This document shows, piece by piece, positions 1-64,000 of a stretch of 64,000 nucleotides of DNA. Origin of the DNA: Cloeon dipterum. Taxonomy: Eukaryota; Arthropoda; Insecta; Ephemeroptera; Baetidae. The DNA lies in the NCBI RefSeq assembly GCF_949628265.1, contig NC_088790.1, positions 25,424,545 through 25,488,544 on the forward strand. Direction: 5' to 3'. The notes under the pieces were generated by a model that saw nothing but the letters and a program-made list of their open reading frames with translations, did no database searches and was not told the origin of the DNA. The translations under genes were made by a program, and so were the position numbers. Every line of letters begins with the position of its first letter. Positions within the stretch are counted from its first letter, which is position 1.

Positions 1-1787
1 ATGTTTTGTATAGCTGGAGAATGTTCGTATCTCAAGAAGAGATCAAGGAAACCAAAAAACTTTTCAGCAGGCAAAAAATAAATTGCAACCTCCGCCGAAA
101 ATGCTAATGAGTTTTTAATCAGAGCTGTGCGCCGAACACAACTTTTTATATTATGTATTTTTATTTTGAACACACGTAACAAGCAGTGCAAATTACCAAG
201 ACACGCGTGATGCAATCTAAGTATTGTACAAGCAGAGGCGGAGAGCGGCGAAAATGAATTATGTTGTGCCAAGGTAAGCGCGGCGCGCGTGCTTTATCTG
301 CGCGCGGTCGAAAAGCCCAAAAGCGGTCTTATTTTTCTCGTTTCCAACTTCAAACACCTAATTATAAGAACGATAGAGGCCGTGCGCGCGGCATGGCTCA
401 AAGATGCAATCGCGCGCCGGCCTGATTGAAATTTCATCAAATTCGGCTGCGCACGCAAATCAGCAGATAAACGAAACAAAAGCTGCTCGCTTGTAATTCG
501 AACGAACGAACCAACGAACGAACGTCTCCTCCGGGGCTATTCGACATCAAAGGCCGGAAAATAATACCACTCAAACATAATGAGTACTTGAATAAAGGAT
601 ATGCTTTTCAATCAATCCTAAAGGTGTTGGACAAGTTGTTAAAATTTAGATAGTGTTTATTCTTTTGTTCAAAATCCGACACCAGATGAATATTTTCAAA
701 CTATTTCCTTGGATTTTAAATTTGCTATATGTCTCAATGTCATTGACAAGACATAAATTTATGAAAATAGGACATCATCAAATGTAATAGACTAAAGATC
801 GAGATGGCAGCGACACAGTGACAGCCAGCGCAAGCTGATACGCATGTGCTACATCAAGAAGCCAATCAGAAAACAACTCATCCCTTCTATGATTGGTCAT
901 TGATGTTCTTTTGTTTACGTTTGAAACCAAAAACCGCTAGAAAGTAACGGTTTTTTCGTTTCCATTGATTTTCGGCAAGTCTTTTCGAATTTTCTACCAA
1001 GTAATTTGGCTGCCTAACCCAATTCGATTGAAACTGTCAAAAATGAAATTTCATAAATGCTTTAAGCTTTGTTTGTAACGAAAAGGGGACGTCTGATGTC
1101 CACGAATAAATGAAATTTAGAGCAATCAACTCAAAGGCTTTCATACCATCAGGAAAAGCTCATTCAGTACTTTACCGATTAGCCATAACTTACTTTGATG
1201 TACTGCGTAACATAAGAAATAAGTATAACCTCCGCCTGCAGTAAATTCATCCTGAAAGAAACTGTTTTACATCCTGCTTGGAGCGCTTATCTCCTTTCAT
1301 TGGCGTTTGTAATTGGCAACTGTAATTGTTTTCACACACTTCATTATTAAAATACCAAAATCAGAAAGGCATGCATAGATATGACAGCATGCGGATAAAA
1401 ATGGCGCTGTAGGATACGAAATGTGATGTTCTTGAGTTTCAAAAAGAAGGACAAAGAAGACAAGACAAACCTTCTACTGGCTCCAGCGGTGCCAAGGAGA
1501 TGAAATTTTGATTCTATAAATAGAAAAGCCATTTTATCTCAAAAAGGGGCGCCACAAAATTGATTAAATGAGTGGACAAAATTTCATGGATAAAAACAAA
1601 CCCAATCTGGGTTTCTGGCAGTCTCAACAGCAAAGAATCTAGGTTTATTATTGGCTTTAAATTCAGGCAAAGGTTTTTTTACGTTCATTAATAACCATAA
1701 AATAAATTATTATTTGAGAGCATTCAACAAAAGGCTGTGAAGAGTATTTCCCTACATAAAATGCATATAATTTAGTTTTAAATTAAC
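1..1787. other. Intergenic, no gene seen
   Basis: AT-rich DNA with a CpG-containing patch around 240-430. Short open frames have no start context, no recognisable protein pattern and no splice-consistent neighbours. I see no RNA gene here. Confidence 0.6.
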
Positions 1788-2166
1788 CCTTTTAAAGAGG
1801 ATTGATACCGCAAAATCCTGAAAACTGTTTGTTTCCAATGCATGAAGGATTTAGTTGAAGCCAAAACTGACCTAAAAGTAGCAGTGTACATTTTTTAGAA
1901 AAGTGGCTGCAAAGTTTGCATGATTTTCAACTGTCTCCTTACTTGAAATCCTATTTTATATCACAACAAAGAGTTTCCCTAAAAGGTTTCATACGCTGTT
2001 GGACAGATCTCGACGAGAGGAATAAAAAATGTGGTCAAGCGCTGGAAATTTTGGAGAAAATTTGAAAAATTTGAATTTTTATTAGAACAAATTGTTTATC
2101 GATCAACTGCTTATTGCATTCAAAAATTTAATTAATTTTCAAATGTCTCCCTGTATCAATCCACAC
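1788..2166 (-). repeat. MITE-like element, family A, copy 1
   Basis: A segment of about 380 bp whose interior recurs at 7770-8213, 16655-17475 and 25680-26017. The shared core surrounds the words GACAGATCTCGACGAGAGG and GAGTTTCCCT. The ends are imperfect inverted repeats related to AAGWGGAWTGATAC (about 20 bp). It has no coding capacity, so it looks like a non-autonomous DNA element. Orientation is opposite to the 7770 copy. Confidence 0.65.
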
Positions 2167-3924
2167 TTCAACCAGACACTCATACATATAGAGTGTCCGT
2201 CGAGTTTGAGCGAAGAGCCCCAGCAGGTTTGCCAAAGGTAAAAAATAATCGATCGCACAGCACACACACACATCCGACTCCGTGGGCTGCTTGCTCAGGT
2301 TTCGACTTCGACTGTCAAGCGCGCGATATTACGGGCAAAGCGCAGGAGTAAGGCGCGCAAAAAAATGATGGACTGCGTGTTCCGTCATGGGCAGGTCCGG
2401 TCGAACATGAAATAATGAAAAGCAGGCCGGCCGAAAGTTGCGAAACGAGGCACACACACACTTACAAAAAAAAACCTCGAACTCCGGTGCTGATAGGAAG
2501 GAGAAAATAAAATTGTAATCGCACTCGGCGGGAGTCTGCGGAGTTGTGTGGGTGATTTCAAAAGCAGCTCGAGCGAATTAATAATAATCAACGACCTCGC
2601 ACGGGCCTGACAGCAGATAAATATTGATCATTTTCGTGCTCGGGAAACATTAAAAATGGCAGCGTGGCCTAAAGCGGATGCAACATATCTTTAATTAGTT
2701 CATTAATCTCAAGGCATCGGCTCTCTGATTAACAAGCAGGCCAAATTCTGATCGGCTCCATTGTCGCGTTTCAATTTGAGCCGCGGCTCGCTGGATATTT
2801 CCAAGGGGGCGTGATTCTCTCCCTGAAAGTTATGGCTTTTTCTGATTATCATCTACACTCACAGCTGCCCCCAAGGCAAATTGCTATGAAATTTTGTCTT
2901 TAATCTTGATCTGGAAATATTGATCCGTGGCAATTCTGGAAGGTAAACGATATCCATCTTATTTTTACGTTTTTACCTGTCGAGAAAATGTCAAATAATT
3001 CAAACTCATACCTGCAAGCCTTACTAATTTTTATTTGACTGTAAATTTTTCCTAATGTCCACTTTAAATTCACAAAAATATGCCGGATTTGTGTTTTTGA
3101 TGGTTCAAAAAATATGAATCGACACCAAAAACACCAAGGTTTTGCTTAAGTCAACTTAACCCCCACCGAGAGCTCCCGTGGGAGAGGGTGGGTTTCAAAC
3201 CCCTCCTAAATGATTGATCTTCAATATTGGATCGAAATCCGGGTGAAAAACTTGCATTGCATGTCACCCTGATTGATGTTGTGGCTCAAATTTTCACGTT
3301 TTTTAACTTCAAACGTAGTTATCTCGAAAAAAGGACTAAGGGTAGCCACATTTTTCTAAATGTTTCCTATTAAATTAGAAACATTATTTTGGCTTGTTGA
3401 AAATTTCATTCCCTATCGATTTACCAGAATTTTTCTAATATTTCGAAATGATTTTAAGAACGTTTCCTTTGACCTATAACGTTAGTCACCATGGGTAAGT
3501 TTTTTGGAGTAAAATTAAAAAAAAATAAGACACCAAATTTTCTGATTTTCCTCGATCAGCTAAGAAAATTGCATTTTTAAAACTGGCCAATTTTGATCTC
3601 CTTTTTATTAACCACTTTTTGGAACATCATCCTGAAATTTTCAGGTGGGCCATGGGAATACTAGGGCTACACTCCAAATGGACCATGACAAGCAGGGTGG
3701 GTCCACATAGTTTAGGTTATTTTTCAGTTGTTAAATAATAGTTCAACAATGTGATGTGCTAAATCGCGGGTTTTTCAAAACAAATTTACTGCCAAATTGC
3801 AGCTTCTTTAGCGTTGGATCTACAAAACCGCACAGAGTTTGACTCATTTTAATCTCCCATGACTGAAATTGAACGTGTGAACAGTTTAAAATGGCTCAAA
3901 TTTACTTTTTTTGCAGCGAGGGCC
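2167..3924. other. Intergenic, GC-richer patch, no gene seen
   Basis: Around 2180-2830 the sequence becomes unique, CpG-rich and carries short CA runs (2264-2274, 2450-2462). This resembles a regulatory block more than a repeat. No reading frame with coding character was found on either strand. Confidence 0.4.
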
Positions 3925-4193
3925 AGATGTGCGATAAAATTGGTTCCCACTGCGCAGATCCAAGATGGCATCTGAATGTGAGAAACAAAAAGCTCTCTTT
4001 GGATTGCCGTACGAGTGTCAAAAATTTGTTTTTACGATCCAAACGACACAATTAGTACAAGAAATGCAAATTGTGCGTCACAATATTGACGAAAACTTGG
4101 TTCTTTTCGCGCATTTTCACGTGACTGTTTTTTTCGCGCCATACTCCACCGGACGCCATATTTGCGCATCAAACAAATCTTGCCCCCGCTGCA
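3925..4193 (+). repeat. MITE-like element, family D, copy 1
   Basis: About 265 bp, also present at 44810-45012 and 59636-59898. The start motif is CACTGCGCAGATCCAAGATGG. The end is a degenerate inverted version (GACGCCATAT.TGCGC). A short frame inside is conserved in part but interrupted in other copies, so I do not treat it as a gene. Confidence 0.7.
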
Positions 4194-6140
4194 ACTAATT
4201 TCTAATTAGATCTACACGTTAGAATAATATTTTTCCAGTAAATTTCTATTAATTATACCAAGGAATCTGAATGCTCTCGAGCATTGTGAATCCTCTCTAA
4301 TTTGCAGACATTTGCGTTCGTATCTCCCGCAGAAGCAGAAGTATAAATACGCTCAACGAAAGGCGTCGGCATTAATTTTGATAACGTGCGCTTTCCGACA
4401 TAAATCTCGCGGTGAAAAAAGAGCTGCTGCAAGGACCACTTTAGCTCTCGCTTGCCCGCGCTCTCGTTTTGCAACTTATTAGCCCTTTACACTCTCTCGT
4501 CTTACTCATTTCTAGCCGTGTGTGCACTTGAGATGATTAATTACCTGAAATTATTGACCGATACCATCTTTTTGGCTCTGCTTTCAACGCTGCTGACTTG
4601 TCTGCGCATTTGGCCAACTCAAGGATGCGATTACTAGAAAATTGCCGCTATTTTGTGTAGCAGCCAGCAGTCCATTTGAATGCCGTCGACCGGCTGCTGC
4701 TGATCCAGACTGCGATCGCATCTAATTGCACATTTTCACCTGAAGGCCGGCAGATTTATTATTTTTCATCAGTATCAAAACTCGTCATTAAACGCAGGAA
4801 AATTGCAACAATCTGGTTTTAATGTCCGCAGGTGCGGAAATGAGGCTAAAAATAACATTCTGTATACAAGGAAGTTGCCGACTGTAAAATTGCTACTGCT
4901 GCATGGACCTGAATCCTAATTTTCTTGAACACAAGATGTCCAAACCCAAATGGACGAGAGCATTTGCGTGAGGAAAAGAATCCATTTAAAAGAACTTAAG
5001 ACGAAACCGTCAGAATAATGCCATATTTGCCCACTTTGCAAATGAAAAATTATTCTTTTTTAAAACTATAGATGGCCAAATTAAGCTTAGTTGTAAAATC
5101 CTCGGCTTAGCGGCTCTAAAAATGGTCTTCGTGCAGGACAAAATTAGACGAACAACTAAATTTGCCTAATTTAAAACACTAATTAAAAAGGCGAAAAGAT
5201 ATTTAATTTTGAATGTGTACTAGATAGAAAAGTTAATGGTCAATTTTTTTATATGCTCTCCAAATACGGCAAGCGTAACAACTGGCGTTCGTAATTATTT
5301 ATTCAAATGAGATGTTCACAATGTCGGCCAAAATCAAGCCATTAACAAGCAACAACAACTGCTGACGAGAGGGACGCGAATCCCAAATTGCGAATTACGC
5401 AAACTGCTGCTTACACGCTTTGACGACCTTGCATTCAAATTGCTCTCGAATTCCGGCACCGCGTGGTTTTATTAATGCGAGAGCCCGGCATTATATTGAA
5501 ATTTAATTTCGCGCCTATTTCGCCGCTTCCTCGCAAGTCAGTTTGATCGGTGAGTGACACCCGCGGCCAAATTCTTAATTCCAATATAGGACAGTGGAAA
5601 AATCCTGCTGCGAATTCAACTCTGTCTGAACGATTTGATTTTGTATGTGCCTTTTGTACAGGTCTGCCAGGGTGCCCGTCATACTCAACAAAAGGACACT
5701 GGGTAAAAAATATTTAAAATTTTGCAAGAGCAAAAACACTGAAAATCAGAGCGTTGATACAATATTTGAAAAGAGAGCAAGTACATTTGGTTTATCCTCC
5801 AGCGCTAATTTTTACTAATTGTAAGGTTGTAGTTTTGTAGAAAATTGTCTCAGATGTTGGCATGATAATCAAGCGGCGAGCATCAATTGTAAAATCAAGA
5901 TTTATTTCACAATTTAGGGATTTTTTCCTAAAAAATCGCAAACTGTTGGACATATCGCGACTAGAGGGTTCGAAATCAAAAGGGAAAAAATAATTTAACT
6001 TTCGAGAAATTCGGAAAAATCTGAAATTTAACTTTTCCTCGGTGTTTATTTTTAAATATCACAACAATATACTCAATGAACTACATACTTGTTATAGCCA
6101 ACAATGCTAAATTTTATTTATTGTTGGCCTGTAAAGCTCT
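4194..6140. other. Intergenic, no gene seen
   Basis: Mostly AT-rich. There is a GC-richer unique patch near 5330-5570, and a weak relic resembling family A (word GTTGGACATATCGCGACTAG) at about 5940-5965. No coding pattern was seen. Confidence 0.5.
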
Positions 6141-6557
6141 GTAGCGGTACAACAACGTAGTCCTGATTTTTGTTGGAAGCCATTTGCATTATTGTCACGT
6201 CGGGGTCACCAATTTGGGAGATGGAAAGAGTTGAAATGATGAAGACCGATGAATTCATTGACGAATTTTGTTGGTGTATTGGTTTACAGTTGGAAATCCG
6301 ATCTGATACTTAATCAAATACCAGAACTGAAATGGTTTTTTAATAATGAGTTACAAATTCTTTTTGCTAACTGACTGTTCGGGTTCTGCACAGTTAAACA
6401 AATCACGTCAGCACCGTGTGGCTGACGGACGAAAACTGAATTCTTATTTTAAAATCATCTTTCTGCTGTTAAACAATAATGCAAAATTACAATAATTCAA
6501 ACCGCCGACAATTGTTGGCTTCCAACAAAAATCAGGACTACGTTGTTGTACCGCTAC
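6141..6557. repeat. MITE-like element with 42-bp perfect terminal inverted repeats
   Basis: Positions 6141-6182 and 6516-6557 are perfect reverse complements of each other over 42 bp (beginning GTAGCGGTACAACAACG), separated by 333 bp with no coding frame. Another copy of the same terminal repeat lies at 25627-25671. This is the architecture of a non-autonomous DNA transposon. No clear target-site duplication could be called by eye. Confidence 0.75.
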
Positions 6558-7769
6558 ATTAATTAATAATGATGAATGGAATGACCTACCGCGAAGGATC
6601 GTTTCGGTTTAAATTGCACAAATTTCAACAACCAAACGCGAATATTCTTAATTGTTGCAGGAAAAGGGCAACAATCAATTTGACAATGAAAATTTGGGTG
6701 TTTGTTGAGCGATGCGCAATTTTACCGCGACCAGGACGATTTCCAAAATTAAAACAGCATAGTTTATGTTTTAAAACTTCCCTGTAATTGAGTTGAGACA
6801 CAAAATACTTAAATTAAATCAGAGGAAGAGAAAATTCTTGATGGGATTGAAAATTGTCAATTTCATTGCAGAGGCAGTATGAAATTAAGAAATCATTTAA
6901 AACGTTTCCTTCATTTTTCGTAAAATGCATAACTTGACTATGATGTGCTTAATCTCTTTGCATACTTATTTTGCTGACCAGTTAATTTAAAAAATATATA
7001 TTTCAATGCGATATTTTAATTGTTTCAATGTTTAAATTTTTACCAGCTATGGCAAAAGAATTCCGTTCATTAAATCCCTTGTGAGTTGAATGGAAATCGA
7101 TTAAACTTTTAAAAACGATGAACGCTCAAAAAATATGTATAAAGTTTGGAGGAAAATTAATTTGTTTATTTTAACTGCAAATTTCTGTTTGATATCAATA
7201 AATTCCCTGCTGTAATATGAATACATGATAGTTAACAATAAGAATTCGCAGAGCAGATTATTTTTTAGCCTTTAAATTAAGCATGAGGAAATTGTAAATA
7301 TTATTATGGAAACATATTTTCCGCGTGTCTAATAAATTAATTGCCGCACTGCTTTGCACACTTCCCCTTCAGCACTCGTCTGTGCTGCCAGATTTTCCAT
7401 TAAGATGAGCTGCTTGCATTATTGTCCAAAGGCTGCGCGCTGCCGCTCTCGGCTTTCGATCCATCTCTTATTTTCCATTGTGCCGACCGACGGACGCTTA
7501 TCAACCATTCGCATTCTATTATTTGTATCGAATCGGTGCCGCGGCCCAAATTGAAAATAAAACGCGGTGACGAACCAACGAGCCAGCTAGACTTCGAAAT
7601 CGCGTAACGATTTTATCTCGAGCACGCGCGTAAGCCGCAAACAATGCGAGAGATGTAAACTTCGCCTCCTAATTAAAGAAGGAGACCTGCTGCGACGCCG
7701 GAAATCGGATTTGACTTCTTTGCCTTTGATCCTAATAGCTAGCGGAACGCAAAGAGAGAAAACAGTTGC
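6558..7769. other. Intergenic, no gene seen
   Basis: AT-rich up to about 7330, then a unique GC/CpG-richer block at about 7350-7740. Open frames in the block overlap each other in different frames, as expected from base composition rather than coding selection. Confidence 0.45.
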
Positions 7770-8213
7770 TTAGAGTGGATTGATACAGGGCGACGATTCA
7801 AAATTATTTGAATTGTTGGATGCCATAAACAATTGATCGACAAACAATTTGTTCAACAATTTGCAATAATAAAAACAGGACCTTCCAACAATAAAAATTC
7901 AAATTTTGCTAATTTTCTCCAAAATTTACAGTGCTTGAACATATTTTCTTTGCATATTTCGATTCCTCTCGTCGAGATCTGTCCAACGGTGTATGCCACT
8001 TATTTGGGAAACTCTTGGTTTTAAAATTAAATCGGATTTCAAATAAGGAGACAGCCATTACCATTTGAAAAGCACGCTAACTTTCCAGCCAATTTTCTCA
8101 AAAAATTACAGCGCTCCTTAGGTCAATTTAGGCTTTAACTGAATCCTAAGGGATGAGTTTATGCATTGGCAACAAGCATTTTCCAGGCTTTTCCAGTATC
8201 ATTCCTCTTTAAG
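7770..8213 (+). repeat. MITE-like element, family A, copy 2 (most complete)
   Basis: A 444-bp element with imperfect terminal inverted repeats of about 20 bp. The left end reads GAGTGGATTGATACAGGG and the right end is the inverse of AAAGAGGAATGATACTGG. Its interior matches 16976-17416 closely over the full length. There is no ORF with transposase features. Confidence 0.7.
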
Positions 8214-10393
8214 CTAAGTTCAGCTCTCAAAATCATGTCAAAAAGAATTATAAATAATAAACAGAGTGAAAAACTCAAATCATTGAACAAAAATACACTT
8301 TTTTAATTAAAAAAATATGTTCTTCGAACAATTAGCGAACAAAAACGGAGCTCTTTTCCAAGTTAATTGTAAGAGTTATCGAAATTATGGTGAATTTAGC
8401 ACAAATTTGTACATTATGCTTGCTTCCCGAAAATTATTATTATTGTTTGTATTAATAACCCTTAAGTAATCCTAATTGACGAGATAATTTTCTCGCCAAA
8501 AGTTTTCCACGAATGTTAAAAAAGATATAGCAGTGCAGCGTGCCTATTAAGTAATTAGTCGCGGGGAAATTTATCAGGCGAGCGAGGGGACAGAAAAAAG
8601 CGCCGAGAAGAATATTTTATCTCTTTTTCTGCGGGCACGCAAACACTAGCCAAGGGGGAGGGGGAAAGGCAAAGGTCATCCTTCTTGTTGACAACAGGTA
8701 AATATTACATTAGCGGCGGCGGCGTTAAAAGTCGACACGCGACTGCTCATCAGCGGGCACGATAATCGTCCATTCATTACATCAGCCGCGTGTCACGGGT
8801 CTCGTGTCGGCTGTTTACACACATTAATATTACTTTATCGTAAATGCAAACTCCGAATTAATAAAAGAGCGTGACGGGTTGCTTTTTTGCTTAACCAAAA
8901 CACTCACGTGTATATACATACTGCTCTCGCTTTTGTCTGCCTTCGTAGACTCTGCGGTTAATTAATTTATATTCTGACTCGATTTGTTGCAAAATGAAAA
9001 TTTGTGGAGTTTTTTTCAACTGTGTGTTCAAATGGTTTCATGTTTATAAGTCCAGCATCTTTTGAAATTATATTAATAATTATTTTTTATAAATTTTTAA
9101 ACGTAAACCAAAATTATTCAAATCCTCGACTGAATATTTAAAATTAAATGTGATAATAAATAATGATTTTAGAGAACAGAAAAATTATGACTGTCCTGGA
9201 ACTTAACTCATTCCAATTCATTTGCCTTTAAATTTAATTGCCTCTCGCACAAGGCAAGGTGCAATTTCGCTGGAAATTTTTGTACTGAACAAGTCGGCCA
9301 GTAAAATGAAAGTTGCGTGGTCGCAATTTTTTGTGCAATTATTGCAAAATGGCTCTCATAAAATTTTACTGCTGCTAATGTGCGCCAAAATAAACGTATG
9401 TAAACAAACTATGCACCGTTTGTTTCTCTTTGGCAAGGATATTACTCTATTTCTACGCTTGGCTGCGGCTCTGGAATTCGTGAAGATTTTACTGCGGAAA
9501 ATATTCACAGAAAAAGTCTGGCTTTGACCTTTAAAAGGCAAAGCATAAGGAAGACAAATACGTCAAAAGAATACTACGAAACAAAACCAGTCTTTCGTTT
9601 TTAAATTTTAAATAATTAATTTTTTACCAAGCTCTCAGACGTTCGCTTATACTGTCTCAGCCCCTAAGGCCTAATTAGCATCTTTTATTTGCATTTGACA
9701 GCTGATTTTTAACTGACTGAATAACCATTGGAGAAAAAACTTGCATAAAATCCTATCAATATGCTCCACACACACATCCCGCGCTGCTCTTGTTATCAAT
9801 TGAATATTCAACCGAACCGATTTGCATGCGCCGAGCTTGTTAATTAGTTCAATTCATCTTACCGTGGCAAATTGTTTCATGGGCTGCTTCACACCTGCAA
9901 ATAGCATGTTATAGTAAAGTTAAAATAATACAATTTAAATGAAAAATGAGAAAATCTAGACTGTTTTAGAGCGAGCAGATATTATTAATCTCTTGGCAAA
10001 TCAAACGCAGCAGCATCAGGATGTTGGAAGATGGATTCGATCGTTAATGGTATTAAACCGCGTCGATAAGCATCTTGGCCGCCGCCGCGATGCGATCGAT
10101 TTCCTCGACGCATGATTGAAGGTTGATTTTGTTTGATCAGCGCACCAGAAGGAGAAAAAAAACACACATCATGCATATACGCACTTAAAAGCGGAGCGCA
10201 CTCACATAATCACATTTAATACGCCGACAGAAAGGTAATATAGCAATAAGGCTTCATACTTGAACACTGGGTTCCAATCAGGGGAGCAAACGCTTACAAG
10301 AAATACGTTTTATAAACATCACGACAAGTTGAATAAAAATTTAAAAGATATATAGTTTTTTATAGACAAATATACGGTTGATTTATCACTTAG
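8214..10393. other. Intergenic with a GC-rich unique block, no gene seen
   Basis: The block at about 8560-8960 is unique and GC-richer, inside otherwise AT-rich DNA, and could be regulatory. A 101-codon frame at 9222-9527 overlaps an open frame on the other strand and has no recognisable features, so it is not called as a gene. Confidence 0.4.
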
Positions 10394-11440
10394 AGATGGC
10401 GCCAGCGTTTATTTTCGATTTTATAGGCCCACTTTTGAGGTTTTAAAACGCTTGTTGGCATAAAAATTTCGGTATTCGCCGACATTAAGTAGTTTTCCTC
10501 AACAATCTGTCCCAACAGTTCGTTTTAATTACAAAGTGGAGAACAAGTTGGCCTTTAAGGTACTTTAACTGCAATTTAATAATCAATTAAAATGATCTTA
10601 AATTTTTTCTTCTGATTTAATTGCTAGAAACTGGAAACAAAAATCAGTCCAGCTAACCACCGAATACACAAAATATTATTATTATTTTTACGGCGATTGG
10701 CTGAACAAATTTTGGTTTTCAGCACTGCAAAAGAAATAATTTATAGAGCTTCTTGTTCAGCGACAGGATTAAGTCATGAATCGCAACGAAAAATGTCTTA
10801 AGAGTCGGGAGTATCTGTTGTAGGCTTCATAAATGTGGAAACGTACAAAATAAATTGATTTTGCATTTTTTACTGAGCTGTAAATATTATTTTGCTCTGA
10901 AAAAGATGCAATTTTTTAAAAAAATACACGGTATAAGAGTTTAAGAAACTTTAAATAGTCATAAGAACGCAGAAAAATGAAAGGAATACACTCGCACACG
11001 TTATTTATGAAAATTAAAATTCTCAATTAGCAAAGCTCTCAGCGTGGATTAGTTTGAGACGTTTAAATGACAGTGAAATTTTGATAGGAAAATACTTGGT
11101 TCAATTTTGAGTTACAATCTAGCAAATTCCACAATTAAAATGCTACAAATTACATTATGTTTTAGTTTAAATTTAGACTCAATCCTGCCAATGTGAATTC
11201 TTCACTTAATTTGTTTACTTTCGACGTGCTGAAAACCAAAATTGGTGAAGCCAATCGCCGTCGATCGTAAAAAACTATTTTTTTTTAGATAAATACATTT
11301 CTACGGTGAATGGCTAGACTGATTTTGGTTTTCAACGCGTCTAAAGAAGTAATTATAGAAGCAGGATGCACAGCAGTAGGATAGAGTCTGAAATCTCTGC
11401 GGAAATTAAATAAAATCGAAAGAAACCATAGGCGCCATCT
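10394..11440. repeat. Foldback elements, family B, one or two degenerate copies
   Basis: The outer words AGATGGCGCC (10394-10403) and GGCGCCATCT (11431-11440) are inverted. Inside lie two foldback cores at about 10650-10800 and 11176-11400. These share the words TTTTGGTTTTC.GCAC, ACGGCGATTGG and GCTTAATTTGTT with the clean copy at 12492-12852. It is probably one element inserted into or next to another. Confidence 0.55.
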
Positions 11441-12491
11441 AATAGTGGATTCGAAAACTAAGAGCTTACGCTTTTGGTGATGTGATCGAAAATCCCAAGT
11501 CTAGACATGACTTTTTTACTATAACAATAAATGCTTAAATAGAACGTGACAGGAGATTTACTAATTGAAGACGTACTATGCGAGAAGGGTCAAGAATAAA
11601 AAAAAGCGAATGCACCGCTGTGTGCGTTGGCGTCAAGTGCACTTTGTAATTCAAATTCGGACTGATTGAGATTCGAATCAGCAGCGGAGAGAGATGCAAA
11701 ACGTTTTATTGTAGTGTACGTGAGCGCGCACACATGCAGATAAATATAAGCGCGCCGCGCGAGTGAAATGCACTAGGCTAATCATGATTCTTATCATGCG
11801 GCGCGGCTGCTGCTGCTGCAATCCCGCATCTCTCGTAATTTATTGGCAAGATACGCTTGCTTGCTCAGCGCTAACACGTTTTTCATCATCGTTTTGTTGG
11901 TACTTAACTCTCTGGCGCGCTGACGATCACTTATATATTATATTATACGCGATAATAAACAACAATGTGTAGCAACTGACACTCGGCACGCCAGCACTTT
12001 TTCGCCGCCGAAGAAAGCAAGGTGAAAATCCGCATTCCAATTTGAGTTTTCGAGCAGAATCGCTGGAATGCATGTAACGAACAATTCAATTAGATGCCTC
12101 GTAGCGAGGAGCGAGGAATTTGCCGGGATTATTAAACGAGCGAGAGCACTGCTTCATCATAAACGTCGAAGAGAGTATGGCTTGCTTTCTACGCATTATT
12201 GTGAGTTATGTACTTCTCTTGCTAAATTAGTTTTGACAAACGCAAGGAGAAGTGGAGAGTGAATTATATAATTTCATAAAATATGCGTTACCGTTTCGAA
12301 AGTGAAGGTGAATGAGCCTATAAATTCGATTGCATCTTTTATCAATATCACAAACTAGATTTGAAATTTAACAAAGCAAATAAGAATGACCAATAATTAA
12401 AAAAAAATCACGCAGGTACACTAGCGGGTTAAATATCTATTCTTATACAGAATCCACCAATTAAATAAAAAGCTCTCAGTGTTCGAAGCAT

Positions 12492-12852
12492 CCAACAGAT
12501 GGCGCCACCGTATACTTTCGTAATAAATTTATTTTTAAGCCACTGATTCTTAGATTTGATAGACTTTATCCTGCCGTTGTGCATTCTTCGCTTAATTTGT
12601 TCTCTAGGACGTGCTGAAAACCAAAATCAATCCTCCCATTCGCCGTAGAAACGTTGGCAAAGATTTTATATTTAAAAATATATTTTTTCACGATTCTACG
12701 GCAATTGGCATAACCGATTTTGGTTTTCCGCACGTAAAAAGAAAACAAATTAAGTGAAGAATGCTTATTGGTAGGATTGAAACTGAAATCGCAGCGGAAG
12801 TGCCTTATAACTAAAATTTTTTAAGAAAGTATACAGTGGCGCCATCTGTTGG
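12492..12852. repeat. Foldback MITE, family B, clean copy
   Basis: Terminal 28-bp inverted repeats at 12492-12519 and 12825-12852 differ at one base. Most of the 361-bp interior also continues as two imperfect inverted arms around a centre near 12675, so the transcript would fold into a long hairpin. It has no coding capacity. Confidence 0.75.
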
Positions 12853-13997
12853 TGGCTTAAAACACTAAGGGTTTATACAACTGGTGTATATTGTGATAAT
12901 TTTCCCACCAAACTTGTTGGTCTTCTGAAATTCTGGGCTCTGATCGCAACCCAACCATTTTTAGAAGTATGTTTTTGGCATCTAAAATTAAATTAGACTT
13001 ATAGGAGAATTAATCGATAATTTAAATTTCCCAGCCCAGCAAAAATATCATAACAAATATACCATCTTAAAACAAAGAAGTTTAATGACAACCAGAGTTT
13101 ATAGTTGTAGCATAGCATTAAAGCCGAAAGTACACAAGTTTGGCATTTTCACAGAACCGCAAAAACGCAAACTCGTTAGTCAAGGTGAAAGAAAAGCACC
13201 TCATATTTTTATTGGTCTATAAGTGTTAAAAAGCAGCTATAAGTTAAAAGACACAATCCTGCACGCGAGATTTTTTGCTCATTCCAACCCAGCGCAAAGG
13301 AACAAAAAAGCTCTCATTAAAGGTCTTAAAATTCACGCTGCGCGGCGGACATTACATACTCGATTTGCGCGCAAGGGGAAAAAGGCGCCGCGGCTCATAT
13401 TTCCATCGAAAGCTCCATTATTTTCCTTTCACGGACCGAAACCGACGACGTAATATTTTCATTGTTCGTGATTGCGGGGCGCAAACATCAATTATCTGGA
13501 CCGATTCCTGCGCTGCTGCCGGGCACTGCAATCAGGGTCGCCCTGTGCCACCTTAAAATCACCAGCGGCTACGTTTCGCAGGAAAAACAGGCGAATCCGA
13601 CGCCTCTTCTCCTTGAAAGTGAAGACAGAATAATTATACTCAGAGTTGAATGTTGTTTTTCAAGTATAAGTAGCAACCCAAAGGCCTAATTTTTTTGGAA
13701 TGAGGTGTTATTTTGCACTTTCTTTTTAAAAATTAAAAACCGTTGCTTTCAAAGATCACGGAATATCATATATGGTCTTAAAAGCATTTAAATAATTAGG
13801 TTGAGGTTGCTGCATACCCTTCGAATTTTATTTTATCTTGCTGAAATATTCCTGTTAGTTTGAAACAACTTAAAAATAAATCTAGTTCTGCAAGTAGAAT
13901 AACAGATTCCATATAAGGACCGTCTTTGACGAAGTTTCTGAGCACACTAATCGATTCTCGAGGGTCGAATTAGGTGAAGTCGCTATTTTTCCCGACC
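12853..13997. other. Intergenic, no gene seen
   Basis: AT-rich, with a GC-richer unique block at about 13330-13620 where several overlapping frames are open by composition. No family-like protein pattern was found. Confidence 0.4.
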
Positions 13998-14200
13998 AAA
14001 AAGTGCAGCGCGACGTGTGAACCATTTTTTCCCGCCAAAACAATATGAATGCGAGAAGTGCGCATGCGTCAGAGCTGGCTGGATCTGACAAAGAAGTCAT
14101 TCGTACAGGTGGTCTCTCTGCAAGTCTGGCGCATGCGCACTTCTCGCATTCATATTGTTTTGGCGGGAAAAAATGGTTCGCACGTCGCGCTGGACTTTTT
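13998..14200. repeat. Long inverted repeat (71-bp arms)
   Basis: The arms at about 13998-14068 and 14130-14200 are near-perfect reverse complements with only a few mismatches, separated by about 61 bp. The inner arm ends read GCGCATGCG. The structure could be a young foldback element or a hairpin-forming locus. No other copy was seen in the window. Confidence 0.75.
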
Positions 14201-16654
14201 ATATCAATTTAATTGATTTATGTCTATCAAAAATATTGTAACTTCTATCAACACATATTCATGTCCAAAAGAATCTGTTTTAAGCCTTTTTCTTGTTCAA
14301 GCAACACTATAAAATTATTTAGAATCTAAAAATAATAAAATATGCCGGTAAATACAGTTTGAATCTTGCAGGATGAATTTTTTTATTTCATTTCGCTTGT
14401 TTTAGATTTTTACCTGGCCCATTCCATTTTTTCTATTTAATTTAAGTAAAATCACGGTGTTGGTGGTGACGGCATGCAATTCACATCTCCCGATATAGGC
14501 ACAGACGAGGCTGCCCCTTGATTACAAAAGGATACATCAGTCAAAAGTTCTCAGCTGCTGCTGTTGCAGCGGACATTTATAATTAATGATTGCCAGTCAG
14601 ACTGGTGAGTCTATTATTATTTATTACACGCAAATAAACAAAGCCGGCACGATGGATATTTGATAAATTAACCCAAGATTCAAGGGAGCGAAATCCGTGC
14701 GAATTTATAATTTGGTAATGAATGATTTCAATTTGCATGAGCCATCAGCAGTCAGATGTCAGAACCATCTTTCACGCTGGCTTCTCAAATCTAAACCCGA
14801 AATAAGCAGCCTATGAAATAAGGCAGATGAAATTATTCTGATCGATTCTTTTCATGAATTGTGTTTTTGTTTCGGTGTATATAAAAATTGAATTTGTAGA
14901 AGAGCAGTTCTAGGTAAATTTTTAAACTTTTAAAGAATGATTTTAATTAAATAATTAAAAGATGGGAAAATTCCAAGTTTAAAGCCCGGGAATAAAGAGG
15001 GTTTTCCATATTTTAATACCTCAGAAATTTGTCTTTTTTATTCATTTTAATTTAATTAAATTTCGGGATTTAAATTTATTTTAAAAATCTTGCGTTGATG
15101 AAAAACAAAATAGATCTTAGTTTGATGTATTTATTTATTTGAGCTGTTGGTAATTCTATTTCCATACAATTAAAAAAATTGGTCTCTCTTCAAAAATCTC
15201 TACTATTTCATTATTTTAATTAAAACATTATTCATTTCTGAACACATAAGTTGAAACATTACACACGCAGAGATTCTTCACAAGCTGCGCATGAATCTCG
15301 TCTTGTTAGTAATTGAAAACATATTTCAGGAAGGTGCAATGTATATGGATAATTTTTCACCTAGAGCAAGGTTGATGTTCATGTATGGCGTTGCTCTCTC
15401 TCCCTTTCTTCCATTTGAGGCGCGCTTGATGAATACGTCGACCTCGAGGGACCGAATTCAGGCGGTCCTGATTCAAATTCATCAGGACGGCACCTCGAGC
15501 GAACGCGGCTCTGCCATGATTAATATTTTGGGCGCGATACCTCTCGTCTGCCAAAACCGAGAAATGAGTTGATTAATTTCGGACTCGCCTGCTCGCTCGC
15601 TGGCTCACTTTTAATTCAATTATGCACGCGGGCGGATAATTTATTGCGATTTGCGCGCTGATTGGCCAACGCGCTTCGTTTGCATATTCGCCTTTCGGCC
15701 TTGGCGGCCTCAAAAGTAGTCCACTGTTTTAATTGCCGCGGACGCACAATCAATTTCCAGTCTTCGGACGTTGATTGGACAAATCTTAATTGGATTTCTT
15801 CGTCTTTGAAATTCAATTTTTTACAAGCGTGTGACACGCAAAATTAATGTGACTGCTTTTCACATACGATTGCTAAATTGCTACTTGATTTTTGAAACGG
15901 CTCGAGTGAGTGCGCTTGTCAAGAAATGAGGAATGGATTCATTAACTAAAATGACATGCAAATTAAATTGAGCAGCATGATTTAAAATTTCAAATTTACA
16001 TCAGTGGGAGATTCAAACGAAACAAGATTTTTCATTTCTGCAATATTGGTGGTCCGTATATTGAACATGATTTGCTCTGGTCGACAGCAAATAAACCACT
16101 CTGATACGAATAATTACAAAAGAGCCTCTCATCTTCCGCAAAAAATGCCGATCATAATGTATTTATGCCGCATACATAATGAGCCTGGCTTATTTATCGC
16201 CGATTTTATTGCTGACAACTCAATCTATATACATTTCTGTTTTTTGCCGCTCTTGCACAGATTGCCTTTTAATGAAGCGCCTGACGCTTTTCCCCTCTTC
16301 GAATATATTACCCGAGAGAGCCGGCAATTTCATCGTTAAGAGTGTGCGAAAGCTGCGGTCGTAATTGTAATCTTCCACACGGAAAAGAACCTCGCCTCTG
16401 CCCTGCATTGTTATTGTTGTTGGCCAACATTAGTCGTGTTCAAGTTCACCGACTACGCCGAAAACAGCAGCTTTGGCCTTTGAACGCGGAACCAAACGCA
16501 GATTGCCCATCCTTGAAACGCAATTATATGCAATTTATGTATCGATTTCTTTCAAAATAGAAGACAAAGATAGTGACAATTAAAATTGGTAAATTACTAT
16601 TTCATGCCTATTTTGACCTTGAAGTCTTGTGTCTCACAACAAATAAAAATGAAC
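14201..16654. other. Intergenic, no gene seen
   Basis: AT-rich, with GC-richer unique patches at about 15400-15840 and 16200-16540. Overlapping open frames occur on both strands there, which argues for base composition rather than coding sequence. Confidence 0.4.
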
Positions 16655-17475
16655 AGGATATTGATAATGAAAAAGCCTGGAAAATTCTTGTTGCCAAATT
16701 CAGTTGAAGCCAAAACTAAAGTTAAGTGGAAGTGAAATTTTGTTAGAAAAGTGGCTGCAAATATGCATACTTTTCGAGTGGTAAAGACTGTCTCCTTACT
16801 TGTAATCTTATTTTATTTCACGACAAAGAGTTTCCCTGAAAGGTTTCACACGCTGTTCGACAGATCTTGACGAGAGGAATCGAAATTCGCTAAGAAAATG
16901 TGGCCAAGCGCTGGAAATATTGGAGAATATTTGAAAAATTTGAATTTTTACTCTTGTTTGATTTTGCAAATTGTTTAAAGTGGAATGATACTGGGCAACA
17001 ATTGAAAATTATTTGAAATGTTGGATGACAAAAACAATTGATCGATTAACAATTTGTTCAACAATTTGCAATAATAAAAAAATGACCTTCCTACAATAAA
17101 AATTCAAATTTTGCCATATTTCTCCAAAAGTTAGAGTACTTGAACATATTTTCTTGGCATATTCCGATTCCTCTCGTCGAGATCTGTCCAACGGTGTATG
17201 CCACTTATTGGGGAAACTCTTGGTTTTGAAATTAAATCGGATTTCAAGTAAGGAGACAGCCATTGCCATTTGAAAAGCACGGTAACTTTGCAGCCAATTT
17301 TCTCAAAAAATTACAGCGCTTCTTAGGTCAATTAAGGCTTTAAATGAATCCTAAAGGACGAAATTACGCATTGGCAACAAGCATTTTCCAGGCTTTTGCA
17401 GTACCATTCCTCTTTTATGCATCCAATAATTTAAATAATTTTCAATTGTCGCCCTGTATCGATCCACTTTAATCG
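16655..17475. repeat. Family A elements arranged head to head
   Basis: 16655-16975 is a family A element in minus orientation. 16976-17416 is a nearly full element in plus orientation. 17420-17475 is a third terminal fragment. Together the first two form an imperfect palindrome of about 750 bp. This suggests insertion of family members into one another or local inverted duplication. Confidence 0.65.
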
Positions 17476-17733
17476 AAATTCATTTTAGCTTACCCTGTTC
17501 TAAAATAAAACCATAAACGACACAGATTATGATAAACATGTAGCATCGTGTGTCACTTTGAATCATCACACATTCACAAACAATTGCGTAAGGAGACGCA
17601 TACCTGTTTTTCTAATTAGATAATTCCTAATCAGCAATTAGCCAATTACACGCAGCAAATGCATGCCTGTAATTACCCTGCACTCGCCCTTTATCTATCC
17701 GCGGCCGCAACCGTTAATTGCACTCTCTCAGCA

Positions 17734-17740
<7 letters not shown>

Positions 17741-17766
<26 letters not shown>
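17741..17766 (+). repeat. (GA)n microsatellite
   Basis: About 13 uninterrupted GA units. A frame reading Arg-Glu repeats across it is an artefact of the repeat. Confidence 0.95.
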
Positions 17767-17771
<5 letters not shown>

Positions 17772-18807
17772 CATCTGAAATTATTGAGCACCACCGACAG
17801 AAAACCAGATCCAACAGCAGGTTTTCCATCGGAGATAAGGCGCAAATAAAAAGGTTTTTTTCCACGCATTCGAATTAAATATATATCTTTGCAGAGAAAA
17901 AAAAACGGAATTTAACAAAGTAATAAAAGATGACGATTGAATCCTTAAAAAAATTAACATACTCATTGATAGTATTATTTATAAAATTAAAATCTTAAAT
18001 TTTAAGTTCACTCTGGACAACGAAGAGAGAAAAATGGGATTTTTGTGTAGTTAAAAATTCATTGGGTGGGCTGGAATTTCAATTATTATAATTTTATCCA
18101 TAAGTCATACTGCTCCCTTAATTAGAGTCAGTTAAGAAATCAATAAAATCCAATTTTTTTGAATAAATCGCTCGTATTTCAGTTTTATGTATCCTGCTTT
18201 ACATGAAAGAAAATAGAGAGTAAAAATATGCAAAATAGCATTTATCCGAGAACAAGCGGCTGAAAAGTCAGTCAACGCGGAGCAGTTTTGTACCCTGTAA
18301 TTTGCATGCATTTTGCTCTTTCTCTCAGCGAACATCGGCTCGTGTAATTTGGTCGTGTATTGAGAAATTATCAATTATATACATTTTCGCGGGGCAGACA
18401 CAACGCAAGTCGTAATTAATTTATGCCTGCAATTACCAGGCAAATTATATACAAATCTCTCAGACCTCACAACCGCTTAATTTTGCAAGGCAAAACATAT
18501 TTAGCTGCAAGCCAAACACTTCGTGCACATGTGTGCATCAAACTTTGTTGTGTTTTAACACGCGGCAATTATCTAATATCACAAGAGAGGAATATTATTT
18601 CTTCTTCCTTGCATTCCGCTTGCGAAAACCAACAGCCTCGACATGCAGTAGATAATTCGGCAGCACATTTTATGGGTTCTTTGTTTTTTACTCTCCGTTG
18701 ATAGACAGCAATAGTGATGAGGGGAGTGGTAAAAACTTTCTGTTTTCAGGCAGAGCTATTTAAATTTTAATAATACATTTTCAGACGTTTAAGTTGTCAG
18801 AGAAATC
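17767..18807. other. Intergenic, no gene seen
   Basis: AT-rich unique DNA. No splice-linked or conserved reading frame was seen on either strand. Confidence 0.5.
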
Positions 18808-19165
18808 ACCGGGGGCCGGATTCACGCGACGCGCAGATATATGGCGTCTGGTAGAATACAAAGTAAGTAAGTTACAAACGCGTAAAATTAAATTGGCTTG
18901 GAAAATTGATCATGAAAAACCGTCAGCACAATGAATGTTTGTTTGAACTGCTGATTAAGCAGGTAATTGGCGAATCGACCATTAGAGATGGCACAACAGG
19001 CTAATGGAAATGCAACAAAATACACGGGAATAAATTCATTAGCTTGGCTCGCCTCTTTTTCGACGCTTCTGATTGGCCGCTGGACTGTCTCATGGCCTCC
19101 ATTATTTTGACGCCATATTGACTTCTGACCGGCAAGAGCCAACACAGATCGCAACCCGGACCCCG
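18808..19165 (+). repeat. Repeat family E, copy 1
   Basis: About 355 bp matching 24200-24527 in inverted orientation. Shared words include CCGGATTCACGC, GCGCAGATAT, GGTAATTGGCGAATCGACCA and CTTCTGATTGGCCGCTGGAC. The end bearing GCGCAGATAT..GGCGTC resembles the end of family D, so D and E may be related elements. Confidence 0.65.
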
Positions 19166-22055
19166 GTGGTTTGGAATAAATGCTTTTTGTTTTAAATTCT
19201 ACTTATTGAGAAAAAGGGAATCATAAAATCGAGCCCTGGCGTCAGGGTAACCCTCGAGGATTGATTATATTAAATTCCCAATTTGTATAACCTGACATGC
19301 TCTGTATCGGTTCCAGTTGTAAGATCTGCACACCGTTGGAACGGAAAAATCGAGAGCTTTCAGAATGTGCGATTCAACCCTTTTACATTTTCAGGGTGCT
19401 CAGGAAACGCTCAAAATCTCGTTCCTGACAACTCTGATGGCTTTCGAACGGTCAAATTGCATACATGTTCTTAAAGCTCTTGATACGGTTTGCGTATCTT
19501 GGAAATCGAACCAATACAGAGCCCGTCAGGCGACGATTAAGTGGCCAAACATCTGAATTCAATCATAATAAATCGCTCGAGGACTCCAGGGTTCTATTTT
19601 CCCCTATTGTCTGACCTCAGGGGTGACACCAAGCACGTTTCTCAGGTAAAAATCAACATTAAATCGACCAAGAGCTAAAATTTGCTAAATGAGAATCTTC
19701 GAAGATTGGCTCGTTGTCCTGTGTCGGGTGCACAAAGAAAGGGATACTTTGCACGTCCCCTGGACTCTGTATATTGATTAGTGCTGCTGCTGCTGCTGCC
19801 GCGTAAGAAGCGCGAGCGAGGGATATTATTTTTTCGTGAGCCGCGCGGCGATAAATATCAATAGGCAGTCACAATGTCGAGGCGGCATTAAAAAGTTGCC
19901 TACTCATGATTCAGGCATTATGCGGCCTCTCTCGCTTGTTTATGCAATAATCTTTGTCGAGAGAAAAATGACGGGATGGAGAGCAAAAAGCGCCGATTAA
20001 CCAACTCAGCCCGACCTTGAAAAATAATCATCGCCATTGTGTGCCTCTGTTGGACACAACGAGACGCCTTTTAATTGCACTTCTTCCTCTCTTGTCCGGC
20101 TCAAATTAATATTTAATTCATTACGCGTGTTTAAATGAAAACGAAAAAAAACCGCCGAGGAAGCAGCGCGGTGTCAATTTTTTACTTCGGTCGGCAGCAA
20201 GGTTAAAAATTAATCAGATTCAAATTTCAAAAGGAGTGGTGGGGGTTTAAATGTGAGGAATAAAAAAAATTTAAGCCAAGCATTCAAATGGATGGAATTT
20301 AATTTTTCCAGCCTTTTCACAGGCTTGTTGTCTTCTCGCTTTTGGCCCTTTTTCACCTGGTCAGACACGCGAGCGGGGGTCAAATGGTCTGGTGTGTAAT
20401 TTATCAATTTGCGGCTGTCGGATGAGTTGCGTGCCCGCGCTCTGTTAAAAAGCAGCGTGTGCACGCTCGGCGCTCGCTCGCCGCTTCCTTCCTGAAAACT
20501 TTCCGCACCATCTGCCGCGCGCTTTTTGTTATCTTTTTAGCGCGCTGAATGATGTGCTCATTAATGGTAATTCACCCCCGCAGTTTCCCCCTCGGCATGT
20601 GCGTTTTCCATCCCCCCTGCTCTCTTTCGGTCAAACAAAATTTGATTTTTAACATTGAATATCGGTGATTTAGTAACTCTTTCAGCTTTCAGGCTGGTGC
20701 TTAGTATAATAATTCCACGACCCTGAGGATGAAATATTGAATTGAGAAAAATAAAAAGGCGTCGGCAGAATTTTCAACTTGTTCTCTTTAATTGCGCGTG
20801 TCCAAGTGCGTTCAAAAGGCCGATAAGTGATCGCCAGCTCATTACCCGCCTCTTTCAAAATAATACTTAATGAGTCGAAGACACCTCCCAATATATATTC
20901 CTCCGCAAAAGATGGACACTCGGATTACAATTTTTATCTTGCACAACATGTTCCCCTTGACTTGAATCTGCAAGTCACATAATAATGTTTTATTCAGGCA
21001 AATTATATTCATTTTTTACTATTAGCAGATGGTTTACAAATTTATAAAAGAACAGCCCACATTTCCCCGGAAATTTTTGGAAATGTCCACACGTTTAAAA
21101 AGCATGCTGTGTTTTTTTTTGTAAATTTAATCAAAAAATGAATCCAATTTTTTGCGATTGGAAACTTTCAACAGAAAATTAAACCCTCCAAGCATTCAAT
21201 ATTTATTTAAATTAAGGACGGATAATAATCTGCAAACCCTGTACTTTGTGTCAATGAATTGAAAGGGTATTCATCCGTCCGATAGATTTGTCACTCTTGT
21301 GCTCGTTTGACAGCACCAAACACGACACTCAAATAATAACAATGTGCCGCTCGATTAGCCAATTCATTTTACGAGCCATAAAATCTTCTTGCTTGGTAAA
21401 ATAATTTACTGCGATGAATATAAATACTCAGAAAAATGCGAGCCTGCTGTAAGCTGAAATTATTATTGCGGCTGATTGCATCTTTACGAGTTTTCCAACT
21501 TATCGACCACCAACGCATCTGCAAGCGCGACTTTATCGATACAGCACCGCCTCTGTCTTATTTACGACGATTCGGCAGTTCGAGGAAATGTTTTCGCTAA
21601 TTCCACGCAACTGTGTTTAACCCGTTCAAGCGAGAATAAAGTATAACTAAATTATCGGTTATATAATCTAAGCGAGTAATTACGATGTTTCCAGCTCGGC
21701 CGAGCAAATCTGGAAACAGGTCGCACGACTAATAGAGTGCAGAAACTATAAATATAGCGCGGCGAGCCGATTGCTAACAACACTTCTTGGGAAATTCCTC
21801 AGGTTTTGGTTTTGGCAGAGGAGCTGAATCAACATTAATAATTCATGTGATTATTAAGGTATGAATTATTACTCTTGAATTATAGAGGGCTTGCGAATTT
21901 TGTGAGAGTAGCAGGGTATTTCAAATTTGTGGAATATCGTTTAAATTTTGATTGCACTCATTCTATTTTAAATAGGGCTAAATTCAAAATGTTCCTTGGT
22001 GAAGTATATTATTATATTTATTTTATAAAAAATATGCAATGTTTTCAAGCTTTTA
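19166..22055. other. Intergenic with a long GC-rich unique block, no gene seen
   Basis: About 19,720-20,660 is the longest unique GC/CpG-richer block in the left half, with short GCT repeats near 19,785. It may be regulatory DNA of a neighbouring gene outside the window. I found no coding exon I could defend. Confidence 0.35.
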
Positions 22056-22190
22056 TATGGTGAGCTCTGTCTCTCTACTTGACATCTTATTATATTTCAC
22101 AACAAGGAGTAGAATTATACCGTTGGATAAATCTCAACGAGAGGAATCGGAATCTACGCAAGGATATTTTATTTAAAGTAAAGAGATTTA
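22056..22190 (-). repeat. Family A fragment
   Basis: Matches the family A core (GAGAGGAATCGGAA and neighbouring words) over about 130 bp, truncated on both sides. It lies directly beside the retrotransposon relic at 22239-22798. Confidence 0.5.
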
Positions 22191-22238
22191 CAGAAAATTT
22201 GTAGAATATAATATTTATTCAACGCCAACGGCGTACAA

Positions 22239-22798
22239 CTATTTCCAGCATTTATATGAGGCAGCTTTGGTTAAAGTCAAAGGTTTCAGAGGACAATCAA
22301 GAATATGGTACATACTATACAGATCAGCATTACAATAACTACTTTTACATTTGTCAGTAACATCCAGGTGAAAACAAGAATTTGTGCAAATAAGAAAATG
22401 ATATCCATGAAAAGAATATCTGGTTAGCATGGAACGATCCTTACAGTTCGTTTTCTTCCAATCAGTATTTAACATTGCGGGAGTATAATAGAATTTTGGA
22501 TCAATATTTTGCTTTTTAATATTCATATTACTTACAAACTTGACAAAAGCTTCGGAACAAGTGAGAGAGAATTTTGATTTTAGCTCATTTACGTATAGGT
22601 CGGTCTGTACAAGTTCATAAACCAATCTAGAACGCATTCGTTTATCAACTCCTAGCGCCTTTTTAAAAAATCTAGATTTAGCACTTTCTAATTTATTGAA
22701 ATCATTTAAATTTAAATGTGACCAAATAGCTTCAATACCGTAGGGTGCAACAGGCGAGATTGCTAAATTAAATAACTTTGTGTAAATCCTTTTTATTT
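22239..22798 (-). pseudogene. Non-LTR retrotransposon ORF2 relic (C-terminal part)
   Basis: Reading the minus strand from about 22798 to the stop at 22239 gives roughly 185 residues. The pattern is typical of the end of a LINE-type reverse-transcriptase ORF: a segment around APYGIEAIW, then KLESAKSRFFKKALGV, and near the end CKSSYC followed by YHILDCPL. That last part resembles the Cys-rich C-terminal knuckle C..C....H....C of these proteins. The catalytic reverse-transcriptase core and the endonuclease are absent, and a stop lies just upstream. It is a 5'-truncated dead copy, as is usual for these elements. Family assignment is by pattern only. Confidence 0.65.
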
Positions 22799-24199
22799 AT
22801 ATTTTAAATTTAATGCAATCTAAAAAAGAGGAAAAAGCTAATGTTTAAATTTTTAGAGAAAATCAGCTCAAAATTTTGCATTTTAATCAAGCGGCGAGCA
22901 CTGTCTATCCATATTGAAAATCCCTAGAAGGGAAATTTACCTCATAACTCGCACACCATTTGGATATATCTATGTCAACACTTTTTAGATATTTTTATTT
23001 ATTATTTATTTATTTTTTATTTTTCAAGTTGTTGGAATGCAGACACTATATATATGAAGTTGGCAAACGGGAGTGTTTAGGTTCTAGAAGATGCAGAGAG
23101 CGTCTGTCTCGCAATTAGGATTCAATCTGCAAGCTAATCAGGCGTCAGGGTGTGGCCTTGAGCCGGAAGAAAAAGATCGACCTGAAGAGCGCCTTTAAAC
23201 GCGCGCGCGATTTGTTTCAGCTTGCGTTGCTAAGGCACTTTCGGATTATGTGCTCGGAATTATTGACCGGATTTATTTTGCCAAGGGATTAAGCTCCAAA
23301 AGGGAAATTAATAATTTACATTCGGACTAAATCTCAATTTCTAATTTGCCGCCGGCGTTACTGCATTTTTTCAAGTACACTATGTTCATAAAATTGCGAA
23401 ACAATGCAAACGCTTTGTTTCATATTAAATTTGTTCTTTGGCCCGAAACAATAAAAAAAGGCATAGAGGCGCACGCTCTTTGTTTTGTGCAGCGTAATTT
23501 TTGGGATAATTTCGCCATAAGGATGTAAGCACTCAATTGAGCAAAATAATACATTCCTTGCATTGCTCTGCAGGCGATTTCAACTCGAATTACACGTATT
23601 ATTTGATAAATCACAGGAGAGGCTCCCGCGCGAAAAGCTAACAACGCGAGCCATAAAATTTATCTCCAGGCCATCACAAAAGCGGCAGTAAAACTCCTTT
23701 TCTAATCAAAATTTCTCGAAAACAAACTTCTTTCCGCAGTGTGTTCATTTAAATTTATTTTCGCCTATTTATGAGTGCTCAATCACTTTTGGCAATCTAG
23801 AAAAACCGGTCATTGAGGTCGAGAAACGTGATAAAAAATGAAATACAAGAGCGGACCACACACGCAATTAATCGAGCGGTGGACGCCAATTTAAAAGGCT
23901 TTTTCGTGATTTGCGAGAAAAGTGCGCTTTCATTCGTGCCGCCATAAAACCGGTGATAAATTATCAGCGTAATAAAGTGGCCCGTAATGTGAAAAATAGG
24001 ATTCGCACCTGATTTATTTCTTTTTCACACCACATCTGCTCATTCATAAGTTGTCTTTGAGGGATAATTTAAATTCCAACCGAGAATTTATTGCCATATG
24101 ATAAAAAATGATATTTTAATTATTTTACACTCGCCAAGGAAATGGAATTTTGAAGAACACTTCTTTTTATTTAAAAAATTAGTTTCGTATATATTGTCA
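22799..24199. other. Intergenic, no gene seen
   Basis: AT-rich with a small GC-richer patch near 23,150-23,230. Nothing else recognisable. Confidence 0.5.
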
Positions 24200-24527
24200 T
24201 GATAGTGAAAGAAATAATGGAGGCCAATCAGGAGACAGTCCAGCGGCCAATCAGAAGCGTCAAAAAAGAGGCGTGCCAAGCTAATAAATTTATTCCCGCA
24301 TATTTTGTTACATTTCAATTAGTCTGATGTGCTATCTAATGGTCGATTCGCCAATTACCGGGGCTAATCAGCTGTTAGTAAAGAAATAACAACAAAAATA
24401 TCCATTGTGCTGACGGTATTTTCATTATAAATTTTCCATGCCAATTTAATTTTACGTTTGTCACTTTCCCGCCATACTCTACCAGACGCCATATCTGCGC
24501 GTTGCGTGAATCCGGCCCCCGGAGATT
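24200..24527 (-). repeat. Repeat family E, copy 2
   Basis: Inverted copy of 18808-19165, ending in GTGAATCCGGCCCCCGG. Divergence from the other copy includes several small indels. Confidence 0.65.
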
Positions 24528-25626
24528 AAGGTCATGCCGAAATTAAGGTCATCTTCCATAAATATTTTCTGTCGGGAGAAGAAAATATCCCAAATTAACC
24601 GGAATATTTCTAGCTTTGGAAAAAACTCATTTTTTATTGTTCTGATTTGTTACCTAACAGATTTATTATTTAAAACCCCCATCGCCACGATTTTTCAGCC
24701 GCATGAAAACCTTCTTAATCAAAATTCCATCCGTTTTTTCTCCTTCAGAATCCGTGTTGGAGTACTGCTGAGGTGTACTGTACATTTCCAGAACTTTCAA
24801 TTTAGTGTTTTTTACTTGAACTCTCACTCAGTCATCGATGCTTGGCTAATTTTTAGATTTAATAAAGTTTCCCCATCTGTTAAGACCACAATTTTCTTAT
24901 TTTTCCATCCAAGACAATTTTCACGGACAGATTTTTGCGTCAGATTCGTTTGGAAGGGCGTATAAATCGATAATTGGCCGTTGCAGTGGCGACTCGGATG
25001 CGATTGGACTTATCTGAGAGCTAATATTTCAAGCAGCGGTCGCCGGTGGCCGCGTACGTTCGGCCCGACACGCCGTTTTCGGCGATAAAATCGCGCAAGG
25101 TTGTGCGCGCGTGTAGTGTAATAAAGCTCGCGTAAAAATGGCTAATTTTCCGGCAGTAACACGGAGAAAATTGGCTCTGATAGTGATTTCAATTTGCCGG
25201 CGTAGTGGGTGGCCTTCTGCGCTTTCCACTCGACACCGACACCGCGCCAATGAGGAAGCACAATGCCGCTAATGCCGCTGCCGACTCTCTTTCAACAGTT
25301 AATCGGCTCTCCAAACGACACTTTCATTCCACACAATTGGGGATTTCTCATTTTCTTTCTTCCTTGTTCGCAGCAAGTCGGTTTCGTGTCCATCAACCTT
25401 GTGAAAAAATGCCAGAACGGACTGACCTATTTATCAGGTTTAGGACGCTATCTTTCTGCCTAAGCCATGAAATACGCACTTTGTATAATTTGAATGGCGC
25501 ATAGCTCTTTTTATCACCAGTGCAATAAAAAATCTGTTTTCAGGGCCAAAAATATACTTTTATTTAATTTAAAACATTTCTGGGCTTCAAATCTATCGAT
25601 CTACAGGGTGACAGTTGAAAATTATT
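24528..25626. other. Intergenic, no gene seen
   Basis: Contains a 143-codon open frame at 24534-24965 rich in Phe, Ser and Ile, with no recognisable domain, and a GC-rich block at about 24,980-25,300. I see no support for a gene. Confidence 0.4.
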
Positions 25627-26017
25627 GTTGGCTTCCAACAAAAAGCAGGACCGCGTTGTTGTACCGCTACAGATGCAATGAACAATGCATTCTACAATTT
25701 GCAATAATCAATTAGAGTAAAAATTCAAATTTTGTTAATTTTCTCCAAAGTTTCCAGCGCTTGACCGCATCTTCTTGGCAGATTTCGATTTCTCTCGTCG
25801 AGAATATGGCCAACAGCGTATGGAACCTTTTAGGGAAACTCTTTGTTTTGAAATAAAATCAGATTGCAAGTAAGGAGACATTTGAAAAGCTTTGCAGCCA
25901 CTTTTATCGAAAATTTACACTGCTACTTTTTAGGTCAATTTTGGCTTCAATTGAATCCTAAGGGATGAATTCATGCATTGGCAACAAGCATTTTCCAGGC
26001 TTTTAATCCTCTTAAAA
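25627..26017 (+). repeat. Hybrid of 42-bp-TIR element end and family A element
   Basis: 25627-25671 is a copy of the terminal repeat of the 6141-6557 element, with two differences. It is followed directly by about 340 bp of a 5'-truncated family A element that runs to its normal right end near 26017. One element appears to have replaced or inserted into the end of the other. Confidence 0.6.
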
Positions 26018-27742
26018 TTAATTGATTAATTGGAATTTTGCCTTTCTAAGAAATTAAAATTGTCTGTAACAATCCATAGAGAGATACCATACAAAATTGA
26101 TCTATGTATATAAAATAAAATTATTGGTTTTAACTTCTGTTGAAATGTAATTATTTCTGCTCGTGTTAGGAATTATAAGAAAGTTAGAATGTTAACATAA
26201 AAAATTCAATCAAATTAATTTAAATAATAAATGGTAGCTAAATTTCCTGGAAAATACTCATGAAGTTTAGTTCTTCAATTTGCAATATAGTAAAAACAGC
26301 AAAAAAACTCAATCAAAATCCAGATTTGTGTTTTAATGTGGCTTGAAGGAGTTGATCATGCGTTTGTGGAATATTTAATCCACTCTCATGGCGATCTATC
26401 CAATGACTTACAAAAATTTTCACTGAAATTTATAAGGCAAAACCCTTTTTAAATCTGAATTGTTATTATTGATCCCACACTGCATAATTTAAATCGAGTT
26501 TTTCAGCCAAATTTTCCAGCTGAAATATTTTTCGTCCAATTTTAACAAATAATATTTCTTTCGTCTCTATTTCCATTCAGCCGAAGTATTATATAATTGA
26601 ATGATTTGTTTCATGCCTCTTTAATTCAATGCAATATACCACCACTTTTCTTTTCAATGCTATATAACTGTGAGTCAGGCGTCATTGTGTAACACACAGT
26701 GGGAGAGAGATAGAGAGAGTGGCACACAAGCCAAGAAACGTTTTCCACTACTGCCTCTCGGATATGCAGCCTGCGCGACGCCACTCGCACCGCCGGCTGC
26801 CTACCCGTCCGGTTTGTTAATTAATTACTTTTCAATCAGATGAGTCGATGCAGGAATTATTGCTCGGCGCGCGCCTGATTTCATCTCATTCAGGTTTTGT
26901 CTCCGTTCTCAATGCGCTCGTTTTTCACATTTAATTGGACTTGATTTAGATTTGGGCGACGAGAGAGCGTTTTAAGCCGAGAGTGCACAAGTCTGTATCT
27001 CTCTCGGCCATTAAGCTTTAAGTTCGTGGAAATATAAAAAGGCTGCTTCTGCTTCTGCTGGTCAAGTGACTTTTCTTGTTCACCGTTTATTGGAATACGT
27101 AAAAGTTGAGTAATTGTGCAAAATTATTCGACCTCTGGTGAAATAATCGCTTAACATTAAAAGAAGGAAAGTCGCTTCCTTTGAAAATCAATCTGGATGA
27201 ATTAACTTTACTAAAAAAATGAGTTATTTGCACTCAAATGAAATCCACAATTAAACAGTATACAAAATTCCTATTTTTAACCAATTTTTGAATATTTTCT
27301 GGTGACAAAACAATGAGGATGTTTCAAGCAATTATGCAATGATATTTACTGCGTTGTAAGATGAATCAAATTTCATCGGTAAGTATGCAACCGTCACATC
27401 CAGAGAGTGGCGCGGGTTGCTGGCTGCGCACTCAATTGATTTGTTCACTGCAATTTAACAAAAATATTATCCCAATCAAACCCTGCATGCTCCTCTTTGG
27501 AAGCGTACTGCGAATAATGAAATAAAATTTCTAGTTCCAGGTGAAATATTTAATTTCCGTCTAGATCAGGATTGCAAAACTACAATCGTATATAATAAAT
27601 TGCAATTGAGAACGAATGCGCGCTTTCCCATGTTAATTATTATTCGTCGAAGGCCATTCGTGGGAAACCTTTTTTTTCAATGCTGGAAAATTTAATTTCC
27701 TCTCGTTCTGCTATCTCCTGAACAATCAACAGACGTGGGAGA
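26018..27742. other. Intergenic upstream of the mucin-like genes
   Basis: AT-rich DNA with a GC-richer block at about 26,690-27,080 containing GAGA-type runs. From about 27,340 onward the sequence is shared with the region upstream of the second mucin-like gene (from about 29,940), so it is part of the duplicated unit and probably holds its regulatory DNA. Confidence 0.5.
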
Positions 27743-27750
27743 GATAAAAG
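27743..27750 (+). promoter_or_regulatory. TATA-like box of mucin-like gene 1
   Basis: GATAAAAG lies 65 nt upstream of the proposed ATG. The duplicated gene has GATATAAG at the equivalent place (30357-30364). Confidence 0.5.
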
Positions 27751-27807
27751 CTCTCGTTTTGCTTCCGACACACGACTGATGTAAAGTAGCATCGAGCAAA
27801 GCGAGAC

Positions 27808-29030
27808 ATGCGCAGCTTACAGGTGATGAAAATCAACATCAAACGCAGCCTCATACTTTAGCACGTACTTTGCAGGTTTGGCTCATTTTGCTAATAGCTT
27901 TGATAGCTATTGAGTTCGAATCGGGCGAAGGCAAGATGACTAAGAAACCCGTTAAAAAGACGACTGCAGCCTTAAAAACCAAAAATAATGCCAAGTCGAA
28001 AGGGGTAAAATCCCCCGCCAAACAAAAACCTGCAAACAAGAAAGTGGCAAATCCAAAGCATAATGGTTTAAAAACCACCAAAAGAGCTGCCACTACCCAG
28101 ACCCAGAAACGAGTTCAGCTACACACGACTGCTTCCAAGAAAAATGTGGCGGTGGAAAAAACCACAAGCGTGAAAACCGATTTTAAAAGCTCAGCCAAGC
28201 CGATTACCATCAAGCAAACCACTAAAACGACGACAATAGACGTGGCTAAGCTTTTGAATGACCTCAAATCGTTCAATCAAGTTGAATCAAAGACAACCTC
28301 AGCACAAACAACAACCACTTCCGAGTCCACCAGCATGAGTCCAAGCACCCCCAGTGGAGTGGAAGTTGGCCCAATCCTGACTATTCAGCAAACACTTTTC
28401 AAAGAACCTACATTTTCCGATACTGAAGATTACTATTCTCAATTGATTCCTAAATCTGAGGTTGGACAGTCAGTGCCGTTGAAAGTTGCCGAACAGGGAA
28501 TCGCACCTTTGTCAATCTCTGCTACATTTTTTGATGCTGCAGACCAGTTTACAGCACTTTTAACGACAACTTCAACAACAACTCCAATCCCTTCAACCAC
28601 GGAGACCAATTCATCCCATGTCACTTCAACCACGACATCAATTCCAACAACTACTTTGACTTCACCAATAACTACTGTTCAACCTTTGACAACCACAACA
28701 CGTCCAACCACGACGACAACAACAACACAAACCACGACAACCACGACATTAACTACTTCAACTTCACCAACTACTACTAAACCTTTGACAACCACAACAC
28801 CAACAACAATCCAAAGAACCACAATCTGTTCCATAAGGCCGAAAACGACCGTAAAAGCATCATTCCAGGCGCCTATGCTGGTCTTCGCAAAAATAGCACT
28901 CCCAATTGCCATGGCGGTCAACGATACCACGACTTCCTCGACGTCGACCGTTGGATTTGATGCAAATATTGGCATTGTTGAGTTCCCTAATGGAACAGAG
29001 TCGCCAACAGCTCTTCTTGCATACAACTAA
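27808..29030 (+). CDS. Secreted Thr-rich mucin-like protein 1
   Basis: Two exons: 27808-27822 (5 codons) and 27876-29030, joined across a 53-nt GT-AG intron. The product is about 390 residues. It begins MRSLQVWLILLIALIAIEF, a clear signal peptide, so it should be secreted. Next comes a strongly basic Lys/Pro/Ala region (about residues 22-65), then a Ser/Thr region, a Thr/Pro-rich tract (about 235-320) that would be heavily O-glycosylated, and a non-repetitive C-terminal block (about 325-390) conserved in the neighbour copy. There are almost no cysteines, so this is not a peritrophin or lectin. An AATAAA lies at 29172-29177. I do not recognise the family; glue, silk-coat or mucus proteins have a similar composition. 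The first exon is inferred because no ATG opens the main frame. Confidence 0.8.
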
Positions 29031-30356
29031 CTGTAATTTTAACTAGTGTGGCAAACAACACATCCGTAAAAACTGAATCGAATATGAATTTTTCAAGTTC
29101 TCAAATCTTGAACACTGTAGCTGTAGTGTTGATTGAATATAGATTTTCAAATTTCTTGTGGGATTTTCAAAAATAAAAAATCAGCTGATGAACATTCGAA
29201 AAATGTTTTTCCCTTTAATTATAAAACAGAGTTTAAAGCACCTACAAAATAATGAAAATGTTGCATACAAATTACATGACACGTACTCATAACTCTTAAA
29301 ATAAATTCATATAGAGTTTTGGGTTTAATTAAAATTAAATGATTTCTCATTTCAAAATTCTATCGGCACCTATGCTTCCAGAACTACAAAAAGAACGTTT
29401 TATATTGTTTTTTAACTCAATTTCCAAAACTATTTAAAAGTCACACAGCAATCATTTTGAGCTCAGAAACGTTTGAAAATAGTATCTCAAAATCTAACAA
29501 ATACGTAAATTTTGCCAGCTGAAACGACAAAAATTCAGGAAGTAAATTTATATCCTTAAGCAGTAAACTATTCCTTTTATATTTATACACTCTGCGTTGC
29601 TAAATGGCCGAATATTAGGAGCAGGTCCTATTTTTCTCTTGTGTTTTGTTGAGGAGCAGGGAGTCAAGCTTGCGTGTTGTGCTGCCGCGCTGCAGATTTT
29701 AGTGATATTATTTATCCAAACTGATTAGGTTGCAGTCTAGGCAATTCTCCGGCCCTCGATTTAATAATGCTTACATGGTGGAAAAATGGAGTTTGCCAGG
29801 ACGTTAAGTACAAAATTTATAATTATTATATTTCAACATTTTTACTCCACGTGAGTGATTTTGTGTTAACGTCGCATATCACAAAATCTCCACTTTACCT
29901 AATACGACCCTCAAGAATCGATTGGTTTGCTCAGAAATTTCGTAAAAGACGGTCTTTAAGACGAATCAAAGTTTATCGGTAGGTATGCAATCGAAACTTC
30001 CGCAAAGAGTGGCTGCTGGTTGCGCACTAAAATTCATTTTGATTATCATCGTACACTGCAATTAAATTAATATTTATTCGCAATCAAATAATGAATAAAC
30101 CCCTGCAAGCTCTTCTTTGAAAGCATTCTGCGAATATTGTAGTAAAATTTCTAGTTCCATTTCAAATATTTAATTTCCGTCTAGATCATATTCACAGGAT
30201 TGCAAAACTACAATTGCAGTTGAGAACGAATGCCCGTTTTCCCATGTACTCTATGTTAATTATTATTCATCGAAGGTCGTTCGTGGGAACCATAAAGCCT
30301 ATTTTTTACTGATGGAAAATTTAATTTCCTCTCGTTCTGCTATCAACAGACAGAGA
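29031..30356. other. Spacer between the two mucin-like genes
   Basis: 3' flank of gene 1, then from about 29,940 the duplicated 5' flank of gene 2. No separate gene was seen; frames around 29767-29982 have no recognisable features. Confidence 0.6.
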
Positions 30357-30364
30357 GATATAAG
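30357..30364 (+). promoter_or_regulatory. TATA-like box of mucin-like gene 2
   Basis: GATATAAG lies 65 nt upstream of the ATG at 30422, at the same place as GATAAAAG in gene 1. Confidence 0.5.
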
Positions 30365-30421
30365 CCCTCGTTTTGCTTCCGACACTCGACTGATGTAAAG
30401 TAGCATCGAGGAAAGCGAGAC

Positions 30422-32213
30422 ATGCGCAGCTTACAGGTGATGAAAATCAACATCAAACGCAGCCTCATACTTTATAGCACGTACTTTGCAGGTTTGGCTC
30501 ATTTTGCTAATAGCTTTGATAGCTATTGAATTCAAATCGGGCGAAGGCAAGATGACTAAGAAACCCGTTAAGAGGACGACTGCAGCCTTAAAAACAAAAA
30601 ATAACGTCAAGTCGAAAGGGGTAAAATCCCCCGCCAAATCAAAACCTGCAAACAAGAAAATGGCAAATCCAAAGCATAATGGTTTAAAAACCACCAAAAG
30701 AGCTGCCACTACCCTGACCCAGAAACGAGTTCAGCTAAACACAACTGCATCCAAGAAAAATGTGGCAGTGGACAAAACCACAAGCGCGAAAATCTATGTA
30801 AATGATAAAACCAATTTTAAAAGCTCAGCCAAGCCGATTACAATCAAGCAAACCACTAAAACGACGACAATAGACGTGTCCAAGCTATTGAATGACCTCA
30901 AATATCTCAATCAAGGTACATTAAAGACAACCTTAGCACAAACAACAACCCCCTCCGAGTCCACTAGCACGATTCCCAGCACCCCCAGTGGAGAGGAAGT
31001 TGGCCCAATCCTGACTATTCAGCAAACACTTTTCAATAAAGAACCGACATTTTCCGATACTGAAGATTACAATTCCCAATTTACTCCTCAGTCTGAGGTT
31101 GGACAGTCAGCGTCAACCCTTAATTTCAGAGAAGAAGAACCGCTGAAAGTTGCCCCACAGGATATCACACCTTTGTCAATCTCTGCAACATTTTTTGATG
31201 CTGCAGACCAGTTTCATGCACTTTTAACGTCAACTTTAACAACAACTCCAATCCCTTCGAATACAGAAACCAATCCATCCCCTACAATTTCAACCACGAC
31301 AACTATTCTAACAACCACGACATCAACTACGTCGATTTCACCAACAGCTACTGTTCAATCTTTGACAACCACAACACGTCCAACTGCGACAACCACAACA
31401 ATACCCACAACAACCACATCACCCACGACGACAACAACACCAACCAGAACAACAACCACAACACCAACAACAACCACGACGACAACAACACCAACCATGA
31501 CAACAACCACAACACCAACCACAACAACCACAACACCAACCACGACAACAACAACCACGACGACAACAACACCAACCAGAACAACAACCACAACACCAAC
31601 AACAACCACGACGACAACAACACCAACCATGACAACAACCACAACACCAACCACAACAACCACAACACCAACCACGACAACACCAACCACAACAACCACA
31701 ACACCAACCACGACAACAACAACCACGACGACAACAACACCAACCACGACGACAACAACACCAACCACGACAACAACAACCACGACGACAACAACACCAA
31801 CCACGACAACAACAACACCAACCACAACATCCACGACGACAACAACACCAACCACGACAACAACCACAACACCAACCACAACAACCACGACGACAACAAC
31901 ACCAACCATGACATTAACTACTTCGACTTCACCAACTACTGTTCAACCTTTGACAACCTCAACACTAACAACCACAACAACCCAGAGAACCACAAGCAGT
32001 ACCGCAAGGCCCACAACAACTTCGAAAACGTCAGTAAAAGCAATATTCCAGAAGCCTATGCTGGTCTTCGGAAAATTATCACTCCCGTTTGCCATGGCGC
32101 TCAAAGACACCACGACTTCCTCAACGTCGACCGTCGGATTTGATGCAAATTTTAGCATTGTTGAGTACCCTAGCGGAATGGAGTCGCCAACAGCACTTCT
32201 TGCATTCAACTAA
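30422..32213 (+). CDS. Secreted Thr-rich mucin-like protein 2 (expanded repeat)
   Basis: Tandem paralogue of the gene at 27808. Exons are 30422-30436 and 30492-32213 with a 55-nt intron at the same position. The product is about 578 residues. Signal peptide, basic N-terminal part and C-terminal block match gene 1 closely. The middle tract (about residues 265-485) is an almost pure Thr/Pro repeat with rare Arg, Met or Ser. It contains a perfect or near-perfect 132-nt unit (44 residues) occurring twice in a row, at 31441-31572 and 31573-31704. An AATAAA lies at 32365-32370. Length differences from gene 1 are almost entirely in this tract. Function is unknown; the composition suggests an O-glycosylated, gel-forming or adhesive secreted protein. 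Confidence 0.82.
31441..31910 (+). repeat. Coding Thr/Pro minisatellite
   Basis: Built from ACA/ACG/ACC/CCA codons, with a 132-bp higher-order unit duplicated at 31441-31704 and shorter periodicities after it. Open frames on the opposite strand (Trp/Leu/Val repeats) are only shadows of this repeat. Confidence 0.9.
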
Positions 32214-33039
32214 CTGCAATTTCAACAAGCGCGCAGCAAACAACACATCCGTAAAAACTGAATCGAATATTAATTTTCCAACTTCTCAAATCTTGACCAC
32301 TGTAGCTCCTTATTGTGTTGATTGAATATAGATTTTCAAACTTCTTGTGGGGCTTTCAAACAAAAATAAAAATCAGCTGATGAACGTTTGAAAAATGTTT
32401 TTCCCTTTAATTATTTCTATTCAATCATAAAGCAGATTTTAAAGCACCTACAAAATAATGAATGTATCGAATATAAATTATATGAGACGTACTCATAGCT
32501 CTTAAAATAAATTCCTATATAGAGTTTTGGGTTTAATAAAAACTAAATTATCATTCTCATTTCAAATTTTTAAATGTAAATATCAGCACCTAGGCTTTCA
32601 GAACTACAAAAAGAAGGTCGTTTTGTTGTAATATATATTTTAACTCAATAAATTCCCAAAATCATTTAAAGATCACACAGTAGCAATCATTTTAATCTCT
32701 TTTAAAAGGACATTTTTCCAATCCGCTGGTAAAACTTATTTACACGTTGATAGCCGAGCACAATTATTGTTTTGTGTGCTAAACTCATCAGCAAACCCTT
32801 CTCATAACAAAATAATGAAAGAGAGTGAGTAGTTCTGGACCATGATGCGAGCCCGCGCTGCCTGGCTGGTGGGCGTGGCCACTTTCTATCCCTACTCCCA
32901 CTCCTCCATCCGCCAGATGATCATGTGAATGTAAACAAAACAAGAGCTGTGCGGTTTACGCGTTTATTGCGTGAATTCGGCTTCGAAATGTGTTTTCTTG
33001 CATTTTGAAAGGCGGGAAGGACGTCAAAGAATCTTTTCT
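32214..33039. other. Intergenic between mucin-like gene 2 and the methyltransferase
   Basis: The first roughly 450 bp are duplicated 3' flank shared with 29031-29480. The rest, with a GC-richer stretch at about 32,840-33,000, is probably the promoter and 5' UTR of the methyltransferase gene. Confidence 0.55.
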
Positions 33040-35192
33040 ATGACCTTAGGTGATTTTACGAGCGCGTCTGGTTTCGTATTTTTGGTTTTGCTTCCGACCT
33101 TTGGGTCTCTCATCGCTCTCTTCTGCACCGTGGCGCTTGTGAAACAAATCGCTCCCAACTCTTGGCTACGGTATGAATTTAATATAAAGCTTAGAAAGTT
33201 ACATTATTTGATGGTTTAATAGATTCTGCGCGTGGGAAGTTGCTAGAAAGTCGAGAAGCAAGGCTCATTTCAACCCTGAGCTGTCTAGAATCTTTTGCGA
33301 GCTCGTCAGGAGAGCTGACAGTGATTTATTAATTTTGGAAATTGGATGCGCTGGAGGTAAAAATAAAATCATCTGCCTAATATTGCATTTTTAACCCTCT
33401 AATTTGTTTCAGGTGCCAATCTCGCTGCGTTTCCAGCCAACAGCGAGCTGCTGATGCTGGACATCAACCCCTACTGCGAGCAATACCTCAGGAAAAACCT
33501 AGAGAAATACTCTCACTTATCGTTGAAGCAGTTCATTTGCGGCTCGGCAGAAAAAATCTCGCAGGTGCCGAGTTGCAGCGTGGATGTGGTCGTCAGCTCT
33601 CGCACCTTGTGTTCCTTAAACGAGTCCAAGGCACTGAAGGAGATCTTCCGGGTTCTAAAACACGTGAGAATAATTATTGGTACAATTTAATGAGGAAGAT
33701 GACTAATTTTTTTAACTCAGAACGGTAAATTGGTTTTCGAGGAACACGTTTTGTCTGATGTGAGCTTGTGGAGACTCGTCCAGAACTTCTTGTCTCTCAA
33801 CAGGTAAAAGACAAACAAGTTGACTGTTTAGTCATTTTTAAATTAAATATAGAGCAAGTGGTTTGCACCCCTTGGGCCCTTTGGGCAACTGTCAACAACG
33901 CCGGCAAAACCGCAAAAAAACATGCGCGACCTAAGGAAGATTAGTGACAGACAAGGATGAAAAATCGTTGCGAAGTATCGCTAAATGTGCTCGAAAGTAT
34001 TAAAAACCGGCCTAGGAGCTGTCTCAGGTCGCGGAGTACCCTGAGAAAAGTCGTTAGGGTACCGCAGGTCAACGCCTCGTCTGAGACCTCTCCGATGATG
34101 TGTCGTGGCCGATAATAGGACGAGTGGCCAAATTTTGAACAAAAATAACTTTCGCCCACACACGTGAAGCAGAGAGAAAAAAGAAAAAAATTAGTTTTAA
34201 TTTTTCTATGGGCGCGAAAAATCTGAAAATTGGTTTCAAGACCGGCAGAGGTCCTGCGCGTGCGATGTGGTTGGTAATACCCTTCAATCTTGCTGCGTTC
34301 AGACAACTTCGCAAATATTCGATTTCCTATGTTAAACTTACATAGAAAGTGCAAAAATCGCGTTTTTCAAAGTTAAAAATCCATCTCTTCCTAGGATTTT
34401 GTTTGGACCGGCTCTTATTTGTTGTTAAAATGATCCCAGATAAATTACGCTTTGATTGAAGAGCAATTTTTTGCCCTGGACCGGGGGTAGTATCAAAAAT
34501 TTTGACTCTCTTGGAAATTTAGCAAAAAAAAAACATGAAAATTCGAAAAGTTGTCCGATTTTGAAATATCACACACGGGCGGACGCGCCTCATCGAGGTG
34601 CATCGATTGGTACCAACATTGGTGCCGTCCGGCCCATAAGGCCCCGACAGGGCCCCGAAAACCAAAATTTGAAATGTCATATTTTGTGTATTTCAAATTT
34701 AAAACTTAATAACTCGGCTCCTATTGGTCGTACAGTAAAAAAAGTTTGTTAGACTCGCCGCTCGCCGCAAAATTCTGCGTCTTTTAGGCCCGCTGAAGTG
34801 AAGATTTTTTTAAATTTGCCTAAAGGCCGGATTTCAATTTCGACTGCTTGACACACTGTTCCGCGTTGCCATACGTCGATATATATAGGGAACGCTGGGT
34901 TCGGTCAAATGTTATTTTTAATCGATGAGGATGAAGTTCGTTTTTATTTTTCAATTTTTCAGTCTTCATAGATGTATTTTCTAGCGTGGTGATCAAATTA
35001 AAACCAGTCGATTGTCCATTTTTTTCCAGGATATCGGCAACTCTATTTTTTGGCTGCAGATCGAACAAGGATATCGTTGAAGCCATTGAGAAGGCTGGCT
35101 TCCAAAACTTGAGCGTGAAGAGGAAAAAGCCGAGAAACTCGTTAGTAGGCCGTCTGCAGCCGTACGTCGTGGGAACAGCAACCAAGCCCTGA
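33040..35192 (+). CDS. METTL7 (TMT1)-like methyltransferase
   Basis: Five exons with consistent phases: 33040-33170, 33223-33356, 33413-33663, 33721-33803, 35030-35192, giving 253 residues, close to the roughly 244 of vertebrate METTL7A/B. The N-terminus has a hydrophobic membrane anchor (about residues 11-32), as in this endoplasmic-reticulum/lipid-droplet family. The SAM-binding motif I reads LILEIGCAGGANLAAFP, followed by an acidic LDINP strand end, then SVDVVVSSRTLCSL and the late motif KLVFEEHV. The C-terminal block ending in a PYVVGTA segment matches the family's final HIYGYAV-type strand. Members are SAM-dependent methyltransferases; thiol methylation is reported for METTL7A/B. The 1226-nt intron 4 holds a repeat insertion. 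The substrate here is not predictable. Confidence 0.88.
33850..34880. repeat. Repeat insertion in methyltransferase intron 4
   Basis: The other introns of this gene are 52-57 nt. This intron carries about 1 kb of extra sequence. Part of it (about 34020-34150, with GTACCCTGA and GATGATGTGTCGTGGCCGAT) recurs at about 36255-36355. No protein-coding capacity was seen. Confidence 0.6.
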
Positions 35193-35201
35193 TTACGAAC
35201 C

Positions 35202-35612
35202 ATGGAGGATTTTTTCAATTTTGGGAACGAGCTTTTCGAATGCGACAAGCAGCAAGTTGAAAAGGCAGCCCCGCAATTCACACCTCTCTATTTCTCTCCT
35301 AAAGACTGTGATGGCGACGCAAAGTTCAAAGAGGATCCGAAATTGTACAAGCAGTACGCCGACTACCTGTATTTTAAGGGCGAGTACAGCGCTGCCTTGC
35401 TCGCGTACCAAGAATTGAGGCACGCGTACCAAGGCAATTTGTTTATGGCCAAGTGTGTTCAGGAAAGTGAAGCCTGGTGTTTGGCCAAGTTAGGACGCGC
35501 AGATGAAGCCGAAGCTGTCGCCCAGCTGTTGGTAGAACAGGCAAACACCTATGAAAGCAAACGTGGCATCGAATATTTCCTGGAAAAACTAAAAAGTCAT
35601 TCCAAAAAATAG
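35202..35612 (+). CDS. Small TPR-like protein, C8orf76-like, copy 1
   Basis: A single exon of 136 residues starting 9 nt after the methyltransferase stop codon, on the same strand. The central part (about residues 46-115) reads as a tetratricopeptide-type helix pair: LYFKGEYSAALLAYQEL, then ESEAWCLAKLGRADEAEAVA. From memory this resembles the N-terminal third of the C8orf76 protein family, in both the K.Y...LYFKGEY.AAL..Y pattern and the CLAKLGR.DEA pattern. The product is much shorter than human C8orf76 (about 380 residues). No signal peptide or membrane segment is present. The close spacing suggests translation from a shared mRNA with the methyltransferase. A second copy lies at 47856. Family assignment is tentative; coding status is well supported by conservation in the copy. 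Confidence 0.72.
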   Translation: MEDFFNFGNELFECDKQQVEKAAPQFTPLYFSPKDCDGDAKFKEDPKLYKQYADYLYFKGEYSAALLAYQELRHAYQGNLFMAKCVQESEAWCLAKLGRADEAEAVAQLLVEQANTYESKRGIEYFLEKLKSHSKK

Positions 35613-35832
35613 AGTACCGGTTTTTTTAGTGACGCGCAAGGGACAAAATTTAATGATGGAAACATGACTAAAAACACCAGCTGCATTCCTCGATTTTGTA
35701 TTTTTTTTTTCAAATATTTCGATTTTAATGATGTGAAAAAGGAAATAACAAGCCGCTGGACTTCCAGCGTTAGTTGTTTTACAACAATCGTTTAAAAACT
35801 TTGATCATTTGCCTAACAACACACCTCTGAAT

Positions 35833-36430
35833 ATGCAGATATTGAAGATCTTCTTTCTAAACATCCTGGTAATATTCAATTTCTAATGTGTTTATCTCAT
35901 AAAATTGTGCATGCTGATTGTTACAAAATAATCAAAACAACTGCTCTAGTCATGTCTTTGTGTTTAGATATATAATTAAAGAATAAATAGCTTGATCTAG
36001 TATTGATTTTGATGATAAATCATTGAAACCTAGAAATGTATAAACCGCCAGATGAGTTGGTTATGGTCTTAGATCGGATTTTCGAAAAAGACTTCCTGCT
36101 AAAAGGAGCCTTCTAATATTCGGAACTTGATATCAATATGGCTTTTGAATTATTTTTTATCTTGGATATATTAATGCAAAATATCGTCTCTAAAAATCTA
36201 AATAAATTTATCGCCATATTATAGGGACACAATTTATATTTAATTTTCGTTGTTTGTCAGGTCAGGATACCCTGAAAAAGTTCAGATTCCAACACCTGTC
36301 TGATGAGGGGTCGTGGTCGATGATCGGATGAGTGGCTGAATTTTAACAAAAATAAAACCACTTGGCTGATTTTAACGGCTGCGAGGTTTAGACGAAAAAA
36401 TCTTTAAACGACTGGATTTGAGATGCGGGG
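35833..36430 (+). pseudogene. Decayed lectin-OBP gene fragment
   Basis: 35833-35868 is a perfect-looking first exon (MQILKIFFLNIL followed by GTAATATT), matching the signal-peptide exons at 36954 and 48471. About 370 bp later the homology to the intron breaks near 36,245. A repeat related to the methyltransferase intron follows, and then 36364-36430 matches the 3' end of lectin exon 14 plus its downstream intron. All other exons are missing. This is an internally deleted duplicate. Confidence 0.65.
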
Positions 36431-36669
36431 TGGTTAGAAATTTCTGATGTTCACCAATAAATATTTTATCCACTTAGCAAACCAAAGTGTATCATTTAAA
36501 TTGGGCATAAAGGTGCTCTCATCATCAGTGCAGTTTTAATAACCTTGTATGGAATGTGATAAAAAGCCAAACTGCATGCCTACAAAAATCGCAATTAACA
36601 GTCTTGAAAACTGATGATTTGTTCTTTTCGTAGCTGTCGACCAGCTTTTATGGTCGAATACATGAAAAC

Positions 36670-36738
36670 ACCTGCAAAATCAAACGTGGCATCGAATATT
36701 TCCTGGAAAAACTAATAAGTTCATTCCGAAAAATAGAG
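36670..36738 (+). pseudogene. 3' fragment of the TPR-like gene
   Basis: Matches the last roughly 20 codons and stop region of the ORF at 35202-35612 (the word GGCATCGAATATTTCCTGG) but lacks everything upstream. It marks the start of a local tandem duplication in which 35540-36245 reappears as about 36660-37400. Confidence 0.7.
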
Positions 36739-36953
36739 CGCGGGTTGTTTGTGTGATGCGCAAAAGACAAAACTTAATGATGAAAACATGACTAACAACA
36801 CCAGCTGCATTCCTATAGATTTTAATATTCCGATTTTTCGATTTTAATGATGTGAAAAGGGAAACAACTATATAGCAGCTGGAATTCCAGCGTTAGTTGC
36901 TTTACAACAATCGTTTAAAACCTTATCATTTGCCAACCAAAACTCTTCTGAAT

Positions 36954-39900
36954 ATGCAGATATTGACGATCTTCTTCTTTCTAAACATCCTGGTAATATT
37001 CAATTTTAATGTGTTTTTCTCATAAAATTGTTCATGGCGATTGTTAAAAATAATTATATAGCTCTATCTAGTCATGTCTTTGCATGTAAATATATTATTA
37101 AAGATAAAATGGCTAAATACATCGTTCTGATTTGGATGATAGTTCATTGAAACCCGGAAATGTATATATACCACTGGATGAGCTTACCATTGCTTTAACT
37201 TATTTATAGATTAACCTGCATCTGATTTTCGTAAAATGCTTTGTTCTTTTCGCTTTTGAAAATTGCCTTTTCTAATATTCGGAAATTGAAACCAAAATGA
37301 CTCTTGAATAATTTCTGGCTTGGATATATTAATAATAATCGTCCCTCAAAATCAAGAGGATATTTTTATCGCCATAGTGATACAAATTGTTTTGAATTTT
37401 CGTAGTTTGTCGACCTGAACAGTGCAGCAAAGTCTCCAAAAGCGACAAACAAAAACTCTGGCCTTAGAGGTAATTTCTTAAGTTTGATATATTGAATGGA
37501 AAAAAATCTGCTGAATAATACAGATGTGATGACTATGTGCAATTTTTACTCTGAAATATATGTATTGAAATTTTTAAAACTATATCTACCTTGAAATATA
37601 GAAAGTAAGAGCGCCCGCAGAGGGATAATATTAAAATGCTGTGGAAAAAAATCGTGCACCAAACCAGGAGCAAGATTAAAGCAAAACGTAACCTTGTTGC
37701 TTGAAACATCGTTGCTTAAAAATTCCGCATTCACACCCAAATATGAAAGAGTAAAATATGTCGAAAGGATGAACTAACTTTATTCCTAATTTTTTTTAAT
37801 ATCAGAGCTCAACACATCAAACAAATATTACCATCAGCAGCAAAATTATTGAAGAGCTGCAATCAGCAACTTATTCTGATACAGATGCAACTACAGCATT
37901 GTAAGATCACCAATATGTTTCAAATAAATTTGAGAGAAGGACGAGAGGTCAAGTTAGTAAATTGTCAAAAGGGGAAATATATCACATTATTTTAATTGTT
38001 GTTCTTAAAAATTGCATGAATATATCTTTATAATTATGATGTAACGTGAACATGCAACGAGATTTTAACGCTTATTTCAATCCTTTTATTCAGCTCGGCA
38101 TTTAAAAACAGTTCAAATGAGCTGGAATCCCAAAGCAGAGAGAAATTAGTGTCTTCAACCAGTAGTGATATTGCTACATCACCAAACTTCGCCCATTCAA
38201 CTGAACCGACACGTTTCTCAACAATGGATTCAACCTCAAGACCAGCAACAATGGACCCAACTACAATCACAACATCATCATCAACAGATCAGAGAACAAC
38301 GCTGACAACTCCAGTTCTGACAGAAATATTTACAACATCATCAACCTGGTCTACCAAATTAACGGCAATCTCAACAACCTCAACAACATTGATTACGACA
38401 AAAATATCGTCTTCAACTACGACAACAAGAGCAACAACCTCAACAACAACTCCACCTTTAACCACAACTTCAACAGTACAATCTAATAATTTATTTTTTA
38501 AATATCAATTTAAACGCAAAATAGGATCTCATCGTAGAAAAATGCGAATCTTCATTCTCACTAGATGTAAAATATATACAATTATTTCCTTTTATTGCTT
38601 ACCCTATTCTGAGTCCTTTCAGAAGGGACTTTTTGAAACCAATGGACGATTGAAAGGTTTAATTTCTTGAATTTTATTTTAATATTTACGAAAAATCGTA
38701 TTCTGTAGATCCGGACAAATTCGGTTTTTGGGTCACCTCATGCAATCAACTTTTTGTGTTCGGCAAATCTTTGGTGAGCCTGCGCTCCTATATTTTTAAT
38801 AATATATATGGAAATTTAATGCGTGCAGGTGACGTGGAGGGAAAACAACATCAAATGCGCTTCAATTGGAATGCAGCCGATTGAAATAGGAAACGACGCC
38901 AAATATCAGTGCTTCAAGGAATTGGGTTTGCAGAGACCCCCAAATTTATTTAAAAGGCGGATTTTAATTTAATTTTATTAAAAGCAATCAATTGGAAGTA
39001 CGGGTCAAACTACTGGACCTCTGGCCTAAGGACACAAGGCAGTAAATTTTCGTGGTGCACCAAAAATGGATCTTCTGAGATGACCGGTTCTGTGGATCTT
39101 TGGGCGCCAGGCCAGCCCGATAATCTGAGCGGATCGGAAAACTGTGTTCACTTGAACATCAAAAAAGAAAATACTACTGTTTATTTAACCGACAAAAAAT
39201 GCACCAACATCAATGTTTTTTCCTGCCAAGTAAATATTATTTAAATTATGTTGTTATGATATGAATACAGACGATCCGTATCAAATCTGTCAATATTTGC
39301 CTTTTTACAATTAAATTCGCAATGGAATACTTTATAATTTGTTAAATTTGCAGGGTCCGACAACGCCTCCGCCACCATGCTCGTCACCAGTTTGTCCCAA
39401 TATCACGTGCAAAAGAAATGTAATTACAAATAATTGAATATTTCAAATGATAGCTGAATTTTGATCCCAAAAACAGATGTCACTTTATACAAATTCGACC
39501 AAAGAGGGCAAGACTTCCTACTATTTGACAAGTAAAAAAGGCGTAATAATTAATTTTTAGCGGCTATATTCTCGCTCCAAAACTCTTACAGATCCAGATA
39601 TGTTCGGCTCCTGGTACAAGAAAAACAGCCGTTTTTACTTTTATAGCTACTCGAACCAGTCGCAAACAGTCTCTATAAATTAGAATTATCCGCTGACTAA
39701 TTTTTTTTAAAAAAATATCTCGTTCAGTTCCTAGGGGCGATGAAAGCCTGCTGCGATTTAGGAATGAATCTACTCAGCCTCCAGTTTGATTACAAATTTG
39801 ACGCAGTTATTGCTGGAATAAAAGGTTTAAGAAAATAAAGTAATAAAACGTCCAATGCTGACCGCTAAAAAACCATGAATGATTTTGGCAGCCCTTTAAA

Positions 39901-42009
39901 TTTTGGGGCTGGCCCCTGCTGCCCATTTTGGCCACGGCAACTGGGGCTTTGCCGATTGCGCACGAAGGCCAATCGGGCAGTGAATTTAGCTAAATAGAAC
40001 TTTATAAATATGTGCCTACCTGAAGCGATAAATTGATGATATTTTTAGCAGATTACTAACTATAAATTGTTTATTACCACAGAAAGATATGCAAATCCGG
40101 GCAACTTTTGGACTTCGGGCACAGACAGCGGTTGCGAGTCAACTTTCGGCTTCTGCGCTGTGAAACGTTTGCTTCGGAAAGATACCAACAATTGGCAGCC
40201 GGGACAGCCGAACAACGCAGGCGGAGCGGAGAATCACTTGGTTGTGTTCATCAATGGGTCAAGTGCATTGATGGCTGATTTTAACGGCGATGTAAAGCTC
40301 CGATACATCTGCGAGGTTTGAGCACAAAATCTTTAAACAACTGGATTTGAGACGCGAGCTGCGTTTATACAGTCCCGGGACACGTCCAATTCCGACTCAG
40401 CAGGCAAATCTGTGAGAGACGAGTGTGCTGCTATATACAATGTCAGCATGAGTGTGTAAATTAATTTTATTTTACTTCTAAATTTAATTTCATCCTATTC
40501 GAGGTGAAATTGATAATATGCTGAACAACACAAACTATGATTTGAGGATGAAAGTATGCTATATATTATTTAAAAGCTTGAAAATAGTGACGAAACCCGA
40601 ATTTTGTGCTAACTAATTTTTTGTTAAGTGCTTCATCAAGTGCATTGGCGAAAATAGCGGTTTGGTATAATTTGTTTTATTCTTTTGGGCCATCCCGATC
40701 TTGAAAGTAAATTGTATAGATGATCGACGGAAAGTTTATTGAAAGTGAAGTTCTGGCCATTTTGGAAAAGTTGGCAGTTGGTAATTTGGAGGATCTCAAG
40801 AAAAACTTGATGATAGTAGACGAGTGCTCTAATTCCTCTGGTTAGCTTTTGTAGCTTTAATTTTAGATTTAATTCTTTAACTAAAACAGGTGGAATGGAT
40901 GAGTGCGACAAGGCGGCGCAAATGATCAAGTGTACAAATGAAAAGGCGCCCGACGTACTCATGAGCGTAGTTAATGAAATGGAGAGGTCTATTTCTCAAT
41001 CGGAGTCATCCCAGGTCACTCGAGTCCTTTATTAATTATTAGACAGATTATTCATCCTTTGATATTTCTTTCAGAACATTGCTCCGCTGCGCCCGCAGCC
41101 TACTTTTTGTGTCCAAGATTATCCTTGCTTTGTAGACGTGAGATATCTTTATTTTAAAGTGTTCCATATGAAAGCAATTAATAATTAACTTCTACTATTG
41201 CAGTCGTTCTTAAGAGCGAAGTACGACGAAACGACAACAAGTGAGAGCCCATTTTAAACATTAACAATTTTAATTTCTGGTAGTATTTATAATTTCACTA
41301 TTTTTTTTAATTGGAATTATATGTAGTTTATTCCGTATTGTACATAAATAAGGAGCAATAGCTATATAATTCATAACAACATTCATATGCCTCTGCCTTC
41401 ATTGGCGTATAAATATTTCATAATTTATGTTTAAATATTATTTAAATACTATTTTAAAAGCGAATTTTTATATTTCAGGTCAGGAGTTTGATATCCCAGT
41501 ATCGTCCGCGACAAACTTCACTATTGATTGCGTTTGCGGCAAAAAATACCTGTTATTTACGATCTACAATGTATAAAATCGATTATGTATCACGCACTTG
41601 ACTAAATGACGGGCTGGCTAATATTTAGTACAACTACAACGCCGGAAACAGTCTGTGCTGCAAGTTCGGCCTCCGGCTGGCCACTCTGGACACACTGCAG
41701 AAGATAGAGTGCGTTTTTAACAGCTCAGGTATACCATTCTCTAATTCTGATATGAGCGAACTGTGAATATGTTGTGGTATAGTATATGGATCGTCGCACA
41801 AGATCTGCAACTTCTGGATTCCCGTTGCTTGGCGTGACGGACAGCCGCGGTGGTGTTTCTCAAATTCTCCTTTGAATGACCTCGCTTTCGACACTTCTAC
41901 TCTAGATCCCTCGATTCCGGGTTTTATTATGAATTACAATTTAAAGAAAATATCGTCATTTGATCTGAGCTCTGGCAATTATGCACATGTTTTGTGCGAA
42001 GATTATTAA
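36954..42009 (+). CDS. Secreted mosaic protein: CTLD-CTLD-OBP-CTLD, copy a
   Basis: Predicted 875 residues from 24 exons: 36954-36992, 37406-37469, 37602-37750, 37806-37900, 38094-38475, 38623-38656, 38709-38773, 38829-38925, 38985-39229, 39354-39419, 39477-39531, 39592-39668, 39728-39824, 40083-40315, 40373-40451, 40504-40553, 40629-40664, 40720-40840, 40890-41014, 41075-41137, 41204-41240, 41479-41570, 41629-41728, 41783-42009. All phases agree. Order: signal peptide (1-20); Cys patch with KCCGKKSC; Thr-rich stalk (about 86-243); CTLD1 (244-390) with YWTSG, WAPGQPDN and ENCVHLN; linker; CTLD2 (413-566) with FWTSG and PGQPNN; OBP domain (567-703) with six cysteines at 584, 610, 614, 657, 667 and 676 (spacing X25-X3-X42-X9-X8, the classic OBP pattern); CTLD3 (about 737-875). 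CTLD1 carries a QPD motif, linked to galactose-type binding in this fold, but lacks a full WND. AATAAA at 42089-42094. Exon 1 is the least certain part. Ligands are unknown. Confidence 0.85.
40373..41014 (+). other. OBP (PBP/GOBP-type) module within copy a
   Basis: Exons 15-19 form the OBP-like domain. Key stretches are VRDEC, MKCFIKCIGENSGL, MIVDEC and GGMDECDKAAQMIKC. The flanking introns (after exon 14 and after exon 19) are both phase 0, so the module is symmetric and could have been inserted by exon shuffling. In known insects OBPs are normally stand-alone secreted proteins. Confidence 0.85.
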
Positions 42010-43011
42010 ATTTCAATGTTTTTCTAACTTTATAAACTAAGGATGTGGTTTTGTAGGGACGCAAACTCTAAAGTTCAAAAGCGTGTGAAATAAACATTAC
42101 TTTAAAGGGGTCAGAAAGACATGTCAACGCACCATTATAGATTTTCTTATTTTCATATGAGAAATATTAGTCAAAGTTTGTTATTTTCGTGTTATACGGA
42201 GGAATTTGATTTGTAACCCCACATTTTATGCATATGATTACCTTAAAAAATAAACAAGCTTTCCAGTGGTGTGCTCAAAAAATTAATTTGGCCTTAAATT
42301 TTCTCAACATAAGTGACTGCGCGCAGTGAAAATAGGAATTTTTCAAATGTCGTAATTTTTGCATCTCTAAATCTCGAGTTCCAACAATTAGAACTGCAAA
42401 AACCACCCACCATTAGACTCGTCTCGACCTGCCCTGAGCAGCTGAAAGGGTGTTTTCCTGTTTTCCCTCCACCCCTAAAAGATGCTTCACTTTTTTTGAG
42501 GGAGTATAGCAAATTAGGGGTGGAGGGTAAACACCCCTAAACCAAAAGCTATAGATTTTGAATGCTACCAAATTCATGGAAGTTCCAACACCCATCCGAC
42601 CAATAACAAAGGATTTGACACGTTTAGCTCATTGGCTCCATGGCTGACGTCACAGGCGAGGAAGGGACACATTACAAGGTGCCTCGCCTATTTCGCCGTC
42701 TCTGGCCAGGCCAGCGGGGTGGTCACTATCTTAGCAGGGACGCGTTCGGGCCATAAGAGTGACCACCCCCTGTTTCTGGCTTACCGTGGGAAAGGAAAAA
42801 CTTGAAAATCATTGCGAAACATAGAGTGTCGGTTGTTTGTGTGATGAGCGAGGGACAATAAATTAGTTATCAGAGTTAAAAATATTTCTAACATGAAAAT
42901 TCCGTTTTGTAAACAAGTTTAATATTTAACATCGCCAATGTAAAAAGATTACAATTACATTGAAACGTTATCACATAATAACATTGCGACATTTAATATG
43001 TCCAAGACAAT
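42010..43011. other. Intergenic between lectin copy a and the antisense PLXDC-like gene
   Basis: 3' UTR of lectin copy a up to the poly(A) signal at 42089. 42110-42190 is a copy fragment of the block repeated at 46955, 53830 and 57080. 42470-42540 has inverted CACCCCTAAA words. 42716-42727 and 42758-42769 form a perfect 12-bp stem (GGGGTGGTCACT). No gene was seen. Confidence 0.5.
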
Positions 43012-44725
43012 TTAATTGTTGGATGGACATTCCCGAAGATTTGGATCATTGATCATGCTGCAGCCACTTTTTTCCCACTCCAGAAAGCCACGGTCGAAAC
43101 CGCTGTTGGAGCACCGATTGATCTTTGGACACCAAACACACTATAAAGAAAAACATTAATAACAATTAAAATTCGATAGATCCATAATATTACTTTGCTT
43201 ATTTAGAAATTTAAAGTGAACTCGCCTGGCCTGTCGTGCAAGTAGCGCAGTCTGTGAACGAGTTGCATGTAGGGAGCGGTTTTAGCTCGATTGCAGCAGT
43301 GTTTGCAGATCTATTACCCCTTATAAAAAAATCACCGATCTCAATTTCGCCGTATGGATAACGCCTATCGGGACCTGTAATAAAAAAACTTGCAAATTCT
43401 GCATTGATTTATAGGCGTATAGAAATCATTACTGGTCCGAAAAGAGTTGGCGATGCCGATTTTCAATTCTGAAAAATTAGGCGGCAAATCTTTATGAGTC
43501 CTCATGGACAAAATCTGCTTGTAAACGAACACGATTGATCCATTCTTGTGCAAAGTCACCTGGAGGCTTATATTCCGTCCATATCCGTAAAATGACGAAG
43601 GAGACAAATTTACATTTCCCCATTGGACGAAGAAAGTTGTTTCTGAAAGCAAAATCTTAGCTAATTTTGTGTATTTTAGACACACCCAAAAAAATACCGT
43701 TGCTTACGCATTTGAGGTAGCTATTTTCACTGAAGAACAATTTTTTTAGTAAAGGTGCTACGTAATTAATGCAGGGCTTTCGCTTCTCCACGCAAATGTG
43801 TCCGTCTTCACTCACCGACACTTCATTCGCAATGTATCCATAAAACGAAAAGTTAAAAGGTAGCTTGACACTCTGCAACATAAAATTTATTTTTTAACTT
43901 CTGTTAACCACAGGGCTCGATGCATTGCCATCTTTTTACCTTCCCTCAGCAACTGATAGATCTTTTTATTTACTAGCCAGACATTTATTTGTCCCTAAGG
44001 CCACAAGAAAAGTGCGAAAACTAGTGGTATACGTCACAACTACCCCACTGAAAGCTATTGAAGCATTTCGAGTAGCTTTATAAATAACTTATAGCCGCAA
44101 AAGGTGATTACTTTTAAGACTTAAAAATGATCATATATCTCACTTGCTGATTTTCGCACCTTTCCAGCGGCTTAAGCCGTTTCAATAAAAGACGCCTCTG
44201 TGCCAGGAGGCGAAAAGATGGCCATGATAGGAGCTTAAGCTCCTCTGCGGCCACTCGGGCCCCATGTTAGTTCATAGTCCACTGGATGTGCCGAGCAAAG
44301 GTTACAAAATACACTCCTAAGAATGCCTACACAATCAGAGGCATTGGTTATTTTATGCTTACACCTAAATAGTAAACTGGGAATTTTGTTTTATACATCA
44401 TTTACTTGTGATCGATGCCATTGTTGGACAGAGTCTTTTGGCCGAAAGAATTCGAGGTAGGGGTTACGTGACGCTTTGCTGAAGGGAAGTTTTTCTACCG
44501 AGTCCATGTTGACCCATAAAGAGTTAATCAAATCTTCGTCTTCAATCACTTTGACGGAGAAATACCCATTATTTTCTAACAATTCGTTCTTCTGTGCACG
44601 TCTGCCTCCTATATATTTGTTCTCGAATTTATACCATTATGTTCTAATTTGAAAATCTTACCATTTTCATCATCTTCACAGATAATGTGAGGAATTAACA
44701 AAATTACAATCACGCTCCACAACAT
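43012..44725 (-). CDS. Secreted PLXDC/TEM7-like protein with PSI domain, antisense copy
   Basis: Six exons on the minus strand: 44725-44662, 44608-44406, 43872-43698, 43642-43433, 43374-43226, 43140-43012, giving 309 residues with all phases consistent. A short signal peptide (MLWSVIVILLIPHIIC) is followed by the PLXDC-type extracellular region: SLWVNMDS, FNFSFYGY, ICVEKR, YVAPL, FFVQWGNVNL, LQVTLHKNGSIVFVYKQIL, then PLPTCNSF and a Cys-rich PSI domain with CVWCPKINRC. PLXDC proteins (TEM7 family) are type I membrane proteins; here the ORF stops shortly after PSI, so it should be secreted. Intron 5 appears to use a GC donor (CAG|GCGAGT). Three plus-strand relatives lie at 57732, 61068 and 63204. 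A family D element sits about 90 bp upstream. Confidence 0.8.
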
Positions 44726-44809
44726 TCCTCTTGATAGCTTTCGTGCTGACGAGCCGTGCTCATACTTGATTGCTCCCAAGTAGCTCACGAACAGTGGGGT
44801 CCGGATGTT

Positions 44810-45012
44810 CGATAAAATTGGTTCACACTGCGCAGATCCAAGATGGCGTCTGAATGTGGGAAGCAAAAAGCTCTCTTTGGATTCCCGCACGAGTGTCAAG
44901 AGTTTGTTTTTACGATCCAAAAGACACAATTAGTACAAGTAATGCAAATTATGTCACAATATTGACAAAAACTTGCTTCTTTTTGAGCGTCGCATGAATC
45001 TGGCCCCCTCTG
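44810..45012 (+). repeat. MITE-like element, family D, copy 2
   Basis: About 200 bp matching 59636-59898 and 3925-4193, with the right part shortened. It lies immediately upstream of the minus-strand PLXDC-like gene, in its promoter region. Confidence 0.7.
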
Positions 45013-45379
45013 CTCACGAACATTTGTGACAGTGGCATGATTGAGAAATTCTACGTTTCAAATGCAATAAAATTATGTAGTGCTGTGTGCAAGATCAAGT
45101 ATTTTGGAAAACAATAATAATATACGTAATAACAGATTGACCCAATTGCAATTTAATTCCAACATGCAACGTTCTATATTATTGTTTACTCAACAAAATT
45201 CTGAAGGAACTCTTTTGGGTTTAAAATGTTTGGCAAATAAAACTTTTTGGCACACAATCAAATGAATAACAATTGATAAATTCAAGAAAAGGTTTAAATA
45301 ATAATATAATATTGCTACGCAGAGCTTTGTTTTACAAATTTATTAGCTGTTATTCAATTTAATTTTTTCCAGTGAAGTT

Positions 45380-46825
45380 TTATTCCTTATCGTCCTTATG
45401 AGTTAATTCACTGACTAAAACGTGAAGTTGCACAATTATTGAGCTGTAAGCAACAATAAAAGACCAAGCCTGAAAGTTTATAAAAAATTAATTAATTTAA
45501 TTTTTTATTTTCAATTCATCATATTCAAACCGTGAAAAGGCTAACTCTGCTGATTGCAAAAACCCCCGCAATCATAAATTTCGAATCGTCTGCGTCTGCA
45601 CTGTGCATTAGCTCTTGACTGAACAAAAGCGCCTAAAACTAATTAATTCAAAAATCAGCGTTCCTCGGAAAATACCTCCTCAATTGGAGCTGCACTTTTC
45701 ATCTCCAGACTTAAAATAACAGACTTTGTCTTCTGGCACTGAAAAAAAGCTTATTTAGAGAAAATATTGATATCGGTTAAATTTTTACTTCATGAGAAAC
45801 TGATCCATAGGAAGAAACCAGGCAGAAAACAAATGCGTTGGTCAATAAAAGCCAGATCAAATTTGCAAACATGTAAAAGACGTCCTCTTCCATATTCAAC
45901 GCACCAAAAAATGATAATATTGAGGTCAAAACCCCGTAAAGGGATATGCATGAGTCACAAATCCAAAAGGCCGTGGAAACCGTAAGCATTTTTGTACTCA
46001 ATGAGCTGTTTATGTTGGAAATAATTGAACGCAGTAAAGAGTGGTTCAGCCGGTGTTTGAACAAGATCCGTGTCTTGGTTTCATCAGACAGGCTGTTGCA
46101 GTTCTAGAAGAAATTTTACCCTTAATTATTTTTACTCTATATTGGGTACGTGCGTAATTTAAAAATAAATCATTTCTGCGAGATAATGCCATCTAAAAAA
46201 ATGACAATTTACCAAAAGGTCCGAATTGATGTCTGCAAAGGCCGCTTGCAAGGTGGCGGCGAACATGGAATGCAGAAGACAATGTGCCTGAACAGCAATG
46301 TATGGCCAGGTCAATCCATTCACTTCTGGGTGGTATTGAATCGTTTGAAAAACTAACAACGCCCCGAAACTCATCGCAATTAAAAATAAACCTATTCGTC
46401 GCATTTTCTTCGCTTCTTGTAAAATGTTTCTGCTCTTAAATGACTTTACATGGTTTCCCAAAACCGACATCCAAACGTCCACGTCCTGCGAGTGCCTGAA
46501 TTTTAGCAAGGCGTACGTGGTGACCAATGCAAAACCGACGAACTGCTCGGGTATAAACATGAAAAAGGCAACAATGTTTGGTTCGTGATGGTCCCTCAGC
46601 TCAACCACAAATTCCTGTAATTTACCAATTTTAAAATCATCAACAAAATTTTGGAATTTTTTAAAATACCCAAATGACGCCGCCAATAAGATGAAAGCAA
46701 GTAAAAAAAGTACAAAATGAATAACAATGATGCAGAAAAATGAGAATTTTTCCACTTTTTGGGTTCAAGCAGCAGATACCGAGTATTCTGTTAAGTCTGA
46801 GCACAGACGCAAAAGCCTCTTCCAT
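45380..46825 (-). CDS. Gustatory-receptor-like 7TM protein with one-base frameshift
   Basis: Five exons on the minus strand: 46825-46213, 46103-45789, 45738-45676, 45632-45531, 45469-45380 (about 393 residues). The sequence fits the insect 7tm_7 gustatory receptor family: N-terminal LRLNRILGICCLNPK, hydrophobic segments through the first exon, then the exon-end context QKTKSVILSLEM, and the final exons with FMIAGVFAISRVSLF and a last membrane segment AWSFIVAYSSIIVQLHV. The three short 3' exons with phase-0 introns are typical of this family. Exon 1 is 613 nt, one more than a multiple of three; the frame changes at a run of five A (46760-46756, plus-strand T). So it is either a recent pseudogene or a one-base assembly error. 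AATAAA (minus) at 45344-45339. No bitter/sweet/CO2 subfamily can be assigned. Confidence 0.78.
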
Positions 46826-47224
46826 CGTCTTGAAGAAGAATGACAAAAGGCAATAATGTTTAAGTGCACGCTCACTGAGAAAATAAAAGTTTCATGGGGG
46901 AAACTGAGCGCTCTTCAACATCGTGCGCTTTCATGCGAGCAAAATAATCATAGCTTTAGAGGGTCAAATTGGAAGTGAAAGACGTCTGAACACCTTTATT
47001 GATTTTCTTATTTTATGGGAAAGTAGTCTAAGTGACCAAAAACTATTTCTGAATGATAGGAAAAAATACAATGCAAGAGAAATTTGCATATTCATCATTT
47101 GATTTGCTGCTAAACATGACTTTAGAGGGATTTATTCCATTTAATATTATTTATATCATTCCTTTTAAATTAACGAAAAGAATTGAATTATTTTTAGACC
47201 AGCAGAGAAATTTTTCTATGTTTA
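46826..47224. repeat. Upstream block shared with 53,8xx and 57,0xx
   Basis: 46835-46920 matches 56960-57070 (GCAATAATGTTTAAGTGCACGC). 46955-47120 matches 53825-54000 and 57080-57240 (GGTCAAATTGGAAGTGAAAG). It recurs next to lectin, BTB and PLXDC-like genes, so it is a locally duplicated block, possibly old promoter DNA. Confidence 0.65.
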
Positions 47225-47530
47225 AAGGGGAAAAAATTAAATTGAACAAAAGTTCTAATGAACTAGAATCCTCAAAAGAGAAATTATTTTCTTCATCTAT
47301 AAGTAGTTCTATATTGCTATCACCAACCTTCACCTATTCTGCTGAACCAGCAAGAGAAACAACCACACCTTTCAACCACAACGCCAGCCCCATCTTTAGC
47401 AGTACAAAATAATAATTGTCATTTTAAATTTCAAGTTTTTTCTTTTACATTATTTCAATTTTGAAGGAAAATTGGATCTCATTGTAAGAAAATGCGAATC
47501 TTCATTCCTACTAGATGTAAACTTCGCCGG
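47225..47530 (+). pseudogene. Partial lectin Thr-rich exon (third copy)
   Basis: The frame SSNELES followed by a Ser/Thr-rich stretch matches the start of lectin exon 5 at 38094. After a GTACAA donor-like site near 47397 the sequence continues as lectin intron 5 (word GAAAATGCGAATCTTCATTC). Homology to the lectin gene stops near 47,530 and the next bases match the methyltransferase intron. All lectin domains are missing. Confidence 0.7.
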
Positions 47531-47691
47531 TTTTTCCTCCAACGGAAACGCCGGGTTTGATCAAATAATATTTTTAAGCGTTGAGGATGGAGTCCGTTCT
47601 TATCTTTAAATTTTTCAGTCTTGCTAAATGTATTTTCCTACATATGGCGATCAAAATAAAATAAAACCAGTCGATCGTCCATTTTTTCCAG

Positions 47692-47846
47692 GATATTGGC
47701 AACTCTATTTTTGGTCGAACAAGGATATCGTTGAAGCCATCGAGAAGGCTGGCTTCCAAAACTTGAGCGTGAAGAGGAAAAAGCCGAGAAACTCGTTAGT
47801 AGGCCGTCTGCAGCCGTACGTCGTGGGAACAGCAACCAAGCCCTGA
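47692..47846 (+). pseudogene. Methyltransferase last-exon pseudocopy
   Basis: Duplicate of exon 5 of the METTL7-like gene. It keeps the acceptor and the end (PYVVGTATKP then TGA) but has an 8-nt deletion near 47712 compared with 35030-35192, which shifts the frame. Exons 1-4 are absent in this copy. Confidence 0.85.
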
Positions 47847-47855
47847 TTCTGAGCC

Positions 47856-48320
47856 ATGGAGGATTTTTTCAATTTTGGGAACGAGCTTTTCGAATGCGAC
47901 AAGCAGCAAGTTGAAAGGGCAGCCCCTCAATTCACGCCTCTTTATTTCTCTCCTAAAGACTGTGATGGCGACGCAAAGTTCAAGGAGGATTCGAAATTGT
48001 ACAAGCAGTACGCCGACTACCTGTATTTTAAGGGCGATTACAGCGCTGCCTCGCTCGCGTACCAAGAATTGAGGCACGCGTACCAGGGTAATTTGTTCAT
48101 GGCCAAGTGTGTGCAGGATAGTGAAGCCTGGTGTTTGGCCAAGTTAGGACGCACAAATGAAGCCGAAGCTGTCGCCCAGCTGTTGATGGAACAGGAAAAC
48201 ACCTACGAAAGCAAACGTCACATCGATCATTTCCTGGAAAAACCAAAAATCATTCCAAAAAATAGAGCACCTGTTGTTTTTGTGACGCACGAGGACCAAA
48301 ATTTAACGATGGAACCATGA
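47856..48320 (+). CDS. Small TPR-like protein, C8orf76-like, copy 2
   Basis: 154 residues, about 90% identical by eye to copy 1 over the first 128 residues, including the LYFKGDYSAASLAYQEL and CLAKLGR.NEAEAVA helix pair. A one-base deletion just before the copy 1 stop region (near 48248) moves translation into another frame, so this protein has a different and longer C-terminus ending in NLTMEP. The same 9-nt spacing to the upstream TGA is preserved, although the upstream methyltransferase exon is broken, so any expression needs a different promoter or transcript start than copy 1. Confidence 0.65.
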   Translation: MEDFFNFGNELFECDKQQVERAAPQFTPLYFSPKDCDGDAKFKEDSKLYKQYADYLYFKGDYSAASLAYQELRHAYQGNLFMAKCVQDSEAWCLAKLGRTNEAEAVAQLLMEQENTYESKRHIDHFLEKPKIIPKNRAPVVFVTHEDQNLTMEP

Positions 48321-48470
48321 CTAACACTAAACAACACACCAGCATCCTTGTTTTTAATGTTCAGATTTTTTTGCTTTAAATGACGTGAAAAAGGAAACAA
48401 CTAAAAGCTGGAACTCCAACAACAATCGTTTAAAAACTTTGATCATTTGTCTAACAACACACTTCTGAAT

Positions 48471-51400
48471 ATGCAGATATTGAAGATCTTTTTCTTTCTA
48501 AACATCCTGGTAATATTCAATTTATTGTTTATCTCATAAAACTGTGCGTGCTTATTGTTACAAAAAAATTATTGCTCTATCTAGTCATGTCTTAGCGTGT
48601 AAATATATTATTAAAGATAAAATTACTAAATAATGTCGTTCTTATTTTGATGATAAATGATAATTCATGCATAAACCGGTAGATGAGCTGACTTTATCTA
48701 TAGATTGATTATCCGATTTTCGTATATAAGACACCATTCTTCTCGCTTTATGCCAAAAGGAGCCATGTTATGCTTTTGAAAAATGCCTTCTAATATTCTG
48801 GACTTGAAACCAAAATGGCTCTTGAATAATTTTAGGCTTGGATATTAATGTAAAGTGAAATCCCTCAAAATAAAAAACAAATATCGCTATATATTATAGT
48901 GATACAAATTATTTTTAATTTTCGTAGTTCGTCGGCCTGAACAGCGCAGCAAAGTCTCCAAAAGCAAGAAACAAAAAATCTGGCCTTAGAGGTAATTTTT
49001 TAAGTTTGATTCAACAAAAAAATCTGCTAACACAGATTAATACGAATGACTTTAAGCAATTTTGTATGCTCCAAAATATATGCATTGAAATTTTTAAAAC
49101 TATAACACTACTGTCTACCTTGAATTATAGAAAGTAAGGGCAACCGTAGAGGAATAATATTAAAATGCTGTGGAAAAAAATCGTGCATCAACCCAGGAGC
49201 AAGATTAAAGCAAAACGTAACCGAGGGGTTCAAAACATCGTTGCTAAAAAATTCGGCATTCACACCCAAAGATGTGAGAGTAAAATTTATCGAAAGGGTA
49301 AACTTTTAAACCTAATTATTTAAAAATCAGAGCTCAACAAAGGAAACAGAGATTACCATCACCAGTATAAATAATGAAGAGCTACAATCAGCAACTTATT
49401 CTGATACAGATGCAACTACAGAATTGTAAGATCACCAATATGTTTCAAATAAAGTTAAGAGGAGGACGCCAAATTAGTAAATAACAATCAAAAAAGGAAA
49501 TATAAATATGTTTATCAAAATTTTATTGTTCAAATATTGCACGAATATTTGTATGGTATAGCTTGCACAGACAATGAGACTTTTTTAACGCTTATACATA
49601 TTTCAATCCTTATAATAAGGAATTTAAAAACAGTTCAAATGAGCTGGAATCCAAAGCAGAGATAAATTATTTGCTTCAACCAGTAAAGATATTGCTACAT
49701 CACCAATCTTCGCCCATTCAACTGAACCGACACGTTTCTCAACAATGGATTCAACCTCAAACCCAGCAACAATGGACCCCACTCCAATTACAACACCATC
49801 ATCATCAACAGATCAGAGAACAAAGTTACCAACTCCAGTTTTGACAGAAATATTTACAACGTCAACAATGATCACAACAAAATTATCGTCTTCAACAAGA
49901 GCAATCACCTCGGCAAAAACTCCACCTTCAACCACAACTCCACCCCCATCTTTAGCGGTACTAATATGATAATTTTTTATTACCGGCTTTTTAAATTATG
50001 ACGGTAAATAGGATCTCATCGTAGGAAAATGCGAATCTTCATTCCCACCAGATGTAAAATACAGTATGTCATTGGATCATTTTATTTTTTTCAATATGAG
50101 ACCTTTCAGAAGGGACTTTTTGAAATCAATGGACGATTGAAAGGTTTAATTTCTTGAATTTTATATTAATACTTACGAAAAATTGTATTCCGTAGATCCG
50201 GACAAGTTTGGTTTTTGGGTCACCTCTTGCAACCAACTTTTTGTGTTCGGCAAATCTTTGGTGAGCGTTCGCTCTTATATTTTTAATAATATATATGAAA
50301 ATTTAATTTGTGCAGGTGACGTGGAGGGAAAACACCATCAAATGCGCTTCAATTGGAATGCAGCCGATTGAAATAGGAAACGACGCCAAATATCAGTGCT
50401 TCAAAAAATTGGGTTTGCCGAGCGCCCCAAATTTATTTATAAAAAGGTTTAATATAATTTTGTTAAAAGCAATAAATTGGAAGTACGGGTCAAACTACTG
50501 GACCTCTGGCCTAAGGACACAAGGCAAAAACTTTTCGTGGTGCCACAACAATAATGGTTCTGTGCGTTTTTGGGCGCCTGGCCAGCCCGATAATTTAAAC
50601 GGATCAGAAAACTGTGTTCATATGAACATAAAAACAGAAAACACTACTGTCTATTTGACCGACAAAAAATGCACCAACATCAATGTTTTCTCCTGCCAAG
50701 TAAATATTATTTAAATTAGGTTAGATATCTTTAAATTTTTGCCATTTTACAACGGAAAGTAATATGGAAGCAATATTCTAGATTTTCAAGTAACGATCAT
50801 GATCTCTTAAGAGTTATTAAAATTTGATTAGGGATTAATTTTTTCTAATCTATATTATTTATTAATTTTACAGGGTCCAACTACGCCTCCACCACCATGC
50901 ACGTCACCAGTTTGTCCCAATATCACGTGCAAAAGAAATGTAATAACAATTATTTAATATTTCAACTGAATTCTGCATGAATTTTGATCCCAAAAACAGA
51001 TGTCTCTTTATACAAATTCGACCAAAGAGGGCAAGACTTCCTTCTATTTAGCATGTAAAAATAAATGTACAATTATTAATTATCAACGGCTACACATGGG
51101 CTCCAAAACTGTTACAGATCCAGATATGTTTGGTTCCTGGTACAAGAAAAACAACCGTTTTTACTTTTATAGCTACCCGAACAAGACGCAAACAGTCTCT
51201 ATATAAATTAAAATTATGCGCTAACTAATTTTAAAAAAATATATCTCGTTCAGTTCCTAGGGGCGATGAAAGCGTGCTGCGATTTAGGAATGAATCTACT
51301 CAGCCTCCAGTTTGATTACAAATTTGACGCAGTTTTGGCTGGAGTGAAAGGTCTCTATTAAATTAATCAATTTATGGACCACACAATGCTTAATTGATAT

Positions 51401-53558
51401 TATTGCGGGGCACCTCTGATTTTCGCAGCCCTTTTCTTTGTAGGGCTGGCCTCTGCGGCCCATTTTGGCTTTGCCTGTTGCCAATCGGGCACTGAATCCA
51501 GTTATTAATACAAAACTGATAAATGAATTTATCTGTCTACCTGCTGGAGCGATAAATTGATGATAATTTTTATTTAAATTTTAAATTTTATTAACTATAT
51601 TGTTTCTTATCGCAGAAAAATATACAAATCCGGGCCACTTTTGGACTTCAGGCACTGACAGCGGCTGCGAGTCAACTTTCGGCTTCTGCGCTGTGAATCG
51701 TTTGGTTCGAAAAGATACCAACAATTGGCAGCGGGGACAGCCGAACAACGCAGGCGGAGCGGAGAATCACTTGGCTGTGTACATCAATGGGTCAAGTGCA
51801 TTGATGGCTGATTTTAACGGCGATTCAAAGCTGCGGTACATCTGCGAGGTTTGGACACAAAATCTTGAAACGACTGAATTTGAGACGCTGAGTTTACAGG
51901 CCCGGGACACGACCAAATCCGCCTCAGGAGGCAAAGCTGTGAGAGACGAGTGTGCTGCTATTTACAATGTCAGCATGAGTGTGTAAATTAATTTTATTTT
52001 ACTTCTGTAATTAATTTCATCCTATTCGAGGCGAAATTGATAATATGCTGAACAACACAAACTATGATTTGAGGATGAAAGTATGCCATATATATTATTT
52101 AAAAGCTTGAAAATAGTGACGAAAACCGAATTTGTGCTAACTAATTTTTTGTTTAAGTGCTTCATCAAGTGCATTGGCGAAAATAGTGATTTGGTAAATT
52201 ATTATTCTTTTGGGCCATCCCAATCTTGAGAGTAAATTGTATAGATGATCGACGGAAAGTTTGTTGAAAGTGAATTTCTGGCAATATTGGAAAAGTTGGC
52301 AGCTGGTAATTTGGAGGAATTCAAGAAAAACATGATGATAGAAGATGAGTGCGTTAACTCCACTGGTTAGCTTTTGTAGCTTCATTATTAGTTTTACTAT
52401 ACATTTTAACTTACAAAGGTGGAATGGATGAGTGCGACAAGGCGGCGCAATTGATTAAGTGTGCGAATGAAAAGGCGCCTGACGTGCTCATGAGCGTAGT
52501 TGATGAAATGGAGAGGTCCATTTCTCAGTCGGAGTCAGCACAAGTCTCTCGCGATTCCTATTATTTATTCGACAGATCATTCATCCTTTGATATTTCTTT
52601 CAGGAAATTGCTCTGCTGCGCCCGCAGCCTGCTTTTTGTGTCCAAGATTTTCCTTGCTTTATAGACGTGGGATCTTTTAAGGATGTGAAATATGGAAGCA
52701 ATTAATAATTTATCTATTATTGCAGACGTCTTTAAGAGCGACGTTCGACGAAACGACAACAAGTGAGGGGCATTTCGAACATTAACAATTTTAATTTCTG
52801 GGAGTATTTAAAATCACTATTTTTTAATTGGACTTGTGGGATATTCAAGTATTGTACATTTTAGCTATTTATCAACGGCTGAAATTAATTTGTCAACTTA
52901 AATAATCTTTTTTGAAGTTTAAATCAAATGTAGCTTGTTCCTAATTGTTTATGAATGAGGAAGTTGCAAATATTTTAATACAAATTTTAAAAGCGAATTT
53001 TACTGACTTTTTCATATTTCAGGTCAGTGGTTTGATATCACAGTATCGTCCTCGACAAACTTCACTATTGATTACGTTTGCGGCAAAAAGTACCTGATAT
53101 TCTCGATTTACATTGTAAATATATAATCAATGTATGTATCGCGCACTTGCCAAAATAACGGGTGGCTAATTTTTTAGTTCTCCTATACCAATGGAAACAG
53201 TATGTGCTGCAAGTTTGGCCTCCGATCGGCCACTCTGGACACACTGCAGAAGATGGAGTGCATTTTTAACAGCTCAGGTACCATTCTCTCTAATTCTGAT
53301 ATGAGTGAACCGTGAATATGTTGTGGTATAGTATATGCATCGTCGTACAAGAACTGGAACTTCTGGATTCCCGTTGCTTGGCGGGACGGACAGCCGCGGT
53401 GGTGTTTCTCGAATTCTTCATTGAGTGACCTCGCTTTCAACACTTCTACCCTAGATCCCGCAATTCCTGCTTTTATTATGAATTACCAATCTAAGAAAAT
53501 ATCATCGTTTGGTTTAAACTCTAGCTTTAATGCACATGTTATTTGCGAAGATTATTAA
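48471..53558 (+). CDS. Secreted mosaic protein: CTLD-CTLD-OBP-CTLD, copy b
   Basis: Tandem paralogue of 36954-42009, predicted 842 residues. Exons: 48471-48509, 48928-48991, 49131-49279, 49331-49425, 49660-49957, 50110-50143, 50196-50260, 50316-50412, 50470-50699, 50874-50939, 51000-51054, 51118-51194, 51254-51350, 51616-51848, 51900-51978, 52031-52080, 52158-52193, 52245-52365, 52419-52543, 52604-52666, 52726-52762, 53023-53114, 53178-53277, 53332-53558. Twenty-two of the 24 exons have exactly the length of copy a; exon 9 is 15 nt shorter, in frame. At the copy-a acceptor exon 5 would be out of frame, but a CAG 40 nt downstream (49657-49659) restores phase, so this start is inferred. All six OBP cysteines and spacings are conserved, as are QPDN in CTLD1 and QPNN in CTLD2. 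One CTLD3 cysteine of copy a (TIDC) is Tyr here, and the IC before NFW is NW. Function is unknown. Confidence 0.76.
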
Positions 53559-55059
53559 ATTTCAATATTATTCTGGCTTTAAACCAAGGATGAGGTTTTT
53601 GTGAGGATAAACTGTAAAATATTAACGCTGTGTGTGTGCTAAAGGTTTTTAATGTTATGTTAATTAAATATTCACTCCTTCAGTAATAGCTGGAAATATT
53701 TTTTACATCGTAACATTTTACAACATTCTTGTTTTCAAATTTTCATAATTATTTTGACCAATGTATATTTTGTTAAATTTATGTAATAATAAGATGTTAA
53801 ATTTTTTGTGATTTACTCAATAAATATGCGAGAAAGAGTCAAATTGGAAGTGAAAGACGTGTCAAAACCTTTAAAGATTTTCTTATTTCTGCATGAAAAA
53901 GTAGTCCAAGTGACTAAAAGCATTTCTGAGAATGATAGGAATAAAATACGAGAGAAATTCGCATTTTTATAATTTGATTTGCTGCAAAAAACGACCATTG
54001 AGAGATTATTTAATTCATTCCCGACAAAAAATAATCATTTTTAGAGCAGCAGAGGAATCTTTCCAAGCGTAAGAGGAGAAATTAAATTTGTATCGGAAAT
54101 TTACAGAAATTTAATATTTTTAACAAAAAACTCAAGCATACTAAGTTTTTACTGCTACTCTGAAAGAATTCAAAGCCTCGAACTCATATATAATGGAAAA
54201 TTAATTTTGTTAGTGCGCATCACACCACGGTCCCTTTCGAAACCAATTGATGAGCTACGCAGTAGTTTTTATCCTATACACATAAATATGAATTATTTCC
54301 AAATGTACTTCTAATCAGAGGAAAATTCTACGAGACGGAAAGTTTGACATCAGTATACAAATAAATTAATTTTCAACACACCATCTCGGGACGAGAATAG
54401 AAAATAATAAAAAATTGACTCATTTTTTCACTACTTTAGGGTTCGAAGCTTGGTTTTCTGATTACTTTAACATTTTGGTAAAAATTAACTCAATTTTGGT
54501 TGTGAGACTATTCTATTAAAAATCATAAAGCCTTGGAAATCCCCATTAGATTTCATTTGAGTAAAGAAACAATAATTTCAGCTTTATTTCTGAATTGGAT
54601 GAATTATTATTAATGCGTAGCTATTGGTTATAAAAACTTTTATCTTTAAGTCAATCGAATAAGCAGCAAAACAAGGAATTAATTTTTACGATTCAAAATA
54701 TTACAAATCAGTGCCACAATTCCATGAATGTGGATTTTTTGTTTGCGCATTTCCAACGAGCGTCATAGCATCAAGGTGCATCTCCACTTCAGAGAAATTC
54801 GGAAGCATTCCAGAAAAGTAAGAAATTCCTTTGCTCGAGATATTCCATGAATTTTCTTCCACCTCTGAATACCAGGTTGGCCTGGTCGAGATTTATCCAC
54901 ATTCCCACTCTAGAGCTAGACCAAGGCGCAAGCAAGGTAGCTAATATTAGACGAAAATCAAATCATTTTTAAGGTAATTTTCATTACTGTAATTTTACAT
55001 TGCATAATTGTAGGATTTAACATTGTTTAATTATCATTATAGAATAATTGAGACGTACA
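53559..55059. other. Intergenic with duplicated block, upstream of the BTB gene
   Basis: 53,815-54,450 is a paralogue of 57,075-57,665 (shared words GGTTTTTATCCTATxx-type region, AATTGATGAGCTA, GGGTxCGAAGCTT). 54,880-54,940 ends in GCAAG|GTAGCT and could be an untranslated first exon of the BTB gene. No other gene was seen. Confidence 0.5.
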
Positions 55060-56625
55060 ATGGCTGCCAATATGATCATGCCGGGTACTCATCACCAACT
55101 ATGCAAAGTTCAAGTTGGCTGCGGCAATAAAACTGTATTAATTATTAATATTATTTTTTTCCCTAAAAAACTAAATCATTTTCATTTGAAACTTTAGGAG
55201 GTGCGTGTTTATCCTCAGAATATATTGAAAAAAGCTTGTCCAACCCTGTGTCATGTGATAGAAAAGTATCGCGCCAAAGAATCTGTGCCGATTCGTATAG
55301 AAGGTTCTCCTCAAGCATTTGATGCAGCAATGAGGTAAATTTTTCATTCCATTTTTGACTAAATTAACCGTCTTAAAATTAAGGTTTCTTTCGGAGACAT
55401 CAAAAGAGAAGAATTTTCATCTGGATGAATTTAGAGCGATTGAATTTTTAGACTTTGCCTGGAAATATCAATCGCCGGAACTGAAAAAAGCTGCCGAAAC
55501 ACTGTGTCTGAAGGCGGATTTTGCTAATTTGGATGGCCGCAGCCTAATCAATTATCACTCCTCGTTCCTGACAAACAAGCTCTGGACAGGGAAAGAGGAT
55601 CGAGAAAAAGTATGTATTTTTTATTATAATTTAAGCTCATTATTTAACCATTTTTTTCATAGGAACTACTTGAGGAAATTTCCAGACGAGGAACGGAGGT
55701 TCTAAATTATTTAGCAGAGTCCAAGAAAATGTGTTTCGACACTGTGAAGAAAATCCTCGAACAACCTCGACTAAATGTGTTTAAAGAGAAGGACGTTTTT
55801 GACTGCATCAATGCGTGGAGAAATAACATAAGCAAAGCTGTTGAAGAAAAGGAATACGGCAATAACGAGTTTATCATATTTCAACAACGTTGTAAGGACG
55901 AGTTGCTGCCTCTGATTCAATTCGAATTTTTCTCAGTGTACGATGTTCACCAACTCTTTGACGAAGAGACCTCATCATTGAGTTTCACAGAGAAGATGAC
56001 GCTTGTGAAAAAAAATCCCCCACGAAACATCAATCTAGGTTTGCTGCTCCACATGTTAACACTAGGAGAAGAACATTCCCCAGACGGTGGTTTGAATTTG
56101 GATTATTTGTCACAGTGGAGGGGATACTTTATTCCCTTCACTCATCAAATGATGTTTTTGAAATCTGAGGACGATTTGGAGAATAAGATTTATGGTGCCG
56201 AGCAAACTTTGAATATTCAACCTCTGAAATTGGATTTGTGCCTCATGTCGGTCAGACTGTACAATCTGCAAGGCCTACAACGTAATCGGGAAACTAAGCT
56301 GTTGTCCTTTTCGGTTGCAGTGATGAGATATGAAGGCAAATTAAAACAAACTGAATTAATATCTTACTTCAAGTGGAGGATGGGTGAGTCGAAACGTTTC
56401 ATACTGAGGTATCCTTGCCTCCTGAAAAAAGGTCAAAAGTACAGGATTATAGTGACCAACCTGGGGAACACACAAGAAAAACAAACTTTTTTCCAGCCTG
56501 CGTGTGATGGGCAAGATTTTGAAAATATTTTACAAGTTCGTGGAACTGGAAACATCTGCGGACTTACCTTTGCTTTTGCAAATAGAAGCGTGTGTGACGA
56601 GAATGAGATTGAAACATCAGATTGA
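55060..56625 (+). CDS. BTB-BACK protein with PHR-like C-terminus
   Basis: Four exons: 55060-55134, 55198-55334, 55384-55609, 55663-56625, giving 466 residues. Residues about 10-90 fit a divergent, short BTB fold (CKVQVGCGNKTEVRVYPQNIL, then IEGSPQAFDAAMRFLS). About 95-260 is a BACK domain (EFLDFAWKYQSPELKKAAE, then a helix with KDVFDCINAW). About 300-460 resembles the PHR beta-sandwich of BTBD1/2/3/6-type proteins (LCLMSVRLYNL, RYPCLLKKGQKYRIIV, CGLTFAFANRS). Proteins with this order are typically substrate adaptors for cullin-3 ubiquitin ligases in the cytoplasm. The BTB part is shorter than usual and lacks the standard SDV.F.V opening, so either an upstream exon is missing from the model or this is a derived member. 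AATAAA sites follow near 56787. Confidence 0.75.
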
Positions 56626-57731
56626 TATATTGAACACTTGAGTTTTCGTGTAAGGTCCTTTTGACCTTTTAAATCATAATTCAGGCTAATTACTCTATAA
56701 AATGTATTATATAGTATCTATAAATGTAAGATTAATTTTTCTTTAAAAATTTTACATATGTATGGTAAACTATTGAATTCAAACATAATAAATAATAAAT
56801 ATTTCTGTACTCATTATGACCATAATGACAAATAACATGCAATTTTCGCATTTTTATTAAACAAATAACCTCTTACTATTATCGATTCTACGTGTTTTTA
56901 ATTCTCTCATTAAATTCTATGTCTTCAAATCAAAATCTTTTTTGTTGGTCTTTCAAATTTTCTTAGAAGAGTGACAAAAGGCAAAGGCAATAATGTTTAA
57001 GTGCACGCACACTGAGAAAAGAAAAGTTTCACGGGGGGAAAAGAACTGCGAGCTCTTCAACAGCGTGCGAAATAGATATAACTTTGGGGTCAAATTGGAA
57101 GTGAAAGACGTGTCAACACCTTTATAGATTTGCTTATCTCTAATTTTAAGTGAGAAAGTAGTTCAAAAACTATTTCTGAATGAATAAAAAACGGCAGGAA
57201 TTCTCATCATTATCATTTTTAATTTGCTGCAACATTGACTTTTGAGAGATTTTCTTTTTAATATTATTTATTCCATTCCTTATTTTTAATTATTTTTATA
57301 GCAGTAGATAAATTTGTCCAAGCTTAAGGAAAAAATTTTAATTTAATATTTTTTTACTAAGTTTTTACAGCTGCCCTGAAAGTTTTGATTGCCTCGAGCT
57401 CATATAATGGAAAATTATTTTTGTTAGTGCGTATCACCACGGTGTCCCTTTCGAAACAAATTGATGAGCTATATACGCAGTAGTTTTTATCCTATGTAAA
57501 TATGAATTATTTCAAAATGTAAGTCTATAATCAGAGGAAAACTCAACGAGATGGAAAGTTTGACATCAGTATACAAATAAATTAATTTTTAACAAACCAT
57601 TTTGAGGCGAGAGAAAAGTAAATAAAAAATATTGACTCATATTTTTTGACTACTTTAGGGTCCGAAGCTTATTCATTAGGTCAGTTTCGGAGTGAGTCTC
57701 AAGGCTGCAGCATAGATCAACGCACGCAGAG
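56626..57731. other. Intergenic, duplicated block upstream of the PLXDC-like array
   Basis: 3' flank of the BTB gene, then 56,960-57,665 shared with 46,835-47,120 and 53,815-54,450. The last part should contain the promoter of the first plus-strand PLXDC-like gene. No gene was seen. Confidence 0.5.
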
Positions 57732-60328
57732 ATGACACAATTTCAAAATCTGTTTTTTATTTTGGTAGCTCTCTTGGTGGCTCCAGTGGTTCCTCTCAGT
57801 TTCTGCGAGGATGCTGATTACTGTTGAGTAGAAATTTACTATTTGAACGTATTTCCCGGAAAAACCGTCATAATTCTTAAAATCCATATTTTGTTTTACA
57901 TCGTTTTCAACTCACGTTTCACTCCCTTTTAAATCTAATACATTAATTTGACTAAAACGATAATTATCTCTTTGTGTTAAACAGCCACTGAAAATGGAGC
58001 TCCAAAGGCTATCTTTGGTTCAAACCTAGGTTACTTCCGGTTCTACGCGGTAAAAGACGACCACTTGGCCAACTCATTGTGGGTTAACACGGATGCAGGT
58101 GGAACAATATATTTTAGCAATATTACCAAACCAGCCTACGACAATAGGTTTGAACCGACAAACCGATATGCCATGGTAATTATGGAAACTATAATTTTTA
58201 ACCTTGAAACTTCTCACATGTGGAGAAAAAATTGTGTGATTTAATTTAGCTTAATTTAGTTTCAAAGTAATATTTATTAATATGGTTCTGCAGGGCTACT
58301 TTGCCCCATGTCCAGACAAAATATAACATCAGTTTGTACAAAATTGTTTAAAAGAGAGGTGGTTTAGTATTTCTTGAAAAACTGTTCTTTTAAAAACTCC
58401 TTGACACCACTTTAGTTTCCGTTGTGATAGACATTGGGCGGAAGGTTGTTCCACTTTGAACTTTAAAACAGTTTTCGGGCCTTTCAACACTTACAAAATT
58501 GGGCCAGCAGTTTCATTTGATGCGCTCTTGTCCTGCCAAAAAGGTTAACATCGTACATTTTGGTTACTATAAATGGCACAGATAAGGCGGACAGTTTTTA
58601 TGCAGAATTTTGTGTGTCTCCTATCAACAACATTTAATATTTGACATTTATTTATAGAGAGCATAAAGTTTTTGGCCACGTTTGACATTATAAATATAAC
58701 GAATTACATTAATCCGCGCAGTATTTGTTGTAGTTTTAGCAATTTTAATTCAATATGTTTCAGTTGCCAACTCTTTCATTTGACTTCCCGTATTATGGGA
58801 CCATCATAAGAAGTATGAAAGTAGACATCGACGGCAAAATTTGCATGGGAAAGATGGGATTTCCAGATGATGATTGTGTTTCCTATATTGCGCCGCTGGG
58901 GACAAAATTGTTCTTCCCCAGAGACAAAAGCTACATTAAATATTACGACACTGGTATATATTATAGCTTTTGTTTGCTCATCGAAATCTCCTTATTCTTT
59001 TTGTTCAATTATAGGCAAATCGTTAACAGTGCAATGGGGCAACGTGGACTTGTACCCGCCATTTTACGTGCTCGAACTAAACGCGAGCTTTCAAGTGACT
59101 TTGTACGAAAACGGTACAGTCCAGTTGGTTTACAAGCAGATGATGACGTCCATGTACGACCTATATAATTCTAATTTTATCACTGATTTAACCATCGGCA
59201 TGAGTGACTCGTTCAAACTAGAGGCTGGGCGTAAGTGACACAATTTTTCGTTGTATTTTACAAAATAACGCTACGGCCTGAAATTTCAGGTAATAATGTT
59301 GATGTAAAGCCTTACGGCGTAATTGAGTTGAAGAATCGACTGAGCTCGGATTTCGAAATAGAAACCGGAACCGTGATAACGATGAAGCCACTTCCCATTT
59401 GTAACATGTTCACTAATAGCAAGTCTTGCGAGAAGAGCAGAAAACTAATTAAGGTAAGCCAAAATCAATGTTGATATCAAAAAAATTGCAAATTTTAAAA
59501 CATTGCATAATTGACAATAAAAAACTAAATTTAAGAATTTTATAAATTAGAACAATAATTCTTATAAATTAGTATTCAATGACCTTATTAATGCAAAAGG
59601 TTTAGCTTTTTTATAAAATCAGCGGGGTTCACATTTGCGATGAAATTGGTTCGCACTGCGCAGATCCAAGATGGCGTCTGAATGTGGGAAACAAAAAGCT
59701 CTCTTTGGGTTGCCGCTCGAGTGTCAAGAGTTTGTTTTTACGATCCAAAAGACACAATTAGTTAAGAGTAATCCAAATTATGCGTCACAATATTGACCAA
59801 AACTTACTTCTTTTCGCGCATTTTCACGCGACCTTTTTTTCGCGCCATACTCCACCGGACGCCATATCTGCGCGTTGCACGAATCTGTACCCCGCTGGAT
59901 TAAATGTTGTTAATATTTCAATTTTAGCCATTCATTATAATTGATTACTGAACAAATTAAGGAAAAATTCCCGAGTTTGAAGAGGAAATTTTTCGTTTGC
60001 TTGTGCGGCCAGGAAGTGAAATTTATAAAAAAAAATTGGAATTTCAGCTTAATAGCAAAAACTACTTTGAATTTTTTATTTTCAAAGTTTTTGACACCTT
60101 TTATTTTTATTTCATTCAATTTTTTTGGTTCATTAATACATACATGAGTTTTTAATCACGTCTGAAATGTAAATATTTTAACTCACAGACGAACATGTTT
60201 TTTTTCTCTTTTCTCTCCAGTGTTTGTGGTGCCCCAGGCTCAACCGTTGCTTCAATTACGTGTCAAGCAGGGACTTTAAATGTTGGTGGAAGACAGAGTG
60301 CTCCGACAGTATCTACAACATCGGATAG
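57732..60328 (+). CDS. Secreted PLXDC/TEM7-like protein with PSI domain, array copy 1
   Basis: Six exons: 57732-57822, 57985-58175, 58764-58953, 59015-59230, 59290-59453, 60221-60328, giving 319 residues with consistent phases. A signal peptide (MTQFQNLFFILVALLVAP) is followed by SLWVNTD, an NIT glycosylation sequon, LSFDFPYYG, DIDGKICM, YIAPLG, SLTVQWGNVDLYPPFY, VTLYENGTVQLVYKQM, IGMSDSF, YGVIELKNRL, GTVITMKPLPICNMF and a PSI-like Cys block with CLWCPRLNRC. This matches the order of the PLXDC1/2 extracellular domain. The C-terminus ends 20-25 residues after PSI with no membrane segment, so the protein should be secreted. Intron 5 contains a family D element. Exon 1 uses a GTTGAG donor that is shared with the paralogue at 63204. 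Confidence 0.85.
59636..59898 (+). repeat. MITE-like element, family D, copy 3 (intronic)
   Basis: About 260 bp inside intron 5 of the PLXDC-like gene. It has imperfect inverted ends containing GCGCAGAT and GGCGTC. Nearly full match to 3925-4193. Confidence 0.72.
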
Positions 60329-61067
60329 AATCACGAAAACTCATCAATGAAATGCTGAAAAGTATTTTTTTAAGTGCATGTAAAATAAGTAGCGAGCTGT
60401 TATTTTTCATCCGTAAAAAAATTTGGGCTTTTAGAATTTCTAAAACTGTGCAGTTCCGTACTGTTTTTAGATGAAAATTTGTAAAGTATAAATTGGATTA
60501 ATTATGTAATCTGAAAGTTCGCAGTTAATTGATTATTTGAGTGAAAAATTTAATTTGTTACACCAGCCTTTACAACATTCTCTCTACTAACTTTATTAAT
60601 GGATTTATACTCTATTGTTTTTTTGTAGAAATAATATAAATAAATATCTATAATACCTACTTTTCGAAATTTCTTTGATTAAATACCATTCATGTGTGCT
60701 TTGTTAAGCGGGATGCCAGCAGAAAACTTTATTTAATCTATAAAATTTATCTTATCATGCTTAAGTATAGGTTTACCAGGAGAGTAGACCATTATTTAGT
60801 TGTTTCTATATTAGGCGTATATTTATTCAATTGGAGGAGAGGTTAACAAAACGCGGAGAACTGAACCATCAGTAATTCAATACATTTTCAGCATCTATAT
60901 TTATTTCAGTAAAATTTTAAAAATATTGTCTTTGAACACACATGGCGAGAGTTCTGTTAGAGGTCAGAGTCCAATTTTTATATGGTGGGATAGTTCAGAA
61001 GGAAAATTAAAATCATCCAATCGTTTGTGTGAATTCAGCCTTTGAAGGGATCAGACGAGCAAAGAAA
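60329..61067. other. Spacer between PLXDC-like copies 1 and 2
   Basis: 3' UTR of copy 1 with AATAAA near 60,640, then the 5' flank of copy 2. 60,825-61,067 is shared with 62,940-63,203 (the word GGTGGGATAGTT) and is the likely promoter block. Confidence 0.6.
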
Positions 61068-62358
61068 ATGGCGCATATTCTAAAATATTTTGTGATTGTG
61101 ATTAGCTTCTTGGTGATGAGCAGTTCCTGTGAAAACGACTCTTCATCAGACAGTTGCGTATAGAAACTGATAGATAAAAGGTTGACTCACTTAACGTGTT
61201 ATTAATTAATTAAATTTGCAGTTGTTGAAGATGAAGCTCCAAAGATTTTGTATGATTCGGACGAAAGATACTTCCATGTCAGTGCAATCCGTGATGTCAA
61301 CCTTGCTGAATCGCTGTGGGTTAACATGGAATATATTGAAAAACTCGATCTCGGCAGAAAATGGCAACCTGCCTACGATGATATGAACGAGCCCACACTT
61401 CGATATTTAGAAGTAAGAAAGAGTTAATTTGAGTTAATTTTGTACAGTTATAGATCCTAATTTTGTTATAGAGTTTGGAGCTTTCTTTTAACTTTCCATT
61501 TTATGGGTTTCTGACCAACTATGTAACATTTGATATCGATGGAAGAATTTGCATGAAGAAGATAATATTTCTGAATGAAGAATGCCAATCTTTCGTAGCT
61601 CCATTAGGAATGAAGCTGTCCTTCCGTAAAGACGAAAGCTACATCAAATACATTGACACTGGTAAATTTAGTTTAAATGTTAAAACGCAGTTATTTTAGC
61701 GTCAATTTATTTTCCCAGGAAGGTCGCTTGTAGTGCAATGGGGGAACGTGGACCTTTACCCCCCATTTTATTTAGAAGAACAAAACGTGACCATGCAAGT
61801 GACTTTGTACCAAAATGGAACAATTGAATTCGTTTACAAGCAGATTTTGACGTCACTGTTCGTCCTCTTTCATGAAGAATATTTTAAGACGCTTGTTAAT
61901 ATCGGCACAAGGGACTCCAAAGGATGTAAGTTTGACAAAATTGTGAGAAATAATATTTTCATCGTGAGCAACGTAGATATTGGCAATGATGATGATCATA
62001 TATACGGCGTGATTGCACTGCAAGAGCGATTAAACAACGATTTTGACATAAAAAACGGAACAGTCATCAAATTTTTACCGCTCCCTACCTGCAACTGGTT
62101 CAATAGCTGCGAGTTATGTACGGAAACCCAGATTTACTTTAAGGTATGCCAAACATTTGTACGGTTGTAACAAAAAAATATAGATTCAAATATTTTAAAA
62201 AGTATAAATGAATATAAATATTTTTGCTGCAGTGTGCATGGTGCCCCCAGATCAAACGATGCAGTAATTATGGCAATGACGGATATTATTACACATGGTT
62301 TAGCAGTGGTTGTGTACAAAATTACGTCTCTAGTTCTGATGTTTGCAGAAAAGTGTAA
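61068..62358 (+). CDS. Secreted PLXDC/TEM7-like protein with PSI domain, array copy 2
   Basis: Exons: 61068-61152, 61222-61412, 61472-61661, 61719-61925, 61977-62143, 62233-62358, giving 321 residues. It has a signal peptide (MAHILKYFVIVISFLVMSSS) and the same domain order as copy 1: SLWVNMEY, LSFNFPFYG, DIDGRICMKK, FVAPLG, QWGNVDLYPPFY, VTLYQNGTIEFVYKQIL, YGVIALQERL, GTVIKFLPLPTCNWF and CAWCPQIKRC. Exon 2 and exon 3 lengths (191 and 190 nt) equal those of copies 1 and 3. Intron 4 (61926-61976) is only 51 nt, divisible by three and free of stops, so both spliced and unspliced forms keep the frame. No membrane segment follows the PSI domain. Confidence 0.85.
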
Positions 62359-63203
62359 TAAGGTAAAAATGTCAAGCCACGATCCACCTTCTTTTATTTA
62401 TGTTCACGCGTTAATTAAAATGTTTTCATTTTGAAGACCGTACGATTTTAGTTAAAACCCTTGGTGCGAGGTAAACCACATCCTTTCATCAGATTATGAG
62501 GAGTTTAACAAGAGCAGACCCTACCAAACAAATGGGTTAAAAACTTTCGTTTTCTGTATTTTTAGATTAAATTGGATAATTGTGTAATCTGAAAATGGAC
62601 ATTCCGTGTTAAAATAGGCTTGATTTTCGCAGTGAGCGAAAATTTGTATTTGTTACACCAACTTGCAGCATTCTCTCAATTAACTTTAACAATGTATTTT
62701 AATCCTTTTTTTTGTTTTTGGTGAAATAAAATAAATATCTACCTACTTTTCGAGAATTTCTTAATTTAGTATCATTCATGTGCTTGAAACTGGATTTGTT
62801 AAGTAGGATGCCAGCAGGAGAATATGTTCAAACCATAAAATTAAGCTCATTTTGTTAGTAGAACTTGGCAGGTCAACAGTTAAGAACAGTTTTTCCTGGC
62901 AATCAGGAGAGTAGAATCCTGTATGGCATAAATATTTGCAATTGGAGGGGAGAGTAACAAAACGCAAGAGCTAAAAAAATTATATAAAATATAATTCTTT
63001 ACAACATTAGCTCGGTAAAATTAAAAATGATTTCTTTGAGCACACTTGGAGTGTTGCGAGTGTAAATAATACTAAACATATTGATTTTTCTGGCAGAGGT
63101 CAAAGTCCAATTTTTATTTGGTGGGATAGTTTAGGAGAAACATTCAAATCTTCCAATCGTTTGCGCGACTTCAGCCTTTAAAGTGGTCAGGCGAGCAAAG
63201 AAA
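62359..63203. other. Spacer between PLXDC-like copies 2 and 3
   Basis: 3' flank of copy 2 with AATAAA near 62,725, then the 5' flank of copy 3, collinear with 60,480-61,067. No other gene was seen. Confidence 0.6.
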
Positions 63204-64000
63204 ATGGCGCATATTCTAAAATTGTTTGGAATTGTGATTAGCATCTTGGTGATATGCAGTTCCTGTGAAAAAGTCCCTTCGTCAGACAGTTGAGTACAAA
63301 AACTGATAGATAAAAGGTTGACTCACTTAACGTGTTATTAATTAATTAAATTTGCAGTTGTTGAAGATGAAGCGCCAAAGGTTTTGTTTGATTCGGACGA
63401 AAATTACTTCCATGTCCGTGCAGTACGAGACGTCAACTTTGCAAAATCGCTGTGGGTTAACATGGACTCTATTGAAAAAACCAGTTTCGACAGAGTATGG
63501 CAACCTCCTTACGATGAACAGCTCGCACCCACACTTCGATATTTAAAAGTAAAAATGAATTAATTTTGTACTGTTAGCTCCTCTGCTTATCATAATTTCG
63601 TTATAGAGTGTGCAGCTTTCGTTTTACTTTCCGTTTTACGGATATCTCACCGACAATATAACATTGGATATCGATGGAAGAATTTGCATGAAGAAGATAA
63701 CATATTATAATGAAAAATGCAATTCTTTCGTAGCTCCACTAGGAACAAAGCTGTCCTTTCGTAAAGACGAAAGCTACATCAAATATAACGACACCGGTAA
63801 ATATTTTTCTATTTTGTTCAAAACGCAGTAATTGGAGTGGAAATTTATTTTCCCAGGAAACTCGTTTGTAGTGCAATGGGGGAACGTGGATTTGTACCCC
63901 CCATTTTATTTCGAAGAACAAAATGTGACCATGCAAGCGACTTTGTACGAAAATGGTACGATCGTGTTCGTTTATAAGCAGATTCTGTCATCCCTTTTCG
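63204..64000 (+). CDS. Secreted PLXDC/TEM7-like protein, array copy 3 (cut by window end)
   Basis: Exons 63204-63288, 63358-63548, 63607-63796 and the start of exon 4 from 63857 to the window edge. It begins with a signal peptide (MAHILKLFGIVISILVICSS) and continues with SLWVNMDS, LSFYFPFYG, DIDGRICMKK, FVAPLG, SFVVQWGNVDLYPPFY and VYKQIL. It is closest to copy 2 in sequence and in flanking DNA, so it arose by a recent tandem duplication. Without splicing, exon 1 would run into TGA, which supports the GTTGAG donor choice. The PSI domain lies outside the window. Confidence 0.83.

Follow-up and report, generated by a model that had tools for sequence, protein, structure and literature searches.

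A family of predicted secreted proteins with an odorant-binding protein module between C-type lectin-like domains in two baetid mayflies

OBPs (odorant-binding proteins) are usually treated as small free carriers. The locus at positions 36954–42009 of the analysed window, a 64,000-nucleotide stretch of the Cloeon dipterum genome, raises the question of whether an OBP can instead be built into a larger secreted protein together with C-type lectin-like domains (CTLDs). The initial annotation had proposed such a protein at these coordinates, with the order CTLD-CTLD-OBP-CTLD and 24 exons. Both the coordinates and the order were correct, whereas the gene (hereafter gene A) was found to have 25 exons and an 889-residue product. 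The exon at 37602–37750 (RRGIILKCCGKKSCTK...), between FVDLNSAAKSPK (37406–37469) and SSTHQTN (37806), had been missed, and its stretch is also present in the database protein P0005. The residue numbers also change: the OBP module, formerly given as 567–703, occupies 581–717, and CTLD3, formerly 737–875, occupies 752–889. The modules follow one another as signal peptide, CCG..C motif, Ser/Thr-rich stalk, CTLD1, CTLD2, OBP and CTLD3, as listed here together with a neighbouring paralog.

36954–36992, + strand: exon 1, start codon and first half of the signal peptide (MQILTIFFFLNIL); counterpart in paralog B at 48471
37406–37469, + strand: exon 2, remaining signal peptide and start of the mature chain (FVDLNSAAKSPK..); counterpart in P0005, with substitutions
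37602–37750, + strand: exon 3, conserved RRGIILKCCGKKSCTK motif; CCG..C motif also in relatives
37806–37900 and 38094–38475, + strand: exons 4 and 5, stalk, residues 85–243, 51% Ser+Thr
38525–39229, + strand: CTLD1, five exons, residues 244–404, QPD motif; family profile versus E-selectin, E = 9e-9
39354–39419, + strand: linker exon GPTTPPPPCSSPVCPNITCKRN, residues 405–426, three cysteines, conserved
39477–40315, + strand: CTLD2, four exons, residues 427–580, QPN in gene A; family profile versus mosGCTL-1, E = 1.6e-7
40373–41014, + strand: OBP module, residues 581–717, five exons (40373–40451, 40504–40553, 40629–40664, 40720–40840, 40890–41014)
41075–41240, + strand: two connector exons, residues 718–751
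41479–42009, + strand: CTLD3 and stop codon, three exons, residues 752–889; family profile versus dectin-1, E = 5.9e-5
48471–53558, + strand: paralog B, exon order as in gene A

All 25 exons of gene A are open in the model frame, compared with seven and nine in the two shifted frames; this contrast, together with a PBP_GOBP match at E = 3.4e-14, makes the pattern more than chance. Two boundaries of the first model were dropped. A start of exon 2 at 37428 was abandoned after comparison with database proteins, and a GC donor for exon 11 gave way to a GT donor that ends the exon at 39531 (...YYLTN), as in P0001 and relatives, so that all 24 introns are GT-AG. Phase-0 introns flank the OBP module on both borders, and no TM-like stretch was seen in gene A downstream of the signal peptide. 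The NCBI models of gene A (P0001) and paralog B (P0002) are chimeric or short.

The identity of the OBP module was then assessed. The search against PBP/GOBP (PF01395) that the initial annotation had named as a check returned a match of 53.4 bits (cut-off 22), and PF01395 was found at E ≤ 0.01 in 27 of the 28 family members scanned. The six cysteines, at residues 598, 624, 628, 671, 681 and 690, have exactly the spacing read earlier (X25-X3-X42-X9-X8), which falls in the classic OBP range; each position is a cysteine in 51–56 of 57 aligned rows. Among solved structures the module also matched eight distinct sequences, two of them being AGAP010489 and the bee protein ASP1. Its conservation is about that of CTLD2 and higher than that of CTLD3, and 27 of its columns are at least 90% hydrophobic, which fits a kept core or pocket without being proof of a ligand. 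In the predicted model of the relative P0004, helices are present at 465–592; no OBP chain was among the best 50 matches listed in each of two fold searches, whose lists are filled by CTLDs, so that the OBP part was barely probed. No free-standing relative of the module was found at E ≤ 1e-6 among 370 candidates, which is weak evidence since shared five-residue words were required.

For the lectin-type domains, the family profiles of CTLD1, CTLD2 and CTLD3 match solved CTLDs at the E-values listed above, whereas the CTLDs of gene A taken singly stay below the Pfam cut-off (best E = 0.0074), and Lectin_C was detected at E ≤ 0.01 in only 14 of the 28 members scanned. The P0004 model contains three CTLD folds, CTLD3 included. 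The full set of calcium site-2 ligands (E/Q-P-N/D, E, N-D) is absent from CTLD1 and CTLD2 of gene A, which carry Q-P-D, E, T-D and Q-P-N, E, A-D, respectively. Because the usual Asn is replaced by Thr in CTLD1 and by Ala in CTLD2, calcium-dependent sugar binding by these two domains may be weak or absent. No QPD/EPN motif was found by eye in CTLD3, the fastest-varying of the modules.

It remained to be decided whether these modules belong to one protein. In the competing account, three separate neighbouring genes, one with two CTLDs, one for an OBP and one with a single CTLD, were chained together in error; with the intron retained, the CTLD2 frame indeed hits a stop just after the splice donor, and nine of 56 database proteins end after the OBP by family profiles. 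At eight paralogous loci, however, a single open exon completes CTLD2 and begins the OBP, and the join is thus free of splicing inference. Of 14 other CTLD2|OBP junctions, 13 have a gap of 51–73 bp and the remaining one a gap of 193 bp, leaving little space for a promoter and a signal exon. GC donors were seen at four CTLD2|OBP junctions, and one projected acceptor does not end in AG. The OBP exon of gene A has neither a start Met nor a hydrophobic signal stretch before the first cysteine. When the last OBP exon was searched against the C. dipterum genome, the matches grouped into 104 loci, and CTLD exons were present upstream at 38 of the 38 loci examined. The chaining account was rejected on the shared exons and is now very improbable. 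OBP exons forming a separate gene, which the initial annotation had named as a finding that would overturn it, are contradicted by these eight exons and by the database family, in which 55 of 56 proteins (C. dipterum and Neocloeon triangulifer) have an OBP beside CTLDs.

The join between OBP and CTLD3 is based on introns, gene models and conservation, with no shared exon. CTLD exons were found downstream at 37 of the 38 loci, and some of these matches in dense clusters may be part of the next gene. Another proposal is that some loci mainly produce transcripts that stop after the OBP (CTLD-CTLD-OBP). The nine database proteins that end there speak for it, as does locus L011, with no downstream CTLD match at E ≤ 0.1. 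L011 nevertheless has a weak CTLD3 match at E = 0.21, and two of the nine proteins, P0044 and P0045, carry 120 and 194 residues past the OBP, perhaps a divergent CTLD3. In paralog B the CTLD3 exons exist, whereas P0002 leaves them out and ends after the OBP. We consider shorter main products quite unlikely. Compared with gene A, paralog B lacks 1 nt in its stalk exon (a deletion), and AG/GT is missing at the projected ends of that exon; the OBP-CTLD3 connector changes fast between the two genes, with a dN/dS of 3.4, a value from 34 codons and one synonymous change only. P0002 is named "macrophage mannose receptor 1-like" by NCBI.

Taken together, the mosaic is almost certainly one secreted multidomain protein, and it forms a family in two baetid mayflies. 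The proposal of a secreted, mucin-stalked protein joining CTLDs to a genuine PBP/GOBP module is thus supported, and its recurrence in another genome, which was to be checked, was found in N. triangulifer. No description of a protein joining CTLDs and an OBP was found in the part of the open-licence PMC literature covered. The mosaic belongs to a large family and is not a one-off. No relatives outside Cloeon and Neocloeon were present among 53 matches from the 8000 scored candidates with most shared words. A PF00059 search of the genome gave 106 matches, many of them outside mosaic loci.

As to function, we tentatively propose an anchored carrier, somewhat short of an even chance; for the combined account, architecture and anchored carrier, we would put the chances at even. 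The stalk would be O-glycosylated and extend the molecule, while the lectin-type domains would tether it to a wet surface through the glycans or glycoproteins present there. On the aquatic nymph, candidate surfaces are mucus, cuticle and sensory surfaces; a microbe is another candidate. With three disulphides and a hydrophobic core retained, the OBP module would hold a small hydrophobic ligand, and the mosaic would trap ligands or serve as a perireceptor carrier while staying anchored instead of diffusing freely. Conservation of the OBP combined with rapid change in CTLD3 suggests that family members share a class of ligand but differ in targeting.

Two other roles were weighed. The same fast-changing CTLD3, the family size and the tandem clusters would suit immune recognition, in which expanded, varied secreted lectins bind microbes or parasites and the OBP binds a hydrophobic signal, for example a lipid of microbial origin. 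The profile matches of CTLD2 and CTLD3 include innate-immune lectins (surfactant protein D, dectin-1, mosGCTLs), a family match that shows no function, and published nymphal and gill OBP expression (PMC7250882) decides neither immunity nor sensing; we hold this role unlikely. A structural or adhesive secretion (mucus, silk-like, egg coat), with the OBP as helical spacer or protein-binding module that has no small-molecule function, would agree with the mucin-like stalk, the repeated CTLDs, the cysteines of the linker and the calcium-site substitutions. The conservation and hydrophobic columns of the OBP argue against it, with a ligand not thereby proven, and it too appears improbable.

The C. 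dipterum OBP set has been published as the largest in insects (191). Four nymphal or pre-nymphal expression clusters hold 121 of 152 clustered OBPs, and gill expression is recorded for 82 of 167 (PMC7250882). OBP199, OBP219 and OBP260 are published gill OBPs, and the gills have been proposed as sensory organs. Much of the published set may consist of lectin-OBP mosaics: with 104 loci, of which 38 were examined, a single genome may have 100 or more genes in which the OBP is locked between lectin domains. Mayfly OBP counts and the olfactory-expansion reading would therefore need redoing by whole-protein architecture. A bolder and rather doubtful extension is that C. dipterum OBPs are mainly mosaics and form a new perireceptor class, glycan-anchored stalked traps for odorants or lipophilic cues on gills and head, in which CTLD3 would diversify the address and the OBP stay constant. 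The mosaics offer a natural test of OBP domain function without diffusion, in an aquatic insect.

Compared with known systems, the mosaic shares with classic insect OBPs (PF01395) the six cysteines, their 25-3-42-9-8 spacing and a Pfam match above cut-off. Its OBP is not a short single domain with its own signal peptide: it lies inside the 889-residue chain of gene A, and in eight paralogs its first part shares an exon with CTLD2. Several CTLDs per chain recall the mannose receptor/Endo180 type, and Endo180 and mannose receptor fragments were the top Foldseek matches of the P0004 model. The mannose receptor family, however, comprises type I membrane proteins with cysteine-rich and FNII domains, whereas gene A has no TM-like stretch after the signal peptide, places an OBP between CTLD2 and CTLD3 and carries an N-terminal Ser/Thr-rich stalk; no cysteine-rich or FNII Pfam domain was found in gene A at E ≤ 1. 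The CTLD2 profile matches mosquito mosGCTL-1 (1.6e-7) and also mosGCTL-3, -6 and -20, although the matched mosGCTL chains have just 151–198 residues. P0053 (Neocloeon LOC132200629) resembles the mosaic in its Ser/Thr-rich N-terminal stretch and in CTLDs of the same profile types, but its CTLDs number six, and neither the family profiles nor Pfam show an OBP module in it; its design is possibly the ancestor type into which the OBP was inserted.

The mosaic gene of the window, gene A, was found to occupy positions 36954-42009 on the plus strand, as the initial annotation had given, and to contain 25 exons in place of the 24 counted there, the overlooked exon (37602-37750) being revealed by database proteins. 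A 24-exon model built first in the present analysis, in which one acceptor was doubtful and one donor read GC, was dropped because these proteins show the extra exon and a GT donor closing exon 11. After correction, gene A comprises 25 exons, 24 introns that are all GT-AG, and 2670 coding bases with a single terminal stop, affording a product of 889 residues; the model frame is open through each of the 25 exons, versus 7 and 9 exons for the shifted frames. The best database protein was P0001 (LOC135946358, Cloeon dipterum), with 97% identity and 99% of the searched region covered, and the window is accordingly assigned to this mayfly. This NCBI model fuses the start of a short upstream gene to the mosaic gene and omits the exon that encodes the first OBP cysteine.

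Features of the window and modules of the gene A product
G000:C5:25424545-25488544: the window, in an assembly of 190 Mb and 10 contigs
33403-33687, plus strand: methyltransferase domain PF08241 (E=1.3e-10)
N-terminal part: hydrophobic signal peptide, then a conserved RRGIILKCCGKKSCTK motif
Residues 85-243: stalk, Ser+Thr 51%
Residues 244-404: CTLD1, first C-type lectin domain
Residues 405-426: linker with three cysteines
Residues 427-580: CTLD2
Residues 581-717: OBP module
Residues 718-751: connector
Residues 752-889: CTLD3

The PBP/GOBP identity of the OBP module proposed earlier was borne out by a PBP_GOBP match that spans residues 10-112 of the module's 137 and scores 53.4 bits (cut-off 22; E=3.4e-14), together with a match to solved OBPs at 1.5e-6, and its six-cysteine spacing of 25-3-42-9-8 agrees with the one first read. 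In two family proteins, P0024 and P0033, C2 and C5 are absent and the remaining four OBP cysteines are kept; as C2 and C5 are disulphide partners in the classic OBP scheme, that scheme is probably kept in both proteins, and since the two are neighbours in the family tree, the loss may have been one event. Intron phases are 0 at the module borders from stalk through connector and 1 at the connector/CTLD3 border, so that the OBP module, flanked by phase-0 introns on both sides, would suit exon shuffling.

Five lines of evidence, namely the frame and splice sites of gene A, its paralog B, the database family proteins, the genome loci and the CTLD2|OBP junctions, establish that the CTLDs and the OBP module belong to one protein, the first four of them also bearing on the OBP-to-CTLD3 join. 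In paralog B (48471-53558), splice sites are kept in the 24 exons compared, the comparison leaving out the stalk exon, whose projected ends in B are without AG/GT and in which 1 nt present in A is deleted. The dN/dS between A and B was 0.27 for CTLD1, 0.49 for CTLD2, 0.32 for OBP and 0.61 for CTLD3; for the connector it was 3.4, from 34 codons with one synonymous change, and for the core 0.44.

Of the 56 database proteins in the family set, 15 come from C. dipterum and 41 from Neocloeon triangulifer. P0001 and P0002, which model the two copies in the window, are among them, and certain C. dipterum entries may represent the same gene in two assemblies. By family profiles, 40 of the 56 have the exact order CTLD1-CTLD2-OBP-CTLD3, and the chain ends after the OBP in nine. 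One Neocloeon protein, P0053 (LOC132200629), has six CTLDs and no OBP, a design that may represent either the state before OBP insertion or a loss of the OBP. The second CTLD2 cysteine pair is jointly absent in 47 and jointly present in 10 of 57 family alignment rows.

A genome search with two queries, both mosaic OBP modules, in which matches up to E=10 were taken among the matches listed, gave 104 loci on contigs C1-C5, clustered from 148 selected matches listed that cover the last OBP exon; this is a rough count for the mosaic type, with no bearing on the number of stand-alone OBPs. The 38 loci examined were 21 in 20 hand-chosen stretches, 8 from more distant clusters, 7 from six stretches hand-picked from 14 drawn at random, and 2 in the window. 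Prior to that random draw, the sequence analysed covered 32 of the 104. Upstream CTLD exons were present at all 38 (profile E<=0.01) and downstream ones at 37 (E<=0.1), in both cases on the strand of the OBP and no more than 3 kb away; some downstream matches in dense clusters may be the next gene's, and at most loci OBP exons are followed in order by CTLD3 exons. No profile match came from shuffled copies of 30 loci or from the remainder of the window (E<=0.05). Locus C5:27974825, one of the 104 and within the sequence analysed, was not recovered by the profile at E<=0.1, matching weakly at E=0.73. The sole locus detected by the Pfam OBP model (L001) had no CTLD match across its 3.2 kb and probably encodes an OBP that stands alone. 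At another locus, L030 (G000:C1:17066624-17071524), the exon order is CTLD2, OBP, CTLD3, second OBP, second CTLD3, representing either two genes, one truncated, or one protein with two OBP-CTLD3 units.

CTLD2 and OBP are separated by 51-73 bp at 13 of the 22 junctions measured and by 193 bp at one; the other eight lack a gap, ...YICEARD... running into the first OBP cysteine within one open exon. The proposal of CTLD-CTLD-OBP-CTLD as one gene is thus upheld by an open exon shared by the CTLD2 end and OBP start at eight loci, and by 55 of 56 relatives joining OBP with CTLDs, a few holding the OBP as a fragment only. The loci with this shared exon are L010 and L014-L020, a short intron standing at that point elsewhere, and they reflect either intron loss or a state preceding intron gain.

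The short gene lies upstream of both mosaic copies (35202-35609 and 47856-48197, plus strand), with DUF5588 and TPR matches under their cut-offs; the tandem duplication therefore seems to take it in too. The first exon, which carries the start of the signal peptide, occurs a third time at 35833-35853, 1.1 kb upstream of gene A, perhaps as a duplication relic. In addition, two similar open frames (27780-29030 and 30444-32213, plus strand), Lys-rich and then Thr-rich, one containing a repeat array at 31389-31908, gave no match in a Pfam search and may encode further mucin-like secreted proteins.

Among 37 family members having all modules (666 pairs), median pairwise identity was 49.5% for OBP, 47.6% for CTLD2, 41.5% for CTLD1 and 24.8% for CTLD3, and OBP identity was higher than that of CTLD3 in 664 pairs, of CTLD1 in 464 and of CTLD2 in 352. 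Therefore, the OBP is conserved about equally with CTLD2, and CTLD3 is the varying module. A secreted chain with a mucin-like stalk and lectin-type domains suggests a putative surface- or mucus-anchored carrier that would hold a hydrophobic ligand and vary in its target. This is the simplest reading of the predicted function, its main rivals being immune recognition and structural mucus.

No OBP-CTLD protein is described in the titles or abstract openings of the papers listed by searches of open-licence PMC, papers that may mention one deeper in, and the architecture is already visible in databases, three C. dipterum proteins (P0004, P0050 and P0052) passing both Pfam cut-offs. Parafronurus youi, a mayfly of the family Heptageniidae, was reported to have 10 OBPs of at most 252 residues, with incomplete models filtered out (PMC13205551), and the word 'lectin' is absent from the text of that paper. 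It is likewise absent from the main text of Almudi et al. (2020; PMC7250882), who reported for C. dipterum the largest OBP gene set described (191), with gill expression in 82 of 167 and 25 gill-specific. Since the 104 loci stand against these 191 published OBPs, many of the latter may be lectin-OBP mosaics.
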